Shown one piece after another: positions 1 to 64,000 of a DNA stretch of 64,000 nucleotides. This DNA is from Candidatus Nitrosopumilus sp. (lineage in GTDB: Archaea > Thermoproteota > Nitrososphaeria > Nitrososphaerales > Nitrosopumilaceae). Both the position numbers and the translations under genes were made by a program. The notes under the pieces are model-generated. The model did no database searches, was not told the DNA's origin, and saw nothing but the letters and a program-made list of their open reading frames with translations. The stretch is taken from positions 1 to 64,000 of the forward strand of contig JAOTTS010000002.1 in NCBI GenBank assembly GCA_029864335.1. Reading direction: 5' to 3'. Positions within the stretch are counted from its first letter, which is position 1. The number at the start of each line of letters is the position of its first letter.

Positions 1-1
1 T

Positions 2-475
2 ACAAAAACTGACAAGAGAGCTACAAGACCTGCAAGAAAAACTGCAAAGAAAGCTACAAGAACTGTCAAGAGAGCTACAAGACCTGCAAGAAAAACTGCA
101 AAGAAAGCTACAAGAACTGTCAAGAGATCTACAAGACCTGCAAGAAAAACTGCAAAGAAAATTGCAAAAAAGATTACTAGAGGTGCAACAAAAACAACAA
201 GCAGATCAAAAACTGCAAAACCAGCATGGAAACGTGCTGCAAAAAGGACTGTTACAACATCTAGAAACAAACCAAAACCACGAAGAACAGTTGCTGCCAA
301 AAAAGGAAAAGCAGTCACAAAAGCAGCCTACGGTAGAGCAGCAAGACGAACAGTCACCCTTAGTGGTAAAGGTCCAAGAACATTATCCAAAAAACCTGCC
401 AAAAAAGGAAAAGCAGTCACAAAAGCAGCCTACGGTAGAGCAGCAAGACGAACCATTAGAGGAAAAAGAGCTTAA
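2..475 (+). CDS. Histone H1-like Lys/Arg/Ala-rich basic protein (5' partial)
   Basis: The frame starting at base 2 is open to a TAA at 473-475 and gives 157 residues composed almost entirely of Lys, Arg, Ala, Thr, Pro, Gly and Ser. Motifs such as ATRPARKTAKK and GKAVTKAAYGRAARR recur, as in the C-terminal tails of linker histones and AlgP/Hc-type bacterial proteins. No globular domain is visible because the start lies outside the window. A competing open frame at 162-491 encodes a Gln/Lys-rich product, but the repeat unit (54 bp, 18 codons) has biased, low-complexity basic coding only in this frame. Likely a DNA- or RNA-binding condensation protein; the function is inferred from composition only. 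Confidence 0.7.
   Translation, partial: TKTDKRATRPARKTAKKATRTVKRATRPARKTAKKATRTVKRSTRPARKTAKKIAKKITRGATKTTSRSKTAKPAWKRAAKRTVTTSRNKPKPRRTVAAKKGKAVTKAAYGRAARRTVTLSGKGPRTLSKKPAKKGKAVTKAAYGRAARRTIRGKRA
8..169 (+). repeat. 54-bp in-frame tandem repeat, three copies
   Basis: Copies lie at 8-61, 62-115 and 116-169. The first two differ by one base (gac/gtc) and the third diverges toward its end. Each copy encodes 18 residues of the basic tail. The array runs to the left edge of the window, so more copies may lie outside. Confidence 0.9.
296..453 (+). repeat. Two identical 56-bp direct repeats in the basic-protein gene
   Basis: Positions 296-351 and 398-453 are base-for-base identical and 102 bp apart, which keeps the reading frame. 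Each encodes a KKGKAVTKAAYGRAARR-type block. Perfect identity suggests recent duplication or gene conversion. Confidence 0.9.
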
Positions 476-834
476 TCTTACTCTGTTCTAATTTTTTTAT
501 ATTCTTTTACTGTTCATGTTTATAACATCTGTAATTGCTTCCAACACACAGCCACATATGCCCTTTACCTTTTATCTTGTAAGTTCATTACAAAGCAAAA
601 CTTGTGCTAATATCTTTATTAATTACAAATGACAGTGTATGATTGTGATCTTGTGCTTTTCTTTTTGTAACCCTTAATGAAAACTGCTAGTTTTCACCTT
701 TTCATTAATTGTGTAAATCACAGAAGAAAATGAATAAGATGCTTCAAATGTAATTTTTAGTTTAGTCTATTATTTTCAATCGTTTGGGATTAATCATATC
801 GAGGTTGTTTTTTTGTGTGAAAAAAATTGAATTG
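476..834. other. Intergenic, AT-rich, with T-run terminator and hairpins
   Basis: No convincing gene was found. A T run at about 493-499, just after the basic-protein stop, fits an archaeal oligo-T terminator. Two overlapping inverted repeats lie at 674-708 and are listed separately. Confidence 0.5.
674..708 (+). promoter_or_regulatory. Two mutually exclusive hairpins upstream of DUF389 gene
   Basis: An 8-bp perfect stem with a 3-nt loop (TGAAAACT/AGTTTTCA, 678-696) overlaps a 10-bp perfect stem (TTAATGAAAA at 674-683 with TTTTCATTAA at 699-708). Both use the same left arm, so only one can form at a time. This could be an operator palindrome or an RNA switch in a leader. No transcript evidence is available here. 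Confidence 0.4.
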
Positions 835-1809
835 ATGATTAGTAGCAAACAAAGTAATGAACTAGAGTATGTTCTATCCAAATTTGATGTTCCTTTTTAC
901 AAAAATAATTTACAGAGTAATATTGTTGATTCAAATTTAAACCAATATTTCATATTTTCACCAGACACAACTGCCCGTGAAATAATGAGAGATGTTAAGA
1001 AAATTCTTCATACAAATCAAAAAGATAATTTGATGACAGTACATGAAATAGAGACTGCTTTTTCAAATTATTTAGATCGAATAGAAGATAAAGAGGACAA
1101 CAAGGAAGCCCCCAAGCTTAGAGAAGAGTTTCATGCACTAACAGAACCTGCAGTTGAATTTCGCCGTGATTTACTTTTTATGGTAATCATAGCAGCAGCG
1201 GCAGCACTGATAGGACTGTTTTCAAACAACCCCTCGATAATAATTGGCGCCATGCTGATTGCACCACTACTAAAACCCATCACGGCATTTTCCTTCAACA
1301 TTGCAGTATTTCGTCCGCCAAAAATCATCAAGGCAGGGTTTTCAATTCTACTTTTGATAGGTTCTATTGTCGGAATCTCTGCATTGCTTACTATAATTGC
1401 AGTACAGATTTCACCTATTGAGATAACAGATGAGATTCAGGTAAGAACAGCGACATCACCTGTTTTTCTGATTTTGGCAATAGCCTTAGGCATTGCAGGG
1501 GCACTTGCAATGTCTTCAAACGTTCCAGGTACGCTTGTCGGTGTTGCCATTGCAGCCGCACTTGTACCTCCAGCTTCTGTAATGGGAATTGGCCTTGCAA
1601 TGTTAGATGCAGATATTCTAATTGGCGCATCCATATTGACCATATCAAACATCATCGGATTGCTATTGGGAACACTGACAGTGTTTCTTATGGCAGGTGT
1701 CACGCCAAAACGTTACGGTCAAAACCGTCAGATAGATATCAAATATGTTATTTTCATCGTCTCAGTGTTAATTGGTGCTAGTGTCATTGCGGCATGGTTG
1801 TCACTATAA
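835..1809 (+). CDS. DUF389 family membrane protein
   Basis: The protein has 324 residues from the ATG at 835; an in-frame TTG at 784 would add 17 residues of no clear value. A soluble N-terminal part of about 110 residues is followed by at least six hydrophobic segments. The transmembrane part holds the Gly/Ala/Pro-rich blocks typical of DUF389 (IIGAMLIAPLLKPI, AMSSNVPGTLVGVAIAAALVPP). The family is widespread in archaea and bacteria and its biochemical role is unknown; a transporter-like function has been suggested from topology. It stands alone on this strand. Confidence 0.8.
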   Translation: MISSKQSNELEYVLSKFDVPFYKNNLQSNIVDSNLNQYFIFSPDTTAREIMRDVKKILHTNQKDNLMTVHEIETAFSNYLDRIEDKEDNKEAPKLREEFHALTEPAVEFRRDLLFMVIIAAAAALIGLFSNNPSIIIGAMLIAPLLKPITAFSFNIAVFRPPKIIKAGFSILLLIGSIVGISALLTIIAVQISPIEITDEIQVRTATSPVFLILAIALGIAGALAMSSNVPGTLVGVAIAAALVPPASVMGIGLAMLDADILIGASILTISNIIGLLLGTLTVFLMAGVTPKRYGQNRQIDIKYVIFIVSVLIGASVIAAWLSL

Positions 1810-1882
1810 CACTATCATTTGAGGGAGAAAACCCAAAAATTATTTCTAACAGTAGTTTATTACATACACTATACAAAATTCA

Positions 1883-2347
1883 GTGTACACATTGACGTTA
1901 TACAAAACATTCTCCCAAAGAGAAGGGATTGAAGAAAAAAAGAAAGACCAAAACAAGTCAGTTGATGATAATCTAAAACACAGTATTTGGAATGTGATAT
2001 TTAGGCAATATCTTGATGTTGGCAAACTTCCATCTTCTGTGCTAATTCAGGAAAATCGTGCACTCAAAAAATTCTTTGAAAGCATATTGTATGATTTTTT
2101 TAAAATTCCAGCTGATGCAATAATCAACGGCTATCTGTCTAATGGTATTGAGGAGACACGTGAATTATACTACAAGCTGAAATGGAACGAAATGTATGAT
2201 TTCATCGAGTTTCTAGCACAGATTCCACCAATAGAGTCTGAACTAACTGAAGATAGAATGTCATTTGTCGAGGATTGTAATGCCATATTGGATCGTGAGT
2301 CCTCGAAATACAAATTCATAGACAAAAAAATAACAAAAATCGACTAA
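1883..2347 (+). CDS. Hypothetical protein, 154 aa
   Basis: Open from GTG 1883, or TTG 1892, to TAA 2347; there is no ATG near the start. The product is soluble and charged, with no transmembrane segment or recognisable motif. The middle region (about 30-140) is probably helical, with many aromatic and acidic residues. It lies 73 bp after the DUF389 gene and may share its transcript. I do not recognise a family. Confidence 0.55.
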   Translation: MYTLTLYKTFSQREGIEEKKKDQNKSVDDNLKHSIWNVIFRQYLDVGKLPSSVLIQENRALKKFFESILYDFFKIPADAIINGYLSNGIEETRELYYKLKWNEMYDFIEFLAQIPPIESELTEDRMSFVEDCNAILDRESSKYKFIDKKITKID

Positions 2348-2385
2348 ATATTTACAACCAAAAAATAAAATAAATTATTTTTGAT

Positions 2386-3283
2386 TTATCCATCTATTGG
2401 AACGTCTCCAAGTCCATGGTCATCAAGAACTTTCTTTCTTGATGCATTCATTTTTCCTATCTCTTCTGCCTCTCTTTTCTCATCACCTGAATATACGGTT
2501 CGGATTGGCCATGGAATACGTATGTCATATTTTGCAAACTCCTCTTGAATCATTATTCTCATAGCAGTCTCAACTGTAAACTGGTGGGGCCATACTCCCT
2601 GACACCCACAGTCTAAAGTCAAGTGAGGATGCATTAAACTCATCAAATCGTACTATCGGTTGATTGAGATTAACAAATATTTTCTTGTCACATCCGCAGC
2701 TTGGCTTGTTTTCATTAAGATGTGGACATCTTTTCTGCACAACAATATGATTTCCTTTGCTGTCCTTGATCTCAGTCATTACACGCTTTCCAATCTTGTT
2801 TAGTATTGAAGTGACTTGAATGTGCCAATTGATTGTCCCTTTGATGTCCGGAATTGCTCTAGTGTCTCTCTACCCTCTGGTGTTTGAAGCATCTTCTGAA
2901 ATTCCTCCTCTTCCATGTCTTTTGGCGTCTTTTTTGGAGGGATCCACTCAAACAATTTATGGAAGAATCTTTGTGGATCATCCTCAAATCCTCTCATGTC
3001 CATCCAAGAATCAGTCTTCTCGTTCTAATTCTGATCTTTTTCTTTTGTTTAGTACTATTGGAATTAATCTTGAAATGGTAAATCCAACCACAGTAATGTT
3101 TATCATTGCAAGTATCTTTGCAAAGATTTCTTTTACGTCTTTGCTGTTTTCTTTAGTGATATTAACCGCATCAGTCAAAACTATATCTGATGCCAACACA
3201 AAGAACTGAACATATGCTGAAATAGACGAAACCAGTACTATTGCAAACACTGGCAGTAACACAGTTTTTACAAATATTGACAA
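2386..3283 (-). pseudogene. MscS-type mechanosensitive channel remnant
   Basis: Read leftwards, the fragments line up as one broken gene. At 3283-3011 there is an N-terminal two-helix part ending in KRKRSELERED. At 3003-2800, after a frame change near 3010, comes a stretch with RGFEDDPQRFFHKLFEWIPP. From about 2830 to 2570 there is MscS C-terminal domain in another frame (ILNKIGKRV, DKKIFVNLNQPIVRFDEF, SSLDFRLWVSG). At 2646-2386 a third frame continues with IRIPWPIRTVY and the tail. The pore helix and the beta domain expected between the second and third parts are missing. So there are at least two frameshifts and an internal deletion. An intact but different MscS lies at 30983-31933. Confidence 0.75.
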
Positions 3284-3319
3284 GTGTGGTCTAGTATAGC
3301 TAATTTATTTTGATCCAAT

Positions 3320-3472
3320 TCAGTTGGAAAATTTTCTGTATACAATAAACAAAATAGAGAGACCGATAACAAGTGCGATAAATGCTGTCTGCATCTCATA
3401 TGACGAGGATAAAAGTTTTGTAATTCTTTCAAATTGGCTTAATTCTATAGCATCGGTATTTTCTTCTACCAT
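3320..3472 (-). CDS. Single-pass membrane mini-protein, 50 aa
   Basis: ATG at 3472-3470, stop TGA at 3322-3320. An acidic/polar N-terminus (about 28 residues, MVEENTDAIELSQFERIT...) is followed by one strongly hydrophobic helix (AFIALVIGLSILFIVY) and a short basic end (RKFSN). This N-out or N-in single-helix layout, with a stop right after the positive cluster, is typical of a tail-anchored mini-protein. No family recognised. It lies just upstream of the MscS remnant on the same strand. Confidence 0.55.
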   Translation of the reverse strand: MVEENTDAIELSQFERITKLLSSSYEMQTAFIALVIGLSILFIVYRKFSN

Positions 3473-3619
3473 AACTTGCTTTAGATGATTTCAATACGGA
3501 TAAAAACCTGCATTTTTGTTCGTTTTATTTCATTAATTCACAATTGTGATGTAAATGTCTTGGACAACTAATAAAATATTTTCTAAACCATTAATAGTGA
3601 ATACCGATTACTGTATCAC

Positions 3620-3748
3620 ATGACAGATGATGATTACATTGATGCAGAAACAAAAGCAAAGAAAGCAAAAGCTGAACTAGAGGGTGAAGCAAAAAAGGCC
3701 AAATCCAAAATCAAGGACAAGATTAGCGACGTAGCAGATAAAGTATAA
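3620..3748 (+). CDS. Charged helical mini-protein, 42 aa
   Basis: ATG at 3620, stop TAA at 3746-3748. After an acidic start (MTDDDYIDAE) the chain is Lys/Ala/Glu-rich with heptad-like spacing, ending DKISDVADKV. It would form one amphipathic helix, as in YtxH- or CsbD-like stress mini-proteins, but similarity to either is not established. The codon pattern and clean stop support translation. Confidence 0.5.
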   Translation: MTDDDYIDAETKAKKAKAELEGEAKKAKSKIKDKISDVADKV

Positions 3749-3838
3749 CGTAAATTTACATTCCCATAAATTCTTGATCTTTTCAGAAACATGACAACTG
3801 AATGTCTTAATTATAGCGTCTTCTAGACTGTAACAAAG

Positions 3839-5065
3839 ATGGTTTTTGAGGCAATCCTGTTTCTGGCAGTACTTGTGGTTTCATCCAAGCTGCTCGGCGA
3901 ATTGATGCACAGGATCAACCAACCCACAATTATCGGAAATGTTCTGGCAGGAATAATTGTCGGGCCTGCAATGTTTGCAATCGTCCAGCCCGTTGAGGCA
4001 ATTGAACTCTTTGTAAGTATAGGTGTATTTTTCCTGTTTTTCCTAATTGGTTTAGAAGAGATAGATTTACCTGGGTTGTTCCGGGTTTTAAGGGGAAGGC
4101 TGTTTGCAGGATCTGCAGTGGCATTTCTAATATCATTTGCTGCTGCAGGCATTTTTGGAATTTCACTTGACATGGAATTTGTCAATGCATTTGCAATTGC
4201 AAGCGTGATTGGCGCATCAAGCCTTGGTGTGACTGCCAAGATACTTACGGACATGGGAAAACTTCGCTCCACAATAGGTCTGGAAATCTTTACAGTTACT
4301 GCAATAGTTGAATTTATTGCAATTATAATTACAAGTGTGCTCATACAGGTAAACCAGAGTGAGAGTCCGCAAATAATGGACTTTGTCTGGCTGTTTTCAA
4401 ACATGGTAATCTTTTTTGTTGTTGCAGGATTGGTATCAATTTTTGTTGTACCGAGGTTTTTCAAGATGTTACGGCAGCATTTGCGTGCAAAGCAGGTGTA
4501 CTTTGGATTGGTGATTGGAATGATTTTGTTCATCGCATATTTTGCAGAGATCAGTGGCATACATGGGGCCATTGGCGCACTGCTTTTAGGAATTGCAGTG
4601 TCCAGGATGGGCAGAGAGGAATACAAGGAAATATCCAAAAACATAGGCGTGCTTGGCTATGGCCTATTCATCCCGATCTTCTTTGCAGGAATTGGACTGC
4701 ACTTTACACCAAATTTCTTTGATATCCCATGGTGGGTAATTGCAGTTTTTCTTGCAATAATTGTGGGAGTAAAATTTGGCGCTTCTTACATTGCTGTACG
4801 GATTGCACGAATGCAGCCTGCATCTACAGTTGCTTATGGTGTTATGTCAAAGGGGGCAGTGGATCTTGCATTGATGTTGTCACTTTTGGAATTTGACATG
4901 CTTGATGACAGTATGTTTTCTTTGCTGGTATTTGGAACACTAATCACCATGGTGATCTCAAGTGTAGAGTTGCAGAGAAAACTCAAGAAGGTCATTAAGG
5001 TAAAGGTGGGGCCTCCGAACTTAGTCTTTCTCCCAACTATTTCAGACAAGCAGTATCAGACCTGA
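3839..5065 (+). CDS. Kef-type cation/proton antiporter (CPA2), frameshifted before its CBS part
   Basis: 408 residues from ATG 3839, with about 11-12 transmembrane helices. The Na/H exchanger fold is clear: an N-terminal GELMHRINQPTIIGNVLAGIIVGP block, FFLFFLIGLEEI in the fourth helix region, an ASSLGVTAKIL segment and GAIGALLLGIAVSR. The last 20 residues are out of frame. If one G is added to the GGGG run at 5008-5011, the frame continues as ASELSLSPNYFRQAVSDL straight into the CBS-domain frame at 5080. The complete protein would therefore be an antiporter with a cytosolic CBS regulatory tail. Either the gene is truncated here or the assembly lacks one G. Confidence 0.8.
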   Translation: MVFEAILFLAVLVVSSKLLGELMHRINQPTIIGNVLAGIIVGPAMFAIVQPVEAIELFVSIGVFFLFFLIGLEEIDLPGLFRVLRGRLFAGSAVAFLISFAAAGIFGISLDMEFVNAFAIASVIGASSLGVTAKILTDMGKLRSTIGLEIFTVTAIVEFIAIIITSVLIQVNQSESPQIMDFVWLFSNMVIFFVVAGLVSIFVVPRFFKMLRQHLRAKQVYFGLVIGMILFIAYFAEISGIHGAIGALLLGIAVSRMGREEYKEISKNIGVLGYGLFIPIFFAGIGLHFTPNFFDIPWWVIAVFLAIIVGVKFGASYIAVRIARMQPASTVAYGVMSKGAVDLALMLSLLEFDMLDDSMFSLLVFGTLITMVISSVELQRKLKKVIKVKVGPPNLVFLPTISDKQYQT

Positions 5066-5079
5066 CAGCAGAGGATGTA

Positions 5080-5442
5080 TTGGTTGCACATGAAAAGATC
5101 TATTCTGATCTTTTGATAGATGATGCAAAAAAAATTCTTGACAAAGCACCTGCACAGGGCATGCTGGTGTTTGACAGGAATGAAAAATTAGTTGGGTTGG
5201 TATCCAAAAAATATCTCAGCACCCATCACAAGAAAAATGCACGTGTTCTGTCAGATGTCATGCAGAAAAAGTTTCCCACCGTCATACCGCAAGACTTTGC
5301 ATTCTCTGTGATTCAGAAGATGAACTCTTATCCTTTTGATATGATTCCGGTAATGTCTCCGGATTATGAAAGTGTGGTAGGTGTGGTTACAAACGAATCC
5401 ATACTTGAATCCCTAAGAGAAAACAATTCAAAATCACAATGA
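5080..5442 (+). CDS. CBS domain pair, C-terminal part of the split antiporter
   Basis: Open from TTG 5080 to TGA 5442, 120 residues. The frame is open further upstream (LTAEDVLVAHEK) and joins the antiporter if one base is restored near 5010. Two CBS-like units are visible: LVFDRNEKLVGLVSKKYL and MIPVMSPDYESVVGVVTNESIL. There is no independent promoter or ribosome-binding site, so it is more likely the displaced 3' end of the upstream gene than a separate gene. Confidence 0.65.
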   Translation: MVAHEKIYSDLLIDDAKKILDKAPAQGMLVFDRNEKLVGLVSKKYLSTHHKKNARVLSDVMQKKFPTVIPQDFAFSVIQKMNSYPFDMIPVMSPDYESVVGVVTNESILESLRENNSKSQ

Positions 5443-5513
5443 ACTGATTATACAGGATTAGACATCAATGCAATACGGTTATGTTTAATATTGATAAAAA
5501 ACAACCTACAAAG

Positions 5514-5858
5514 ATGTCCAGTGTAAGACCTCCAAGAATGCCGAGACCCAGAATCCCCAAAATAAAAAAACCTTCAATCTCAAAGGCAAAACGTCTCAGA
5601 CTAAAACCATCAGGTATTTCTTTAAAACAAACATTGTCAAAACCAAGTGCTATCCCAAAACACAAAGGCAAAAAGAAAGGTAACAAAAGAAATACAGGTA
5701 CATGTTATTTTCAATCTAGATGTAGGAATGTTCTTGCAAGAGACGTTACCAAGACACAATGCAAGAAGATGGGTGGTAAGAGCTGGAGAAAAACAGGTGG
5801 AACATGTGAACGATTTGAACAAAGCGATCATAATCAAAGAATGAGTATAATCAGATAA
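5514..5858 (+). CDS. Basic Pro/Lys-rich protein with C-terminal Cys cluster
   Basis: 114 residues from ATG 5514. This start is favoured because a TATA-like TTTAATA at 5484-5490 lies about 27 nt upstream, fitting a leaderless transcript; ATG 5481 would overlap that box. The first 65 residues are rich in Pro, Arg, Lys and Ser. The last 50 contain four Cys (CYFQSRC, C before KKMGGKSW, C near the end), which may bind metal or form disulfides. Family unknown. The basic tail suggests nucleic-acid or surface binding. Confidence 0.6.
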   Translation: MSSVRPPRMPRPRIPKIKKPSISKAKRLRLKPSGISLKQTLSKPSAIPKHKGKKKGNKRNTGTCYFQSRCRNVLARDVTKTQCKKMGGKSWRKTGGTCERFEQSDHNQRMSIIR

Positions 5859-5912
5859 AACATAGTCTCAACTTTAATATAATTAGCAATTTTTTTCCAA
5901 TTCGGGAATCCA

Positions 5913-6563
5913 TTGCTAGCAATTTTTGACGTTGAAGGTGTTTTGTATGATGAAGAATATCTTCCCATTCTCGCAGAAAAACTCAATAAAGAATCTGAGA
6001 TATGGGAAATTACTAAACAAGGAATTCAAGGTAAAATTAACTGGGAAAAAGGTTTGAGAACAAGAGTTGCTGCTCTTAGAGGCCTTGATGAAAAAACATG
6101 TCAGGAAGTTGCTGACGCATTACCTATCATGACTGGTGCAAAAGAGTTGTGCCGAGTCTTAAAATCGGCTGGTTGGAAACTCATGGCAGTTTCTGGAGGT
6201 TTTACATTAATGATGGATAGATTGCAAAAAGAATTGGGCCTTGATTATGTTTTTTCAAATGAATTAAAATTCAAAGATGGAAAACTAGATGGGGTTGTAA
6301 TCCGTGTTGATTCTGATAAATCCAAATCTGCTAAAATAAAAATCACAGAATGGGGTGAGAAAAAAGAAGATATTGTTTGTGTAGTGGATGGGGCAAATGA
6401 TGTAAAATTATTTGACATTTGTGGATTAGGTATTGCTTATAGAGCTCAGGATTTAGTAAAGGACTTGGCTACTACTACTTTGGAAGAAAAAGATCTCTCA
6501 AAGGTTTTGGATATTATTAACAAACATTACAAAATGGAATTGGAAACAATCACACCTGCATAA
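5913..6563 (+). CDS. HAD-family phosphatase, phosphoserine phosphatase-like
   Basis: 216 residues from TTG 5913. HAD motifs in order: FDVEGVLYD at the N-terminus (motif I), AVSGG (motif II), a Lys-rich stretch KSKSAKIK (motif III) and VVDGANDVKLF (motif IV). Order, cap size and the GANDVKLF block resemble SerB-type phosphatases. Motif I reads D-V-E instead of the usual D-x-D; a Glu at the general acid position is unusual. Substrate is therefore uncertain. A TATA-like sequence lies at about 5872-5881. Confidence 0.75.
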   Translation: MLAIFDVEGVLYDEEYLPILAEKLNKESEIWEITKQGIQGKINWEKGLRTRVAALRGLDEKTCQEVADALPIMTGAKELCRVLKSAGWKLMAVSGGFTLMMDRLQKELGLDYVFSNELKFKDGKLDGVVIRVDSDKSKSAKIKITEWGEKKEDIVCVVDGANDVKLFDICGLGIAYRAQDLVKDLATTTLEEKDLSKVLDIINKHYKMELETITPA

Positions 6564-6597
6564 ACAATTTTTTAGGCCATCTTTTTAGTTATTTTAC

Positions 6598-7323
6598 TTG
6601 CAAATTATCCCGATTCTCATTGAAAAAGAAATTGAACCATCAGATGATATATCTGAACTAGTCTTGAAATCTTGTGAATTAAATGATGGCGATATTATTG
6701 TTATTGCACAAAAAATAATCTCAAAGCAAGAAGGACGAATTGTTAATTTATCCACTGTAGTTCCCTCATTGTTGTCCCAAGGAATTGGGTCTCAATATCA
6801 AAAGGATCCTCGCTTAATTGAATTGATTTTATCTGAAACAAAACGAATAGTCAGAATGAAAAACGGGATACTAATTGTTGAAACGAAAAATGGATTCATT
6901 TGTGCAAATGCAGGTATTGATGAAAGTAATGTACAAAAGGGATATGCTACTTTATTGCCTATAAATTCTGATATTTCTGCAGAATCAATTCGTTTCAATA
7001 TATTAAAACAAACTAACAAAAATGTAGGAGTCATAATTTCTGATACTTTTGGTCGCCCTTTCCGCATGGGTCAAACTAATTTTGCAATAGGCATTTCTGG
7101 ATTAAATCCAATAATTGATTATGCTGGAACACTTGATTCTTTTCAAAAGATTCTGCGTGTGACCGCAATTGCTGTAGCCGATGAGATTTCTTCTGCAGCA
7201 GAATTAGTAATGGGGAAAGCATTGAACTCTCCCATTGCAATAATTCGTAATTACTCATTTGAAATTGAAGAACATGTTATTGATGAATTGATTCGTCCAG
7301 AACATGAAGATCTTTTTAGATAA
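6598..7323 (+). CDS. cofE: Coenzyme F420-0:L-glutamate ligase
   Basis: 241 residues from TTG 6598. It matches the CofE family over its whole length: the start QIIPILIEKEIEPSDDI, GDIIVIAQKIISKQEGR, ICANAGIDESNV, ISDTFGRPFRMGQTNFAIG and an acidic C-terminus. CofE adds glutamate residues to F420-0 using GTP, the last step of F420 biosynthesis. F420 production is normal in ammonia-oxidising archaea. It follows the HAD gene by 34 bp and may be co-transcribed. Confidence 0.92.
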   Translation: MQIIPILIEKEIEPSDDISELVLKSCELNDGDIIVIAQKIISKQEGRIVNLSTVVPSLLSQGIGSQYQKDPRLIELILSETKRIVRMKNGILIVETKNGFICANAGIDESNVQKGYATLLPINSDISAESIRFNILKQTNKNVGVIISDTFGRPFRMGQTNFAIGISGLNPIIDYAGTLDSFQKILRVTAIAVADEISSAAELVMGKALNSPIAIIRNYSFEIEEHVIDELIRPEHEDLFR

Positions 7324-7370
7324 TTCTCTTTGTTTTCAATAAGATTATTATCTAAAGAAGGTAATATTAT

Positions 7371-8291
7371 GTGATAATGCCAATTAATGCTGAATTACAC
7401 TGTCATAATTCATTTTCAAATTTTCATGTTGGTGAAGAAGAGCCACCATACGATTGTAATGTCTCAATACGAGATCAACTTGATCGTTCTTATAATTTAG
7501 GACTGGATGCAATTTTTGTAACAAATCATAACACCCTTGATGGATATCATCAGTTACTTGAATACAAAAATGATCATGAAAAATTCAAAAAGATTAATGT
7601 TTTTCCAGCTGAGGAGATCACACTTGATTGTGGGTCACATGTTTTGGCCTATGGAATTCATGATGAAATCCCTGCAGGAATTTCTCTTGAAGAAGTCATT
7701 GATAAAGTAAGAGACCAGGAGGGTGTATCTTCTGCACCTCATCCATTTAGTCTTATTAATGCATTACGTGATAGTGCAAAAAAATGTGACATGGTTGAAG
7801 TTTTCAATAGTAACAATGTCGACATATTATCTAATGCTCGAGCAACTCAATTTGCATTGGATAACAAAATGATTCAAGTTGCTGGTAGTGATTCCCATGT
7901 TTTATCGACTCTTGGAAGATGTGTAAATGTAATTGATTCTGAAAATAATCTTGATGATATTTTACAAGCAATGAAACATGGACAAATCCATATCTCTCAA
8001 ACAGGTTATGCATTACAATCGGAAACACTATGCCATCTAAAATACAAACTTAATAATTCCAAAGAATACGTGATTGACTATGTTTCTGAACATTACCCAA
8101 ATGAAAAATGGCTTTTGACACTATTGCTAAGAATCTATGATTCAAATCAAAATAGTCACATGTGGCCCTTATTTTATAAAATCGCAATCTATTTGATGAG
8201 AAGACTTTCACAAAAAATCAATTTCCAAAATCAGGATCCAAGTTTTATGAAAGATAGAAATCTGGCTACCATATTCAAAATGGCATTGTGA
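7371..8291 (+). CDS. PHP-domain metal-dependent phosphoesterase
   Basis: 306 residues from GTG 7371, or 304 from ATG 7377; a GAAGGT at 7357-7362 is spaced better for the GTG. PHP motifs are present: AELHCHNSFSN, FVTNHNTLDGY, FPAEEITL, an APHPFSL block and AGSDSH. These supply the His and Asp ligands of a trinuclear metal site. The C-terminal 90 residues are unlike the core and may be a substrate cap. Candidate activities are phosphate-ester or 3',5'-nucleotide hydrolysis; the substrate is not deducible. Confidence 0.85.
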   Translation: MIMPINAELHCHNSFSNFHVGEEEPPYDCNVSIRDQLDRSYNLGLDAIFVTNHNTLDGYHQLLEYKNDHEKFKKINVFPAEEITLDCGSHVLAYGIHDEIPAGISLEEVIDKVRDQEGVSSAPHPFSLINALRDSAKKCDMVEVFNSNNVDILSNARATQFALDNKMIQVAGSDSHVLSTLGRCVNVIDSENNLDDILQAMKHGQIHISQTGYALQSETLCHLKYKLNNSKEYVIDYVSEHYPNEKWLLTLLLRIYDSNQNSHMWPLFYKIAIYLMRRLSQKINFQNQDPSFMKDRNLATIFKMAL

Positions 8292-8359
8292 GTTAATGTA
8301 GGGCTCTAAACTCAAATAGATTTTAATATGACAAAACGTCCTTGATGAATTAGATACCG

Positions 8360-8596
8360 ATGTCTGAATCTAGTAAAAAAAAATTAGATGCAACTGGATT
8401 GTTTTGTCCAGAACCTGTGTTTAGAACAAAAATTGAAATTGAAAGAATGCAAGTTGGTGAAACTTTAACAGTTTCTGCAGATGATCCTGCTGCTGAAGAT
8501 GATATCTCTAGATGGGTTACAAGAAACGGTCATGAACTATTAGATTTATCCAAAGATGGTAATGTTATTACTTTTCAAATTAAAAAGGTGAAATAA
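8360..8596 (+). CDS. TusA-family sulfurtransferase
   Basis: 78 residues. The family signature is clear: LDATGLFCPEPVFRTK contains the CPxP motif with the persulfide-carrying Cys, followed by the two-layer alpha/beta fold (GETLTVSADDPAAEDDISRW). TusA proteins relay sulfane sulfur to acceptors such as tRNA thiolation or cofactor systems. The cysteine synthase gene starts 8 bp downstream, so the two are probably one operon linking sulfur transfer to cysteine supply. Confidence 0.9.
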   Translation: MSESSKKKLDATGLFCPEPVFRTKIEIERMQVGETLTVSADDPAAEDDISRWVTRNGHELLDLSKDGNVITFQIKKVK

Positions 8597-8604
8597 CCAG
8601 AATA

Positions 8605-9597
8605 ATGACTACTGTTACTGATACAGATGTCTTGAGTCGTGTTGGAAACACTCCACTAGTAAAATTAAATTCGCTTTCTCATGATAACACTGAATATTTT
8701 GCAAAATTAGAAGGCCATAATCCCTTTGGATCTGTGAAGGATAGAGCGGCATATTGGATGATTAAAGATGGTGAAGAACGAGGCATTCTAACAAAAGGAA
8801 AAAGTATAATCATTGAACCTACTTCTGGAAATACTGGAATTGCATTAACTGGTATTGCCAATGTATTGGGTTACAAAGTTGAGATAGTAATTCCTGAAAA
8901 AGCAAGTAATGAAACCAAGGATATCATTAGAAAACTTGGTGCAAAAGTGTTTGAGACAAGTGATGATTTATGTCCTAAAGTAGGTGCTGGAACAGATCAA
9001 AGTATTGCATTAGCTACATCCATCGCATTATCAAGACCTGATACCTATTATTCTCCAAATCAATATGCAAACGAGGCAAATTTCAAAGGTCATTATGTTG
9101 GAACTGGTCCTGAAATTTGGAAACAAACTGAGGGAAAAGTAACTCATTTCTTTACAGGTGTTGGTACTGGTGGGACGATTACAGGTATTGGTACTTTTCT
9201 TAAAGAAAAAAATCCTAATGTTAAGATCATTGGTTGCCAACCTCAGCAAAATCATTTGATACAGGGATGGAGAAACTTTGAAGAGTCTGCAAAACCAGAT
9301 TTGTTTTTAAAACGAGAAAATATTGTGGATGATTGGATTTCTGTTGATAACAAAGAAGCATTTTCTGTAGTCAAAGAAGTATTTGAAAAAGATCAACTCT
9401 TAATCAGCCCTTCATCTGCAGCAGTTTATGCATGTATGAAAAAATATCCTATTGAGGGTGATGCATGCGTGGTAGGAATTTTTGCTGATGATGGACGAAA
9501 GTTCAAGAGTGTTTATGCTACTCAAAACGTCATGTCTGAAGAAGTATTTGAAAATTCTTTGAAAGAAGCAAAACACATGTCTGATTTAGCGTATTAG
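8605..9597 (+). CDS. Cysteine synthase (PLP-dependent, fold type II)
   Basis: 330 residues. Type II PLP-enzyme landmarks are present: RVGNTPLVKL, NPFGSVKDRAA with the Schiff-base Lys, EPTSGNTGIAL (substrate loop), GVGTGGTITG (phosphate-binding Gly loop) and SPSSAA near the C-terminus. It fits O-acetyl- or O-phosphoserine sulfhydrylases; the activated serine used is not clear from sequence. It is coupled to TusA and lies in a sulfur-assimilation neighbourhood with sulfite reductase and rhodanese. Confidence 0.87.
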   Translation: MTTVTDTDVLSRVGNTPLVKLNSLSHDNTEYFAKLEGHNPFGSVKDRAAYWMIKDGEERGILTKGKSIIIEPTSGNTGIALTGIANVLGYKVEIVIPEKASNETKDIIRKLGAKVFETSDDLCPKVGAGTDQSIALATSIALSRPDTYYSPNQYANEANFKGHYVGTGPEIWKQTEGKVTHFFTGVGTGGTITGIGTFLKEKNPNVKIIGCQPQQNHLIQGWRNFEESAKPDLFLKRENIVDDWISVDNKEAFSVVKEVFEKDQLLISPSSAAVYACMKKYPIEGDACVVGIFADDGRKFKSVYATQNVMSEEVFENSLKEAKHMSDLAY

Positions 9598-9600
9598 ATA

Positions 9601-10071
9601 TTATTCTAATATTTTCTTTAATTCATTTTGATAAAAATCTCTAAATAATGAATTCATTTCTCTTTCATGATTGAGGCATTTGTTGCTTTGTTCAGTGATT
9701 TTATTTTTAATATCTTTACTCCATTGACTTTGCTGTTTATCTTTAGGATCCGTAATTGATGGGTTAACTTTGATTTTCTGCATGATTTCTAATAATTCTA
9801 ATCCGAGTTGTCGAAATTTACTTGTACGTAAAAGAAACATTTGAGATTCTTCTTTGTTAATTAAATTCATCATGGCATGAACTTGATTATAATATTCTAA
9901 AGATTTATCATTATATTTTTTAAATTCATTCATCCTTTTCTCCCAATATTCTTTGGAGTGTTTTGCCTCTACCTTATAACTGAAATTGATCTCTGCTAAT
10001 TCTGTTCCTAATTTTGTTAGTTTTACACTAATTTCATTAATTGATCTTTTTAGATTCTCTATATCACTCAT
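9601..10071 (-). CDS. Coiled-coil hypothetical protein, 156 aa
   Basis: Almost entirely helical and charged, with heptad-type leucines in the first 35 residues (NLKRSINEISVKLTKLGTEL) and again at the C-terminus. No cysteine cluster, membrane segment or catalytic motif. It is the third gene of a leftward run with thioredoxin reductase and a zinc-finger mini-protein, and converges with cysteine synthase (3 bp gap). Family unknown. Confidence 0.65.
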   Translation of the reverse strand: MSDIENLKRSINEISVKLTKLGTELAEINFSYKVEAKHSKEYWEKRMNEFKKYNDKSLEYYNQVHAMMNLINKEESQMFLLRTSKFRQLGLELLEIMQKIKVNPSITDPKDKQQSQWSKDIKNKITEQSNKCLNHEREMNSLFRDFYQNELKKILE

Positions 10072-10096
10072 AGTATGCTGTCTACTTGTAAAATTG

Positions 10097-10312
10097 TTAA
10101 CCTTTTAATTTGTCCCATTCTGCTTTCGATTTTTTAGAATACCCCATCATGCAATTTTCACAGAACGAATCCAACTCATCAATTTCTAATTTTTTGAAAA
10201 AATCAAGAGACCACTTGTATGTTGGAATTTTTCTATATTGGAATTGCTGAATTGTAAAGATATCTTTCTGATGAAATTTTTTTAGACACTTTTTACATTG
10301 TGCACTTTTCAT
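10097..10312 (-). CDS. Small zinc-finger-like protein, 71 aa
   Basis: Two Cys pairs, CKKC near the N-terminus and CENC at about residue 53, suggest a structural zinc site. The rest is Lys- and aromatic-rich. Its ATG overlaps the TrxB stop by one base (TAATG), so it is translationally coupled to thioredoxin reductase. That coupling raises the possibility of a redox-responsive zinc site, which is an inference. Confidence 0.7.
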   Translation of the reverse strand: MKSAQCKKCLKKFHQKDIFTIQQFQYRKIPTYKWSLDFFKKLEIDELDSFCENCMMGYSKKSKAEWDKLKG

Positions 10313-11313
10313 TATCTCTTATCTGCACTTTCTGTTAGATACTTGTCAACATCAATTGCTGCCATACATCCATACCCTGCAGCAGTAACTGCCTGTCTAT
10401 AATTTCTATCGTGTACATCCCCCGCTGCAAAAACCCCTTCAATATTTGTATGGGTTTTATTTTTTAAGACAACATATCCTTCATTATCTAAATCAATTTG
10501 ACCTTTGAATAATTTTGTATTTGGTTCATGCCCTATTGCAACAAAAAGACCCCCTGCATCAATTGTTGTTTCTTCATTTGTTTTTAGATTTTTCAGAATT
10601 ACCTGTTGCATTTTCTGATCCCCCTTGATGTATGTGACTGCTGAATCCCAATGAATTCTTATTTTTTCATTATTCAATGCGCGTTCTTGCATTACTTTGC
10701 TTGCACGTAATTCATCTCTTCTATGTACAATGTGGACAGTTGTGGCAAATTTTGTAAGGAATGTTGCTTCTTCTATGGCCGAGTCTCCTCCTCCCACTAC
10801 AACTATTTCTTGATTTCTAAAGAATGGCCCATCACATGTTGCACAATACGAAACACCTTTTCCTGCAAATGCTTGTTCTCCAGACAATCCCATTTTTCTT
10901 GGATTTGCACCAGTTGCAATAATCACTGCACGCCCCTCGTATTCCTCCGATGCTGTTAAAACTTTGAAAGGACTTCGTCTAAAATCTACATCTACTGCTT
11001 CATCATCAATCATTGTTGTCCCCATCCTTTGAGATTGTTTTCTCATGTCTATCATTAAATCTGGGCCCATAATCCCGTTTTCAAACCCAGGATAATTTTC
11101 CACTTCTGTAGTATTTACTAATTGACCCCCTGGAAGAATTCCTGATAAAATTAAAGTATCATAACCTGCTCTTGAGCAATAAATTCCTGCAGTATATCCT
11201 GAAGGTCCTGCACCAATAATAATTACATCGAACTTTGTTTTAGCTTTATCTGGTTTCATTGGATCGCTATCATTTGTTTCTAGTACTGCTGCTCCTGCAT
11301 CTGCTGCCATCAT
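10312..11313 (-). CDS. trxB: Thioredoxin reductase
   Basis: 333 residues. FAD-binding GAGPSG, the redox-active CATC within VSYCATCDGPFF, NADPH-binding GGGDSA and a C-terminal AAGDV FAD site are in the standard order. An unusual N-terminal extension of about 27 residues (Ala/Asp-rich) precedes FDVIIIGAG; an internal ATG at residue 19 could be the true start. It reduces thioredoxin or similar proteins with NADPH and heads a three-gene leftward operon. Confidence 0.93.
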   Translation of the reverse strand: MMAADAGAAVLETNDSDPMKPDKAKTKFDVIIIGAGPSGYTAGIYCSRAGYDTLILSGILPGGQLVNTTEVENYPGFENGIMGPDLMIDMRKQSQRMGTTMIDDEAVDVDFRRSPFKVLTASEEYEGRAVIIATGANPRKMGLSGEQAFAGKGVSYCATCDGPFFRNQEIVVVGGGDSAIEEATFLTKFATTVHIVHRRDELRASKVMQERALNNEKIRIHWDSAVTYIKGDQKMQQVILKNLKTNEETTIDAGGLFVAIGHEPNTKLFKGQIDLDNEGYVVLKNKTHTNIEGVFAAGDVHDRNYRQAVTAAGYGCMAAIDVDKYLTESADKR

Positions 11314-11361
11314 GATGTTTGATAACTCTATTTCAATAATTTAAGTGAATATCTTTTTTGA

Positions 11362-11799
11362 TTATTCGTCTTTCATCCTCATAATTATCTGATCACATAT
11401 TCTACGCATTTCCGAATCTGACCCAACACTAGATATTCTTACAATATCTGTGGTAGTTACTATTCCTACAATTTGATCATTTTCTTTGATTGGAAGTTTG
11501 TGAATTAATTTCTCTTTCATCATTTCTGAAGCTTCCCAAATTGTTTCCTCAGGGTCTATTGTAATTAATGGTGATGACATTACTTCTGAGATCTCTGTAA
11601 ATAATGGTCTTCCTTCAGCCGCAATTTTTGTAACAAAATCTCGTTCAGTAATTATCCCAACTGGTTTGGAATTTTCAGTGACAATGACACAACCTATGTT
11701 TAATTTAGTCATATTTTGTGCTGCTTCTTGTAATGATGTTGACTTGTCAGCGGTAAGCACATTTTTACTCATAATCTGATTTACAAATGTATTGTCCAT
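11362..11799 (-). CDS. Two-CBS-domain protein
   Basis: 145 residues made up of a CBS pair: IMSKNVLTADKSTSLQEAA followed by GCVIVTENSKPVGIITERDF, then VMSSPLITIDPEETIWEA and GIVTTTDIVRI. Such Bateman modules bind adenine nucleotides. It is transcribed away from the adjacent universal stress gene at 11911. No effector domain is fused, so it probably acts by binding a partner. Confidence 0.88.
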   Translation of the reverse strand: MDNTFVNQIMSKNVLTADKSTSLQEAAQNMTKLNIGCVIVTENSKPVGIITERDFVTKIAAEGRPLFTEISEVMSSPLITIDPEETIWEASEMMKEKLIHKLPIKENDQIVGIVTTTDIVRISSVGSDSEMRRICDQIIMRMKDE

Positions 11800-11880
11800 G
11801 CAGTTTTGTGATTTTTCAATTATATGAGATAAATTCTAAATTATCACGATTGAAAATCAGTCAAGATAATCATTATAGAG

Positions 11881-11887
11881 TTATAAG
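11881..11887 (+). promoter_or_regulatory. TATA-like box for the UspA gene
   Basis: TTATAAG ends 24 nt before ATG 11911, the spacing expected for a leaderless transcript. This decides the start in favour of the ATG over an in-frame TTG at 11899. Confidence 0.5.
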
Positions 11888-11910
11888 TTCCAATTAATTT
11901 GTGGAAGATT

Positions 11911-12342
11911 ATGGCAATCAAAACTAAAAAAATTCTAGTTCCACTTGATGGCTCAAAAAATTCAATTCGTGGTTTAGATATGGCCATTCATATAGCAAGA
12001 CAATCCCAAGGCACAATTGTTGCTTTGTCGGTTAAATCTGTACCTGGAATTTATGCGATTCATCCACTTGGATTTTTAGATTTTAATTCAATGACTGAAG
12101 TAAAAAAAACTCTAAATGAAGCAAAAGTACGAGCTGCCCAAAAGGGAATTCAATTAACTGCAAAAGCAATAGCTGGTGATCCTGGATATGATATTGCAAG
12201 ATTTGCTAATAACAAGAAAAATAAAATTGATATGGTTGTGATTGGTGCTCGTGGACGAGGTTCTGCAAAAGAACTTTTCTTAGGAAGCGTTTCAAATTAC
12301 GTTTTGCATAAATCTAAAAAGCCAATTTTGATTGTAAAATAA
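11911..12342 (+). CDS. Universal stress protein (UspA family)
   Basis: 143 residues from ATG 11911. The Usp fold is clear: KKILVPLDGSKNS at the N-terminus and the ATP-binding G-x2-G-x9-G(S) pattern in GARGRGSAKELFLGSVSN. It is therefore expected to bind ATP. It sits between a CBS-pair protein and a four-CBS protein, suggesting a nucleotide-sensing stress group. A second ATP-type Usp of the same length lies at 13655. Confidence 0.9.
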   Translation: MAIKTKKILVPLDGSKNSIRGLDMAIHIARQSQGTIVALSVKSVPGIYAIHPLGFLDFNSMTEVKKTLNEAKVRAAQKGIQLTAKAIAGDPGYDIARFANNKKNKIDMVVIGARGRGSAKELFLGSVSNYVLHKSKKPILIVK

Positions 12343-12344
12343 AA

Positions 12345-13199
12345 TTACACAGCTAATGCTGCCACAATATCCGATTTTGTAATTATTCCTACCAATTTTG
12401 ATTTTTTAACAACTGGCAATCCACTAATGTCATTTTTGATCATACGAGTAATTGCATTTTTGATATCATCATCCAACTCGATTGTGATAGGCTTGGTTGC
12501 CATAATGTCTGTGGCATGGAATGGAAATAGATAACTCATTTGATTTGAATGAATTTCTTCTAAGCCTTTTTTGAATTTGTACTCTTGAACTTCTTTAGGA
12601 TCTGCTGACTCTGCAATCCATTGTGGAATCTTTGCAGGCACAAAGTCTCTGAATGTGATAATTCCTACTGGGGTCTGATTTCTTTTAATAATTATTCTTG
12701 ATATCCCATATTTTAGCAATAATCTCTCCACATGTAATATTGGATCACTTGGGGAGGCAGTAATGACATCTTTTTTCATTATTTTTGAAACTTTGAATGA
12801 AGTTGACTCTTTTGTAAGGAATGCTTTTACAAGATCTGTCTCTGTTACAATTCCTCGTAGTGTGTTATCATTATTTGTAATGATTACTAGGCTGATTCTA
12901 TGCTTCTTCATCATCTTTGCACATTCATTTACAGTATTACCCACGGTTAAAGTAAATAATTTCTTAGGGATGAAATCTCTTGCTTTTACAGATTTGATTG
13001 GGCTTGAACCTAATTCATAGATTTTTTTTGCAATATCTTTTTCAGTAATTACTCCGATAGGTTTTTTCTTATCTACAATAACTACACGTTTTACTTTGTT
13101 TTTTAATAGACTATCTCTGGTTTTTAATAATGTGGTATTTGGATTAACTGTAATTGGCTTTGTGATTAATTCTGATAATTTTATATTTTTTACATCCAA
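12345..13199 (-). CDS. Four-CBS-domain protein
   Basis: 284 residues from TTG 13199, containing four consecutive CBS motifs: ELITKPITVNPNTTLL, KLFTLTVGNTVNECA, KIMKKDVITASPSDP and DIMATKPITIELDDD. Each is followed by the GIIT-type strand (GVITEKDIAKK, GIVTETDLVKA, GIITFRDFVPA, GIITKSDIVAA). It forms two Bateman modules, probable adenylate sensors. It converges on the UspA gene with a 2-bp gap. Confidence 0.9.
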   Translation of the reverse strand: MDVKNIKLSELITKPITVNPNTTLLKTRDSLLKNKVKRVVIVDKKKPIGVITEKDIAKKIYELGSSPIKSVKARDFIPKKLFTLTVGNTVNECAKMMKKHRISLVIITNNDNTLRGIVTETDLVKAFLTKESTSFKVSKIMKKDVITASPSDPILHVERLLLKYGISRIIIKRNQTPVGIITFRDFVPAKIPQWIAESADPKEVQEYKFKKGLEEIHSNQMSYLFPFHATDIMATKPITIELDDDIKNAITRMIKNDISGLPVVKKSKLVGIITKSDIVAALAV

Positions 13200-13308
13200 T
13201 ATGCCTCTGTTTTTTATTTCTTAATTAAGTCTTAATACAATCATCCTTGAATTTCATATTTGGTAATTATTGAGAAAGATATTTACTTCTAGGTTATGTG
13301 AGAAGCGT

Positions 13309-13653
13309 ATGGTAGATCCTGTTCCTTTGTATGTAGTTGGCTTATCTAAAGATGAACCTGCAAATGAAGTACTTTCTTCAAAGTTTGGTTCGGCTCTAGA
13401 AAAAGTTCAACAAGTGTTATCTAATATCATTGAAGCAAAAATTACAGTAGAATCTCAAAATTCTGAGGGATCAAGAACTCACTATGATGTTACTGCATCT
13501 GTCAAGACTTCAAAAAATACATTGGTTTACACTAAATCTGGTTGGGATATTCTAAAAATCGCCGATGAATTGAGCCGAAAATTAGAAGGAGAGTTATCCA
13601 ATCGTGATAATAAACGTCAAAGGGAAAGTATTCGTAAAAAGGAGGAATTCTGA
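13309..13653 (+). CDS. HPF/RaiA-like ribosome-associated protein
   Basis: 114 residues from ATG 13309; a TATTTA at about 13279-13284 is placed for leaderless initiation there, and the in-frame ORF from 13270 overlaps it. The pattern SALEKVQQVLSNIIEAKITVE, then HYDVTASVKTSKNTLVY and GWDILKIADELSRKLEGEL resembles the beta-alpha-beta-beta-beta-alpha fold of hibernation-promoting factors, with a basic tail. It is coupled to a Usp gene, consistent with stress or stationary-phase control of translation. The assignment rests on pattern only. Confidence 0.6.
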   Translation: MVDPVPLYVVGLSKDEPANEVLSSKFGSALEKVQQVLSNIIEAKITVESQNSEGSRTHYDVTASVKTSKNTLVYTKSGWDILKIADELSRKLEGELSNRDNKRQRESIRKKEEF

Positions 13654-13654
13654 A

Positions 13655-14086
13655 ATGTTTCAAAATATTCTTGTTCCATTTGATCTATCCGACCAATCTA
13701 CTAGAGCCTTTAAGGTGGCTTTAGATATGGCAAAAAAATATCAATCAAAAATTACTCTTCTGACTTGCCTTGAAGGTGATGCTTGGCATCACAAATATTA
13801 TGATTCAAGAGCAGATAAAGAATTAATTAAAAAACAAAGCAAGGCTTCAAAAAAGCATATTGAAAAAATAGAATCATATGCAGAAAAAAATCACATTGCT
13901 ATCAAATCTCAAATTATTACTTCAAAATCTGTAGTAAATGATATCGTGACTTTTGCAAAATCACGGAAACATGATCTTATTGTAATTGGTTCTCACGGAA
14001 GAAGTGGTTTTGATAAAGTTCTCTTAGGCAGTGTTGCAAATGGTGTATCTCAGAAAACTCGCTGCCCTGTTTTAATTGTAAAATAA
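13655..14086 (+). CDS. Universal stress protein (UspA family)
   Basis: 143 residues from ATG 13655, chosen because a strong GGAGG Shine-Dalgarno lies at 13641-13645, nine bases upstream, inside the end of the HPF-like gene. The ORF remains open back to 13604, but that overlaps the previous gene. The ATP-binding motif GSHGRSGFDKVLLGSVANG is intact. Probably co-transcribed with the HPF-like gene and followed 7 bp later by malate dehydrogenase. Confidence 0.9.
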   Translation: MFQNILVPFDLSDQSTRAFKVALDMAKKYQSKITLLTCLEGDAWHHKYYDSRADKELIKKQSKASKKHIEKIESYAEKNHIAIKSQIITSKSVVNDIVTFAKSRKHDLIVIGSHGRSGFDKVLLGSVANGVSQKTRCPVLIVK

Positions 14087-14093
14087 ACCGGCT

Positions 14094-15005
14094 GTGTTTT
14101 ACTTGATTTCAATCATTGGCAGCGGCCGAGTTGGAGCATCAATTGCGTTTCTTTGTGTTGCAAATGCATTAGATGATGTATTGCTGCTAAATCGTACTAA
14201 GGATAAAGCATTAGGTGAGTCCATGGATATTGCAAACGCAATTCCTCCTACATCCAAGTTTTCTATCCGCGGTACAGATGATTATTCTGAATTATCCGAT
14301 TCTGATATCATAGTTATTGCAGCAAGTAGAGATAATTATACAAAAGACAGAACAGAAAACATCCAATCACAAGTAGATATGATTAAAGAAATTGCAGAAA
14401 AAATCAAGCAGTATTGCCCTTCTGCAATAATTTTGGTAATTTCAAATCCTCCAGACGTTTTGACTTATTTCTTTCAAAAAGGATCTGGTTTTTCTAGATT
14501 CAAAGTAATGGGAATTGCATCAAGTCTTGATTCAAGTCGATTTCGTTATTTTATTTCAGAAAAACTATTTGTTCCACAGTCTTCAATCTCTAATGCATTA
14601 GTTCTTGGGGAACATGGTGATTCTATGGTTCCAATTTTTTCTAATGCTTCTGTTAATGGAACTAATCTTAATTCCTTGATTGATGACACAGTAAGAGAAT
14701 CAATGATCAATAATATCCGTGGTTATTGGAAACAATTAAGAAATTACAAGAGTAGATCTCAGTTTGGCATTGCCAAAAATACCTATGATGTGATTCATGC
14801 CATTATTAACGCAAAAGAATTATCTGTTCCTGCCTCAATAGTTCTTGAAGGTGAATATGGGGAAAATAATGTATCTATGGGAATTCCTGTAAAAATTAAT
14901 CAAAATGGTGTCTCTGAAATACAAAAAATTGATCTTGATGGATCTGAGAAATTAATGTTAAAAGAATCTTCTAAAAAAATCCGTGATGACATTAATTCTG
15001 TTTAA
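14094..15005 (+). CDS. mdh: Malate/lactate dehydrogenase family
   Basis: 303 residues from GTG 14094. Rossmann GSGRVGASIAF, NAD-binding ISNPPDVLT and the catalytic LGEHGDSMVP are present, with the substrate-binding Arg in DRTEN. This fits the LDH-like malate dehydrogenases of archaea, which interconvert malate and oxaloacetate. The first active-site loop (ASRDNYTKDR) differs from classic MDH, so other 2-hydroxyacids cannot be excluded. Confidence 0.85.
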   Translation: MFYLISIIGSGRVGASIAFLCVANALDDVLLLNRTKDKALGESMDIANAIPPTSKFSIRGTDDYSELSDSDIIVIAASRDNYTKDRTENIQSQVDMIKEIAEKIKQYCPSAIILVISNPPDVLTYFFQKGSGFSRFKVMGIASSLDSSRFRYFISEKLFVPQSSISNALVLGEHGDSMVPIFSNASVNGTNLNSLIDDTVRESMINNIRGYWKQLRNYKSRSQFGIAKNTYDVIHAIINAKELSVPASIVLEGEYGENNVSMGIPVKINQNGVSEIQKIDLDGSEKLMLKESSKKIRDDINSV

Positions 15006-15762
15006 ATTTATTTAGAATTTCTTCATGTTTTTTACAAAACTTTTTGTTGTTTATTTGTGAACGAAAAAGATCTTTTTGCCAGTGTGCATTATAACATCTA
15101 CAATTCACATTCTCGCAAAATGCCTCCCCTGTTTCATAATACATGATAGATTGTAACAGGTACCCCTCACTAATTTCTGATAAGTGTGAATCATGATATT
15201 CTAAAAACTGACCTTTATACTTTTTCTTGATTTCATCTACTCTCTCTTTAGAAAAATTCGTCATTAGTTCTATATAGTATTGTTTTGGTTTTGCTGGGGC
15301 TTCTATCATACCTGTTGTTGAAATTATTGCAGGATTAGAAGCAATCAAAGATCTTCCATGATATCTAAAATCACTGTCATCAAATGTGCATGTAAGCTTA
15401 TTTGTAAAAATTACATTTAAGATGTCTATTTTGTTTTCATTATCTGGTATTAATTCTGAAATAATCTTTTGAAATTCAATTCCGTCGTATAATGGCATTT
15501 CCTCTTTTTGAGACATGTCTATGTTTTCTTTTTCACTTAAGATATCCTTAACTGAAGTATTGTGTTTTTGAAATGGTTTTTTTATGTCAAAAATTTTAGT
15601 GCTGGCAATTTTTTCATATGTTTTATCATCTAAACCATTGAAGAAATTATTTCTTGTTTCAATTTTAATTTGAAATGCTTTTGTGAAAAATTTTTCTAAT
15701 CTATCTAATTGAATTTCTGGAACTGTAGGTTCATCATACAGAATAATTTTAGAAATTTTCAA
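14992..15762 (-). CDS. Conserved hypothetical (resembles DUF6775 putative metallopeptidase)
   Basis: 256 residues from TTG 15762. The N-terminus (SKIILYDEPTVPEIQLDRLEK) and a C-terminal Cys cluster (FCENVNCRCYNAH, later FCKKHE) recall a family often found in Nitrosopumilus and labelled DUF6775. No classic HExxH motif is visible, so peptidase activity is doubtful. The 3' end overlaps malate dehydrogenase by 14 bp in convergent orientation. Confidence 0.6.
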   Translation of the reverse strand: MKISKIILYDEPTVPEIQLDRLEKFFTKAFQIKIETRNNFFNGLDDKTYEKIASTKIFDIKKPFQKHNTSVKDILSEKENIDMSQKEEMPLYDGIEFQKIISELIPDNENKIDILNVIFTNKLTCTFDDSDFRYHGRSLIASNPAIISTTGMIEAPAKPKQYYIELMTNFSKERVDEIKKKYKGQFLEYHDSHLSEISEGYLLQSIMYYETGEAFCENVNCRCYNAHWQKDLFRSQINNKKFCKKHEEILNKFKQN

Positions 15763-15785
15763 TAAAAAAGATATGTCTTGATGCC

Positions 15786-16604
15786 TTATCTTTCTAACTC
15801 TTTTATTTTTACTGCTGTTATTTCAGCTGCCTTTTTCCCAGAGTATAACATAGAACCAAATGTTGGACCCATTCTCGCCAATCCATGTGTTTCGGTAACT
15901 GACATACCTGCAGCAATCAATCCTGGATAGACTTCTCCTGTTTTGTGCACTACGTGTTCTTCGCCATCATTGACATGCATTGGCTCCATTCCTTTCCATT
16001 TTGTTAATCCTCTATCAACCAGTCTTTTTACAGCAACAGAATCGTGGCCTGATGCATCAATAATTATTTTTGCTTCTAGTGCAACTGGATCTACACATGT
16101 TATGTTGCGTGGCAATGCTGAAACTGGCATCCAATTAACAACAATTCCTGTAACTCTGCCATTTTTTAATACTAGGTCGTCAAATTTTGTAAGCTGAAGG
16201 AATTTCACTCCTGCATCACATGCTGCTGCAATTAATTTTGATACTGCATGTGGTCCTGGAGTTAGATACAAACCATCTGCAACTTTTTTGTATGGCACAC
16301 CTAACTCATCCCAAAATTTCTGTGCCGGCTCTCTAACTGTTACTGGATTCATCATATAGCCACCTAGCCAATAACCTCCTCCAAGGTAGTTGTTTTGTTC
16401 AATTACAAGAACTTTGAAACCCATGTTTGAGAGTTCTCTGCTAGCTGTTAATCCTGCCGGACCAGCTCCTATAATTATGACATCTGAATCTGCTCTGTCA
16501 ATTAATACATCATGGAACTCATTTGCAATTGCACGTGTAATTTCAACTTCACGTACATCGGTAAATATTTTATTAGATTGCTCTGCTACTGTTGCTTCTT
16601 GCAT
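15786..16604 (-). CDS. thi4: Thi4-type thiamine thiazole synthase
   Basis: 272 residues from ATG 16604; an upstream TTG at 16628 would add eight residues, but a TATTAATT box lies about 25 nt before the ATG. The FAD/NAD-binding GAGPAGLTASREL and GGGYWLGGYMMNP segments are diagnostic, as is the C-terminal ARMGPTFGSMLYSGKKAAE. The segment PRNITCVDP carries a Cys (residue 170) where yeast Thi4 has its sulfur-donor Cys and many methanogen enzymes have His. It makes the thiazole moiety of thiamine from NAD and glycine. Confidence 0.92.
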   Translation of the reverse strand: MQEATVAEQSNKIFTDVREVEITRAIANEFHDVLIDRADSDVIIIGAGPAGLTASRELSNMGFKVLVIEQNNYLGGGYWLGGYMMNPVTVREPAQKFWDELGVPYKKVADGLYLTPGPHAVSKLIAAACDAGVKFLQLTKFDDLVLKNGRVTGIVVNWMPVSALPRNITCVDPVALEAKIIIDASGHDSVAVKRLVDRGLTKWKGMEPMHVNDGEEHVVHKTGEVYPGLIAAGMSVTETHGLARMGPTFGSMLYSGKKAAEITAVKIKELER

Positions 16605-16785
16605 GCCGTGATTCCATTCTCTGAACAATTAATACTTTCCCACATTTTTAAAAAATTAGGTTTAACTAATTCTATTATATTGTATTATAGAAAAGCAGGA
16701 AAATTATGTATGTTCCCAAAATTTTCCCTACTAAAACATCCCTATATCAAAAATTTATAACCAAACTAAATGGAAATCTTTTGTA

Positions 16786-18594
16786 TTGACAATATCTAAT
16801 CTTGAACAATCCTCTCCTGATTCTGAAAAGCCCAAAATTAATTGGGGTAGAATTGAAGAGGCCGATAATTTTGCTAAAACAGTAAAACTGTTCCGTCAAG
16901 GCAAATATGATGAGGCTAGTTTTAGGCGATTTAGACTCCAACATGGTGCGTATGGTACTAGAATGACTGGGGATTATGCAATGGTTCGAATCAAATTACC
17001 TGCAGGAGAAATTTACCCACACCAATTTGAAAAAATATCTCAATTAAGTGAACAGTATTCTATTGGTAGTGCACATTTTTCAACTAGAGAAAACATTCAG
17101 CTGCATTGGGTAATTCTTGAAGATGTCTCTGAAATTTTTAGGGGTCTTGCTGAAGTTGGTCTAACATCTAGAGAAGCATGTGGAAATTCTGTACGTAATG
17201 TTATGTGTAGTCCATTATCTGGTGTTTGCCCTGATGAAAAATTTGATTCAACTCCATATGCGCTTGCAACTGCACGATTCTTTTTAAGAAATCCGATGGC
17301 TCAAAATCTTCCACGTAAATTCAAATTTAATTTCACTTGTTGTGAGAAACATGGAATGGTAAGAATGGTTGATGTTGGACTAATCCCACAAATCCGAGAA
17401 ATTGATGGCTCTTCTCAAAGGGGTTTTAAAATATTTCTTGGTGGTGGATTGGGAAATAAATCATATGTTGGACATCAATTAGAAGAATTTACTCCTGAAG
17501 ACGATTTACTTTACACTTCGATTGCAGTAGTGAGAATATTTGATAGACTTGGCGATAGAAAAAATCTTGCAAGAAATAGGATGCGTTATCTAGTAAATGA
17601 TATGGGTTGGGATAAATTCCAGAATCTTGTATTCAAAGAAAGAGCAATTGTAAGGGCCACTCAATCTATTGTAACTCAACTTGATGTTGATACAACACCT
17701 GACGAAATAAAACGACCAATTAGAATTACAGATGAAAGTGGGAGTTCAATTCCTGATGGATATGCTAGATGGCTAAAAACAAACACTGTAAAGCAAAAAC
17801 AATCTGATTATTGTTCTGTGTTTATCACTCTTGAAGCGGGTGATATTACTGCAAATCAACTAAATGCATTAGGTGATCTAATTTGTGACTTTTCTTCAGA
17901 AGGCAAGGCTCGTTGTGGATTTGTGCAAAATATTGCATTGCGTTATGTGTTAGAAGATGATTTACCTCGACTGTATTCCAAATTACTCGAGGTAGGATTG
18001 GCAAAATCCGGTGCCTTGACTATGACTGCCCCTATTGGATGTTCTGGAACTACCTCATGTAATCTTGCCCTGACAAACTCTCATAGATTAGCAAAAGAAA
18101 TCCAGAGAAAATTCCTAGAATTAAAACTAGATGAAGATGATGATCTTAGTGATTCATCAATTAAGATAAGTGGTTGTCCGAATTCGTGTGGGCAGCATGG
18201 CATTGCAACAATTGGTTTCTTTGGAGGAGGTGCACGTTTTGGTAAAGACATGTATCCAAATTATCAAATGTCATTAGGTGGTCGTTCTGATGGTGACACC
18301 ATGCTTGGAGAAATTTGTCTTAGAATTCCTGCAAAACGAGTAATCCCTGTAATTCTGAGAATCATTGAACTGTTTAAAGACAAAAAGAAATCTGGTGATA
18401 CTCTCAAATCATGGATTCATAGAATTGTAAACGGTAATGAAGATTCTGATATAAAATCAATCAACGACATCAAAAAAATCTTAGAACCATTAATTATTCC
18501 TCCAACAAAAGAAGAAGATCCTGATTTCTATCTTGATTATGGTAGTGATACGAGTTATCACACAAAAACTGGAAAGGGTGAATGTGCTGCTTGA
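16786..18594 (+). CDS. Siroheme ferredoxin-type sulfite (or nitrite) reductase
   Basis: 602 residues from TTG 16786. Two nitrite/sulfite reductase half-domains are followed by the siroheme-[4Fe-4S] ligand pattern CSGTTSC and CPNSC (GCSGTTSCNLAL, ISGCPNSCGQHG). Adjacent rhodanese, Thi4 and nearby TusA and cysteine synthase favour assimilatory sulfite reduction to sulfide over nitrite reduction, though sequence alone does not settle it. The rhodanese gene overlaps its 3' end, so they are translationally coupled. Confidence 0.88.
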   Translation: MTISNLEQSSPDSEKPKINWGRIEEADNFAKTVKLFRQGKYDEASFRRFRLQHGAYGTRMTGDYAMVRIKLPAGEIYPHQFEKISQLSEQYSIGSAHFSTRENIQLHWVILEDVSEIFRGLAEVGLTSREACGNSVRNVMCSPLSGVCPDEKFDSTPYALATARFFLRNPMAQNLPRKFKFNFTCCEKHGMVRMVDVGLIPQIREIDGSSQRGFKIFLGGGLGNKSYVGHQLEEFTPEDDLLYTSIAVVRIFDRLGDRKNLARNRMRYLVNDMGWDKFQNLVFKERAIVRATQSIVTQLDVDTTPDEIKRPIRITDESGSSIPDGYARWLKTNTVKQKQSDYCSVFITLEAGDITANQLNALGDLICDFSSEGKARCGFVQNIALRYVLEDDLPRLYSKLLEVGLAKSGALTMTAPIGCSGTTSCNLALTNSHRLAKEIQRKFLELKLDEDDDLSDSSIKISGCPNSCGQHGIATIGFFGGGARFGKDMYPNYQMSLGGRSDGDTMLGEICLRIPAKRVIPVILRIIELFKDKKKSGDTLKSWIHRIVNGNEDSDIKSINDIKKILEPLIIPPTKEEDPDFYLDYGSDTSYHTKTGKGECAA

Positions 18595-19388
18595 CAGAAT
18601 CTGGTAAAATCACAACTGATGTCGACTCCCTACGTTCAGAAATACGCGACAAAAGTGTTCGAGTCATTGATGTTAGACGCGAGGATGATTACAAACAAGA
18701 TCATATCCCAACTGCAGTTAATTTGCCATTAGCAAATCTTTTGTCTGATGATAGTCCTGAGCGTGTCTTAAAACTTGTAAATTCTATGGGGATTGATGAT
18801 GAGACCTCAGTTGTAGTCTATGATGATACATTTGGTGCATTAGCATCAAGAGTTGCATGGACATTGGAATATCTTGGACATTCAAATGTAACATTACTTG
18901 AAACCACTTATAGTCATTGGAAATCACTTGGTTTAGAAAATGATTCACAAACTCCTGAAATACAAAGTAAAGAGCACTCTATACACTTGCGACCTGAGAT
19001 TTTAGCAACTTCTGATTATCTGGAAAGCGTAAAAACTAGAGATGATGTCATACTAATTGATAATAGAGAACGACTAAATTTTCTTGAACAACATATTCCT
19101 GGAGCGATTAGTCTTCCTTATAGGACTCTTGCTAGTAATGAACATATTTTGCGCTCAAAAGAGGACATGAAACGATTACTTGATAATCGAGGAATTACTG
19201 GGGATTCAGAAATCATTACTTATTGTGGTAGTGTAGGTACTCTTTCTGGCTTGGCATATTATGCCCTAAAATCTGTGGGCCTTTCTAATGCAAAATTATA
19301 TGTTCGCTCATTTAAGGAATGGAAAAATCTTCAGAAACCTACCGAAAAACAAGAAGATGCAAATTACTGGGATTTATCTGCAGAATAA
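18582..19388 (+). CDS. Double-rhodanese sulfurtransferase
   Basis: 268 residues from ATG 18582, overlapping the reductase stop by 13 bases. It has two rhodanese domains: about 10-125 with VRVIDVRREDDY and a non-catalytic VVVYDDTFGA loop, and about 145-255 with the active-site Cys in ITYCGSVGTLSG. This is the 3-mercaptopyruvate/thiosulfate sulfurtransferase layout. It probably handles sulfane sulfur produced or consumed with the reductase. Confidence 0.9.
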   Translation: MCCLTESGKITTDVDSLRSEIRDKSVRVIDVRREDDYKQDHIPTAVNLPLANLLSDDSPERVLKLVNSMGIDDETSVVVYDDTFGALASRVAWTLEYLGHSNVTLLETTYSHWKSLGLENDSQTPEIQSKEHSIHLRPEILATSDYLESVKTRDDVILIDNRERLNFLEQHIPGAISLPYRTLASNEHILRSKEDMKRLLDNRGITGDSEIITYCGSVGTLSGLAYYALKSVGLSNAKLYVRSFKEWKNLQKPTEKQEDANYWDLSAE

Positions 19389-20506
19389 CTAATTTCATTT
19401 CTAAGCTTTTTAGTAATTGTCACTTCAATATTACCCAATAGAACTAACATTTTTTCTTTATTTTCAATTAGATAATCTTCACCTCTATCTTTTAGTCTAA
19501 TTTTCCATAATCTTATTTCTCTATGTTCGTCAAAGAAATTCTCTATCATTTGTTCTCCTGATTTTGCAGGATTTATGAATATGTCAAAAGTATCTATTGT
19601 CTTCTCAACGTTTTCATCTTCTATTGCTTCTCTAACTGATTGAATTGCATGACTTAGTTCTTTCAAATTCTTTACTGGTTTTGGCAAAGTCTTTCTTGTA
19701 ATTCCAAACAATCCTTTCTTTTCTTTTCCCATTTTTTCTGCAATATTTGGTGCAAGGTCATAAATTGGAATTCTACTTAAACCATCACGTTTTTCATTTT
19801 GTACAATTAATCCTTTTTCTAATAATTTTCTCAAAGCAGTTTCTGCATCTGTCTTGTCTAGAAATGTTGTCCATACAATTGCACCCAATGTATGATAGCC
19901 TTGTCTGACTGATTCTAAAACTACGACCTCTTCAATTCTTTTGAATCCTTCCTCGATTCTAACATTGGCAAAATCTTTGTCTCGAATTGATCTTCTTGCA
20001 TTTTTTACATCAATTTCAATTGAACGTTTCAAGGCTTCCAATGATTCTGGTACTTGATTAAGCAACGACAAGAAACAAGCTTTGTTATACCATGCCATTC
20101 CATATGTTGGATCTGACTCAATTGCTTTGTCAACTGAATCTAGTGCTTTTGAAAAATTTTTTTGCTCATAATGTACTAGTCCTTTTAAATTCCAAGCTTC
20201 TGGATTTGTAACATCTATTTCAAGAATTTTGTCATATACTTTTAGTGCTTCTCCATGATCTTCTAGGTGGAATCTTGCATATCCTAATTTCATCAATGTT
20301 TCAATATTGTCTGGATCAATTCGTAATGCTTGCTCAAATACAACTATGGCATCTTCTAATCTTTCATCTGCCATCAAATTGATTCCTTTTTTAAATAATT
20401 TCTTACGATTATAATCTGAATCAACTAGGCTTGTCTCTTCAACTTTATCTTTTTTTACTTTAGATTCTTCTATTTCCTTTGATTTTTTTCCGAAAGGTTT
20501 CTTCAC
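19364..20506 (-). CDS. TPR-repeat protein with C-terminal winged-helix-like part
   Basis: 380 residues from GTG 20506. A Lys/Glu-rich head of about 30 residues precedes four or more TPR units at about 35-175 (AIVVFEQALRIDPDNIETLMKLG and similar). A region near 215-270 (GAIVWTTFLDKTDAETALRKLL, then GLIVQNEKRDG) looks like a winged helix. It probably assembles protein complexes. It overlaps the rhodanese 3' end by 25 bp, convergently. Confidence 0.8.
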   Translation of the reverse strand: MKKPFGKKSKEIEESKVKKDKVEETSLVDSDYNRKKLFKKGINLMADERLEDAIVVFEQALRIDPDNIETLMKLGYARFHLEDHGEALKVYDKILEIDVTNPEAWNLKGLVHYEQKNFSKALDSVDKAIESDPTYGMAWYNKACFLSLLNQVPESLEALKRSIEIDVKNARRSIRDKDFANVRIEEGFKRIEEVVVLESVRQGYHTLGAIVWTTFLDKTDAETALRKLLEKGLIVQNEKRDGLSRIPIYDLAPNIAEKMGKEKKGLFGITRKTLPKPVKNLKELSHAIQSVREAIEDENVEKTIDTFDIFINPAKSGEQMIENFFDEHREIRLWKIRLKDRGEDYLIENKEKMLVLLGNIEVTITKKLRNEISYSADKSQ

Positions 20507-20572
20507 TAGCTCAAATTGGCATTTTATCTAGATAAATACCATCCTTAATTGAGCCTAATCCTATTTTATGTG

Positions 20573-20578
20573 TATATA
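20573..20578 (+). promoter_or_regulatory. TATA box of the collagen-like gene
   Basis: TATATA within tgtatatagat is centred about 30 nt before TTG 20606. This is the clearest core promoter in this part of the window and supports a nearly leaderless transcript starting at the TTG. Confidence 0.6.
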
Positions 20579-20605
20579 GATTCAAGCATCTAAATACAGA
20601 AATAC

Positions 20606-22426
20606 TTGAAATATACACAAACGAATGTGTCATCTCAACATAGAATAGAAATTCAAGGGCAGGCACCATTTAAACAATCAGGTGTCTATGAAGTTCAAAT
20701 TTCAGTAGCTGATAGTAAACCCTCTGATGATGCAATCCGTTCCATGCAATTCTCTGCTTTATGGCGTGGAAATTTTCACCTTAGAGTAAAAGATGGCCTA
20801 TTTTCTGAGAAAATCGGAACACCTGATAATCCGCTTCCTTCATCAATTGAAACTCTTGACACTATTTGGATCGTTGTAACTGATCTATTTTCTTCATTAC
20901 ATTCTGTATTTCATGTTCCATTGAAAAAATCCTCAACACAAGTGTACACTGAAACTCAAACTGAAACTAAAATTTCTGAAAATCTAAAAACTGAACAACC
21001 ACCAAAATCAACTGTAAGATCTTCAAGGTCTGCAAGTTTTCCTGGTGACAAAGGACATACTGGTCCACCTGGACCACCTGGTTATAAAGGACCTACTGGA
21101 CCGCTAGGACCACCTGGTGATAAAGGACCGCCAGGACCTACTGGACCGCTAGGACCACCTGGATCGATTGGAAATAAAGGGCCCACTGGACCGCTAGGAC
21201 CCCTTGGTGATAAAGGAGCAACCGGTGACAAAGGTCCTCAAGGTGACAAGGGCATTTCTGGTGATAAAGGAGCAACCGGTGACAAAGGTTCTACAGGTGA
21301 CAAAGGCGACAAAGGTGATAAAGGAATTGTTGGACCACCTGGTGATAAAGGGGAAAAAGGTTCAACTGGTCCAGTCGGTGATAAAGGAGCAACCGGATTA
21401 AAAGGTCCACCTGGTGATAAAGGGGAAAAAGGTCCAACTGGACCCCCTGGTGATAAAGGACTTTCTGGATTAAGAGGGTCTCCAGGGGAAAAAGGTGACA
21501 AGGGTCAACAAGGTCCACTTGGTGACAAAGGATTAACAGGTCCAACTGGACCCCCTGGTGATAAAGGAGCAACCGGTTTATCTGGTGTTCAAGGAGAAAA
21601 AGGTCTTCAAGGTTCATCTGGACCCCTTGGAGAAAAAGGTCCAACTGGACCCCCTGGTGACAAGGGTCAACCTGGTCCACTTGGTGACAAAGGATTAACA
21701 GGTCCACCAGGATCACCTGGTGACAAAGGATCTGTTGGCCAACCTGGACCCCTTGGAGAAAAAGGTAATCGTGGTGTTGAAGGACCCCCTGGTGACAAAG
21801 GTCCACAAGGTCTACAAGGTCCTACTGGATCTAAAGGTCTGACCGGAGTGCCAGGCCCACAAGGTGAGAAAGGAGAAAAAGGTGCTGTAGGACCCCTTGG
21901 AGAAAAAGGTAATCGTGGTGTTGAAGGACCCCCTGGTGACAAAGGTCCACAAGGTCCACAAGGTCCTGCTGGATCTAAAGGTCTGACCGGAGTGCCAGGC
22001 CCACAAGGTGAGAAAGGAGAAAAAGGTGCTGTAGGACCCCTTGGAGAAAAAGGTCCTACTGGCCCAATGGGACCGTCAGGAGAAAAAGGTCCACAAGGTC
22101 CACAAGGTTCACAAGGTGAACGTGGGACTACCGGACCGTCAGGAGAAAAAGGTCCACAAGGTCCACAAGGAATTCAGGGTCCACAAGGTGAACGAGGTCC
22201 AACAGGTCCAATCGGTTCTATTGGTGATCAAGGCCCAAGAGGTGATCAAGGTCCAGTAGGACCTGCAGGCCCAAGAGGTCCACCAGGTCCACCAGGAGAA
22301 AAGGGACCATCAGGTGGAATGTCATCTGAACAAAAAGCACTATTCAAAGATTTGTTGGAGATTTTAACAAACAAAAATGTCATCTCAACTGAAGAACAAA
22401 TTAAATTGATGAGTTATCTTTACTGA
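20606..22426 (+). CDS. Collagen-like Gly-X-Y repeat protein, 606 aa
   Basis: Open from TTG 20606 to TGA 22426. Residues 1-146 form a beta-rich head ([44 protein letters not shown]) and a Thr/Ser/Pro linker. From 21044 to 22312 there are exactly 141 Gly-X-Y triplets (423 residues) without interruption, dominated by [15 protein letters not shown] and GPQ. The C-terminal 37 residues ([16 protein letters not shown]...) are helical and may trimerise the chain. No Cys and no signal peptide are visible. Lys next to Asp/Glu can stabilise triple helices without hydroxyproline, as in bacterial collagens. Location and role are unknown; adhesion, a surface fibre or a tail-fibre-like structure are possible. 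Confidence 0.9.
21746..22033 (+). repeat. 144-bp tandem duplication inside the collagen region
   Basis: Positions 21746-21889 and 21890-22033 are two head-to-tail copies of 16 triplets (48 residues, starting [13 protein letters not shown]). They differ at only a few bases, for example cta/cca in one triplet and act/gct in another. The next 18 bp begin a third copy. This indicates recent slippage or unequal exchange. Confidence 0.85.
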
Positions 22427-22589
22427 TTATTTTTTGTCTGTGTCAATTTAATGTTAAAAAAATTTTTACAATTTTAATTTTCCATGATTTTCAAAAACTT
22501 TGTTTGTAACAAAATTCTTCAATTATTTTTCACTATTTTAAGCAATCAAAATTGTATAGTTTTCACTAATTAATTTAGAAAAATGGAAA

Positions 22590-22618
22590 ACAATTCGTCG
22601 TCTAGATGACGATTGTTA
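22590..22618. terminator. Hairpin between convergent genes, probable bidirectional terminator
   Basis: AACAA(T)TCGTC pairs with GACGATTGTT around the loop GTCTAGAT, giving ten pairs with one bulge. It lies 164 bp after the collagen-like stop and 15 bp past the stop of the leftward basic mini-gene. On the minus strand it is followed by a T-rich stretch (gttttccatttttc). Confidence 0.5.
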
Positions 22619-22632
22619 GTTTACTGACGAGA

Positions 22633-22743
22633 TTATCGTCGTTTTGCTGCTTTTCTCTTTGGAGCTGCTTTTCTCTTTGGAGCTGCTCTAGTAGATGTTT
22701 TAGTTGATCTACGTTTAGTTACAGCTTTTCTTTTTGTAGCCAT
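22633..22743 (-). CDS. Very basic 36-aa DNA-binding-like peptide
   Basis: ATG at 22743-22741, stop TAA at 22635-22633. The product is about half Lys and Arg, with a repeated APKRKA unit (bases aaccgagaaaag-type duplication visible on the plus strand as tttctctttggagctgctt twice) and an AAKRR end. Composition is the same as the gene at 2-475. It resembles linker-histone tails or protamine-like peptides. Translation is supported by the intact frame and by the adjoining terminator. Confidence 0.6.
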   Translation of the reverse strand: MATKRKAVTKRRSTKTSTRAAPKRKAAPKRKAAKRR

Positions 22744-23040
22744 TACTGAATCGAGATTTTCATTGTTTTTCAGTGGTTAAACTAAAGAAATTTACACAAA
22801 TTGATTACAATTTGTCAAGTAATTTTTTCTAAAAAATTTTGTTGATCGTAATTTTTTAAAAATATTTTTTATGATAAACATATATCTTAACATTTACTAA
22901 TTTATCACAACTCTTTTCTATTTTACTCTTGTATATTGACAACTCCACATGACGAAAATATTTTTCATTTTATTTTTATTATCAAAAAATTATTTCTTTA
23001 TTTATTATTGATCTAATTTTTCATTTTTTTAAAATTCATT
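22744..23040. other. Very AT-rich spacer
   Basis: I see no gene. It must contain the promoter of the leftward basic peptide and receives the 3' end of the leftward GTPase gene only at its right edge. Oligo-T and oligo-A runs dominate. Confidence 0.4.
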
Positions 23041-24144
23041 TTAACGTCTTTTAATAATTGTCAAAACATCTTCATCTAATAAAATATGGTTCAAACCTAC
23101 TCTCTGTCCACCGAATTTCACACTTTTTCCCCACACCAAACCATATCTGAATTCTCTTTTCAATCTACGGTGTAGTTTGTTACAAATATCTTCAACTGTA
23201 TCTCCTTCTCTGGCAATCAATGGTTCTTTGAAATCTGTTTCTCCACCTTTTGGCCGCATGTAAATTCTGATAAATTTTAATTTCTCATAGATCTTTTCTT
23301 TAAGTAAATCCACATTGATATTTGAATTTGCTGAAACTTCTATAACATCAGATTTTATTTTTGTCTTTAAATCTTTTAGAAATTCTTTATCAACTAAATC
23401 AATTTTATTCAAAATAGTAAGTGCTTTAGAATAACTGATATTCCCAGCAATATGATCTGCTAGTTGTTCTGATGTTAGATCTTCTCTTACTACAACACGT
23501 GCACTGACTATTCCATAAAGATGTAAAATGTCTTTGAGATGTTTCTCTGTAATTTTTGTTAATTTCACTTGCTGTGCAATTGCAATTCCGCCCATTGATG
23601 CTTTTTCTATTGTAATATTTGGAGGTAATTGATTAAGTCTAATTCCTATATTTCCTAATTCGTTTACAAGCACATCTTCATGAAATGGCTGAAATACATC
23701 TAATATCAATAACACAAGATCTGCTGTTCTTGCAACAGATAAAATTCTCTTTCCTAACCCCTTTCCTGTAGATGCTCCTTTGATAATTCCTGGAAGGTCT
23801 AACATTTGGATTTTTGCACCTCTATATTCCATCATGCCTGGAACAACTGTAAGTGTAGTGAATTGAAAAGCTCCTACTGCTGATTTAGCTCCAGTCATTT
23901 TGTTTAGCAGTGTTGATTTTCCAACACTTGGTAATCCAATAAACACAATTGTTGCGTCACCATTTCTCCTGACATCGAATCCATCTTGTTTCATTCCTGA
24001 TTTTTTGGTAATGTCTGCCTCTTGCTCTCTTTTCAACTTTGCAATCTTTGCTTTTAGTAGACCGATATGATGTTCTGTAGCTTTGTTAATCTGAGTTTTT
24101 GCCATTTCATCTTGAATGGCTTTAATTTTTTCAGGAATCCCCAA
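23041..24144 (-). CDS. DRG-type GTPase (OBG-HflX superfamily, TGS domain)
   Basis: 367 residues from TTG 24144. An N-terminal helical part precedes the G domain: GLPSVGKSTLLNKM (G1), a TTLTVVPGMM switch, LDLPGIIKGAS (G3) and NKIDLVD (G4). The C-terminal TGS domain is recognisable (AREGDTVEDICNKLHRR, VWGKSVKFGGQRVGLNHIL). Archaeal DRG proteins act in translation or ribosome function. The gene starts two bases after the stop of the upstream DUF504-like gene. Confidence 0.92.
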   Translation of the reverse strand: MGIPEKIKAIQDEMAKTQINKATEHHIGLLKAKIAKLKREQEADITKKSGMKQDGFDVRRNGDATIVFIGLPSVGKSTLLNKMTGAKSAVGAFQFTTLTVVPGMMEYRGAKIQMLDLPGIIKGASTGKGLGKRILSVARTADLVLLILDVFQPFHEDVLVNELGNIGIRLNQLPPNITIEKASMGGIAIAQQVKLTKITEKHLKDILHLYGIVSARVVVREDLTSEQLADHIAGNISYSKALTILNKIDLVDKEFLKDLKTKIKSDVIEVSANSNINVDLLKEKIYEKLKFIRIYMRPKGGETDFKEPLIAREGDTVEDICNKLHRRLKREFRYGLVWGKSVKFGGQRVGLNHILLDEDVLTIIKRR

Positions 24145-24146
24145 TA

Positions 24147-24374
24147 CTATTCATCTCTTGTTACATTCTTTTCAAATAAAATCGTATTACTCTTCTTAAT
24201 TTTCTTAATTCTATTTATTGGAATAGTTTGAAAATTATTTGACTGAATTAAAAATTCTGGCAGTGACGATTCTTTAATTTTCTGAAAATCTCTATAGAAA
24301 ATTCTATATGATTTTGGTTCATCTGCAAACAGTGCTTTACTGAAAATTTCTTCTATTGAACCTTTCTTTCCCAT
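24147..24374 (-). CDS. DUF504/MJ1316-like small protein
   Basis: 75 residues. The pattern YRIFYRDFQKIKESSLPEF, then FQTIPINRIKKIKKSNTILF, fits the MJ1316-type domain (UPF0248), in which a charged strand pair precedes an IP-x-x-RI-KIK segment. The domain has been linked to recognition of RNA ends, but activity is unproven. It is coupled to the DRG GTPase, supporting an RNA or translation role. Confidence 0.6.
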   Translation of the reverse strand: MGKKGSIEEIFSKALFADEPKSYRIFYRDFQKIKESSLPEFLIQSNNFQTIPINRIKKIKKSNTILFEKNVTRDE

Positions 24375-24474
24375 GCTTTTAATTTCATTTCTCTTCTAAT
24401 AAGATGTCTTTGAATTTTTGATTATCTTTCTTACTTTCTTATCATTTTTTAACAGTGATTAGTTTTTAGATCAC

Positions 24475-25056
24475 ATGAGAAAAATTCTCCTTTATTCAAT
24501 CATTGGGTTTTTTATCATTCTTTATTTTAGTTTGACCATTTTTATCTTGCCTGAAAAATATCTTTCAAATGAACAACTAGTTCCTCAGCCCTACTTTGAA
24601 GTAATCTTGTCCAACTCGGAGATTTCCTTAGGTGATTCTTTTCAACTGAGTATAGTTTCAGAAAATAGGGGTGATTACGGTGACATCCATATTCTTTCAA
24701 CTTCATTTCCAACTCTTTCTGAAATTGAGGGAATAGTAGAAATCGTAACTTATGATTTTACTCAATCATCTGTCCATATTACCCCTGGTGATGAAATAGG
24801 CGCCAAATACAGTGGTGGATTGGAATCTATAATTGCAAAATATCCCTCAATTGAAGCAATGAATAGGCCCATTTTACCTGATGCAAAAAATCATCTTGAA
24901 CTAATCATCACTCCTGAAAAACCAGGTATCTTTACGATCTATGTGAAATCTATTGATATTCCACATACTAGTAATCAATCACACTACCCTTATTCAGGTA
25001 TTTTAGATCATCAGGATGAATATGTTTTAGATTATTCAGTAAATGTAAATCCCTAA
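24475..25056 (+). CDS. Membrane-anchored extracytoplasmic protein, 193 aa
   Basis: An N-terminal hydrophobic helix (residues 4-27) acts as signal anchor; the remaining 165 residues look like an exported beta-sandwich (LSNSEISLGDSFQLSIVSENRGDYGD resembles an Ig-like or CARDB-like strand pair). No catalytic motif. It is followed after 25 bp by a polytopic membrane protein, likely in the same operon. Confidence 0.65.
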   Translation: MRKILLYSIIGFFIILYFSLTIFILPEKYLSNEQLVPQPYFEVILSNSEISLGDSFQLSIVSENRGDYGDIHILSTSFPTLSEIEGIVEIVTYDFTQSSVHITPGDEIGAKYSGGLESIIAKYPSIEAMNRPILPDAKNHLELIITPEKPGIFTIYVKSIDIPHTSNQSHYPYSGILDHQDEYVLDYSVNVNP

Positions 25057-25081
25057 TATTTTATGAAATGCTAGAGACACC

Positions 25082-26167
25082 ATGCCGCTATCTCAATCTG
25101 ATCTTCCCAAGAAATTTTTAGAAATTCATTCTGAAAGGATTTTTCTTTTTGGAAGTATTTTTACAAGTTTTGGAATATTGCTAGTGACAGTAGGTGGAAG
25201 CTGGGATATTACAAATCATCTGCTAAACAGACCTGAAACCTTTTTCTCACCTCCACATGCTTTGATGTATACTGGTGTTGCCATATCTTTGATTGGTGTG
25301 GTTCTTTCTTTTTTTGGATGGCATAATTTACAAAATTCTAAAGATTACTATTTTCAATCTCTTAAAATTAAATTAATTGGAATTGGATTGCTTATCGGAG
25401 CTGGCCCTTTTGATTTTGTCTGGCATTCTAATTTTGGTTTAGATGGTTTGCTCAGCCCTCCTCATTTGACATTGATACTTGGAATGTTTCTATGCAGTAT
25501 AGGTGGAATGATTGGGATTTCAAAATACCTGAAAATCAATAATTTGAAATCTATATTTTCATATTTGTTAATCTTAGCTGTTTTGCCAATATGGCTTTCT
25601 GGTTCTGGAATAATCTCTTCATTATCTTTGCCTTTTTCAAACACTGATTATTTTGAATTAAATCCTGAACCTACATTTGCTTTTTTTGTAGCCAGTATGG
25701 CTTTTCCTTTTTTAATTTCATTTTCAATGTTGTTAATTTTTAGACTGTCTAATCTCAGATTTGGAATGATGAGTCTACTTGGAGGCTTGTTTTTGTTAAT
25801 TTACAGTTCTACTGCAATTGTTCCAAATTTTGCCTTGTTTGATTCAATACAATTTTACTCGTTAAATTTAATCCCTTTTGTAATATCTGACATTTTTTTG
25901 AGAATTAATAACTCTAAAAAATCTCTGATTTTTGTAGGTGGGTTACTAGGTTCTATATTTTACATGATTTACTATCCTTATGTTATGTATACCTTCAATG
26001 AGAGCCTACTTGGAAAGTTAGTTTCACCAAGCTTAATCTATTTTGTATATTTTGAATTGATTGAAACTGTTTTACTTTATACCGTGATTCCTGCCATAAT
26101 TATGGGCATAATTGCTGTGTTTGTATCTGAGAAATTCTCGAGAAAGATATTGATGAAAAAATCTTAG
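25082..26167 (+). CDS. Polytopic membrane protein with duplicated His motif
   Basis: 361 residues with about ten transmembrane helices. Two similar elements stand out: GSWDITNHLLNR with SPPHALMYTG (about 40-65), and GPFDFVWHSNFG with SPPHLTLILG (about 105-135). Each pairs an Asp-x-x-x-His with a Ser-Pro-Pro-His at a membrane boundary, suggesting an internal duplication and a possible metal or heme site. I do not know a characterised family. It is the second gene after an anchored exported protein. Confidence 0.65.
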   Translation: MPLSQSDLPKKFLEIHSERIFLFGSIFTSFGILLVTVGGSWDITNHLLNRPETFFSPPHALMYTGVAISLIGVVLSFFGWHNLQNSKDYYFQSLKIKLIGIGLLIGAGPFDFVWHSNFGLDGLLSPPHLTLILGMFLCSIGGMIGISKYLKINNLKSIFSYLLILAVLPIWLSGSGIISSLSLPFSNTDYFELNPEPTFAFFVASMAFPFLISFSMLLIFRLSNLRFGMMSLLGGLFLLIYSSTAIVPNFALFDSIQFYSLNLIPFVISDIFLRINNSKKSLIFVGGLLGSIFYMIYYPYVMYTFNESLLGKLVSPSLIYFVYFELIETVLLYTVIPAIIMGIIAVFVSEKFSRKILMKKS

Positions 26168-26214
26168 AATTTTCATTACGTAGCAAATATTATTCGGTTC
26201 AAAAAACAAATTTT

Positions 26215-26910
26215 GTGAAAAAGAAGACATTTGCAGTAGATATTGATGGAACAATAACTGAAAATGGTGGGGGTAGAATTCACTTGGATGCACTAGATGC
26301 ATTAAGGCGTTTAACCAATATGGGTCATGACGTAATTTTTGTTACTGGCAGATCATCTGTAGAAGGATATTTGCTTTCAGTATTCGGGGGAACAACAAAA
26401 ATTGCTGTTGGTGAAAATGGTGGTTGTATAACTCTTGATTCAAATGATCATATTTTGTTAGGAAATATTGAGGAATGCAAAACTGCACTAGAAGTAATTA
26501 AAAACAATATTGACAATGTTAAAGAAAAACTTGTTTTTCCTAGAATGACTGAAGTTGTTTTAGAGAGAACATTTGATTTAGATGCTGCAAGAAAAATACT
26601 TTCTGAAAATAACATTAATGTGGAATTATCTGACAGTCAATATGCATTTCATATCAATTCCTCAGGAATTAACAAGGGTACAGGGTTTTCCAAAATTATG
26701 AAAAAGCATTTCATTTTAAGAGAGGATGTTGTTGCAATTGGTGATAGTGCAACAGATATTCCTTTATTTGAAGTGGCTAAAACAAGCATTGCACTTGGAA
26801 ATGCTTCTGATCTGGTCAAATCTAAGGCTACAATGACCGTATCTGCTAATGCGGGAGATGGAGTAATTGAGGCATTAGATAAATTAGCGCCTAAATTATC
26901 TGAGATATAA
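26215..26910 (+). CDS. Phosphoglycolate phosphatase, archaeal HAD type
   Basis: 231 residues from GTG 26215. Cof-like HAD motifs: FAVDIDGTIT (nucleophile), FVTGRS, a Lys in GINKGTGF and VAIGDSATDIPLF. Length and order match archaeal phosphoglycolate phosphatases, which remove 2-phosphoglycolate; other sugar phosphates are possible. ArgS begins one base after its stop. Confidence 0.87.
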   Translation: MKKKTFAVDIDGTITENGGGRIHLDALDALRRLTNMGHDVIFVTGRSSVEGYLLSVFGGTTKIAVGENGGCITLDSNDHILLGNIEECKTALEVIKNNIDNVKEKLVFPRMTEVVLERTFDLDAARKILSENNINVELSDSQYAFHINSSGINKGTGFSKIMKKHFILREDVVAIGDSATDIPLFEVAKTSIALGNASDLVKSKATMTVSANAGDGVIEALDKLAPKLSEI

Positions 26911-26911
26911 C

Positions 26912-28798
26912 ATGACGTTCAAATCAATAATTGATGAAATTAAAAATAATCTGAGCAAGATACTTGATGAACTTTTCATATCTGATGTAAAATTTAGTGT
27001 AGAACCTGCAAAACCTGGATTTGGTGATGTAAGCTCAAATGTTTCCTTTTTACTTGCAAAACAACTCAAAAAAAATCCAAAAGAAATTGCTGATATGTTT
27101 TCTAAAAAATTTCAAGATTGTACAAACACCCTAGTTTTGAAAACTGAGGCACACCCTTCAGGATATCTAAATTTCTATGCAGACTGGGAGAAATTAAGTC
27201 AATTGATTCTATCGGAATCCTATCTTGATGAATTTGGAGATGTTGATATTGGAAAAAACTCTACGATTGTAGTTGAACATACCAGTGTAAATCCTAACAA
27301 AGCTCTTCACATAGGACATATTCGAAATATTATCATCGGTGATACTGTGTCTAGAATATTAGAAAAAGCAAATTACAAGGTCAATGTTCTAAATTATATT
27401 GATGATTCCGGTCTTCAAGTGGCCGATATCATAGTTGGTTTCAAGCACTTTGGTTTTGCTGAAGAATCCCCTAACGGAAAGAAATTTGATCATTATTGTG
27501 GCGATGATGTTTATGTTAAAACAACTGAAAAATATGAAGCAGATCCTAGTCTTGAAGAGATAAGAAAAAAGGTCCTCAGAGAACTTGAGAATGGGGATTC
27601 TGAAACTGCAAAATTTGCAGATAATATCACAAGAAAAGTTTTGGCAGGACAACTTGAAACATGCTGGAATTTAGATGTGTTTTATGACTGCCTTAATTTT
27701 GAATCTCAGATTATTCGTTCTGGACTTTGGAGTGAAATATTTGAAAAACTCAAAGAGATGTCTCTTATAGAGTTTGAAAAAGAAGGAAAGAATGTTGGTT
27801 GCTGGGTAATTCGAGGGGAAAATAAAGAAGAGGATAAGGTTATTGTCCGAAGTAATGATACTGCAACATATATTGCAAAGGATATTCCATATGCTGCTTG
27901 GAAGCTGGGACTACTTGATGACCCATTTAATTATAAAAAATATGAAAAAGAACAGCCTAATTCTAGAGAACTCTGGCAAACCACTTTGAATAAAAATAAT
28001 CCAATTTCTAAAAACTTCACTGGGGGAAAAGTTGTTACTGTAATTGACTCTCGTCAAGCAAGACTGCAAAAAATCATTACATCGCTCATGGGAAAATTCA
28101 AATCTATTCCTGATGCATATGTTCATCTTGGCTATGAATCTGTAACGCTTAGTTCAGAAACTGCAAAGGCACTCGGTTTGGATACTGAAGGAAAACAAGC
28201 TCAAATGTCTGGCAGAAAGGGATTGTATGTCAACGCAGATTCTGTTTACAAACTACTAAAAGAGAAAACAAAAGAAGAAACCAAAAAACGACATTCAGAA
28301 ATGAATCCCTCTGAAATTGAAAAAATTGCTCACAATGTATCTGTTGCTACTTTGCGTTATGAAATGATTAAGCAAGATTTGGATAAAATCATTACATTTG
28401 ATTTAACAAAATCTCTTAGTTTGGAAGGTGATACTGCAACATACATACAATATACTCATGCCAGGGCATCTAGAATTTTGGAGAAATCTAATCGTACTCC
28501 AACAATCGATATTGATTTTTCTCTACTCAAAGAGAAATCTGAAATTGATCTGATTAAAAATATAGGTCTTTTCAATTTGCAAGTACGTGATGCTGCAAAT
28601 AATTTATCTCCTAAAGTAATTGCTAGATACTGTCATGATTTGGCAGTAGCATTCAATTCATTCTATGAGAATGCTAAGGTTTTAGAATTAGGTGATCTAA
28701 ATCTTGAAAACTCCAGACTATGTTTGGTTAATTCCTTTAAAATTACACTTGAAAAGGCATTGAATCTTTTAGGAATTACTGCACCTGATAGAATGTAA
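26912..28798 (+). CDS. argS: Arginyl-tRNA synthetase
   Basis: 628 residues. It shows the N-terminal Add-1-like domain, the class I HIGH motif in NPNKALHIGHIRN, the KMSKS-equivalent QMSGRKG (as in many ArgS), the catalytic-core segment YIDDSGLQVAD and a C-terminal anticodon-binding domain ending APDRM. Full length for the family. It probably shares a transcript with the phosphatase gene, and a strong hairpin follows its stop. Confidence 0.97.
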   Translation: MTFKSIIDEIKNNLSKILDELFISDVKFSVEPAKPGFGDVSSNVSFLLAKQLKKNPKEIADMFSKKFQDCTNTLVLKTEAHPSGYLNFYADWEKLSQLILSESYLDEFGDVDIGKNSTIVVEHTSVNPNKALHIGHIRNIIIGDTVSRILEKANYKVNVLNYIDDSGLQVADIIVGFKHFGFAEESPNGKKFDHYCGDDVYVKTTEKYEADPSLEEIRKKVLRELENGDSETAKFADNITRKVLAGQLETCWNLDVFYDCLNFESQIIRSGLWSEIFEKLKEMSLIEFEKEGKNVGCWVIRGENKEEDKVIVRSNDTATYIAKDIPYAAWKLGLLDDPFNYKKYEKEQPNSRELWQTTLNKNNPISKNFTGGKVVTVIDSRQARLQKIITSLMGKFKSIPDAYVHLGYESVTLSSETAKALGLDTEGKQAQMSGRKGLYVNADSVYKLLKEKTKEETKKRHSEMNPSEIEKIAHNVSVATLRYEMIKQDLDKIITFDLTKSLSLEGDTATYIQYTHARASRILEKSNRTPTIDIDFSLLKEKSEIDLIKNIGLFNLQVRDAANNLSPKVIARYCHDLAVAFNSFYENAKVLELGDLNLENSRLCLVNSFKITLEKALNLLGITAPDRM

Positions 28799-28801
28799 TG
28801 T

Positions 28802-28832
28802 CCTAGAGGGACAACAATGTTGCCGCTCTAGG
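28802..28832 (+). terminator. GC-rich hairpin with T run after argS
   Basis: CCTAGAG and GG..CAAC pair with GTTG..CC and CTCTAGG around an AAT loop, with single-base bulges, giving about 13 pairs starting 4 bp after the argS stop. It is followed by ttttgttgg. Stems this GC-rich are rare in the window. Terminator is the simplest reading; a 3'-UTR structure is the alternative. Confidence 0.5.
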
Positions 28833-29130
28833 TTTTGTTGGCGTGCAAACCAATTTATGATTACCGTTCTACTTTTAGCCCACAAATATCTTTCCATATG
28901 TAATGGACACATTATCTGATAAGATTACCATTCAAGAATCCAATCTCGCTGATGCCACAAAGAGCGAATGCTATATTATTGATTGAGACAATTTTCACGT
29001 TTGCACCGATCAAGAACGATGATGAGTTAATCCACTTCCCATCTAATGAACTGCAAAATATTCTTATTTCCATTTTTGAGAATCATCTATTTGTGTAAAT
29101 ATTGAGAATGCATTAAAAAAATGATATTTT
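28833..29130. other. Spacer with two overlapping unassigned short ORFs
   Basis: ATG 28903 to TGA 28986 encodes 27 residues, and ATG 28952 to TAA 29098 encodes 48 residues in another frame (TIFTFAPIKNDDELIHFPSN). If joined by a frameshift they would make one reading frame of about 60 residues. This may be a small decayed gene. Neither matches a family I know. Confidence 0.3.
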
Positions 29131-29946
29131 TTGTCAATTACCAATAAAACTTTGAAAGAATTACTGCCTTTATCATTTACTTCTACTCCTGCAGTCAGTA
29201 TTAGAAAAGAAAATAAAATGTGGGTTGCAACTGGCATGCTTATTCATTATTTGGAATCTTTTACAGATTCCCTTGTTGTAACTGAAGGTGATGAAATACC
29301 CATTGGTGTTATTGGAGGCAGAGAGATAATTGAGAATATTTTTAAAAATCCATCTCCAAATTTTTTTGATAATACTACTGTTGAACAAATTTTTGACAAA
29401 AACCTGATAATTTTATCTGCAAATACTACTCTTGACGAACTTCTTACTACATGGAAGAAGAGCAGACGTGCATTTTCTATAATTCCAAATCATTTGGGAG
29501 GATATTCTGCCATTTCTGGAAGAAAATTGTTAGAAATTGGTGCTAACTGTGTTACTGATTTGACTCTCTCTGAATTTCCAAACAAAAATGTGGTTTCTTT
29601 TGAAAAAGATAACTCCATAAAAGAAATAATTCAACTGATGCTAGAAAATAACACCAGAAAACTATTGCTAAAAAATACAAATTATTTTATCAGTGATCGT
29701 ATATTGATTCAAAGCATTGCAAAAGATTTTGACTTTTTTAGAAATGTAAAATTTTTAGATAGGAAATTTGAAGAATCATTCAAACTTGAAGAAGCTACAA
29801 AAATTTCTAAAAACATGAATTTAACAGAAATTTCAAAGATGATGTATGTGATGCCTCACCCTTGTGTGATCTATCAAGACCGGGTAATTACTCCTTGGGA
29901 CATTTGTATGATTTTAGAATCCGACAGAATTGAGTTTATGGGCTAA
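29131..29946 (+). CDS. Divergent CBS-domain protein, 271 aa
   Basis: Open from TTG 29131. Weak CBS patterns occur along the chain: LVVTEGDEIPIGVIGGREII, TTVEQIFDKNLIILSANTTL and NVVSFEKDNSIKEIIQLMLENNTRKLLL. The GVIGGREI strand matches the CBS GIIT-x-D element. Four degenerate units are likely. It may be a nucleotide sensor; ligand-contact residues are poorly conserved. It converges with the PAC2 gene. Confidence 0.6.
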   Translation: MSITNKTLKELLPLSFTSTPAVSIRKENKMWVATGMLIHYLESFTDSLVVTEGDEIPIGVIGGREIIENIFKNPSPNFFDNTTVEQIFDKNLIILSANTTLDELLTTWKKSRRAFSIIPNHLGGYSAISGRKLLEIGANCVTDLTLSEFPNKNVVSFEKDNSIKEIIQLMLENNTRKLLLKNTNYFISDRILIQSIAKDFDFFRNVKFLDRKFEESFKLEEATKISKNMNLTEISKMMYVMPHPCVIYQDRVITPWDICMILESDRIEFMG

Positions 29947-29980
29947 CCCTTGAAGGAAAAACTATTTTCCATTTTATTAT

Positions 29981-30703
29981 TTAACCTATTCCAGGAGTTG
30001 GTATAGATGCCGATGTTCTGGATGCATTCTCATAGTATTTTCTAGTCTCATCTATCATTTTTTGATTATCTTTGTTTATTTTTTCTAGTCTCTCCTCAAA
30101 TTTCTCAGTTTCTACTTTGACCTTTATAATATCTGAAAGTGTTTTAATTGATTTTATGATGGCGTCATCATCTGGCATCATCATTCTGCAAGTAGTATAC
30201 AAAATAATACCTGATGCATCTGAATTTTTTAATGCAGAAATAACACTTGCATCCGCACCTAGTATTGTTGCACCTGGAACCAATGGTAAATTATATTCAT
30301 CAAATAGGGATTTTGAATTATTGTTAGCTACTAGTCCATAAGAAATGGGTTCTCCTATGAATTTCTCATTTACTTCTAATCCCCGTGGAATGATTATTTT
30401 TTTGATGCCATTGCTTTTTGCAAATTCGATTGATTTGATAATTAATTCATATGTGGTGAGTGGGCTCAAAGGGATTCCAGCTAAAATTGCGTAAATATTA
30501 TCCTTGTTGTAGATACGAATAGGCCCATAAATTTTCCCATTTTCAATCATATATGATGGAGAAATTTTTGCAATTTCAAGTTCTCCTATATCCTTCATTT
30601 GTAATTGAGCAATTAGGTAAGATATTGCAAAAGCCCCGACCAAACCTATGCTGGGAAATGCTATAATTAGGAATTTTTCACTTTGTGAATCTTCTGAACT
30701 CAT
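29981..30703 (-). CDS. PAC2-family proteasome assembly chaperone-like protein
   Basis: 240 residues from ATG 30703. The start IIAFPSIGLVGAFAISYLI and the blocks AILAGIPLSPLTTYEL, IIIPRGLEVN and LPLVPGATILGADASV match archaeal PAC2 (PF09754) proteins. A C-terminal coiled coil of about 35 residues follows. Archaeal members are related to PAC2 of the 20S proteasome assembly chaperone and often occur in two copies. A proteasome beta gene lies in the same window at 40167. Confidence 0.85.
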   Translation of the reverse strand: MSSEDSQSEKFLIIAFPSIGLVGAFAISYLIAQLQMKDIGELEIAKISPSYMIENGKIYGPIRIYNKDNIYAILAGIPLSPLTTYELIIKSIEFAKSNGIKKIIIPRGLEVNEKFIGEPISYGLVANNNSKSLFDEYNLPLVPGATILGADASVISALKNSDASGIILYTTCRMMMPDDDAIIKSIKTLSDIIKVKVETEKFEERLEKINKDNQKMIDETRKYYENASRTSASIPTPGIG

Positions 30704-30832
30704 CACAAATTACAATTTCATAATATAAAATAAAGCATGTTAATTTGATTTTCAACCCTGATATTCATGAACAATTTGAATTTGCATAAATGATTTTCTA
30801 AATACTTGCTCTGGAAAATATTTAGCTAAATT

Positions 30833-30937
30833 TTACCCAGAACGTATGTGGAAGTTTATACAACACTGACATTCTTTTGCGATGCATTCTCGTTCAGCAC
30901 CATGCCCACAAATACCGCATTCACAATGTATGCTCAT
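30833..30937 (-). CDS. Cys-rich zinc mini-protein, 34 aa
   Basis: ATG at 30937-30935, stop TAA at 30835-30833. The sequence has seven Cys and three His in 34 residues (HCECGICGHGAE, then CIAKECQCC), a spacing that fits a compact zinc site. The same type of mini-protein occurs several times in this window. Nothing is fused to it. It sits between the leftward MscS and PAC2 genes. Confidence 0.6.
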   Translation of the reverse strand: MSIHCECGICGHGAERECIAKECQCCINFHIRSG

Positions 30938-30982
30938 GTTATTGTTGTTGCTTTAACAAATATAACGGATCTGTTTTTACTG

Positions 30983-31933
30983 TTATTTTTCTTCCTTTTT
31001 GAGTTTAATGTCTGGAAAATCTGTGATGTTTAGTGTCTGAGTTGAAGTCATGATTCTGTATGGGGCATTTTCAATTTCATCTAAAATTAATCTACTGATT
31101 TTATCTTTTACAATCCCGCGCAGTCTCGTTTCTACTGTGTATCTGATCTTAAGGAAAATTTCTTTATCTGTTAGAGACATATAGATACCTGGTTTTACAT
31201 TTGCGTCTCCTAAATAGTATTTTTCTCCCATTTTCTGTATGCTTTTTTCTGCCTGATTTGCAAATTGAGATGTTTGTTCAGTGACAATATTTAGAAACTT
31301 CTCTTGGACATATTTTACATCACTTCTATAATCTAGTGACATTGAAATTTCATCCCATATGTAATTATGATCTTTAGTATAGTTGTTGACATTGTTTGAA
31401 ATTACTAATCCATTGGGAATTGTTGTGATTCTTCCTGTAGGTGAATCTGATGACATCCATTCTCTAATTTCTAAAATTGTAGTGTAAAATATTCCAATAT
31501 CTAACACATCACCAATTTTTGCATTAATTTCGATTCTATCTCCTACAACATACAGTCTATTTAGATAGATTATCACCCCTCCCGCTAAATTTTTTATCAC
31601 ATCTTGTAGTGCAAATGCAATCCCTGCAGTAACTAGGCCGAAGGCTACTGTAACTTCTTGGGCGCCTTCACTCCAAACTGCAACCACTGCTGCAGCAAAA
31701 GTCCCAACATAAAGGATTGACGTGATTTTTTTAAATGAATATCTGGTTCTTTTTTCCTTAATTTTTTTAGAAAATTGACTATCTAGTATTATCTTAAAAG
31801 TAATGTGGATTAAAGTTAGAGTAACAAATGTGTAAAATGTATTTTCAATGTACTGGCTAGGATAATAATAATTCACAAACCAAAAAGATATGGATAGTAT
31901 AATCCAAATAACTAAACCTTTCATCTGCTTCAT
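30983..31933 (-). CDS. MscS-family mechanosensitive channel
   Basis: 316 residues. Three N-terminal helices are followed by the pore-helix and beta-domain hallmarks of MscS: GLVTAGIAFALQDVIKNLAGG, YVVGDRIEINAKIGDVLDIG and TTIPNGLVISNNVNNYTKD. The C-terminal alpha/beta cage is present and ends in a Lys/Glu tail. It is complete, unlike the decayed copy at 2386-3283, and probably protects against hypo-osmotic shock. Confidence 0.9.
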   Translation of the reverse strand: MKQMKGLVIWIILSISFWFVNYYYPSQYIENTFYTFVTLTLIHITFKIILDSQFSKKIKEKRTRYSFKKITSILYVGTFAAAVVAVWSEGAQEVTVAFGLVTAGIAFALQDVIKNLAGGVIIYLNRLYVVGDRIEINAKIGDVLDIGIFYTTILEIREWMSSDSPTGRITTIPNGLVISNNVNNYTKDHNYIWDEISMSLDYRSDVKYVQEKFLNIVTEQTSQFANQAEKSIQKMGEKYYLGDANVKPGIYMSLTDKEIFLKIRYTVETRLRGIVKDKISRLILDEIENAPYRIMTSTQTLNITDFPDIKLKKEEK

Positions 31934-32111
31934 AATCTTGTTCTTAAACTAGTATGTTTTTGTAGTTTATATCATATACTGAGTTATTGTATTTCATTAG
32001 AATGGATATTTCAGGACTAATTATTTCATTCTCCTTTGCAAAAAATTAGAAAGGAATCCTATTTTTGAAATTTGACGCTGTCTTTATTACAATTAAAATT
32101 TAAATTTTACT

Positions 32112-32579
32112 ATGGTAAAAATTCCTGATTCAATTAGAGACTTCACTGAGAGTCAAGGGATTTTGTAGTTGGAACTGTAGGTGGTGCTAAATTTGTAAAT
32201 GTTTCTCCGAGAATTTTCTTTAACTATAAAGAAAATGCAATTTATTGGCTAGATTTTTTTGATCATAAATCATTCAAAAATATTCAAGTAAATCCCTGTG
32301 TGACAATCTCTGTTTTTAACAAAAATGATTTGGAAGGATATCAGTTTAGAGGATTAGTAAATTACATTACCGATGAACCTACAAAATCAGAAATTAAAAA
32401 TTCCATTATATGGAAAATTTTTAAAGACAAATCCTTCACCAAAAATTAAATCATTGTCACAAAAAGAGGCTCATGTAATTCAATTTTAACCCAAAGTATG
32501 TTATTCATTAAATCCTGAAAAATATTCTGATATGTCAATTGGTTCTGATATTGACTCTACATCATTATTTAGAAATTAG
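32112..32579 (+). pseudogene. Decayed pyridoxamine 5'-phosphate oxidase-like flavoprotein
   Basis: Starts MVKIPDSIRDFTESQG, then frameshifts near 32160 into FVVGTVGGAKFVNVSPRIFF and YWLDFFDHKSFKNIQVNP, the split-barrel FMN-binding layout of PNPOx-like proteins. A second frame change near 32430 (KIKSLSQKEAHVIQF) and a TAA follow, before a last coding-like stretch SLNPEKYSDMSIGSDID ending at 32577-32579. So at least two indels and one nonsense codon are needed. Clearly non-functional as read. Confidence 0.75.
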
Positions 32580-32700
32580 TTTTTAGCATAAATCACTCCT
32601 TAATATTAAATCACAAATGTTTTAATTCTTTATGGTGGTTTCTTGAGGCAAAACTGTTTTTCATGGTAAAAGATTAATCTCTTCCAAATAATAATAATCT

Positions 32701-33528
32701 GTGACTCCTAGAAAATTCTTTATTTACAAAGCAGATGGTAGACGAGTTAAATTTAATGAAAATAAGATTCTCAGCACATGTATGCGCGCAGGTGCTAGCA
32801 AACAAACTGCAAAGCGGATTTTAAAAAAAGTAAAATCTGAAGTATATCGAGATATGACTTCAAATGACATTTACAAAAAAGTTCTTTGTGCCATTTCTGA
32901 AGAAAAAGGTCTCAAAGCTTTGCATCAGAGATATCAATTAAAAGATGCAATAATGAGAATGGGCCCTGCAGGATTTGCATTTGAAAATTATGTTGCATCT
33001 ATTTTGAAATATTATGATTATCAGGTGGCAGGAATAAGATCAAAAATTCATGGAGAGTGTGCAACACATGAAATCGATCTGATTGGTAATAAAGATGACC
33101 GAAAATTTTTGATTGAATGTAAATATCATTCAGTCCGTGGTGCATATACTGGATTAAAAGAATCATTATACACACATGCAAGATATCTTGATATGCAACC
33201 AAAATTTTCAGGTGAAATAATTTTTTGTAACACCCAAGTTTCAAATCATGCAAAAAAATATGCCAAATGTATAGGACAACAAATTTTTTCTTGGAGATAC
33301 CCTGCTTCAAATAGCCTGGAAAAAATAATTGAAAAATCTAATCTTTATCCAATCACAATTCTTAATTTATCACAAAACGAATTGAGAATATTCTCTGAGA
33401 GTAACATGATGATTGCAAAGGATCTTTTAAGATATGATCCGGCAAAGATTGCACGAATGACTGGTATTTCTAAAAATAGAATAATTAACATGCAAAAATT
33501 AATTGAGCGTATATTTTATCTAAATTAA
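32701..33528 (+). CDS. ATP-cone plus restriction-endonuclease-like protein
   Basis: 275 residues from GTG 32701. Residues 1-90 match an ATP-cone (FFIYKADGRRVKFNENKI, RILKKVKSEVY). The middle has a PD-(D/E)xK nuclease pattern, HEIDLIGNKDDRKFLIECKYH, with the D...ExK arrangement intact. The last 40 residues (DLLRYDPAKIARMTGISKNRI) look like a helix-hairpin-helix. An ATP-sensing nuclease of Mrr/RecB-like fold is implied; it could serve repair or DNA defence. Confidence 0.8.
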   Translation: MTPRKFFIYKADGRRVKFNENKILSTCMRAGASKQTAKRILKKVKSEVYRDMTSNDIYKKVLCAISEEKGLKALHQRYQLKDAIMRMGPAGFAFENYVASILKYYDYQVAGIRSKIHGECATHEIDLIGNKDDRKFLIECKYHSVRGAYTGLKESLYTHARYLDMQPKFSGEIIFCNTQVSNHAKKYAKCIGQQIFSWRYPASNSLEKIIEKSNLYPITILNLSQNELRIFSESNMMIAKDLLRYDPAKIARMTGISKNRIINMQKLIERIFYLN

Positions 33529-33922
33529 CCCTAACTATAACCCGATTTTTGATAAGTTATGTACTGTCTATTCATATTGTCCAATCTTGAAAATTATGCA
33601 AATCTCTCTTGTGAAATTCCAGTAATAATTGAGAAATTTGCGATTTTGATTCATTAAATTGACTTGTTTTTAATAATAAAAAGAAAAATTCTTTAGTATT
33701 ATCAAAATCTGAGAATTCAGTTTTTTGGTTTAATCGAATCTGGATTTTTTACAGAATAGTGAAACATACACAATGAGTCATTGGTACATTGACATTTCAT
33801 AATGCTGCAAAATAACGCCAGTATAAAAATTTTTTATATGTCTGATTTTGATCTCTCTTTAAAAAATTAGCATGTTTGAAAAATAGAAAATTTACTGAAA
33901 AATGAGATCTGATTATTAATTT
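33529..33922. other. AT-rich spacer without a convincing gene
   Basis: No protein-coding region stands out. A 28-residue leftward ORF (33654-33568) is open but weak. A palindromic tataaaaattttttata sits near 33821. Confidence 0.3.
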
Positions 33923-34534
33923 TTAAAGTTTGAGGAACCCTGAATTTGGAATTCTTCCCGCAAAACGTCTTTGCAGGACAATTATTTCATTTGATTTTCT
34001 ATCTCTGATGATTTTTTCATTAGTTTGCTCTAGTGTTTCTTTTATTTCTGAATGACAAATCTTCAATTTCTTTTTAAGCACCTCATCCTTACTTGTTTCA
34101 TTAACTAATTGTATTGCAGAGGCCAACTCCGTTAAATTTGAAAATACCTCTAATAATATTTCATAATTTCCTTTACTTTGTTTTGCTAATTTGTATGACT
34201 TCAGATCCTTGGATATATCTACAAATATTTTTCTGCCTTCTAATTTTTTTAATGATTTTTTAATTTTAGATTCATTAGTGAACATGATGTTGTTGACAAA
34301 TCCCACATAATCATCAGGATTTGAATAAGATAATTTATTATAATAAATGTCTGTTCCTGTTATTCTAATTTTTTTGATAAATCCTAATGCCTCTAATTTT
34401 TTCAATGAATTACTGATATCTTTTCTTCTGTATCTTTTTCCTTTCTCATCTAAACATGTTTTCCATAAATCATCTTCATAGTTTTTCTCTTGATTCATAT
34501 TTTTTAAAAGCAATGACATGAAAATCTCTTTCAT
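33923..34534 (-). CDS. Winged-helix-like hypothetical protein, 203 aa
   Basis: The first 75 residues hold a plausible winged-helix: DISNSLKKLEALGFIKKIRITGTDIYYNKL reads as recognition helix and wing. The remainder is helical and Lys/Glu-rich, with a leucine-rich region around 120-185. Possibly a transcriptional regulator with a helical dimerisation part. No family named. Confidence 0.5.
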   Translation of the reverse strand: MKEIFMSLLLKNMNQEKNYEDDLWKTCLDEKGKRYRRKDISNSLKKLEALGFIKKIRITGTDIYYNKLSYSNPDDYVGFVNNIMFTNESKIKKSLKKLEGRKIFVDISKDLKSYKLAKQSKGNYEILLEVFSNLTELASAIQLVNETSKDEVLKKKLKICHSEIKETLEQTNEKIIRDRKSNEIIVLQRRFAGRIPNSGFLKL

Positions 34535-34740
34535 AAAATTTTATTTTTTGTGAACTATTTTATCTTTGACGACAATATTGGAACTCTCATCTTAGTCTAT
34601 TTTTTGAATTTATTTGATTTTTAGTCGTGAAATTATTTTTGTTGTCTCAAGAAAATGTAAAAAATTCATTTTTTCGGTTGTTTGATTGTCCATTTTGAAA
34701 ACATTTGGACTAGATTCAATTTAGTTAAAATTCTACAATA

Positions 34741-34824
34741 ATGGATTTTCTATGGATTGAAATTGGACTCGGAATAATTTTATTCACAATATTGGTTAGA
34801 AAATATGTCCAAACTCAAATATGA
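34741..34824 (+). CDS. Single-helix membrane mini-protein, 27 aa
   Basis: ATG 34741 to TGA 34824. Nearly all of it is one hydrophobic helix (FLWIEIGLGIILFTILV) followed by RKYVQTQI. It overlaps the next mini-gene by 20 bases in another frame. Too short for certainty, but the helix-plus-basic-tail layout is coherent. Confidence 0.4.
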   Translation: MDFLWIEIGLGIILFTILVRKYVQTQI

Positions 34825-34906
34825 TTATGCCAAAATAGTTCTTCATTGTGAATCCTGTGATGATGAGACTAATGAATTCAAATGCCCAAAATGTGAAAAT
34901 ATCTAA
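34805..34906 (+). CDS. Zinc-ribbon mini-protein, 33 aa
   Basis: ATG 34805 to TAA 34906. Contains two Cys pairs, CESC and CPKC, 16 residues apart, the spacing of a rubredoxin-like zinc knuckle. It overlaps the 3' end of the membrane mini-gene, suggesting translational coupling of the two. Confidence 0.5.
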   Translation: MSKLKYDYAKIVLHCESCDDETNEFKCPKCENI

Positions 34907-34919
34907 AAATTACTAAAAT

Positions 34920-35432
34920 TCATCCATACATTGATTTGTCTATTGTTTCATCTGATGAATTATTTGGTGATGGAAATCTACTAAAATTAGCACGCAGTAT
35001 TTTTTGAGCATGTCCTGATACTCTGGCAATATTGTCCCAGGTGTAATGAAATGGAACTCTGTCTAAAATCTGTTCATCAACATGCGAGAAAATTGCCAAT
35101 CCTACAATGTCTTCTTTGTCTTTCATCCACTGATGTCCTACTCCACACGTAGTACAAATTTCACTAATCTCCATGATTGCTTTTGAAAATGATGGATTTT
35201 TCAATACAAGTAATTTTGTATCTTCTGGAGGAAATCTCATGTTTACGTTAACTTGAATTCTGTCATCTCTGTTTACATTTTTGCTAACAATGACATTTGC
35301 CCCAATATGAAATTGCCATTCTACTGTCTTGCTTTTCTCTCTTACTTTTTCTGTTTGATCTTCATATTTAATATTGGTAATTTTTATAAAATCTTCCACA
35401 AGTCTTTTCATTTCCTCAGAAGTCTTTGCCAT
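34920..35432 (-). CDS. DUF2299-like protein, 170 aa
   Basis: 170 residues. EDFIKITNIKYEDQTEKV, then WQFHIGANVIVSKNVN and DRIQVNVNMRFPPED give the beta-alpha pattern I associate with the archaeal DUF2299 family. A CTTC pair lies at about residue 93. No enzyme motif is known. Family assignment is from memory of pattern and is moderate. Confidence 0.55.
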   Translation of the reverse strand: MAKTSEEMKRLVEDFIKITNIKYEDQTEKVREKSKTVEWQFHIGANVIVSKNVNRDDRIQVNVNMRFPPEDTKLLVLKNPSFSKAIMEISEICTTCGVGHQWMKDKEDIVGLAIFSHVDEQILDRVPFHYTWDNIARVSGHAQKILRANFSRFPSPNNSSDETIDKSMYG

Positions 35433-35481
35433 AAATCAAATCCCCAACTGTAACATATGTGAATGTTATAGAAAAAAGGAA

Positions 35482-35619
35482 TTAATGGCTGTGCCCACAA
35501 CCACAGGAATCATGACCTTCATGTCCTTGGGATTCTTTTCCTGCACATCTAGAACATTTGTCTGAACCCGTTGGGGAAAAGAAGCCAATTCCACATGATA
35601 CGCATTTTTGATTTGACAT
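35482..35619 (-). CDS. Cys/His-rich zinc mini-protein, 45 aa
   Basis: ATG at 35619-35617, stop TAA at 35484-35482. Two CxxC pairs (CVSC and CSRC) are followed by a Gly/His tail (GHEGHDSCGCGHSH). A competing open frame over 35466-35657 lacks any such pattern. The His-rich end could chelate a transition metal. It resembles other tiny zinc proteins in this window. Confidence 0.6.
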   Translation of the reverse strand: MSNQKCVSCGIGFFSPTGSDKCSRCAGKESQGHEGHDSCGCGHSH

Positions 35620-35702
35620 ATTGTTTCTGAAAAATTGCCGTATTTAATGAATCGCATTATCTGGACTGATAAAAATAATGAAATAATTTAGAATGATTTA
35701 CT

Positions 35703-36026
35703 TTATTCTTCTTTTTTCTGAAATACTCTGTATTCCCCAATGATGGAATTGCATTTGTGGCATGTATATTGACCTCTTTCTATCAAGATTAATCCATCTG
35801 CAACTGCCTCGTTTGGTTGTTCCTCAATTTGTATTTGAGTTGGGCCATCAAATTCAGAATTACATTGTTTGCAAAAATGTTTTGACATTTTTGATGTGTC
35901 GAGTTTTTCAAGTGATGACAAAAAATGTTTGTCCATATTTGGAACAAGTTTCGATTTGGTAACTTGCTCATCAGTTAGATCTGCATTAATCCATCCGCCT
36001 GAACCTGCTAATTGAATTTTAGTCAA
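35703..36026 (-). CDS. Zinc-ribbon protein, 107 aa
   Basis: Open from TTG 36026. A zinc ribbon is split across the chain: CKQC at about residue 52 and CHKC at about 89. The N-terminal 50 residues (GSGGWINADLTDEQV) are not recognisable. Possibly a nucleic-acid- or protein-binding ribbon; function unknown. Confidence 0.6.
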   Translation of the reverse strand: MTKIQLAGSGGWINADLTDEQVTKSKLVPNMDKHFLSSLEKLDTSKMSKHFCKQCNSEFDGPTQIQIEEQPNEAVADGLILIERGQYTCHKCNSIIGEYRVFQKKEE

Positions 36027-36087
36027 CTTACTATGGTATCTTGTTTGGTATTAAAATACTGTTTGTACTGAATGATTCTTAAAATTC

Positions 36088-36215
36088 AGGATTTCCTCTA
36101 CGGAAAAAAAGTCAGTCTCCTTTACTTTGGAGACTTTGTAATGTATTAACTAGTTTATGTGAGCATTGGACTCTTCCAGCTAACACCGCGAGATGTCTCA
36201 ATGAATCTCATATCA
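36088..36215. ncRNA. Candidate structured non-coding RNA
   Basis: Within a 478-bp gene-free gap (36027-36504), two hairpins follow one another: TTTCC/GGAAA around a 5-nt loop, and AGTCTCC (36114-36120) with GGAGACT (36129-36135). They are followed by a stretch much richer in G+C than its surroundings (about 36157-36200, with a GAGATGTCTC palindrome). GC islands in AT-rich archaeal genomes often mark RNA genes. No known class was recognised. Confidence 0.3.
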
Positions 36216-36504
36216 CAATGTTTTTGTTAAAAAATCGGAATCAAAAATAATTACTTTTAAGTTAAATTTCTAAACGTGCGATCAAATTAATTTGCATGTT
36301 CGTACAAATTTGATTATTTTTCTTTTAAAATATTCCTCATACAAAAACAAGAAATAGCTTCATAATTCGGCAATATTCATCAGAATTTGAGGAAATCAGA
36401 GAGAACCCGTTGACATAATCATCAGCACACACTCTGAATTTTTCAAGTAAATAACACTTTAAATTAATCAGTAGATTCTTATCTAAAATTTTTGGGAAAA
36501 TTCT

Positions 36505-37380
36505 ATGGCCAAAATAAAACAAAATTCCCCTGTATTGTTTTTCTATAATAATTCCAAAAAATGGCTTGCAAAAATTTCAAAAAAAGATTCCCTTCATACT
36601 CATATTGGTGTAATCAAATATTCCGACGCAATTGGCAAAGAGTATGGCTCTAGATTAATTACAAACAAAGACAAGTATGTCTATCTTCTTGAGCCAACCA
36701 TGTATGATTATGTAATGAAAATTCAGCATGGCACGCAGATTGTATATCCAAAAGATCTCGGGTACATTATCGCAAGAGCTGGAATAGGAAATGGCCAAAA
36801 GATTTTAGAAATTGGAACTGGAAGTGGCTCCCTTACATCTTTTGTAGCCAACATCGTAAAACCCCGAGGACATGTTTACACTTTTGATGTGGATGAGAAT
36901 TTCATGAAGATAGCTGAAAAAAATATCAAAAAAGCTGGAGTCTCTAAATATGTCACACAGCACAATTTAGATCTTAAAACTGCAAAAACTTTGCCCTTGG
37001 TAGAAATGGATGTGGCCTTAATTGATTTGGGTGATCCTTGGATTGTAATTCCTAAAGTTCGACAGATGTTAAAGGGCAGTGGAAGTATTTTTGCAATTTG
37101 CCCTACAATGAATCAATTAGAAAAATTAACCATGGCTTTAGTTGAAAATGAATTTACCGATATAGAATCAACTGAACACATACTGCGTACAATTGAAGCA
37201 AGAGAGGGGAAAACTCGACATTCTTTCCAGGGAGTTGGGCATACTACATACCTTTGTTTTGCAAGAAAGGCATTTTTTGGAAGAGAATCAAGAAAATCCC
37301 TTGAAAAATCCACAACTGGTAAAACCAAACCAACAACTACAAAGAAGCCTGTAAAGAAATCCTCCAAAAAATCATCCTAA
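36505..37380 (+). CDS. trmI: tRNA (adenine-N1)-methyltransferase, TrmI type
   Basis: 291 residues. The N-terminal small domain (about 1-70) is followed by the Rossmann SAM fold: EIGTGSGSLT (motif I), TFDVDENFMKIA (motif II) and DVALIDLGDPW. The pair matches archaeal TrmI, which methylates A57/A58 of tRNA. A Lys/Ser/Thr-rich tail of about 30 residues is an extra, probably for RNA contact. Confidence 0.9.
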   Translation: MAKIKQNSPVLFFYNNSKKWLAKISKKDSLHTHIGVIKYSDAIGKEYGSRLITNKDKYVYLLEPTMYDYVMKIQHGTQIVYPKDLGYIIARAGIGNGQKILEIGTGSGSLTSFVANIVKPRGHVYTFDVDENFMKIAEKNIKKAGVSKYVTQHNLDLKTAKTLPLVEMDVALIDLGDPWIVIPKVRQMLKGSGSIFAICPTMNQLEKLTMALVENEFTDIESTEHILRTIEAREGKTRHSFQGVGHTTYLCFARKAFFGRESRKSLEKSTTGKTKPTTTKKPVKKSSKKSS

Positions 37381-37436
37381 TCATTCATGAAAATTCAAAA
37401 CAAGATTTATTCATCTATTTTTTATAATATGTTGTA

Positions 37437-38300
37437 ATGGTGGCAAAAAATCTAACACTTTCAATAGTAAAGAAATTCATTCCTGCAAGAAAATTAAAAT
37501 CTCGAAAAGGTGACAATGGTGTAGTTCTTGTGATTGGTGGAAGCTACATCTATCATGGTGCGCCTATTTTATCCTCGATTGCAGCTCTTAGATGTGGAAC
37601 TGATCTGGTTTATACTTCTGTTCCAAACATCAATGTGACTCCTACTAGAGCAATATCCCCAAATCTTATTGTAATTCCTTTAGTTGATCAAAAATTAACT
37701 CGTGGTGCTGTAAACAAACTTTTAGGAGTACTTCCTCAAAATTTAGATTCTGCTACAATTGGAATGGGTCTTGCAATACAAGAAAGAAATGCTCTGTTAC
37801 ATCTTGTTAAATCTCTATTAGATAGAGATGTACGACTATCCCTAGATGCAAGTGCATTAATTCCTGAAGTTTTATCTTTATTAGCAAACAAAAATGTTGT
37901 AGTGACACCACATGCTGGAGAATTTAAAAGATTGTTTGGAGAATCTCCACCCAATTCAAAAAATGAGCGAATCAAATTAGTTGAGAAAAAAGCAAAGGAA
38001 AATGAAATAACAGTTTTACTAAAAGGTGCAACAGATGTAATTTCCAATGGCTCTACCACATATCTCTATGAGAAAAAAATTCCTGCAATGACAGTTGGAG
38101 GTACAGGTGATGTTCTTTCAGGATTAGTTGCAGGCTTGCTCTCCAAGAATCGAAATTCCCTAGAGTCTGCGGCAGCTGCCACCTTCATCAACGGTTTGGC
38201 AGGAAAAGCAGTTCAAAAGAAATTAGGGTTACATATGACTTCAATGGATCTCTTAGATGCAATTCCTAGCGCAATGAAACCCTTTGACAAAATTGTGTGA
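37437..38300 (+). CDS. nnrD: ADP-dependent NAD(P)H-hydrate dehydratase
   Basis: 287 residues. YjeF C-terminal (carbohydrate-kinase-like) motifs: GDNGVVLVIGGSYIYHGAPIL, VTPHAGEFKRL and the catalytic TVGGTGDVLSGLVAG. It repairs damaged NAD(P)H hydrates using ADP. The epimerase half (NnrE) is absent here. It overlaps the M20 peptidase start through GTGTGA. Confidence 0.92.
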   Translation: MVAKNLTLSIVKKFIPARKLKSRKGDNGVVLVIGGSYIYHGAPILSSIAALRCGTDLVYTSVPNINVTPTRAISPNLIVIPLVDQKLTRGAVNKLLGVLPQNLDSATIGMGLAIQERNALLHLVKSLLDRDVRLSLDASALIPEVLSLLANKNVVVTPHAGEFKRLFGESPPNSKNERIKLVEKKAKENEITVLLKGATDVISNGSTTYLYEKKIPAMTVGGTGDVLSGLVAGLLSKNRNSLESAAAATFINGLAGKAVQKKLGLHMTSMDLLDAIPSAMKPFDKIV

Positions 38301-39658
38301 CTGACATGAATCCACTCCAATACGTAGATTCCAATATGGAAAATCTAATCTCAGATCTTCAAACTCTGATTAAACAACCTAGTGTTTCGGCAAAAAATGA
38401 AGGCATTGAAGAATGTGCAAACCTTGTTGCAAAGATGCTGAAAAAATCTGGAATACATGCTGAAATTTTAAGATTGAAAAAAGGCGTAGCGCCAATAGTC
38501 TTTGGAGAAATAAAATCAAAACAAAACCCAACAAAGACTCTGATGTTTTACAATCATTATGATGTACAACCTGCAGAACCCTTTGATTTATGGAATGATC
38601 CTCCATTTAGTGGAACAAGGAAAGGAAACAAAATCTTTGGGAGGGGAGCAACTGATGACAAGGGTGAATTAATTACCCGAATAAAAGCAGTTGAGGCTTG
38701 TCTAGAAACAACTGGCGATGTTCCCTGCAACATCAAATTCGTAATTGAGGGAGAAGAAGAAACAGGAAGTGCTCATATTGAAGCGTACCTGAAAAAATAC
38801 AAAAAGAAATTTTCTAGCGATGGTGTAATTTGGGAATTTGGATATATTGATGCAAAAAATAGGCCCATCATTGGACTTGGTATGAAAGGACTCCTATTTG
38901 TTGAATTATCAGTTACTGAATCAATCCGAGATGCTCATTCTAGTCTAGCTGTTTTAATCAAAAACCCTGCGTGGAGGTTAATTGAATCTGTAAAAACATT
39001 ACGTGATTCCAATGGAAAAATTCTCATAAAAGACTGGTATAACGAAGTCACACAACTTTCAAAAAAAGATTTGAAATTAATTAAAAGTGAACCATTTGAT
39101 GAAAATATCTTTAAAAAAGAATTTGGAATAAAATCATTTTTGGGAAATAAGAAAGGGCTTGATGCAAAAAAAGCCTTAGTTGGTGATGCCACTTGCAATA
39201 TAGCAGGATTTATCTCTGGATATATTGGGGATGGTGCAAAAACTGTTCTTCCTGGTAGTGCATTAGTCAAAATTGATTTTAGGTTAGTGCCTAAAATGGA
39301 ACCAAAAAAACAAGTGATGCGATTAAAAAATCATCTGAAATCTAAAGGATTCTCCGATGTTAAAATCAAAGTTTTTCATGGGGAAGCGGCTGCTAGAACC
39401 GATTCCTCCAGCCCTTTTGTTTCTCAAGTAAAAGGTGCAGCTGACAAAGTATTTGGAAAATCTATTCTAAATATATCAAATGCTGGAACCGGCCCCATGT
39501 ATCCATTTGTTGAAATTCTAAAGGCTCCATGCATATCAATTGGAAGTACATACCTATTTTCAAGAATTCACTCCCCAAATGAATTTGCAAGAATTGACTT
39601 GCTAAAGAAAACTACTAAGTGCATTTGTTTGATAATGCAAAATTTTGCAAAACCCTAG
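38297..39658 (+). CDS. M20-family metallopeptidase (dipeptidase-like)
   Basis: 453 residues from GTG 38297, whose last bases overlap the NnrD stop; ATG 38306 is an alternative. The dinuclear-zinc residues lie in MFYNHYDVQPAEP, GRGATDDKGE, EGEEETGS and RIHSPNEF. Length and motifs fit the M20A/F group of carboxypeptidases and cytosolic dipeptidases. It converges with the DoxX gene by a 4-bp overlap. Confidence 0.9.
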   Translation: MTDMNPLQYVDSNMENLISDLQTLIKQPSVSAKNEGIEECANLVAKMLKKSGIHAEILRLKKGVAPIVFGEIKSKQNPTKTLMFYNHYDVQPAEPFDLWNDPPFSGTRKGNKIFGRGATDDKGELITRIKAVEACLETTGDVPCNIKFVIEGEEETGSAHIEAYLKKYKKKFSSDGVIWEFGYIDAKNRPIIGLGMKGLLFVELSVTESIRDAHSSLAVLIKNPAWRLIESVKTLRDSNGKILIKDWYNEVTQLSKKDLKLIKSEPFDENIFKKEFGIKSFLGNKKGLDAKKALVGDATCNIAGFISGYIGDGAKTVLPGSALVKIDFRLVPKMEPKKQVMRLKNHLKSKGFSDVKIKVFHGEAAARTDSSSPFVSQVKGAADKVFGKSILNISNAGTGPMYPFVEILKAPCISIGSTYLFSRIHSPNEFARIDLLKKTTKCICLIMQNFAKP

Positions 39659-40071
39659 TGAAGACATCTAGGTAATTTTTTGATTGCCTGTGCTATTGAA
39701 ATTCTTCCTGGACCTGCAATCATAATTACTATTGATGATGCCAGTAATATTAAATCAATTTCTACTCCTCCATCGCCAGTTAAGTTTTGAGCTCCTTTGA
39801 CATAGAAGATGGCTCCTAACATAATGATTGAAATTAACACTGCAGAAAATCTACTAAGAACTCCAAAAACTAAGAAAATTCCTGGAATTAATTCTGCCAA
39901 TGCAATTGGGATCTGCATTTCTGCTGGAATGCCCATGTTTGTCAAAAAATTTACAAATCCTGGATTGAATTTGGATATTCCATGTACGATAAAGATCATG
40001 CCTATGGCAGATCTTAAACCTATGAAGACCACATCATTTAGAATTTTTCCTTTAATCTCAGCAGAAGTCAC
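39655..40071 (-). CDS. DoxX-family membrane protein
   Basis: 138 residues from GTG 40071 with four transmembrane helices. GLRSAIGMIFIVHGISKF and PIALAELIPGIFLVFG are typical of the DoxX/SURF4-like family. The role is unknown, though family members are linked to quinone or thiosulfate metabolism and redox balance. A short region of about 95 bp separates it from the proteasome gene, transcribed divergently. Confidence 0.85.
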   Translation of the reverse strand: MTSAEIKGKILNDVVFIGLRSAIGMIFIVHGISKFNPGFVNFLTNMGIPAEMQIPIALAELIPGIFLVFGVLSRFSAVLISIIMLGAIFYVKGAQNLTGDGGVEIDLILLASSIVIMIAGPGRISIAQAIKKLPRCLH

Positions 40072-40166
40072 GATGGTTATCTAAAATTTTCAGTATAATT
40101 GCTTTACCCATAACTTACGCATGAAATGTAGAAAGCCCTTTATTATGCGGCAAAATTATTTGGAAT

Positions 40167-40763
40167 ATGTCAATGTATATGCCAGGAGCAACTGCTGTTG
40201 GAATTACTTTTGATGGTGGTGTAGTTTTTGCCAGTGAAAAACGAATTGCATTTGGAAATTTTCTTGTAAGTAAATCCACAAAAAAAACATTTTCTATTAC
40301 TAACAAGGTAGGTGCAGCCTGTGCTGGTCTTGTGGCAGATATGCAAATTTTATCTTTACAAATAGCTGCTCTTGCAAAAATCCGAAAAATGGAACTCAAA
40401 AGAGATGTTCCTCCTAACACAGTTGCAAAAATGATGTCAAATATGATGTATGAACGAAGATATTTCCCATTACTTACTCAGGTAATCGTTGGTGGTGTTG
40501 TTGATAAACCAATTATGTATACCCTTGATCCCTTAGGTTCAGTTCTCCCTGATCAATATGCAGCAGTTGGAACTGGTGCTGAAATGGCATTAGGTGTACT
40601 TGACCCTCAATTCAAACCAAATATGACAAAAGATGAGGCAATTGATCTGGCAAAAAGAGCAGTTCGTTCTGCAGCCTTGAGAGATTCTGCAAGTGGTGAT
40701 GGAATAGACATACTTGTAATCACCAAAGATGGTACTGAAGAATTCACAGAAGAAATCAAATAA
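40167..40763 (+). CDS. psmB: Proteasome beta-type subunit lacking the usual catalytic Thr1
   Basis: 198 residues. The Ntn-hydrolase fold is complete: GGVVFASEKRIAFGNF, SKSTKKTFSITNKVGAACAGLVADMQ, YAAVGTGAEMALG and RDSASGDGIDILVITKDG. Mature beta subunits start at a Thr in a GTTTVG-type context; here the segment is PGATAVGIT, with Ala aligned at Thr1. This points to a non-catalytic beta subunit unless processing differs. An active beta gene would be expected elsewhere in the genome. Confidence 0.9.
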   Translation: MSMYMPGATAVGITFDGGVVFASEKRIAFGNFLVSKSTKKTFSITNKVGAACAGLVADMQILSLQIAALAKIRKMELKRDVPPNTVAKMMSNMMYERRYFPLLTQVIVGGVVDKPIMYTLDPLGSVLPDQYAAVGTGAEMALGVLDPQFKPNMTKDEAIDLAKRAVRSAALRDSASGDGIDILVITKDGTEEFTEEIK

Positions 40764-40788
40764 ATCTAAATTTTTAATCAAAGCATCA

Positions 40789-41259
40789 ATGTTGTTTTTT
40801 GTTGATGCAATGCTTGGCAATATTGCCAAAAAATTACGTTTACTAGGATTTGATTGTGAATATTTTTCTGATATTGATGATTCAGAATTATTAGAGAAAT
40901 CTAAAAATGAAAATAGAACAATAATTTCTAAAGATCAGAACTTAATTAAACGTGCAGAAAAGATAAACATTCAGTCTATCTACATCTCAAAAGAAGATGA
41001 AATTAAACAATTTCTAGAGATTCGTGAAAAAACACACTTAGAATTTAATGACATTTCTGGTGATGTCGCAAGATGCCCTAAATGCAATTTTACAACATCT
41101 AAAATTAAAAAATCTGAAATCATCAATAAAATTCCGGAAAAAATTTTAAAATATCATGATAAATTCTGGAAATGTGATGGATGTAATCAAATTTATTGGG
41201 AAGGAACACACATTAAAAATTTACAAGAGTTTGTTAGTAAAATAAAATATAATATTTAA
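40789..41259 (+). CDS. Mut7-C RNase domain (PIN-like) protein with zinc ribbon
   Basis: 156 residues from ATG 40789; the ORF is open 20 codons further but that part overlaps the proteasome gene. The start FFVDAMLGNIAKKLRLLGFDCEYF is the Mut7-C hallmark, with acidic residues DIDDSELL and the RTIISKDQNLIKRA core. A zinc ribbon follows (CPKC and CDGC). Proteins of this type are predicted RNases. It overlaps the PUA gene by 4 bp, convergently. Confidence 0.85.
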   Translation: MLFFVDAMLGNIAKKLRLLGFDCEYFSDIDDSELLEKSKNENRTIISKDQNLIKRAEKINIQSIYISKEDEIKQFLEIREKTHLEFNDISGDVARCPKCNFTTSKIKKSEIINKIPEKILKYHDKFWKCDGCNQIYWEGTHIKNLQEFVSKIKYNI

Positions 41260-41732
41260 TCATAAATTGTTTTTCCAGTTTCCCAAAATTTGTCTGAAAT
41301 ATAATGGATGTTTTTTATGACTTCCCCTTTTTCCATATTTTCCAACTCAGAGCTGGACACCATTGCCTTTCCAACTGCTAAAAATTTATGTTGAGATTCT
41401 TCTACAATACAAACAAGTTGTTCCTTTTCAAATTCTGTGAATTTTTTAATTCCTGGTCTCATTACATTGGCACCTTTACACATGAATTTTACAGCTCCCA
41501 TATCGACCATAACACTGGGAAATTTTTCTAACATTTTAGTTTCTGATAAAAATGGAAGATAGTCTTCATTTATTTTTAATATCTTAATTCCTTCACCTGT
41601 GATAATTTGTGTATCATCTAAAATTTGATGTACTTTTAGATTTTTTATTTTGGGGAATTCCATATCCCATTTTTCTGAGACTGTTTTTAGTAGTGCGGCA
41701 GTTTCGCTCTTTGAAATTAAATTAGATTTCAA
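41256..41732 (-). CDS. PUA-domain RNA-binding protein
   Basis: 158 residues from TTG 41732, whose TTGA overlaps the TGA stop of homoserine dehydrogenase; the longer reading to 41879 lies inside that gene and is rejected. N-terminal 75 residues are followed by a PUA domain (KFPSVMVDMGAVKFMCKGANV, then VRPGI-like RPGIKKF, VCIVEESQHKFLAVGKA). This resembles the MCT-1/DUF1947 group of archaeal PUA proteins, involved in tRNA or ribosome recognition. Confidence 0.85.
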   Translation of the reverse strand: MKSNLISKSETAALLKTVSEKWDMEFPKIKNLKVHQILDDTQIITGEGIKILKINEDYLPFLSETKMLEKFPSVMVDMGAVKFMCKGANVMRPGIKKFTEFEKEQLVCIVEESQHKFLAVGKAMVSSSELENMEKGEVIKNIHYISDKFWETGKTIYD

Positions 41733-42739
41733 ATTCTTGCTATCTCTTGTCTGATGTCTAACAAATCTCTTAGAATGGAACTGGCAGTTTCCATACCTCC
41801 TGCACCTCTGCCAATAATTGTTTGAGTTCCTGAGTGCTCTGATGTAAAAGCAATCGCATTTAATGTTCCATTCACACAAAGTGGATCATCATTTGATATT
41901 TCTTTAGGACCTACGATAAGCTCCTTGTTGCACGACGCAATTAATTTTACAGAGCAGTTATTCTTGTCTGCTTTTTTAATATCTTCAGTTGTCACATTTC
42001 TGATACCTGTACAATTGATGTCTGGTAATGTTACTTTCATTCCCATAACCCAGTTTGCAAGAATTACTAATTTTGCAGCAGCATCTAATCCATCTAAATC
42101 TAAAGACTCATTGGCTTCTACATATCCTTTGTTTTTTGCATCTTTGAGTGCTTCCTCAAATGACATTCCTGTGGCCATATTTGTTAAAATATAATTTGTA
42201 GTGCCGTTTAAAATTCCAGCAAATGATGTAATTCTTTCTCCGCTAAGACTATTTTTTGCATAATCTAAAATTGGGGTTCCTCCACCTACAGTTCCACTAA
42301 ATTTGAACATAACTTGATTGTATGTTGCAAGTTCCATGAGGGATGGAAAAGCTAGTGCCAGCGGACCCTTGTTAACTGAAATTACATGCATTCCTTTTTT
42401 CATTGCAGTAGTAATGTGAGTCATCCCAGGCTCTGCATCTTTGTAATTACTAGCAGTGGTCTCAATTAGTACATCTGCTTCAATATTTTTCAGCATTTCA
42501 ACACCTGACATTGAATTTTTTTTATCAGAGTAATTTTTTACAGTTCCAAATTTTTTCTTTACTTCTACTAGTTTGTTGAAGTCTAATCCTGATGAATTCA
42601 CCGTACTTCCTTTACTGTCAAACACTCCTACAACTCTTGGTTTTAATCCATATTTTGCATAGATGTCTTCAGATCTTGATTCAAATAATTTTACTAAACT
42701 TTGGCCTACAACACCAAATCCACACAGAATAATTCTCAA
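41729..42739 (-). CDS. hom: Homoserine dehydrogenase
   Basis: 336 residues from TTG 42739. Rossmann ILCGFGVVGQSLVKLF, substrate-site KNKGYVEANESLDLDGLDAAAKL and NGTTNYILTNM are diagnostic. It reduces aspartate semialdehyde to homoserine for threonine and methionine synthesis. No ACT domain is fused. A 40-residue ORF ends overlapping its TTG start, and the PUA gene starts overlapping its stop. Confidence 0.93.
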   Translation of the reverse strand: MRIILCGFGVVGQSLVKLFESRSEDIYAKYGLKPRVVGVFDSKGSTVNSSGLDFNKLVEVKKKFGTVKNYSDKKNSMSGVEMLKNIEADVLIETTASNYKDAEPGMTHITTAMKKGMHVISVNKGPLALAFPSLMELATYNQVMFKFSGTVGGGTPILDYAKNSLSGERITSFAGILNGTTNYILTNMATGMSFEEALKDAKNKGYVEANESLDLDGLDAAAKLVILANWVMGMKVTLPDINCTGIRNVTTEDIKKADKNNCSVKLIASCNKELIVGPKEISNDDPLCVNGTLNAIAFTSEHSGTQTIIGRGAGGMETASSILRDLLDIRQEIARI

Positions 42740-42858
42740 ATCATTTCATTCCTTTTTACTGTATATTTGTAGTTCTCTTTATTCATCTGAATTTTATTAT
42801 TCATTAAGTGTAATACACCATGTTTTATTCTAATTTGTTTTGGTAATGTTTGTATCAT
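42736..42858 (-). CDS. Short ORF coupled to homoserine dehydrogenase, 40 aa
   Basis: ATG at 42858-42856, stop TGA at 42738-42736. The stop overlaps the TTG start of homoserine dehydrogenase (TTGA), the same arrangement seen at the downstream PUA junction. The product is basic and Asn/Lys-rich without clear motif. It could be a leader peptide, a small protein or chance. Confidence 0.35.
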   Translation of the reverse strand: MIQTLPKQIRIKHGVLHLMNNKIQMNKENYKYTVKRNEMI

Positions 42859-43139
42859 AGAGTGGGTTGTCTGATTGCTTTCATAAATATTCTTAGTCTG
42901 ATTATCTTTGCTTTAATCAATTTTAAGGCTAAAACACCGTATCGTAATTAATCTAATATTTACAATGTTAACCAAACTTGAATTCTATGTTCCAGTTTTA
43001 ATATCTGCATCACAATGAATGCAAAAATATGATCCATTTGAAGTCTAATAGTATTGCACTTAATCATTCTTGTTTCTTAATAATTTATTTTGTTAATAAT
43101 ACATTGTTTGTTCAAAAAAAAAACACTTAGTTGGAAAGA
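42859..43139. other. AT-rich spacer, nothing assigned
   Basis: I see no gene. It holds the promoter region of the leftward homoserine dehydrogenase gene and the 3' end of MsrB. Oligo-A and oligo-T runs occur near 43110-43130. Confidence 0.4.
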
Positions 43140-43544
43140 TTATGCATCCTGGTCTTTTTCATGATGTAACGAAACAGAATTTATACAATATCTTTGATTT
43201 GTTGGCTTTGGACCATCATCAAAGACATGGCCTAAATGAGCACCACATTTCTTACAATTGACCTCTGTTCTAATCATTCCATAGTCTGTATCAGAAACAT
43301 ATTCTATCTTATCCTCTGATATTGGTTCCCAAAAACTCGGCCACCCTGAACCTGAATCAAATTTTGCGTTTGATGAAAAAAGATCTTCCCCACAACAAAC
43401 ACACTTGAAATCTCCTTCAAGTTTGGTATTATTGTATTTCCCGGAAAATGGAGGTTCTGTTCCATGATTAACACATATTTCATATTGTTCAGGAGTTAGC
43501 TTTTCCTTCCACTCTTCAGGATTTCCATAAATTTCATCTCTCAT
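43140..43544 (-). CDS. msrB: Methionine-R-sulfoxide reductase
   Basis: 134 residues. The zinc-binding pairs CVCCGEDLF and CKKCGAHLGHVF and the catalytic Cys in RYCINSVSL are all present with FDSGSGWPSF. It reduces the R-epimer of methionine sulfoxide in proteins. Full length for the family. Confidence 0.95.
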   Translation of the reverse strand: MRDEIYGNPEEWKEKLTPEQYEICVNHGTEPPFSGKYNNTKLEGDFKCVCCGEDLFSSNAKFDSGSGWPSFWEPISEDKIEYVSDTDYGMIRTEVNCKKCGAHLGHVFDDGPKPTNQRYCINSVSLHHEKDQDA

Positions 43545-43580
43545 ATTCTTTGTTGCTATTTTCTATATTAGAAGATTGTT

Positions 43581-45200
43581 CTATTTTTTCATCTGTTTAC
43601 GTTTTTCTTCAGTTCTTTTTTCTGATTCAAATCTCTCCAAATCATATTCTTTCAAATCAACAAATTTCATTATTTTACTCAAGTTTGGATGTACTTTGCT
43701 AATTTCATGAAACATTTGTTGTGCAACCCCTCTATAATCAATATGCCCCTGAGGAACTGTTCTTAGTTCAATTAGATGACAAGCCTCTCTTAGATTGAAA
43801 TTCATAAAATATGGATAATTGAATGCAAAGTTTACTATGTATTGTCCTTGCTCAGGATATTTTGCTCTGATTTTATCAAATGTTTCTTTGGTTTTATTCA
43901 TACAATCTTTAAAGTCTTTTTCAATTCCAAGAATTTTTATCTCATTTGGAATATTGTATCCATGATCTGTTGTAAGCAATTGTCTTTCTAAAGTTAATGC
44001 TCTGTGTCTATGAAAATCTCTGAACATTCCAAAGTTATTACATAAATCGAACGTATAGTAAACTGTTTCAAATGCTCTTGAAGGTCTATGACGTCTATTT
44101 TTTCGGAGTTTGGCAAATTCATTGATCATTTTGATTTTGTTCTGAATAGGAATTTTCTTAACTTGAAGTAAGATATTTTGATATGATGTACTTGGTGATT
44201 GCTCATAAATTATACTGGTTATGATTTTATCTATTGCATTTTTTTCTGATTCATGATCTACAAGTTTAGTAATTGTTCCAATGATTAGGTTTGATTTAAT
44301 TTCTTTTGTTGCTATTGCTTTTGATTTATTTTTTATGTCTTTAAGATATTTTTGAAAAGATTTTCCATATTTGTCATCTGCCCTTCTAACAAATGATTTG
44401 ATAGTTGTATCTAATTCTTTTTTGATTTTTGAGGCTAAATCTTGTTCTTCTTTAAGTTCAGATGAGCCTAAAATTGTAAGAAGATATTCAAACGCACGTC
44501 CATTTCCTGTGATGCCCACATTCGTTAAAGTTGATGCTGGAAGAAGCCCTCTGAGAATATCTAATGCTTTAGCTTTGGTTGATCCTTTGTAAATCATATT
44601 TGCAGATTTTACATCATCTTCATTTTTTAATTTAGAAAATAATTTTTCATTTCCATCTGTAGAATCTTTAAAACTATATTTTTCTATTGGATATTTTTCT
44701 CTAACATAATTAACCATTGGTTCTATATTTTTAGAATAAACATCAAACGAAAAATTACATGTTTCTTCATACATGTCTGTAAATTTTGATTTTGTAATTT
44801 CTGGGTCTCTGTAAAATCTGTATCTCCCTTTTTCTTTCTTGTTCCATGCAACATATCTAGAAGACTTTTCTAAATATGACAACCCTATTCTTCTGTCTTC
44901 AATTTTTTTTACTGCAATATTTGATAATCCTTCAATTGCAATTTGTGCTTCTCCTAATTCTGCAACAGAATCATCCCCATATTCTAAAAGTACTCTGTTG
45001 TAAAATTCTTCTCCTCTGTTTTTATTTTTTAAAAATTCGTCAAGAAATATTCTTCTCATACTTTTGTCAGTTCTACTATATCTTGACATTAATGCCCCAC
45101 GATCTACTTGTCTTGGAGTAATTATTGCAAAGACATTTCCTTCAGTATTTGAAAAGTGATCTGATAAAATTTTTTTTTCACTAGCTGAGAATTCTGACAA
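43581..45200 (-). CDS. Duplicated ThyX-like (FAD-dependent thymidylate synthase family) protein
   Basis: 539 residues from TTG 45200, about twice a ThyX. The N-half has [14 protein letters not shown] (compare RHRxxSxNExSxRY) and the C-half [13 protein letters not shown] plus [12 protein letters not shown]. Both signatures are degenerate: R3 is missing in the first and S/N in the second. So dTMP synthase activity is uncertain. Such fused proteins are known in archaea. Downstream MsrB is on the same strand, 37 bp away. Confidence 0.75.
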
Positions 45201-45232
45201 TGTCGATCTCTAGAAATTCAATTATTAATAGT

Positions 45233-45526
45233 CTATTTCTTTTTTCCAATTTGAATTAGATCGGGGCCTTTGTCTCTGTTTTTATCTTGACCTTTTGCTT
45301 GCCATCTCAACAAAACTTCTTTGAAAGATGCTGCATCAGCTTCATTTTCTGTGTACATCAATGTTGTAACCCAGTACCCATCCTTTGCTGTTTTCCCCCC
45401 AATTGAATTCATCCAGAAATCATTTGGAAGACTTTCCAAGGCTTTGTTGTTTGGGTCTTTTGTGGTTTCAATCCATCTATTTGCAACAAAATTCAAAATT
45501 TGTTCAAGTTCTTCTCTTTGAATCAT
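45233..45526 (-). CDS. Hypothetical protein, 97 aa
   Basis: An acidic-to-basic soluble protein with FVANRWIETTKDPNNKALESLP and a C-terminal KGPDLIQIGKKK. No motif or membrane segment. It is divergent from CdvA across about 130 bp, and transcribed toward the ThyX-like gene. I recognise no family. Confidence 0.6.
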   Translation of the reverse strand: MIQREELEQILNFVANRWIETTKDPNNKALESLPNDFWMNSIGGKTAKDGYWVTTLMYTENEADAASFKEVLLRWQAKGQDKNRDKGPDLIQIGKKK

Positions 45527-45632
45527 GAGAATGTTCTTTCATATCTAAATTTTAAAATTACTGAGACCCTCAGGAAGAAAGTTAGTGAATTTAATCTTAC
45601 CAAAACCAAAAACATTACTTACACTTTGTCGG

Positions 45633-45637
45633 TTATA
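45633..45637 (+). promoter_or_regulatory. TATA-like box of cdvA
   Basis: TTATA begins 26 nt before ATG 45659, in ggttatacaaat. This sets the leaderless start at 45659 and argues against the open frame from 45500. Confidence 0.5.
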
Positions 45638-45658
45638 CAAATCTCTAAACTATCATAC

Positions 45659-46537
45659 ATGACCCACGACGATATCGAAATAATCGGTAAAAACGTCAAA
45701 GACATGTACGGAACATTCATGGGTAAAGTCGTAGGAACAATAACTGACATTGACGGAAGTATTCAATCCGTTGGTATTGACTGCGGTTCTCAAGGATTAC
45801 AGCAAATCCAATATGAGCAACTTGTAGTACAAGGCAATGTTGTTATTTTCATTCCAAAATGGAGACTAGATTCTCAAAGACTCTTTCGTGAAAAACAACT
45901 AACTATACGTCGTCTAAAGGCACTGATAGATATTGTTTCTGAAAATGATGACATGAAGGTGGATGCAGAAATCATTCATCAAAAATACAAGTCAAAACTT
46001 GCATCATTAGATGAAACAGAAAGAGAAATCAAAGCCAAACTTGAGGCAAGATTGACAGAGTTAGATGAACAAATGAAGTCTGCAAAAATGTTATCCTTTG
46101 ATGCAAAAGTACAGTTCAAGAGTAATGAAATCTCTGATGCAACATTTGAGACAGTGAAAACATGTACAACAGAAATAATTGAACATGTAACTCACGAAAC
46201 AGCTGAAATCGAAAATGTAAAAAGTAGAATTGCTGACCTTGAATTGGAAGTGCAAGAGGTAACTCTCCCTCCAACACCGGACATCCAAGAATCCGCCGTT
46301 TCATATCTAGAGACTCCTGAACCTCAGGAAATAGTTCAGACAACTCTTCCAGAAGTACCAACCGAATCAACAATCATACCTTCAGAACCAATTGAAGCAG
46401 GTGTTCATCCAATACCAGAACCTCCTACTGAATCTGAAGTTACATATGCATTTCCAGAACCACCCCAACAGGTGACAACAGAAACTTCAAAAGATCACAA
46501 TGATGACGATTGGCTTGCTAGAATGGAAGCACAATAA
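45659..46537 (+). CDS. cdvA: CdvA cell-division protein
   Basis: 292 residues from ATG 45659. A PRC-barrel (about 10-75: YGTFMGKVVGTITDIDGSIQSVGIDCG) is followed by a coiled coil (about 80-205) and a long Pro/Glu linker (ESAVSYLETPEPQEIVQ...) ending in DDDWLARMEAQ. CdvA forms filaments with CdvB (ESCRT-III) at mid-cell in Thermoproteota and Nitrososphaerota. The acidic C-terminal peptide may be the CdvB-binding element, by analogy with Sulfolobus. CdvB and CdvC are not in the window. Confidence 0.88.
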   Translation: MTHDDIEIIGKNVKDMYGTFMGKVVGTITDIDGSIQSVGIDCGSQGLQQIQYEQLVVQGNVVIFIPKWRLDSQRLFREKQLTIRRLKALIDIVSENDDMKVDAEIIHQKYKSKLASLDETEREIKAKLEARLTELDEQMKSAKMLSFDAKVQFKSNEISDATFETVKTCTTEIIEHVTHETAEIENVKSRIADLELEVQEVTLPPTPDIQESAVSYLETPEPQEIVQTTLPEVPTESTIIPSEPIEAGVHPIPEPPTESEVTYAFPEPPQQVTTETSKDHNDDDWLARMEAQ

Positions 46538-46591
46538 TTTTTTTAATTTATTTTTTTAACACTTAGAAAGACCAAGTTCATACACTTTTTG

Positions 46592-48508
46592 ATGGATAAA
46601 ACATATGATATTGGTCTAGGGAACATTGATGTTAATTTAAGAAAAAAGGCCGATTCTGATTTTGTATCTTTCTGGGATGATGAGGCAAAAAATCTTTCAT
46701 GGTTCTCTCATTGGGAAAAGACACTGGATTGGCACCCTCCTTTTGCAAAATGGTTTGTTGGAGGCACAATTAATGCTTCATATAATGCCCTAGATGTGCA
46801 TCAAAAAACCAAATCTGGCAAATCTGCTATATTGTGGGAGGGTGAGGATGGTGAATCTCGAGTTATCACTTATGGTGAAATGCTTTCACAAGTCAAAAAA
46901 TTCTCAAATGTATTAAAATCCCTTGGTGTCAAAAAAGGCGATCGTGTGACTATTTATCTTCCTATGGTTCCTGAATTGCCAATTGCGATGCTGGCATGTG
47001 CAAGGATTGGTGCAACTCACACAGTAATTTTTTCAGGATTTAGTGCAGCCTCTATCAAAGATAGAATAATTGACTCTCACTCAAAAGTTGTTGTTACTGC
47101 AAATGGTGGATATCGACGAGGAAAAATTGTAAAACTCAAAGAAGTAATTGATGAGGCAATCAAAGATGTTAATTTTGTGAAACATGTAGTGGTGCTAGAA
47201 AGAACAAAAAATGAAATTTCTATTTCATCCAAAGATAAACTATGGAGTGATTTGATGAATAATGTTTCAGATTCATGTGATGCCGAAAAATTAGATAGTG
47301 CTCATCCTCTTTACATCTTGTATACTTCTGGAACTACTGGTAAACCAAAAGGAGTTTTACATGGAACCGGTGGTTATTTGACACATTTGTATTCCACTTT
47401 CAAATGGGCATTTGACATTAAAGATTCTGATATCTTTTTTTGTACTGCGGATATCGGTTGGGTGACAGGTCATAGCTATGTTGTCTATGCACCACTCTTG
47501 CATGGTGCAACTCAAGTAATGTATGAAGGTGCACCTGATTTTCCTGATGCATCTAGAATGTGGAGTATCTTACAAAAATATCATGTTACAATTTTTTACA
47601 CAACCCCCACTGCATTGAGGATGTTTATGAAATTTGGAGATAATATTCCAAATTCATTTGATCTTTCTTCGTTAAGATTACTTGGAACGGTAGGCGAACC
47701 AATCAATCCAGAAGTATGGAAATGGTATTTCAAAACTATTGGAAAGGAAAAATGCCCCATTATCGATACTTGGTGGCAGACTGAAACTGGTGGAATGCTG
47801 ATCTCTCCATTACCTGGATTAGAGACAATACCCTTGAAGCCTGGTTCTGGAACACGCCCAATCCCTGGGGTACACATTTCTGTAGTTGATGAAAATGGAG
47901 ACGATGTATCTCCTAACACCAAAGGATATCTTGTAGTAAAAAATCCATGGCCTGGAATGCTCTTGACATTATGGAATGATGATGAAAAATATAAAACTGT
48001 CTACTGGTCAAAATATGAACATTGTTACTATCCTGGAGATTATGCTCTAAAAGATGATGATGGTTATTTTTGGTTACTTGGACGTACAGATGATATTTTG
48101 AAAGTTGCAGGACATAGAATAGGCACTGCAGAACTTGAAAGCTGCATTGTTTCTCATTCCGATGTAGCAGAATCAGCAGTGTGTGGAATTCCTGACGATG
48201 TCAAAGGCGAGGTAATTATTGCATTTGTTGTTTTGAAACAAGGACTTTCTGATTCTAAAATATTAGAAAAAGAAATTTCTGATAAAATAAGAAATGATAT
48301 TGCTGCCATTGCCACACCAAAACAAATCTATTTTGTTTCAAAACTTCCGAAAACGCGTAGTGGAAAAATTATGCGAAGACTACTAAAAGGAATTGCAAAT
48401 AATGAAAAAATTGGTGATGTAAGTACTCTAGAAGATGGGGCTGCTGTTACTGAAGTACAAAGTGCAGTTGACTATATTCAAAAATCTATTAAAGAAACTT
48501 CTGGATAA
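46592..48508 (+). CDS. acs: AMP-forming acetyl-CoA synthetase-like ligase
   Basis: 638 residues from ATG 46592. ANL-superfamily motifs: YTSGTTGKPKGVLHGTGG, WWQTETGG (the Trp pocket of short-chain acyl-CoA synthetases), GRTDDILKVAGHRIGTAELES and the lysine-acetylation region PKTRSGKIMRR. It ligates CoA to acetate, propionate or a related short acid. In the 3-hydroxypropionate/4-hydroxybutyrate cycle of these archaea similar enzymes activate 3-hydroxypropionate, but which substrate applies here is unclear. Confidence 0.9.
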   Translation: MDKTYDIGLGNIDVNLRKKADSDFVSFWDDEAKNLSWFSHWEKTLDWHPPFAKWFVGGTINASYNALDVHQKTKSGKSAILWEGEDGESRVITYGEMLSQVKKFSNVLKSLGVKKGDRVTIYLPMVPELPIAMLACARIGATHTVIFSGFSAASIKDRIIDSHSKVVVTANGGYRRGKIVKLKEVIDEAIKDVNFVKHVVVLERTKNEISISSKDKLWSDLMNNVSDSCDAEKLDSAHPLYILYTSGTTGKPKGVLHGTGGYLTHLYSTFKWAFDIKDSDIFFCTADIGWVTGHSYVVYAPLLHGATQVMYEGAPDFPDASRMWSILQKYHVTIFYTTPTALRMFMKFGDNIPNSFDLSSLRLLGTVGEPINPEVWKWYFKTIGKEKCPIIDTWWQTETGGMLISPLPGLETIPLKPGSGTRPIPGVHISVVDENGDDVSPNTKGYLVVKNPWPGMLLTLWNDDEKYKTVYWSKYEHCYYPGDYALKDDDGYFWLLGRTDDILKVAGHRIGTAELESCIVSHSDVAESAVCGIPDDVKGEVIIAFVVLKQGLSDSKILEKEISDKIRNDIAAIATPKQIYFVSKLPKTRSGKIMRRLLKGIANNEKIGDVSTLEDGAAVTEVQSAVDYIQKSIKETSG

Positions 48509-48509
48509 T

Positions 48510-49037
48510 CTATTTTAATTCTGATATATTAATTTGTAATAACATATCAAACATTTTTTTAAGCCCATCGTATTCTGATTTTGAATTTTCATCTAATTGA
48601 TCATATTCTTTTTCTTTAATTTCGTTTAGTCTATTTTTTGCTTCTCTGAAAAATTCTTCATATTCTTTTATCTTTTCATCACTCATTTGAGTTAGATCGA
48701 AGATTACTGTATTACTGCCAAGCAAATTATTGTTTTCATCATAAATGCTTGTTGCCTGTAGCAATCCTGGAAAGGTACTTCCATCTTGTCTTTTGAATGT
48801 GATTTTTCTATCCATGACTTTTCCAGTCTCAAACCATAATTTCAGGGACTCATTCATTGCTTCCCAAGAGTCTTTGGATATGTACTCAAAAATTGACTTG
48901 CCTAGAATCTCTGATTTGGTATATCCCAAGTTTACTGCATATGTTGAATTGCAATCCAAAATGATTCCAATTGAATTAATTCTCCTCCACATAACTGGGG
49001 CATCTTTGAGTGTTTTTCTTGCTTCAGTCTGAGACAT
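48510..49037 (-). CDS. PAS-domain protein
   Basis: 175 residues. A PAS core (INSIGIILDCNSTYAVNLGYTKSEILGKSIFEYI, then FKRQDGSTFPGLLQATSIYDE with the PAC-like GSNTVIFDLTQ) spans 10-120; a coiled coil covers the last 50. No histidine-kinase or output domain, so it probably works in trans. Converges with the Acs gene. Confidence 0.85.
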   Translation of the reverse strand: MSQTEARKTLKDAPVMWRRINSIGIILDCNSTYAVNLGYTKSEILGKSIFEYISKDSWEAMNESLKLWFETGKVMDRKITFKRQDGSTFPGLLQATSIYDENNNLLGSNTVIFDLTQMSDEKIKEYEEFFREAKNRLNEIKEKEYDQLDENSKSEYDGLKKMFDMLLQINISELK

Positions 49038-49421
49038 TTTTTTTGATTAATCAAGACTAGTAATTAAACTAAAAATCCGCGAACTAATTTGTTCAATTTA
49101 GACACTAGGAAATCATAATCTGATTTTAGATTTTGACATTATGTGAAAATATCTTGGAGGAACAATTAATGTGAAAAATAATCCTACAACCTTTTCTGTT
49201 ACTTTGCCAAAGAATTTTTCATCTTAATCTAAAACCACTAGTTGGGGTTGAAAATTTACATAAATTTTTTCAGAGTTTGACTTTTTACTTTAATGAAATA
49301 CTACATTCAAAAGAGGTCTTTTAATTAAACCTTTCATGATTTTATTTTCAAACTGTACTGAACAAAATCACTCATTTTCTTTGATGGCTAACTTGCCCAA
49401 AAGGATTCATCCTTAAGTGAG
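49038..49421. other. AT-rich spacer
   Basis: No gene was recognised. A GGAGGAAC at about 49157-49164 is followed by only a very short ORF. It separates the leftward PAS gene from the rightward 64-residue ORF. Confidence 0.4.
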
Positions 49422-49616
49422 ATGGCTGTGAGTAAAATCATGACAAAAAGAATAGAAGAAGAATTGGCAGAAATGAATCGATTAAAAAGATTAGAGTTGG
49501 AATTTCTATTTTTTCAAGCTAGATTGGATAATACTATGCTACAAAAATATCATGATGCTTTAACAAATAAACGCATTATCTCTGAAGATATAGATCCTGA
49601 ACTACAATACGTTTGA
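49422..49616 (+). CDS. Helical mini-protein, 64 aa
   Basis: ATG 49422, with an alternative at 49440. Charged and helical with repeated Glu/Arg/Leu (RIEEELAEMNRLKRLELEFLFFQ) and an acidic end. No membrane segment. It stands alone between PAS and the decayed zinc-finger gene. Family unknown. Confidence 0.5.
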   Translation: MAVSKIMTKRIEEELAEMNRLKRLELEFLFFQARLDNTMLQKYHDALTNKRIISEDIDPELQYV

Positions 49617-49677
49617 ATTTGAACAAAATTCAATCTTCATTTTCTCAACTATTTTCTAAATAATGTGGAGATATTAC

Positions 49678-49978
49678 TTATGAATCATCTTTCATATGTC
49701 TATAATTATAATGACATCTCTTATTGCAAAACCAATCTAGTCCACCTAAATATTCTACATGATCAGACTTGTCACAAAATTTACATTTTATGAGTGCCTT
49801 ATGCTATTTTTTTTGGTCATGATGTCTCTCCCAGAAAAAATCACACATACTACACTGATATTTCATTTCATTTTTTCACATCAGATGGTTTCTTTTTTCC
49901 ATATTCTTTGAATGTGTTTACATCCATTGATGTCTTTTCTTGTTTTCCTTTTAGTCTTGCAAAAATATTTTCTAACAT
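49678..49978 (-). pseudogene. Small zinc-finger gene with frameshift and amber codon
   Basis: A 36-residue ORF (ATG 49978, TGA at 49870-49868, GKKKPSDVKK) is followed, one frame over, by KYQCSMCDFFWERHHDQKK from ATG 49866 to a TAG at 49806-49804. The same frame then continues HKALIKCKFCDKSDHVEYL and CNKRCHYNY to a TAA at 49680-49678. Read through, it has three zinc-type Cys pairs. As read it has both a frameshift and an in-frame amber codon, so it is likely decayed. Confidence 0.5.
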
Positions 49979-50192
49979 GATTAACTAGATCAACACTGAC
50001 TTATAAAGTCAGAAAATTCCAACCATCAGACAACAATACATATCTTAGTTAATTCAGTCCTTTCTTGCAGATATGCAACCTCACACCACTACTGCATTAA
50101 CATTACACCAATATTCCCTGCAATGTTTCATGTTTATGGGTTAATTATAAAATCATAGTAAACCCATGTAAAAGATTGGAAGAGTGTTAATT

Positions 50193-50285
50193 CTATTTGT
50201 CTGATTTAGTAGAGTCTTCTTTCTTTGGCTCTTCTTTTTTGTCGTCGTTAGCGACAATAATTGTTGGGTTTGTTTCTTTTGTCAT
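50193..50285 (-). CDS. Acidic/Lys-rich mini-protein, 30 aa
   Basis: ATG 50285, stop TAG at 50195-50193. Sequence is polar and charged (NDDKKEEPKKEDSTKSDK). A TTATAA is placed upstream on the minus strand (50297-50302). It forms a divergent pair with the mini-gene at 50417. No structure or function is recognisable. Confidence 0.45.
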   Translation of the reverse strand: MTKETNPTIIVANDDKKEEPKKEDSTKSDK

Positions 50286-50387
50286 ACTATATACTAACTT
50301 ATAATCAATATATACACGTGTATTCAAATTTATAGTTAAATAAAAAATATATAGATATTTAGGCATGAAATTAAAAAATTACGCCGG

Positions 50388-50394
50388 TATATAT
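50388..50394 (+). promoter_or_regulatory. TATA-like box, mini-protein gene 50417
   Basis: TATATAT begins 29 nt before ATG 50417, in ccggtatatatc, supporting leaderless initiation. Confidence 0.5.
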
Positions 50395-50416
50395 CAATGA
50401 AAAGCCCATTAAAAGC

Positions 50417-50530
50417 ATGTTCGAAAAAATAATTAAAAAACTGAAATTTGGTTCTTGTAAAACCAAAGTAATAGATGATGTAAATACAAACATAGAATCT
50501 GAAAAAGAGACGAAGCAAGCTGAAGCATAG
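50417..50530 (+). CDS. Charged mini-protein, 37 aa
   Basis: ATG 50417 to TAG 50530. A short basic helical start (MFEKIIKKLKFG) precedes a polar Glu/Lys tail (TNIESEKETKQAEA). TATATAT at 50388-50394 supports expression. It might be a membrane-surface or nucleic-acid-binding peptide, but no family is recognised. Confidence 0.5.
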   Translation: MFEKIIKKLKFGSCKTKVIDDVNTNIESEKETKQAEA

Positions 50531-50563
50531 CTGCAAGGTTTACTATTTTATTTAGGAAGTAAA

Positions 50564-50662
50564 ATGAATTTTAGTTTTGTTAAGACACATTTGAAAAAAC
50601 TAATTCATACATTCTTGCACCACAACATACAAAAAAAGCATCATTGGTGGAGTGAAGAATAA
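50564..50662 (+). CDS. Basic His-rich ORF, 32 aa (doubtful)
   Basis: ATG 50564 to TAA 50662. It follows the previous mini-gene by 33 bp and reads KTHLKKLIHTFLHHN with a HHWWSEE end. No good promoter is evident; could be chance. Confidence 0.3.
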   Translation: MNFSFVKTHLKKLIHTFLHHNIQKKHHWWSEE

Positions 50663-50795
50663 TTATTCTAAATTTTATTTTAAAAATACTTTTTTGAAAC
50701 TTTATCTAGACGTTGGCTATAATTTTAAAATCCTCAGAATTATTCTTATTCTATAGAATAAGAATTATAATTAGGGTTAACTAATTTTACATTAC

Positions 50796-50802
50796 TTTAA
50801 TA
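50796..50802 (+). promoter_or_regulatory. TATA-like box of the zinc mini-protein/TFB operon
   Basis: TTTAATA starts 29 nt before ATG 50825. It is the probable core promoter of the two-gene unit with the TFB gene. Confidence 0.5.
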
Positions 50803-50824
50803 CAAACAACGTGTTACAAGTATT

Positions 50825-50989
50825 ATGAGAAATGACTCTTGTAGAAAATGTGGAGGTGTAATGAATACATATCAAAACTGTGATCATTGCAAAAATCCAA
50901 TTGAGTTTATTTGCCACAATTGTAATCTTAACACAGACCAAGAAATTCACTCTGATTGTATTGCTGGAATAATGCCTGCCACGGTATAG
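50825..50989 (+). CDS. Zinc-ribbon mini-protein upstream of TFB, 54 aa
   Basis: ATG 50825 to TAG 50989. It has two knuckle pairs CRKC and CDHC, and another CHNC plus a later Cys, so one or two zinc sites. It ends 9 bp before the TFB gene, so the two are probably co-transcribed. TFB also has an N-terminal zinc ribbon, which hints at a regulatory partner, but this is speculation. Confidence 0.6.
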   Translation: MRNDSCRKCGGVMNTYQNCDHCKNPIEFICHNCNLNTDQEIHSDCIAGIMPATV

Positions 50990-50998
50990 TGAAAATTA

Positions 50999-51928
50999 TT
51001 GACCATATTACAGACAATTGAAAAAGAAAAACTATTTTGTAATTATTGCCATGTCTCAAGATTTGTAACTGATGATGTTATTGGAGAAATTGCTTGCTCA
51101 AGTTGTGGGTGTGTTATTTCAGAAAACACTGAAAATAGAGGGCTAGAACGTAGACTCATTTCAAGTACATCTGATACTGCTAGAACTGGTCCTGGATTGA
51201 CGCTTAAAATGCATGACAAGGGTCTCAATACGATAATAGGAGTACAAAATAGAGATTCTGGCGGAAAACCACTTTCTGCAAAAACTACTCAGATATTTGG
51301 CAGATTGCGAAAATGGGATAATAGATCCCAAACAAAAAACTCTGCAGATAGGAATCTGAGAGTTGCACTTCAAGAATTTGATAAAATACAATCAAAATTA
51401 GGTCTCTCAGACACTGTGGTTGAGCGAGCCTCTCTTTTTTATAGAAAAGCAATAGAACGGAATCTCATTCGTGGAAGAACTGTCAAATCAATTGCAGCAG
51501 CATGTCTGTATGCTTCATGTCGAGATTTAGAACATAATAGAACTTTAACAGAAATCGCAAATCAATTTGGGATCAAAAAAAAAGAGATTGCAAGGGCATA
51601 TCGTATATTGTTTAGAGAGTTAGGATTTGCAGTTACTATTGTAAATCCAATAAAGTCAATCACCAAGATTGGAAGCAAGATTGGGTTATCTGAAAAAACA
51701 ATTCGTAAAGCAATACAAATCTTAAATGCAGCCCAGGATGCAGGAATTGTATCTGGTAAAAATCCTGAAATTATGGCAGCTAGTGTAATTTATGCAGCAT
51801 GTGTAATAACAGGCGAATCAAAATCTCAAACAGAAGTGGCAGCAGTTGCAAATACTAGTACAGTTTCAATTAGAAATAGAATTCAAGAATTTAAGACAAA
51901 ATTAGGTCTGTTTTCAACAATTAATTAA
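50999..51928 (+). CDS. tfb: Transcription initiation factor B (TFIIB homologue)
   Basis: 309 residues from TTG 50999. The zinc ribbon (CNYC and CSSCG) is followed by the B-reader/B-linker region (GLERRLISSTSDTARTGPGLTLKMHDKGLNT) and two cyclin folds at about 115-300 (RASLFYRKAIERNLIRGRTV; KNPEIMAASVIYAACVITGE). Archaea of this group often encode several TFBs; this one may direct a subset of promoters. Confidence 0.95.
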   Translation: MTILQTIEKEKLFCNYCHVSRFVTDDVIGEIACSSCGCVISENTENRGLERRLISSTSDTARTGPGLTLKMHDKGLNTIIGVQNRDSGGKPLSAKTTQIFGRLRKWDNRSQTKNSADRNLRVALQEFDKIQSKLGLSDTVVERASLFYRKAIERNLIRGRTVKSIAAACLYASCRDLEHNRTLTEIANQFGIKKKEIARAYRILFRELGFAVTIVNPIKSITKIGSKIGLSEKTIRKAIQILNAAQDAGIVSGKNPEIMAASVIYAACVITGESKSQTEVAAVANTSTVSIRNRIQEFKTKLGLFSTIN

Positions 51929-51965
51929 CTGAGATATTAATTCAAACCAATAAACAGCATGATTG

Positions 51966-52247
51966 ATGAAACATTATATAATTATGTTGGGGAAAAATAA
52001 ATTGATTAGTTTCAATAATGTAACTTTAAAGGATTATGGAAAAATCAAAAGAGGCTTGAAAAAATCATTCAAAACAATTCCTTGTCTAAGTGGTAATAGA
52101 TCTGTGGTTGAAACTTTTGATGTGGTTTCGGCGGATTCTAAACTTCCAATCACCTATTACAAAACAAAAACACTTCAAATCCAAGAAGATTCGTCTAATA
52201 ATTCAAAAAAAGTCATTGAAGTAATACAAACCATCCTAAACATTTGA
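51966..52247 (+). CDS. Hypothetical protein, 93 aa
   Basis: 93 residues from ATG 51966; a TTG three bases earlier is possible. A TATTAA box around 51935-51940 is placed for leaderless initiation. Soluble, mixed alpha/beta, one Cys. No motif recognised. Follows TFB but appears to have its own promoter. Confidence 0.55.
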   Translation: MKHYIIMLGKNKLISFNNVTLKDYGKIKRGLKKSFKTIPCLSGNRSVVETFDVVSADSKLPITYYKTKTLQIQEDSSNNSKKVIEVIQTILNI

Positions 52248-52386
52248 TGATTACATTGATCCCTTAACTTTGGAAGAATTCAAGTAAATTTGAATCTAAA
52301 TTGAGGTCCTTGAACTAGTTTGACAAGTCACCTCGAGAGTTTTGTATATTCATTTAATTGGTTTTTGATTAAAATAAAATCACTCA

Positions 52387-52821
52387 TCAAATGTTAAACA
52401 TGGCACATTTAACGCTAGCATAAATGTGATTTACTGTACTGTCATGATAGATTTTTTCAGGACTAACTTTTGAGGATTTACCCATAACAATAAGATCAAT
52501 TTTATGGGATTTTACATAAGATACAATACATGTTGAGGCTACACTGCAGTTAGAAATTTTTGAATCACATCGAATGTCTGATTCCTTTGCTATCTGTTCT
52601 AATTCAAATAACTTTTCTTCCATTATTTTATTTCTTTTCGTCATGTCTATTTTATCGGATTTTGTATCAAAAAACCCAAAGGTAGAGTTTTTTTCCATAC
52701 AAGCTAGTATAGTGATCTTGGAAGAAAATTTTTTTGCTAGTTGAATCGCACCGTTAAATGCCTTATCTCCTGTTTTTGTTCCATCATAGGGTACAAGAAT
52801 ATGCTGAAAAGACAAGGCCAT
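52387..52821 (-). CDS. Universal stress protein, degenerate ATP-binding motif
   Basis: 144 residues. The start FQHILVPYDGTKTGDKAFNGAIQLAKK is Usp-like. The C-terminal ATP motif is degenerate: VMGKSSKVSPEKIYHDSTVNHIYA lacks the glycine pair and GS of the other two. So this is probably a non-ATP-binding Usp. There are four Cys, more than in the others. Confidence 0.82.
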   Translation of the reverse strand: MALSFQHILVPYDGTKTGDKAFNGAIQLAKKFSSKITILACMEKNSTFGFFDTKSDKIDMTKRNKIMEEKLFELEQIAKESDIRCDSKISNCSVASTCIVSYVKSHKIDLIVMGKSSKVSPEKIYHDSTVNHIYASVKCAMFNI

Positions 52822-52943
52822 ACATAAAAGACATACATATCATATATTAAAATCCAAAGTATCGAACCTCATTTTGAGGATGAACATTATACAGCTTAGA
52901 TTGAATCATCAAATTATTATTGTGATATTAACACAAGAATCAT

Positions 52944-53180
52944 TCATAGGATTTCATATTTTCTTCCTAACATGAATGCGTGATAAACTGCCTCTTCTCT
53001 TGCTTTTTGCGTCTTTTTCCTTGTAAATTCATACCCAAATTCTGCTGCAAAGTCTTTCTGATTGATTTTTTGTCCTACCTTTAACATGGATAGACATGTT
53101 GCATATTGCGGACTAACTTTTACATCATAGTCTTTTTGTGAGTTGAATTTTTTTAGAACCTTGTAGAATTGTTTTACCAT
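52944..53180 (-). CDS. Hypothetical protein, 78 aa
   Basis: A small basic, mostly helical protein (FYKVLKKFNSQKDYDVKV; FGYEFTRKKTQKAREEAVYHAFMLGR). The pattern QKDFAAEFGYEFTRKKTQKA resembles a helix-turn-helix but is too short to prove it. It lies 43 bp downstream of FEN-1 on the same strand. Family unknown. Confidence 0.55.
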   Translation of the reverse strand: MVKQFYKVLKKFNSQKDYDVKVSPQYATCLSMLKVGQKINQKDFAAEFGYEFTRKKTQKAREEAVYHAFMLGRKYEIL

Positions 53181-53223
53181 GAAAATTAGTCATATCTTGA
53201 AGTATAAAAGATGAATTTATTAG

Positions 53224-54246
53224 CTAAAACCACTGGTCTAAATTCTGACTCTTTTTCTCTAATGCCTTTTTCAATCTGTTTAATGTAGATTGAACTCTGT
53301 CTTCTGAGAAACTTCTTTCTTTTACCAAATAGTTTGTCATTCCTTCATAATCTACTTCGTTAAAAACAATCTCATCGACATCTGCAACTTCTGGATTCTG
53401 AAAAATTTTCCGAATCTGTTGAAAATCAATTTCTTGAAGTTGTTCTTGAATTTGTGGAATGTCTTCCAATCTTGAATATTGTTTTATCATTTTTAATGCA
53501 GTTTTTGGACCAATTCTGTCAAAACCATTTGGATTAAAATCAGTTCCAATTAAAATACCGACATCAATTAATTGCTCCCTGGTCAATCCTAATGCTTTTA
53601 ATGTTTTTTGTGTTTCAATTATTTCTGGTACTATGTCGATGTAGGTATTTCTGTTAGGTATTTTTCTTCTTCCACTGTTTGTGAAATTTCTTATTAATCT
53701 TTTGGCTCCACATAAAATGGAATCAAAATCTTGACTTGCAGAAGCATAAGCTTGTCCTGTATTTGTGAGATGTGCAGCTGTTGCTTCTCCTTCTGATGGT
53801 GCATCAATATATGGAATTCCAAAATATGTTAGAATTTGTTTTGATTCTTTTACCATTCCATCTTTCATACTTGTTGTCTGCTGAGCATATTTTCTTGCAT
53901 CTTCCATATTTCCTGCAGCTACTGCTTTTTCATATTTTACAGTTGCATCCTTTTTGATCTGTTTTCTACGCTCAATTTCAGCTGTCTTTAGCGATGGCGG
54001 TTTTCCATCAAACACGTAAACCGGTTTTATTCCCAATGAGAGAAAGTTGACATTTCTGTAAAGTAGTCCACTTAGATGACTTGTGATTCTTCCCTCAGAA
54101 TCTGATAGTTGCAGGCCATCTGGGCCTCTAATACTTGCTAGAAATTGATAGATTGCATTGTATGCATCAATTGCAATTACCTTTGTCGAAAATGCCTCCA
54201 GAGCTGTCTTTTCTCTTACTACCAAATCTTTTAGGTTTAGACCCAT
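53224..54246 (-). CDS. fen: Flap endonuclease 1
   Basis: 340 residues. The N-terminal [18 protein letters not shown], the acidic cluster [13 protein letters not shown] and [15 protein letters not shown], and the H3TH region ([21 protein letters not shown]) are as in archaeal FEN-1. The C-terminal SQNLDQWF is a PCNA-interacting-like motif, with Ser where Gln is usual. It removes 5' flaps in replication and repair. Confidence 0.95.
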
Positions 54247-54380
54247 AGAGATTTCTTGTAATTTTGTTCTATTTTGTGTTTATGCTTCAGTTATTATAGT
54301 TATTTTGGAAATTTTATTTCTATTATTACAAAATTATTTTAAAATCGATTTTAATATGTCTATGATTTGTAACAAATACT

Positions 54381-54650
54381 ATGGTAAAACCATCATTATC
54401 TTCCCATCTAGAGGATAAAATTTTTGAAATAAAATTTGATTCTGGTGACAACATATCTAAAATTATTTCATATTTTCCTTTATCTGCATCTGAAATACAA
54501 GAAATTCTTTCATTTTTACATATTAAATCATTTAACGGGTTTAGCTCAATTTTTGCAGATAAAATAACTACCAATGAATGGGAAAATACCAAAGAACAAA
54601 TCAAAAAGAAATTCAAGGATGAATTATTTGATATTGACGATATGTCTTAG
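54381..54650 (+). CDS. Hypothetical protein, 89 aa
   Basis: ATG 54381 to TAG 54650; TTTTAATA at 54349-54356 is placed for leaderless initiation. Acidic, mainly helical (ISKIISYFPLSASEIQEILSFL). An antisense open frame overlaps but has no such promoter. No family recognised. Confidence 0.55.
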   Translation: MVKPSLSSHLEDKIFEIKFDSGDNISKIISYFPLSASEIQEILSFLHIKSFNGFSSIFADKITTNEWENTKEQIKKKFKDELFDIDDMS

Positions 54651-54696
54651 TTTTGTACTGATTTGCTTTATTATGGAGAAAATTTCACAATAGATG

Positions 54697-54778
54697 CCGG
54701 GATAGCCAAGTGGTACGGCGACCGTCTCGAAAACGGTTACGCGCAAGCGTGCAGGGGTTCGAATCCCTTTCCCGGCGT
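54697..54778 (+). tRNA. trnS: tRNA-Ser (anticodon CGA)
   Basis: The 7-bp acceptor GCCGGGA pairs with TCCCGGC (54771-54777), with G as discriminator. D stem GCC/GGC, anticodon stem ACCGT/ACGGT with loop CTCGAAA (anticodon 54729-54731), a long variable arm ACGC-GCAA-GCGT and T arm with TTCGAAT give a class II tRNA. No CCA is encoded and no intron is present. Confidence 0.95.
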
Positions 54779-54864
54779 AACATCAATGGTTAAACGCCCT
54801 AACCTCCTAGGAGATGCCCTGTGAGTCAAAAGAGTAGAAATGAGGCACCAGTTGATGATTACTA

Positions 54865-55381
54865 TTGTTGGTGACTCTTGCAACTCTACACATTCAAGAT
54901 TCTTTTACATGTTCCTGTTCATCGTATCCTGACTTTCTAACGACTAGGATGGAATCTGATGGAGCATTTCAAGGAACAGTCAAAGACATTCTAACTGATG
55001 ATGGTCCACGAAAAATTACTTTTGATATTTATCAGGTACAAAAAGGAAATTATCCGTATGGCAATTACACTCTTGTGGATTCAAGCATACTCCATCATGG
55101 CAAAGACATGATCCAAATGAACACTTGTAGTGTCGACTACAAAATAGGGGGAAACGTATCAGGTCTTTACGTACGGTGGAGGCCGAATAATGGGTGAGAC
55201 CGATATATGTAGCACAAAACAAATTTCAGGCCTTGATGAAGGGTCACATGAGGATGGTGAGATAGAGTATTACAGACAAGATTACAATTTCTTTATTCAA
55301 TACAGCCTTTTCTCATCAATCATACCTGTATCCATCACAGCAATAATTGTGGAAATTATTATTTGGAGAAAGAGAAAATGA
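54865..55381 (+). pseudogene. TIMP/netrin-like secreted protein, frameshifted
   Basis: The first part (54865-55197) has a hydrophobic start, CSCSSYP and GAFQGTVKDIL, and ends after CSVDYKIGG in wrong frame. The next frame (to 55381) supplies the missing YQVFTYGGG and CSTKQISG, a single C-terminal transmembrane helix and RKRK. Deleting one G of the GGGGG at 55147-55151 joins them. The CxC, F-x-G-T-V and C-S-T-K pattern resembles TIMP/NTR-like domains. The N-terminus also lacks a good start: the nearest ATG is in another frame. Damage or sequence error; see findings. Confidence 0.6.
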
Positions 55382-55719
55382 AAACTAAATCCAATATTCT
55401 TTTAGTTATAGGGCTTATATTTTTTGGCTCTTATGCAACAATAATATCATATGCACAAGGACCAGATGATATTCTAAACATTGCCATGATCTTGTATTTT
55501 CCAAGCATAGTAAAGCAACTCATAGCTAATGAGGGCAATGGAATAATCTGTGTTGATGCTTGTGGTCAATGTTCTGTGTGGGGTTACAACTATGTTCTAG
55601 TTGAAGATCAATGCAAAATTCCTGACAACGTAAGAGATTGTTATTATATTGATCCTCCCATGGAGTGGGAGTTTGTGGATGGCAAATGTATTCCAACTGA
55701 AAAGTATCGTGAAAAATAA
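55378..55719 (+). CDS. Secreted Cys-containing protein, 113 aa
   Basis: 113 residues from ATG 55378, which overlaps the stop of the previous gene. A signal peptide (MKTKSNILLVIGLIFFGSYATIISYAQ) precedes a domain with six Cys (CVDACGQC, then C-x9-C and a last C), typical of disulfide-rich exported proteins. Family unknown. Part of a run of exported and membrane proteins. Confidence 0.65.
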   Translation: MKTKSNILLVIGLIFFGSYATIISYAQGPDDILNIAMILYFPSIVKQLIANEGNGIICVDACGQCSVWGYNYVLVEDQCKIPDNVRDCYYIDPPMEWEFVDGKCIPTEKYREK

Positions 55720-55734
55720 GGTTAGATAGATAAG

Positions 55735-56115
55735 ATGGTTCAACCGCAATATCAAAGCTACTGGCAATCAATATTTGAATTGAATTCCATTTTCATGTTT
55801 ATTCCAATGATGTTGGGAATTGTTGACATATCTTTGTTAATTGCACATCTAATTCTCAAGAAAAAGAAAAAACCTAGCAGACCCTATATTATGCTGATCA
55901 TCACTGGATTTCTTTTGTACTTTGGAATTCCTAATGCATTTCAAGGATTGCTTCTAATCTTCATAATTATCTTCTCTCCACATTTGCAAACTCTGGAAAT
56001 GATAATTGGAATGATGTCTTTTCCAATAATTGGATTTATGTTTACAATTACAGGAGTATCATTGATAACAAAGCCCAGTTCTGTTAGGCAATTATACAGG
56101 AAATATCTTGACTAG
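55735..56115 (+). CDS. Four-helix membrane protein, 126 aa
   Basis: Three to four hydrophobic segments (FMFIPMMLGIVDISLLIAHLI, YIMLIITGFLLYFGI, LLLIFIIIFSPHL, FMFTITGVSLIT), with Lys-rich loops. No signature. It follows the secreted gene by 15 bp. Confidence 0.6.
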   Translation: MVQPQYQSYWQSIFELNSIFMFIPMMLGIVDISLLIAHLILKKKKKPSRPYIMLIITGFLLYFGIPNAFQGLLLIFIIIFSPHLQTLEMIIGMMSFPIIGFMFTITGVSLITKPSSVRQLYRKYLD

Positions 56116-56118
56116 AAA

Positions 56119-56394
56119 ATGAAAACTAGACTTTTGATTCCAGTATTTGTAATATCTTTTTTGTTTTCAACTAGCATAACATTTGGTGAATCCTCTGATG
56201 AAAATCAATATTTTTTTAAAGTAGGTGATTTGTTTTATTGGCAGAATTTACAGACGGGTGAAACAATATCTGCTTCAGGAACGTTTACTTCTATCTTTGT
56301 GAGTAGTCTCGGCCCAATTCTTATTGTATTGTTTATTGTATTTTATGCAATCAAAAAAAGAATTCCAAAGAAAAATGCAAGTGAGGCAAGATAA
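56119..56394 (+). CDS. Exported protein with C-terminal membrane anchor, 91 aa
   Basis: Signal peptide (LLIPVFVISFLFSTSITFG) and a C-terminal helix (ILIVLFIVFYAI) with a basic KKRIPKK tail frame a short external region. It starts 3 bp after the previous stop, so it is part of the same operon. Confidence 0.6.
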   Translation: MKTRLLIPVFVISFLFSTSITFGESSDENQYFFKVGDLFYWQNLQTGETISASGTFTSIFVSSLGPILIVLFIVFYAIKKRIPKKNASEAR

Positions 56395-56441
56395 TGGATT
56401 ATCCAACAATAATTTTTGCGACAGTATGGGGATTAGAGTGA

Positions 56442-56669
56442 ATGAACAGAGAAACATATGGTAAAAGATGTAATTGCAATCACTATGAAAGTGAACATAC
56501 TTTACAAAAACATGATTTTTCTGAACCAAGAGTAATACCGGAAATGGGAATACTTTTTACTCATCCACCAGGGATGATCAAAGAACCTGTACGTTCTGGT
56601 TGTAAAATATGTGATTGCAAAAATTTGATTCAAAAAAGAGGGATGGAGATTCTAAGGCATGACAACTGA
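56442..56669 (+). CDS. Cys/His-rich small protein, 75 aa
   Basis: Zinc-type residues: CNCNHYESEH near the start and CKICDCKN later, with His between. The product is polar with no membrane segment. The stop overlaps the next, frameshifted gene by 11 bases. Confidence 0.6.
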   Translation: MNRETYGKRCNCNHYESEHTLQKHDFSEPRVIPEMGILFTHPPGMIKEPVRSGCKICDCKNLIQKRGMEILRHDN

Positions 56670-56800
56670 AAACTGTGATCATTTTTCAACAAACTCAACA
56701 CTACAAATTCTGTGGATATCTGCAATGTGAATATTGTTGGAAGGCACATAAAGAACAACACATAGCAAATGGAGATAAAGAGATGGATTTTGACAGTTAA
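56659..56800 (+). pseudogene. Frameshifted zinc-type mini-protein
   Basis: From ATG 56659 the frame reads MTTENCDHF and then goes astray. In the next frame QQTQHYKFCGYLQCEYCWKAH continues to TAA 56798-56800. Removing one T from the TTTTT near 56682 restores one open frame of about 46 residues with four Cys. Intact otherwise. Confidence 0.5.
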
Positions 56801-57001
56801 AGTTCTCTTTTCATTAAATTAATTCCACGTATCTATGTGGTCTCTTCTTTTGATTAAATTCAACAGCCAAATTTCTTAAGAAATGAATGTGAACAAGAGC
56901 AGATGTAGTGAGTAAAAATAGGTTGGTAGTTGGTTTCTTGTGCCTATAACTAATACAAATTTGTAATAAAGGCTAAATGCTACGAACCATGATTTGAGCT
57001 A

Positions 57002-57730
57002 ATGAATGGAAAAATCAAGTTTATGATTCCAGCATTTGCAGCAGTTTTTGCTCTGATGTTTGTGTTTGCAACTCCAAATGTGATGGCAGAAGGTGGAGAT
57101 TATTCAAAATGGGGTGGTGCAGATCATCATAAGCACATGAAAATTCAGCTTGGTGAATTATCAGGTTCTGAATCAGTAACTAGAGAAACAATTCATGATA
57201 AAAAAGATGAAGTGATTTCTTTGTCTATTGCAACTAGCAACTATCCTGACGCAAAGAAAGCTAGTCTAGGAATTGCAGTAAATGATGTAGGTGAAAAGTT
57301 CCTTATTTGGAAAGTTGTTACCATGACAAAAACTGATGATGGAGCAAAGTCTGCAACTATCCATGTCGTAGATGCTCTAAAAGGATATGAAATTACAAGC
57401 ATTGAGAAATCGTTTGATCGCTCTTCAATGGATGGTAAATGGTCTAATCATGGCATGAAGGACAAATTTGCAGAATTATCTTCAGAAGAACGTGAAGCAA
57501 AATTTACACAGTTTAAGGAAATGAAACAAGCATTTTCTTCAATTTCTGATGAAGACAGAGAATTAATCAAGACTCACTTTAAGGAAATGAAACAAGAATA
57601 TGTAAATCTATCGGATGAAGAAAAAGACGCAAAACATACTGAATTCAAATCTCAAATGGAAGAATTTTCAGTACTATCATTAGATGAGAAAATTGCACAT
57701 TTGCAAGAATTTGCAAACTCACTAAAATAA
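57002..57730 (+). CDS. Secreted PepSY-like protein with helical repeats
   Basis: 242 residues with a signal peptide (residues 1-29, FAAVFALMFVFATPNVMA). Then a His-rich stretch (DHHKHMK) and a PepSY-like segment (SNYPDAKKASLGIAVNDVGEKFLIWKV). The C-terminal 90 residues form an acidic helical region with repeated FKEMKQ and LSxEEREAK/LSDEEKDAK units. The role is unknown; a periplasmic or envelope binding protein is plausible. Confidence 0.65.
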   Translation: MNGKIKFMIPAFAAVFALMFVFATPNVMAEGGDYSKWGGADHHKHMKIQLGELSGSESVTRETIHDKKDEVISLSIATSNYPDAKKASLGIAVNDVGEKFLIWKVVTMTKTDDGAKSATIHVVDALKGYEITSIEKSFDRSSMDGKWSNHGMKDKFAELSSEEREAKFTQFKEMKQAFSSISDEDRELIKTHFKEMKQEYVNLSDEEKDAKHTEFKSQMEEFSVLSLDEKIAHLQEFANSLK

Positions 57731-57898
57731 AACCTGGATTAACATCCATTTTTTCCATATTTTATATTCAAAACATATTTTTCAAAATCAGAATTTGCTG
57801 TGTTTGAAGTTCTGTTTTTACACTTTGCGTTATTATTCCAGCATTACAGTTGAGTCATCATGTGAACTGTTCATTTCATTGTCTTGACCATTTTACAA

Positions 57899-58012
57899 TC
57901 AGATAAACTGAAGTATAGTCAAGCCAATTGATGCAATTATGTTAAGAATCATATATGTTCCGGTGTCGTATTTTCTATAGTAAACAAAATTATTGTTTCG
58001 TATTGAGTTCAA
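57899..58012 (-). CDS. Single-helix mini-protein, 37 aa (tentative)
   Basis: TTG at 58012-58010 to TGA at 57901-57899. A polar start (NSIRNNNFVYYRKYD) is followed by one hydrophobic helix (YMILNIIASIGLTILQFI). The layout resembles the mini-protein at 3320. Promoter evidence is weak. Confidence 0.35.
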   Translation of the reverse strand: MNSIRNNNFVYYRKYDTGTYMILNIIASIGLTILQFI

Positions 58013-58045
58013 AATGTTTAAAGTTAATTGATTAAACAAGCAATC

Positions 58046-58231
58046 ATGACTAATGAGACTGAATCAAAAATTCGAGAATCTGGAATTTCAACTGCTAAAA
58101 TAATATCTCATTTTAGAGAAAAATGTAAAGTATGTGGCCATCATAGAATTATGCATAATGAACTGGGAGTATGTGAAGGTGTTATGAATAAACCCTGTAC
58201 TTCTGGCTGTGATGGTTTTAATCCCGAATAA
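58046..58231 (+). CDS. Zinc-type Cys/His mini-protein, 61 aa
   Basis: 61 residues from ATG 58046; TTTAAA at 58017-58022 supports this leaderless start. The C-terminal half has CKVCGHHRIMHNELGVC and C-x4-C-type residues (CTSGC). It is one of several small metal-binding-type proteins in the window. Confidence 0.6.
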   Translation: MTNETESKIRESGISTAKIISHFREKCKVCGHHRIMHNELGVCEGVMNKPCTSGCDGFNPE

Positions 58232-58265
58232 TTAATTCTATACAACAAATTATGATTTCTAATTC

Positions 58266-58273
58266 TTTAATAA
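58266..58273 (+). promoter_or_regulatory. TATA-like box, nitroreductase gene
   Basis: TTTAATAA starts 29 nt before GTG 58295, supporting a leaderless GTG start. Confidence 0.5.
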
Positions 58274-58294
58274 CGTATTTTTTGTAAACTGTAT

Positions 58295-58942
58295 GTGGAT
58301 TCAGAAAAAAAAGAAGAGAAGATTTATCCCCAAGGCTATGAGCCTGTAATAACTCCTGATATATCTAACGATAACACTAGAAATCAACTTCTAGATTTTA
58401 TCCTGCAATCTGGACCTTCTGAAGTCGTAGACACTGATTTGTTTGCCGTAATGGCAAAAAGGCGTTCAACAAGAAAATTCTCTGATAAACCAGTAGAAAC
58501 CACTAAAATAGATAAAATTATTGCAGCAGCAGATACTGCACCTACTGCAGGAAACTATCAGGGATTTGAAATATTCTATGTAAAAAGTCCTGAAAAGAAA
58601 AAACTTCTAGTTGGAGCATGTAATAATCAACCATATGTTGACGCTCCTGTGGTGTTGGTTTTTTGTAAAAATCCATCTAGAGTAAAATTTGATTTTCCAG
58701 AATACATACTTGCAAAATTTGCAATACAGGATGCAACACTTGCAGCAGGATATTCCCAGCTTGCATCCCAAGCATTAGGATTAAGCTCAATTTGGATTGG
58801 AATGTTTGATGAGCAAAAAGTGATGGAAGTAATTGGAACTGATCTTATTCCTTCATCTGTACTATGTATTGGATATCCAGAACAAACAAAATTCCCAAAA
58901 CCAAGAAGAAATCTCAAAGATTTGGTTCATGTAGTATGGTAG
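58295..58942 (+). CDS. Nitroreductase-family flavoprotein
   Basis: 215 residues from GTG 58295. The FMN-binding start AKRRSTRKFSDKPVETTKI, the AADTAPTAGNYQGFE segment and the C-terminal IGYPEQTKFPKPRR are typical of the NADPH/FMN nitroreductase superfamily. The substrate is unknown; family members reduce nitro compounds, quinones or flavins. A 40-residue N-terminal extension precedes the core. Confidence 0.9.
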   Translation: MDSEKKEEKIYPQGYEPVITPDISNDNTRNQLLDFILQSGPSEVVDTDLFAVMAKRRSTRKFSDKPVETTKIDKIIAAADTAPTAGNYQGFEIFYVKSPEKKKLLVGACNNQPYVDAPVVLVFCKNPSRVKFDFPEYILAKFAIQDATLAAGYSQLASQALGLSSIWIGMFDEQKVMEVIGTDLIPSSVLCIGYPEQTKFPKPRRNLKDLVHVVW

Positions 58943-58993
58943 ACTAGCCTAAACTTGTTCATCTTTAAATAATCCTAGAGAGATGTTTGATTC

Positions 58994-59227
58994 ATGACTG
59001 ATGCATATGTGATGCTAAATTGTGAATTGGGTTCAGAGGCAGAAATCATTGAACAATTAAAGCAACTTGAACAAGTGGTAGATGTCTTTGAAACAATAGG
59101 GACTCACGATATGTTGGTAAAATTACAAGCTGAGAATTTTGAAAAAATACGCGAGATTGTTTCCTGGAATATCCAAAAGATGAAAAATGTACGTTCTACT
59201 GCAACTTTGATAAAAAAAGATAATTAG
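58994..59227 (+). CDS. Stand-alone Lrp/AsnC ligand-binding (RAM) domain
   Basis: 77 residues. AYVMLNCELGSEAEIIEQLKQLEQVVDVFETIGTHDMLVKL is the betaalphabetabetaalphabeta RAM fold of Lrp/AsnC regulators, without a DNA-binding helix-turn-helix. Single-domain RAM proteins can modulate Lrp-type regulators by co-assembly. The gene is on its own, 51 bp after the nitroreductase. Confidence 0.9.
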   Translation: MTDAYVMLNCELGSEAEIIEQLKQLEQVVDVFETIGTHDMLVKLQAENFEKIREIVSWNIQKMKNVRSTATLIKKDN

Positions 59228-59278
59228 CAGTAATTAACATTTTGAAAATTTAATTAGGATTGGTCATAATGATTTTTT

Positions 59279-59455
59279 ATGGTCGATGAGAAAAACGAGA
59301 TTGAAAAACTCATTGATAATATGATATCCAGTGGGGATGAACTAGTTGATAATCTAAAGGCAGTCCTTCCTGATTCGTTGGCTGAATCAATGGTATTGTT
59401 TCACGAATCAAACGTTTCAAATCTAAAAAAAATCCGTGCATTTCTTAACAAATAG
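59279..59455 (+). CDS. Hypothetical helical protein, 58 aa
   Basis: ATG 59279 to TAG 59455. Acidic and helical (EIEKLIDNMISSGDELVDNLKAVLPDSLAESM). No motif. It lies 51 bp after the RAM-domain gene on the same strand. Confidence 0.5.
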   Translation: MVDEKNEIEKLIDNMISSGDELVDNLKAVLPDSLAESMVLFHESNVSNLKKIRAFLNK

Positions 59456-59520
59456 ATTAAAAGGAATGATTCCTATGATTTCTACTATATCTTTTTTAAT
59501 CATAAAATGAGATTCCCACT

Positions 59521-59898
59521 ATGACTAGATCCCGAAACATCACAATTACTGTAAAAAAGAAAACAGGTAAAGCATTTGATGCCATTTTGCAAGCTCCGCC
59601 AAAGATGATGCCTGATGCAAAAATTAACGCTGATGGATGGTGGTCATTTACCGGACCTCATGGAAAATCTAGACTAAAATTTAATGAAAACAAATCGCTT
59701 GGAATTTTAGATCATCAGTTTGTTGATGAGGAATCTTCTTGGGATGTCCCTATGAGGGTAGTATCTAATGGTGATTTTTCTGATGTGGTAATCACTCTTA
59801 ACAAACCCGATGAATTAACTGACAAACAATTTGATCAAAGAATGTCCGAAATTGGCGATATGGTAGTTTCTATGAAAAATATCATCGAATCATCATGA
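59521..59898 (+). CDS. SRPBCC-like (START-fold) protein
   Basis: 125 residues. TITVKKKTGKAFDAILQAPPKM, WWSFTGPHGKSRLKF and SSWDVPMRVV resemble the helix-grip strands of polyketide-cyclase-like SRPBCC proteins. These bind hydrophobic ligands. The catalytic role, if any, is unknown. Confidence 0.6.
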   Translation: MTRSRNITITVKKKTGKAFDAILQAPPKMMPDAKINADGWWSFTGPHGKSRLKFNENKSLGILDHQFVDEESSWDVPMRVVSNGDFSDVVITLNKPDELTDKQFDQRMSEIGDMVVSMKNIIESS

Positions 59899-60000
59899 TT
59901 CTTGGAGTTAAGAAAATTTTTAAAATTCATTCATAATTAGTCAAGTAGAAATCATTTCTTGCGGTTAAATGCAAATTTGGTAATATAATAGTGAGAAAAG

Positions 60001-60087
60001 ATGCCTTACGAAGAAGTTTATTTTCAAAGAATGGAATAGGATAATCCTGAAGATTATCCCAAACTAAAAACTAAAAAATCTGAATAA
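60001..60087 (+). pseudogene. Mini-gene with in-frame amber codon
   Basis: ATG 60001 reads MPYEEVYFQRME, then TAG at 60037-60039, then DNPEDYPKLKTKKSE to TAA at 60085-60087. A TGG to TAG change would restore 28 residues. It may be chance or a nonsense mutation. Confidence 0.25.
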
Positions 60088-60097
60088 TTTAATTTCA

Positions 60098-60433
60098 TTA
60101 ATCTTTATCAGAATCATCTGTTTGTGTTCCACTAGGACCTACCATATCTTCTGGTTTTACTTTGTTGTCCCAATCCCCTTTGACTCCTTTAACTAATGAA
60201 ATAATTCCTGCCCCAATTAGAGCAACAACTACTGCAAAGAATATAGTTTGATCAAATATTTTAAGTGAGCAATTGATCTCAACTGGTGGTTTATCCTCAA
60301 AATACTCATAACAAGTTCCAAATTCATTTGATTCAAAAGTAGCAGCCTGAAAATTATGTCCAAATACTCCTAAGACAAGAAATCCTGCAAAAACAAGCAC
60401 TATACCAATAATAATAAATCGCATATCGCTCAT
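60098..60433 (-). CDS. Two-helix membrane protein, 111 aa
   Basis: Helices at 6-28 (FIIIGIVLVFAGFLVLGVFG) and 65-83 (FFAVVVALIGAGIISLV) enclose a loop with two Cys (CYEYF and INCSLK). The acidic C-terminal tail is about 25 residues (GTQTDDSDKD). A disulfide loop outside the cell is possible. Confidence 0.6.
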   Translation of the reverse strand: MSDMRFIIIGIVLVFAGFLVLGVFGHNFQAATFESNEFGTCYEYFEDKPPVEINCSLKIFDQTIFFAVVVALIGAGIISLVKGVKGDWDNKVKPEDMVGPSGTQTDDSDKD

Positions 60434-60486
60434 ACTTTTTTTCCTGATTTATCATATTTACATTTTGACCTGAAAATTATCTAGTA

Positions 60487-60948
60487 CTATTTTTCAAGTA
60501 TTACTTTTAGATTTTCAAGTGATGCTTCGTAAAATGAACCCATAAACGCCAGAAATTCTAGGAATTGTTTTTCAGACATTTTTTTGCTGTTAAGATATGA
60601 TTGCCATGTTAATTCAACGAGTTTGTTGGATCTTTCTCTGATAGAAATTGTTGCAACATATGCTCTCAGTGGCAATCCCTCAGTTGCAATGTATGTGAAA
60701 TATTCTTTATCTTTCCATGCAACAACATGTTCTTCTATTCTATTTCTGTCTGCAAAAGTGATTAATCTGATTGCTCCCACCCCCCTTTTCTTTTTAGAAA
60801 GATAAACTGTCTTTTTTACATCAACTAACCATGTTGACAATCCTACCATATTGCTAATTTTTCTCCAAACCTTGTCCTTTGAAGCATTAACTTTGATTGT
60901 TTTTTTAACTGTACCAGTATGAAATGATTTCTTTGGATCTTTTACCAT
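60487..60948 (-). CDS. SRPBCC-family protein
   Basis: 153 residues from ATG 60948; a TTTAAAA box lies about 26 nt upstream, and a longer reading (to 61116) overlaps the divergent gene. KKTIKVNASKDKVWRKISNMVGLSTWLVDVKK and AFMGSFYEASLENLKVIL give the helix-grip pattern of SRPBCC proteins. A second such protein is at 59521. Ligand unknown. Confidence 0.75.
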   Translation of the reverse strand: MVKDPKKSFHTGTVKKTIKVNASKDKVWRKISNMVGLSTWLVDVKKTVYLSKKKRGVGAIRLITFADRNRIEEHVVAWKDKEYFTYIATEGLPLRAYVATISIRERSNKLVELTWQSYLNSKKMSEKQFLEFLAFMGSFYEASLENLKVILEK

Positions 60949-61025
60949 GTAATCTGATCTACCTAGGTGAATTTTAAATTTTAGTTGTACAACCATTTTT
61001 AATCCCCTGAGTCCAATATTATCAA

Positions 61026-62306
61026 ATGGTCTTTGGATGGGGTAAAAAAAAGCAAGATGAAAAACCAATAGAGGAAATTCATGATGGTAAGGAAATTCAT
61101 CTTTCTGATGTGCCACAAATAGTAACAGAACTTGAAGAATTAAGAAAATCTCAAACTCTGTCTGAGATAAAAAATCTTAGGAATGATACTGCACCATTAA
61201 TTGATGATTTGATGAATATTGGAAAAATGCTTGAAAAAGATAATCTAAATGTTGATGATATTGACAAGCATCTAGCAATTATTGTGGTTAGAGGCAAAAA
61301 ACAGGTAATTGATGTAATCAAAAAAGGCGTCACTAGCATTCCTGAAATTTCATCCATTGAGAATGCACAAGAATTAGATTCTACTTTGAATCAAATTTTA
61401 AAAAAAATTGGCGATGTTTTAGGAAGACAAACCAGAGTAATCCATATTTTTGCAAAAAAATACGCTGCGCAATTAAAAAATAATCTTGAAGTGATGAACA
61501 AAAATCATTCAGAAATTCATAAAATTCTAAAAAACTTTGATGACACAAAATCAATTTCTAATGAAATCATGGATTTTCTTACTCAGATCAAAACTCTAAA
61601 AGAAACTCGTACAAAAAATGAAAAAAAGGTAGTTGAAACCAACGAACATGTAGTTTCACTAGAAAAAAAAATCTTGTCCATTCAGGCTTCCATTGAAGAA
61701 ATAAAATCCTCTGACAACTACAAAAAATATCTTGAATTAAAAAAGAGTTTAAATGAATTTAGCAATCAAAGAACAAAAATAAAAAATGAGATTGATACCC
61801 AATTTACAAAAATTTCCCGTCCATTAAGTAGATATGAATACGCTTCATCATTGGACAAGGATCAAAAAAATATTTTGAATAAACTAAATACTGATCCATT
61901 TAAAATCCTTCTACCAAAAAATAAGGATTCTATAATAGTGATTTTAGAAAATGTCCGAAAAGCAGTATCCTCTGAATCTATTTCAGTAAAAGACGTGGAT
62001 AAGACATTGTCTCAAATTACTGAAACTGAGGAGGCACTAGATGGATTTGTTAAGCAGATTTTAGAATATTTTAAAAAATATGAACAACTAGAAAATGATC
62101 TGAATTCTCTAAAACCAAAGAATCTTGCCTCTTTAGAAAATGAACTTGAAAAAAATATTTCTTTTAAAGAGGATGCTGAATTAAAATCCAAAACCATTCT
62201 AAATGAAATAGATGAAATTATCTTGAAGATCCCTCAATTTATTACCAAAATTGAAGAAAAATTAAGACAATTTTCAAATACAAAATACATCTTAAATACA
62301 TCTTAA
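61026..62306 (+). CDS. Long coiled-coil protein, 426 aa
   Basis: After a basic start (MVFGWGKKKQDEK) the chain is charged and almost fully helical, with heptads at 30-130, 175-260 and 300-410. No SMC-type Walker motif or head domain is visible. It is followed 30 bp later by a JAMM protease, and diverges from the SRPBCC gene. The pair may work together; the function is unknown. Confidence 0.6.
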   Translation: MVFGWGKKKQDEKPIEEIHDGKEIHLSDVPQIVTELEELRKSQTLSEIKNLRNDTAPLIDDLMNIGKMLEKDNLNVDDIDKHLAIIVVRGKKQVIDVIKKGVTSIPEISSIENAQELDSTLNQILKKIGDVLGRQTRVIHIFAKKYAAQLKNNLEVMNKNHSEIHKILKNFDDTKSISNEIMDFLTQIKTLKETRTKNEKKVVETNEHVVSLEKKILSIQASIEEIKSSDNYKKYLELKKSLNEFSNQRTKIKNEIDTQFTKISRPLSRYEYASSLDKDQKNILNKLNTDPFKILLPKNKDSIIVILENVRKAVSSESISVKDVDKTLSQITETEEALDGFVKQILEYFKKYEQLENDLNSLKPKNLASLENELEKNISFKEDAELKSKTILNEIDEIILKIPQFITKIEEKLRQFSNTKYILNTS

Positions 62307-62336
62307 ATTAAATTAGTTCAATATTATAGCAATTTT

Positions 62337-62735
62337 GTGATTTTCAAAAAGAAAAATTTTGAACGTAGAGTTATGATTCAAAAAGAAGTACTTGATAGTA
62401 TTCTGTCTTTTTGTCAAATGAAACATCCCAATGAAGGGATTTTGATATTAAAAGGAAAATCAAAGAATGGCGAAATTATGATCGATGGACTTGTAATTCC
62501 TCCATTTAGTGAAACCGGTCCAACTTTTGCAGGTTTTCCCCATTCATTTTTACCCTTTGACATGAGCTATCTTGGAATTGTTCATTCACATCCAAGTGGT
62601 TCTGCAGAACCCTCCGTAACTGATTTGCATAATTTTTTTGGCTTGGTTTCACTTATTGTGAAGTCACCTTATGATGATGATTCTATTTTTGCTTGGGATA
62701 GCAATGGCAATGAAATTCCTCTTTCAATAATCTGA
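62337..62735 (+). CDS. JAMM/MPN+ metalloprotease
   Basis: 132 residues. The zinc motif HSHPSGSAEPSVTD (H-x-H-x7-S-x2-D) is complete, with a Glu in the N-terminal NEGIL segment as the expected catalytic acid. Archaeal JAMM proteins of this size remove SAMP-like ubiquitin-fold modifiers or act as general isopeptidases. The substrate here is unknown. The partner coiled-coil gene is directly upstream. Confidence 0.88.
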   Translation: MIFKKKNFERRVMIQKEVLDSILSFCQMKHPNEGILILKGKSKNGEIMIDGLVIPPFSETGPTFAGFPHSFLPFDMSYLGIVHSHPSGSAEPSVTDLHNFFGLVSLIVKSPYDDDSIFAWDSNGNEIPLSII

Positions 62736-62779
62736 GAATTAAATACTCTGTGGTGTAAACTGAAATTAACTGACAAAAC

Positions 62780-62786
62780 TTTATAA
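62780..62786 (+). promoter_or_regulatory. TATA-like box, membrane zinc-ribbon gene
   Basis: TTTATAA lies about 29 nt before TTG 62812, supporting that leaderless TTG start. Confidence 0.5.
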
Positions 62787-62811
62787 CCTTTTTCAAAGTA
62801 CTTTCATTGAA

Positions 62812-63132
62812 TTGTTTAACTACAAAACTTATTTGCTTTTTCTAGGTGCATCTCTTGCTATTAGCATCGGATTACAGATGGTGCTCCCATTTCCATATGG
62901 ATTGGGTGCTGCACTTGCAATCTTTATTGTCTTTCCACTCTTCTTAAGAAAACGATACATGAGTCGTATGCGCGGATATGGTGGTGATTCTGGAACTGGT
63001 GGTGGATTCTTTGGAATGGGTTCTCAAGGTGGTTCTGGCGGAGTTAGATATGTTTGTCTTGTTTGCAACAACAAACACAAGGGTGGTACTTGTCCACGAT
63101 GTGGATCAAAGACGCAACGTGCAGATTTTTAA
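62812..63132 (+). CDS. Membrane-anchored zinc-ribbon protein, 106 aa
   Basis: Two N-terminal helices (LLFLGASLAISIGLQMVL; GLGAALAIFIVFPLFL) and a Gly-rich linker (GGDSGTGGGFFGMGS) lead to a C-terminal zinc ribbon (CLVC and CPRC). It might hold a soluble partner at the membrane. Starts at TTG 62812. Confidence 0.7.
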   Translation: MFNYKTYLLFLGASLAISIGLQMVLPFPYGLGAALAIFIVFPLFLRKRYMSRMRGYGGDSGTGGGFFGMGSQGGSGGVRYVCLVCNNKHKGGTCPRCGSKTQRADF

Positions 63133-63141
63133 AGAGATACC

Positions 63142-63453
63142 ATGTACCTAGATGAAATCCGTAAAAAAGTAATCTTTCATAATTCTGTTGATGTATGGAT
63201 TGCAGCATGTAATGAAAAAAATATTCCTTGGACAAATACTGATGATTACAAAAAATTCATCGCGTACTTACTCAAAAATAATTTGAATCTCAAGGCGTTT
63301 AATCTGTGTGCTCATGAAGCAGGAGCGACAGATGATGAAAAAACAAAATTTACTGAGATTTTGGCAGAAACTAAAGAAGATCCAAACTCACTGACATATA
63401 CTATCAAACTCAATGACGCAGCTTTGGATATTATTCGAAGTCATAGTTTCTAA
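63142..63453 (+). CDS. Hypothetical protein, 103 aa
   Basis: Helical, soluble, with two Cys (AACNEK, LCAHEAG). It starts 9 bp after the zinc-ribbon gene, probably the same operon. Its stop is adjacent to the convergent ABC permease stop (63453/63454). No family known. Confidence 0.6.
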   Translation: MYLDEIRKKVIFHNSVDVWIAACNEKNIPWTNTDDYKKFIAYLLKNNLNLKAFNLCAHEAGATDDEKTKFTEILAETKEDPNSLTYTIKLNDAALDIIRSHSF

Positions 63454-64000
63454 CTATCTTTTGAGTTTTGGATTAACTATTGCGTCAAGTGCATTTCCAA
63501 TAAATACAAAGGCAAGACCTGTAATTGCAATCATTATCCCAGGTGGCATAATCCACCACCATAATCCTCTTGCAGCTGCTCCAAATGTATTGGCGTCGTG
63601 TAAAATTTGACCCCATGTAGGAAACGATGGATCCCCCAATCCTAGAAAACTTAGGCCTGCTTCAGTTGTTATTGCAGCTGGAACTGAAATAGCAATACTT
63701 GCAAATGCATAGGGGAGTAATTGTGGTAAAATATGTTTGAAAATTATTTTGGAATCTTTTTGACCCATCATGTTTGCAGCATCCACATACCCTCTAGTTT
63801 TAATTTGAAGCGACATACTTCTTGCTACTTTTGCTATTCCTACCCAACCAAAAATCATCAAAAAACCAATCATCAAAAAAATACTGTTGCTAATTGTCAC
63901 TGAAAGTATAATGAGGAATGGTAGTGCTGGTAGTGCATAGATTACATCATTAAATCTCATCATTGTCTCATCTATTTTTTTACCCTTAAATCCTGCATAA
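63454..64000 (-). CDS. ABC transporter permease, DppC/OppC type (5' partial)
   Basis: The frame is open to the right edge (KGKKIDETMMRFNDVIYALPALP), so the N-terminus lies outside. The EAA-loop element is AANMMGQKDSKIIFKHILPQLLP and the conserved TTEAGLSFLGLGDPSFPTWGQIL follows. It has about five helices and is the inner-membrane component of a peptide/nickel-type importer. Partner ATPase and binding protein are not in the window. Confidence 0.9.
   Translation of the reverse strand, partial: YAGFKGKKIDETMMRFNDVIYALPALPFLIILSVTISNSIFLMIGFLMIFGWVGIAKVARSMSLQIKTRGYVDAANMMGQKDSKIIFKHILPQLLPYAFASIAISVPAAITTEAGLSFLGLGDPSFPTWGQILHDANTFGAAARGLWWWIMPPGIMIAITGLAFVFIGNALDAIVNPKLKR

Follow-up and report, generated by a model that had tools for sequence, protein, structure and literature searches.

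Nitrosopumilaceae rank with the sea's most abundant archaea and are key nitrifiers. The known collagen-like proteins of bacteria belong for the most part to the cell surface or to virions. Surface proteins likewise make up most of the bacterial collagen-like proteins characterized so far (PMC8968730). Among archaea, genes annotated as 'LPXTG-anchored collagen-like adhesin' are highly expressed at low salinity in Nitrosotenuis chungbukensis MY2, and one protein with this label was detected in the MY2 proteome (PMC13037477). In marine Euryarchaeota, disordered proteins described as 'putative collagen-like' are among the most expressed (PMC5069720). The literature that we searched, subscription papers aside, contained no description of the Nitrosopumilaceae gene analyzed here, except for a possible mention in the MY2 study (PMC13037477).

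The gene lies in a 64,000-nucleotide stretch of Candidatus Nitrosopumilus sp. DNA, which we refer to as the window. It occupies a plus-strand open frame at 20606-22426 (606 codons counted from TTG) whose product begins with a head, continues through a linker and a collagen tract, and closes with a short tail. The first-pass annotation had begun the protein at TTG 20606, a start that we dropped. In many relatives, the segment corresponding to 20606-20626 contained an in-frame TAA or TAG or a frameshift, while the downstream GTG or ATG was kept; the codon at 20627 was GTG in 42 of 49 copies and ATG in the other 7, with SSQ directly after it in most copies. Because TTG 20606 also sits inside a conserved promoter-like block, translation most likely begins at GTG 20627, which would yield a protein of 599 residues. 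The block, recovered as a phylogenetic footprint from 48 distinct same-genus upstream regions, is in line with the earlier claim that the gene has its own promoter, as judged by sequence conservation. No RNA family matched in the region of the gene. The features are as follows.

20586-20626, plus strand: conserved promoter-like block, consensus cgATc.aAAtac.gAAAtactTgaAA.at..acaaacga.T
20589-20597, plus strand: TATA-like TCTAAATAC, centered about 33 nt before the GTG
20606-20626, plus strand: TTG and following codons, probably untranslated leader/promoter, with stops or frameshifts in relatives
20627-20938, plus strand: head, beta-rich N-terminal domain (residues 1-104), from start conservation and AlphaFold2
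20939-21043, plus strand: linker, low-complexity, T/E/K/S-rich, variable, predicted to be disordered
21044-22321, plus strand: collagen tract, with 141 Gly-X-Y triplets ending at 22312 and GGM ending at 22321
22277-22294, plus strand: GPP-GPP cap close to where the tract ends C-terminally, a candidate nucleus for the triple helix
22322-22423, plus strand: tail, 34 residues with two predicted short amphipathic helices, near-invariant across the family

Glycine occupied every third residue from 21044, with the 141st triplet (GPS) ending at 22312 and a 142nd (GGM) extending the run to 22321. The original count of 141 unbroken triplets at 21044-22312 was therefore exact, or 142 if GGM is included. 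Since no other frame of the window had more than four Gly-X-Y triplets in a row, a run of this length is not due to chance. Pfam Collagen (PF01391) matched at E 7.3e-70, with 231 bits against a gathering threshold of 27.2. Proline was found 56 times at X and 21 times at Y, and the translated frame contained no cysteine, as had been noted before. The remark that the chain carries no hydroxylation cue also held: no prolyl-hydroxylase candidate (2OG-FeII_Oxy_3, PF13640) matched in the genome (G000), where positive controls were detected. By this absence of a prolyl 4-hydroxylase-type enzyme, the protein does not group with the hydroxylated, animal-type collagens.

The distribution of charge was another matter. 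Many Lys-Gly-Asp/Glu steps had been reported, but the tract contained only three KGD and four KGE for its 42 lysines, and Lys/Arg-Gly-Asp/Glu steps were under-represented (8 of 49, against 14.1 expected). Triplets with an acid at X and a base at Y, Gly-Asp/Glu-Lys/Arg, numbered 39 of 142 against 14.1 expected, and these acid-base triplets (GDK, GEK, GER) recurred with a period of four triplets, or 12 residues. Periodicity in the window tract reached z scores of 5.5, 5.6, 4.0, and 3.7 at lags 4, 8, 12, and 16; at lags 4 and 8, the relatives tested averaged 4.9 and 4.3, values that come from related copies and hence not from independent tests. Identity of the X-Y pairs rose to 0.146 at lag 4 from about 0.065 at neighboring lags, whereas identity at the third base of glycine codons did not rise at this lag (0.431 vs. 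0.42-0.44) and showed a small increase, to 0.485, at lag 8 only. This combination indicates that the charge ladder is kept mainly at the protein level. A recent 36-bp DNA duplication was considered as the source of the period and rejected, as synonymous sites give it no support. In Nitrososphaeraceae, a collagen whose charged triplets sufficed for this analysis peaked at lags 6-7 instead.

AlphaFold2 modeled the trimmed head domain (about 100 residues) as beta-rich, with a pLDDT of about 95 and a pTM of 0.82, consistent with the beta-rich head predicted at first pass, and gave a pLDDT below 50 for linker residues 102-139. The head had no significant match in PDB, BFVD, Pfam, or PHROGs; a resemblance to the Ig-like ligand-binding region of SgrA (5fce) was weak (TM about 0.5, E 0.07-0.3) and was not taken as evidence. 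The 34-residue tail was the best-conserved part of the protein, near-invariant across Nitrosopumilaceae, and its two predicted amphipathic helices agree with the helical C-terminus proposed previously. It had no Pfam or PDB relative, and its identification as a SHOCT-like or other known domain, for which Pfam gave no support, was discarded. Just before the tail, 80 of 102 tracts, a set in which some are cut short by contig ends, had GPPGPP among their last 8 triplets; elsewhere, 0.026 would be expected in a window of this kind. A proline-rich C-terminal cap beside a helical tail is what a triple helix nucleated from C- to N-terminus would require, and the tail is a candidate trimerization or registration element. 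The frequency of the cap and the near-invariance of the tail make a trimer with caps, as first suggested, plausible at the level of sequence.

Collagen-like genes had been described as uncommon in ammonia-oxidizing archaea, which is wrong for Nitrosopumilaceae. A profile search detected the gene, nearly always as one copy, in 206 of the 250 family genomes; these covered 22 of 22 genera, and among good genomes the count was 122 of 131. Searching with the head gave matches in 49 of 100 relatives, all from the same genus. In a sample of 397 genomes from the phylum, 67 of 70 family genomes matched, and the gene was found in none of the 327 genomes outside Nitrosopumilaceae. Named relatives with the gene were Nitrosopumilus, Nitrosarchaeum, Nitrosotenuis, and 'Nitrosomaritimum', the first three of which support the reading as a collagen-like protein of an archaeon. 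The search for homologues and their neighbors that the first-pass annotation proposed returned a family-wide gene, mostly in the same syntenic spot. The neighbors run in the order sulfite reductase-like gene, rhodanese gene, divergent TPR gene, collagen gene, and convergent GTPase gene, and the set was the same in most loci with enough contig room. The window gene shows the features of what we define in the present analysis as the 'Nitrosopumilaceae core collagen family': the head, one unbroken tract, the EQKALFK...QIKLMSYLY tail, and a place between the TPR gene and the GTPase gene.

Many assemblies break within the collagen gene. Among seven good genomes without a match, four (G005, G015, G042, G112) had a neighbor of the gene 0-0.5 kb from a contig end, and one (G187) was missing the whole neighborhood. 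In the remaining two, G039 (L206) and G127 (L202), the usual neighbors stood beside other genes (a CNNM-like gene; PIMT and Hsp20 genes), and these are possible cases of true loss or rearrangement. One assembly (G041) carried two near-identical copies of the locus, L092 and L093 on contigs C20 and C23, which are probably strain variants, and a contig assigned to a Phycisphaerae MAG (L189) carried an archaeal locus with rhodanese and TPR neighbors and is probably mis-binned.

Two further observations concern the genes beside the collagen gene. The TPR protein gene (19364-20506, minus strand) is divergent from it, shares its upstream region, and is adjacent to it in most loci of the family. Convergent with the collagen gene is a tiny lysine/alanine-rich, histone H1-tail-like ORF (22633-22743, minus strand; MATKRKAVTKRRSTKTSTRAAPKRKAAPKRKAAKRR); of 27 relatives tested, 22 had a longer version with APKRKAA repeats in this interval, making this a second conserved repeat protein beside the collagen.

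The prospect, raised at first pass, of a tract interrupted in all relatives did not materialize: across 60 distinct complete copies, 7,346 triplets ran without a break, and there was never a second run. Tract length in these copies ranged from 89 to 163 triplets, with 124 the commonest (15 copies), and the shortest tracts of other genera had 69. Purifying selection acts on the gene, with dN/dS of 0.08-0.16 in the tract, 0.12-0.20 in the head, and 0 to 0.08 in the tail. The third base of the glycine codons varies while glycine is retained. Tracts of equal length (123-125 triplets) shared 58% of their triplets in register, compared with 6% after shuffling, and the C-terminal part of the tract was the most conserved in individual comparisons. 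We conclude that this is a protein-coding, vertically inherited, single-copy core gene of marine and soil Nitrosopumilaceae.

In a small-genome genus (g48; 0.8 Mb), one locus (L231, genome G289) kept the head and a diverged tail around a tract of only 10 plus 22 triplets, while a second (L232, genome G287) was cut by a contig end. Near-loss of the tract with the head and tail kept indicates that the long rod is not needed everywhere. In another genus (g38), the collagen gene of L236 (genome G140) lay in several frames with its tail still readable, which reflects either sequencing error or decay.

The same-genus copies checked contained no hydrophobic N-terminus, signal peptide, or membrane segment and no LPXTG (LP.TG/A) motif, and sortase (PF04203) had no match in the genome. 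The Nitrososphaeraceae collagens (L245, L246) and another collagen frame of MY2 carry signal-like hydrophobic N-terminal segments; related archaea can thus export collagens conventionally, and the signal-less Nitrosopumilaceae protein seems not to be designed for such export. Archaeal proteins are also able to leave the cell without a recognizable signal. The protein may reside inside the cell or may be exported to the S-layer by an unrecognized route, and we prefer the cytoplasm only slightly, given the lack of a signal peptide, membrane helix, or wall anchor.

Together, these observations lead us to propose, with moderate confidence, a C-terminally nucleated homotrimeric collagen rod bearing three beta heads. 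This would probably be a structural element that stays inside the cell or leaves it by an unconventional route. The gene's own promoter, at about 20586-20626, would drive transcription, and translation would start from GTG 20627, as its conservation suggests. Three chains would be joined by the conserved C-terminal helical tail, and the adjoining GPP-GPP cap would nucleate a triple helix that zips toward the N-terminus. If triple-helical, the 141-142 unbroken triplets would form a rod with a computed length of about 122 nm without cysteine or hydroxyproline (about 106 nm for relatives with 124 triplets). The pairs of opposite charge, which recur every 12 residues (about 3.4 nm), may favor in-register packing of rods side by side, and at the other end of the rod the three predicted beta heads, on flexible linkers, would bind a partner. 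An internal scaffold or spacer would be the most economical location, or else the S-layer, reached by unrecognized export. Only tentatively do we suggest that the protein is an intracellular, unhydroxylated triple-helical rod, about 60-140 nm long across species and carrying the 12-residue charge ladder, that acts as a cytoplasmic scaffold or spacer; we know of no established prokaryotic precedent for such a role.

The protein could instead be a collagen adhesin or envelope reinforcer associated with the S-layer at the cell surface, which would leave the cell by an unknown export route and function like Scl/BclA-type proteins. This seems somewhat unlikely to us, although it would match the location of most characterized bacterial collagen-like proteins (PMC8968730), and MY2, with its expressed collagen-like adhesins (PMC13037477), has an orthologue of the gene (L180). 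When two MY2 collagen pieces were scored against the SclB model, which goes by the name of LPXTG-anchored collagen-like adhesin, this orthologue came out nearer (167 bits, the other piece 44), but it is far short of the 325 cut-off, which the other piece does not reach either. MY2 has two other collagen-bearing pieces besides L180, and L180 is one possible candidate for the reported adhesin (PMC13037477). In one of the other pieces (L244), a signal-like N-terminus is accompanied by alanine/lysine repeats, and in L240 collagen is followed by FG-GAP-like repeats; the two may belong to a single large surface protein that is divided over different contigs. What weighs against a surface adhesin is that the same-genus copies checked lack a signal peptide, a membrane segment, and an LPXTG motif and that the genome lacks a sortase, whereas the second MY2 frame and the Nitrososphaeraceae collagens do carry signal-like segments.

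Other readings fared worse. Disorder predictors read collagen tracts as disordered, and the top-expressed 'putative collagen-like' proteins of marine Euryarchaeota are described as disordered (PMC5069720), yet we find it improbable that this is a highly expressed, disordered low-complexity protein whose Gly-X-Y pattern forms no triple helix: glycine is unbroken over all 7,346 triplets while third codon bases vary freely, proline lies mainly at X, and a GPPGPP cap closes the tract, which is beyond what disorder alone demands. It is very improbable that the protein is a tail fiber of a virus, tailocin, or contractile-injection system, in which collagen would space an attachment head from a tip. 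Such fibers lack signal peptides, and the Gly-X-Y stretches do match many PHROGs tail-fiber families, but these matches fall on the generic repeat or the linker and the head alone is unmatched. Moreover, no relative was found in 2.9 million viral contigs, phage records, or plasmids, and the chromosomal place between housekeeping genes is constant across the family; a plasmid origin was dropped for the same lack of a plasmid match. Finally, tandem repeats in the gene (e.g., 144 bp x 2.1 at 98%) and the many assembly breaks could suggest a young, functionless DNA repeat or an annotation artefact, a reading to which we give practically no credence and which is refuted by family-wide synteny, purifying selection, and the conserved head, tail, and promoter block.

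Returning to the structural rod, all genera sampled keep a single-copy collagen gene at one position, and its product carries no export signal; this suggests a structural protein of importance, one that annotation masks under labels, 'LPXTG-anchored adhesin' among them, that are generic or misleading. Natural tracts vary between about 69 and 163 triplets, and one lineage has nearly lost its tract; together these provide a comparative series on the purpose of the rod, and the same species series would be useful for studying triple-helix stabilization without hydroxyproline. A collagen-like protein is in itself of a known kind. As far as the literature searched shows, what is new is the family-wide single-copy status, the signal-less design, the corrected start, the uncharacterized head and tail, and the protein-level 12-residue charge ladder.

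Compared with known systems, the protein shares a collagen-like annotation with those of the marine Euryarchaeota, likewise abundant marine archaea, which belong to another phylum and were compared by annotation only. It shares Gly-X-Y tracts with the collagens of other ammonia-oxidizing archaea, the Nitrososphaeraceae (L245, L246) and MY2 (L244), which differ in their hydrophobic signal-like N-termini and flanking domains, lack the head and tail, and have shorter tracts (26-52 triplets seen, with L244 cut by a contig end). With collagen-containing phage tail-fiber families such as phrog_6320 and phrog_1806 it has in common a collagen spacer and the absence of a signal peptide; this likeness is limited to the repeat, as the head has no viral homologue and the archaeal gene is a chromosomal core gene. 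The bacterial proteins Scl1/SclA, Scl2/SclB, and Lcl (NF038330, NF038329, NF046116) share its long uninterrupted Gly-X-Y tract, proline at X, charged residues, and non-collagen flanks, as well as the absence of cysteine and of any hydroxylation machinery found. All NCBIfam scores were under the curated cut-offs (NF038329, 242 bits vs. 325; NF038330, 236 vs. 400). In contrast to these bacterial proteins, the archaeal protein has no signal peptide, LPXTG motif, or sortase, its head and tail are unrelated to theirs, and it is the product of a single-copy archaeal core gene with a 12-residue charge period.
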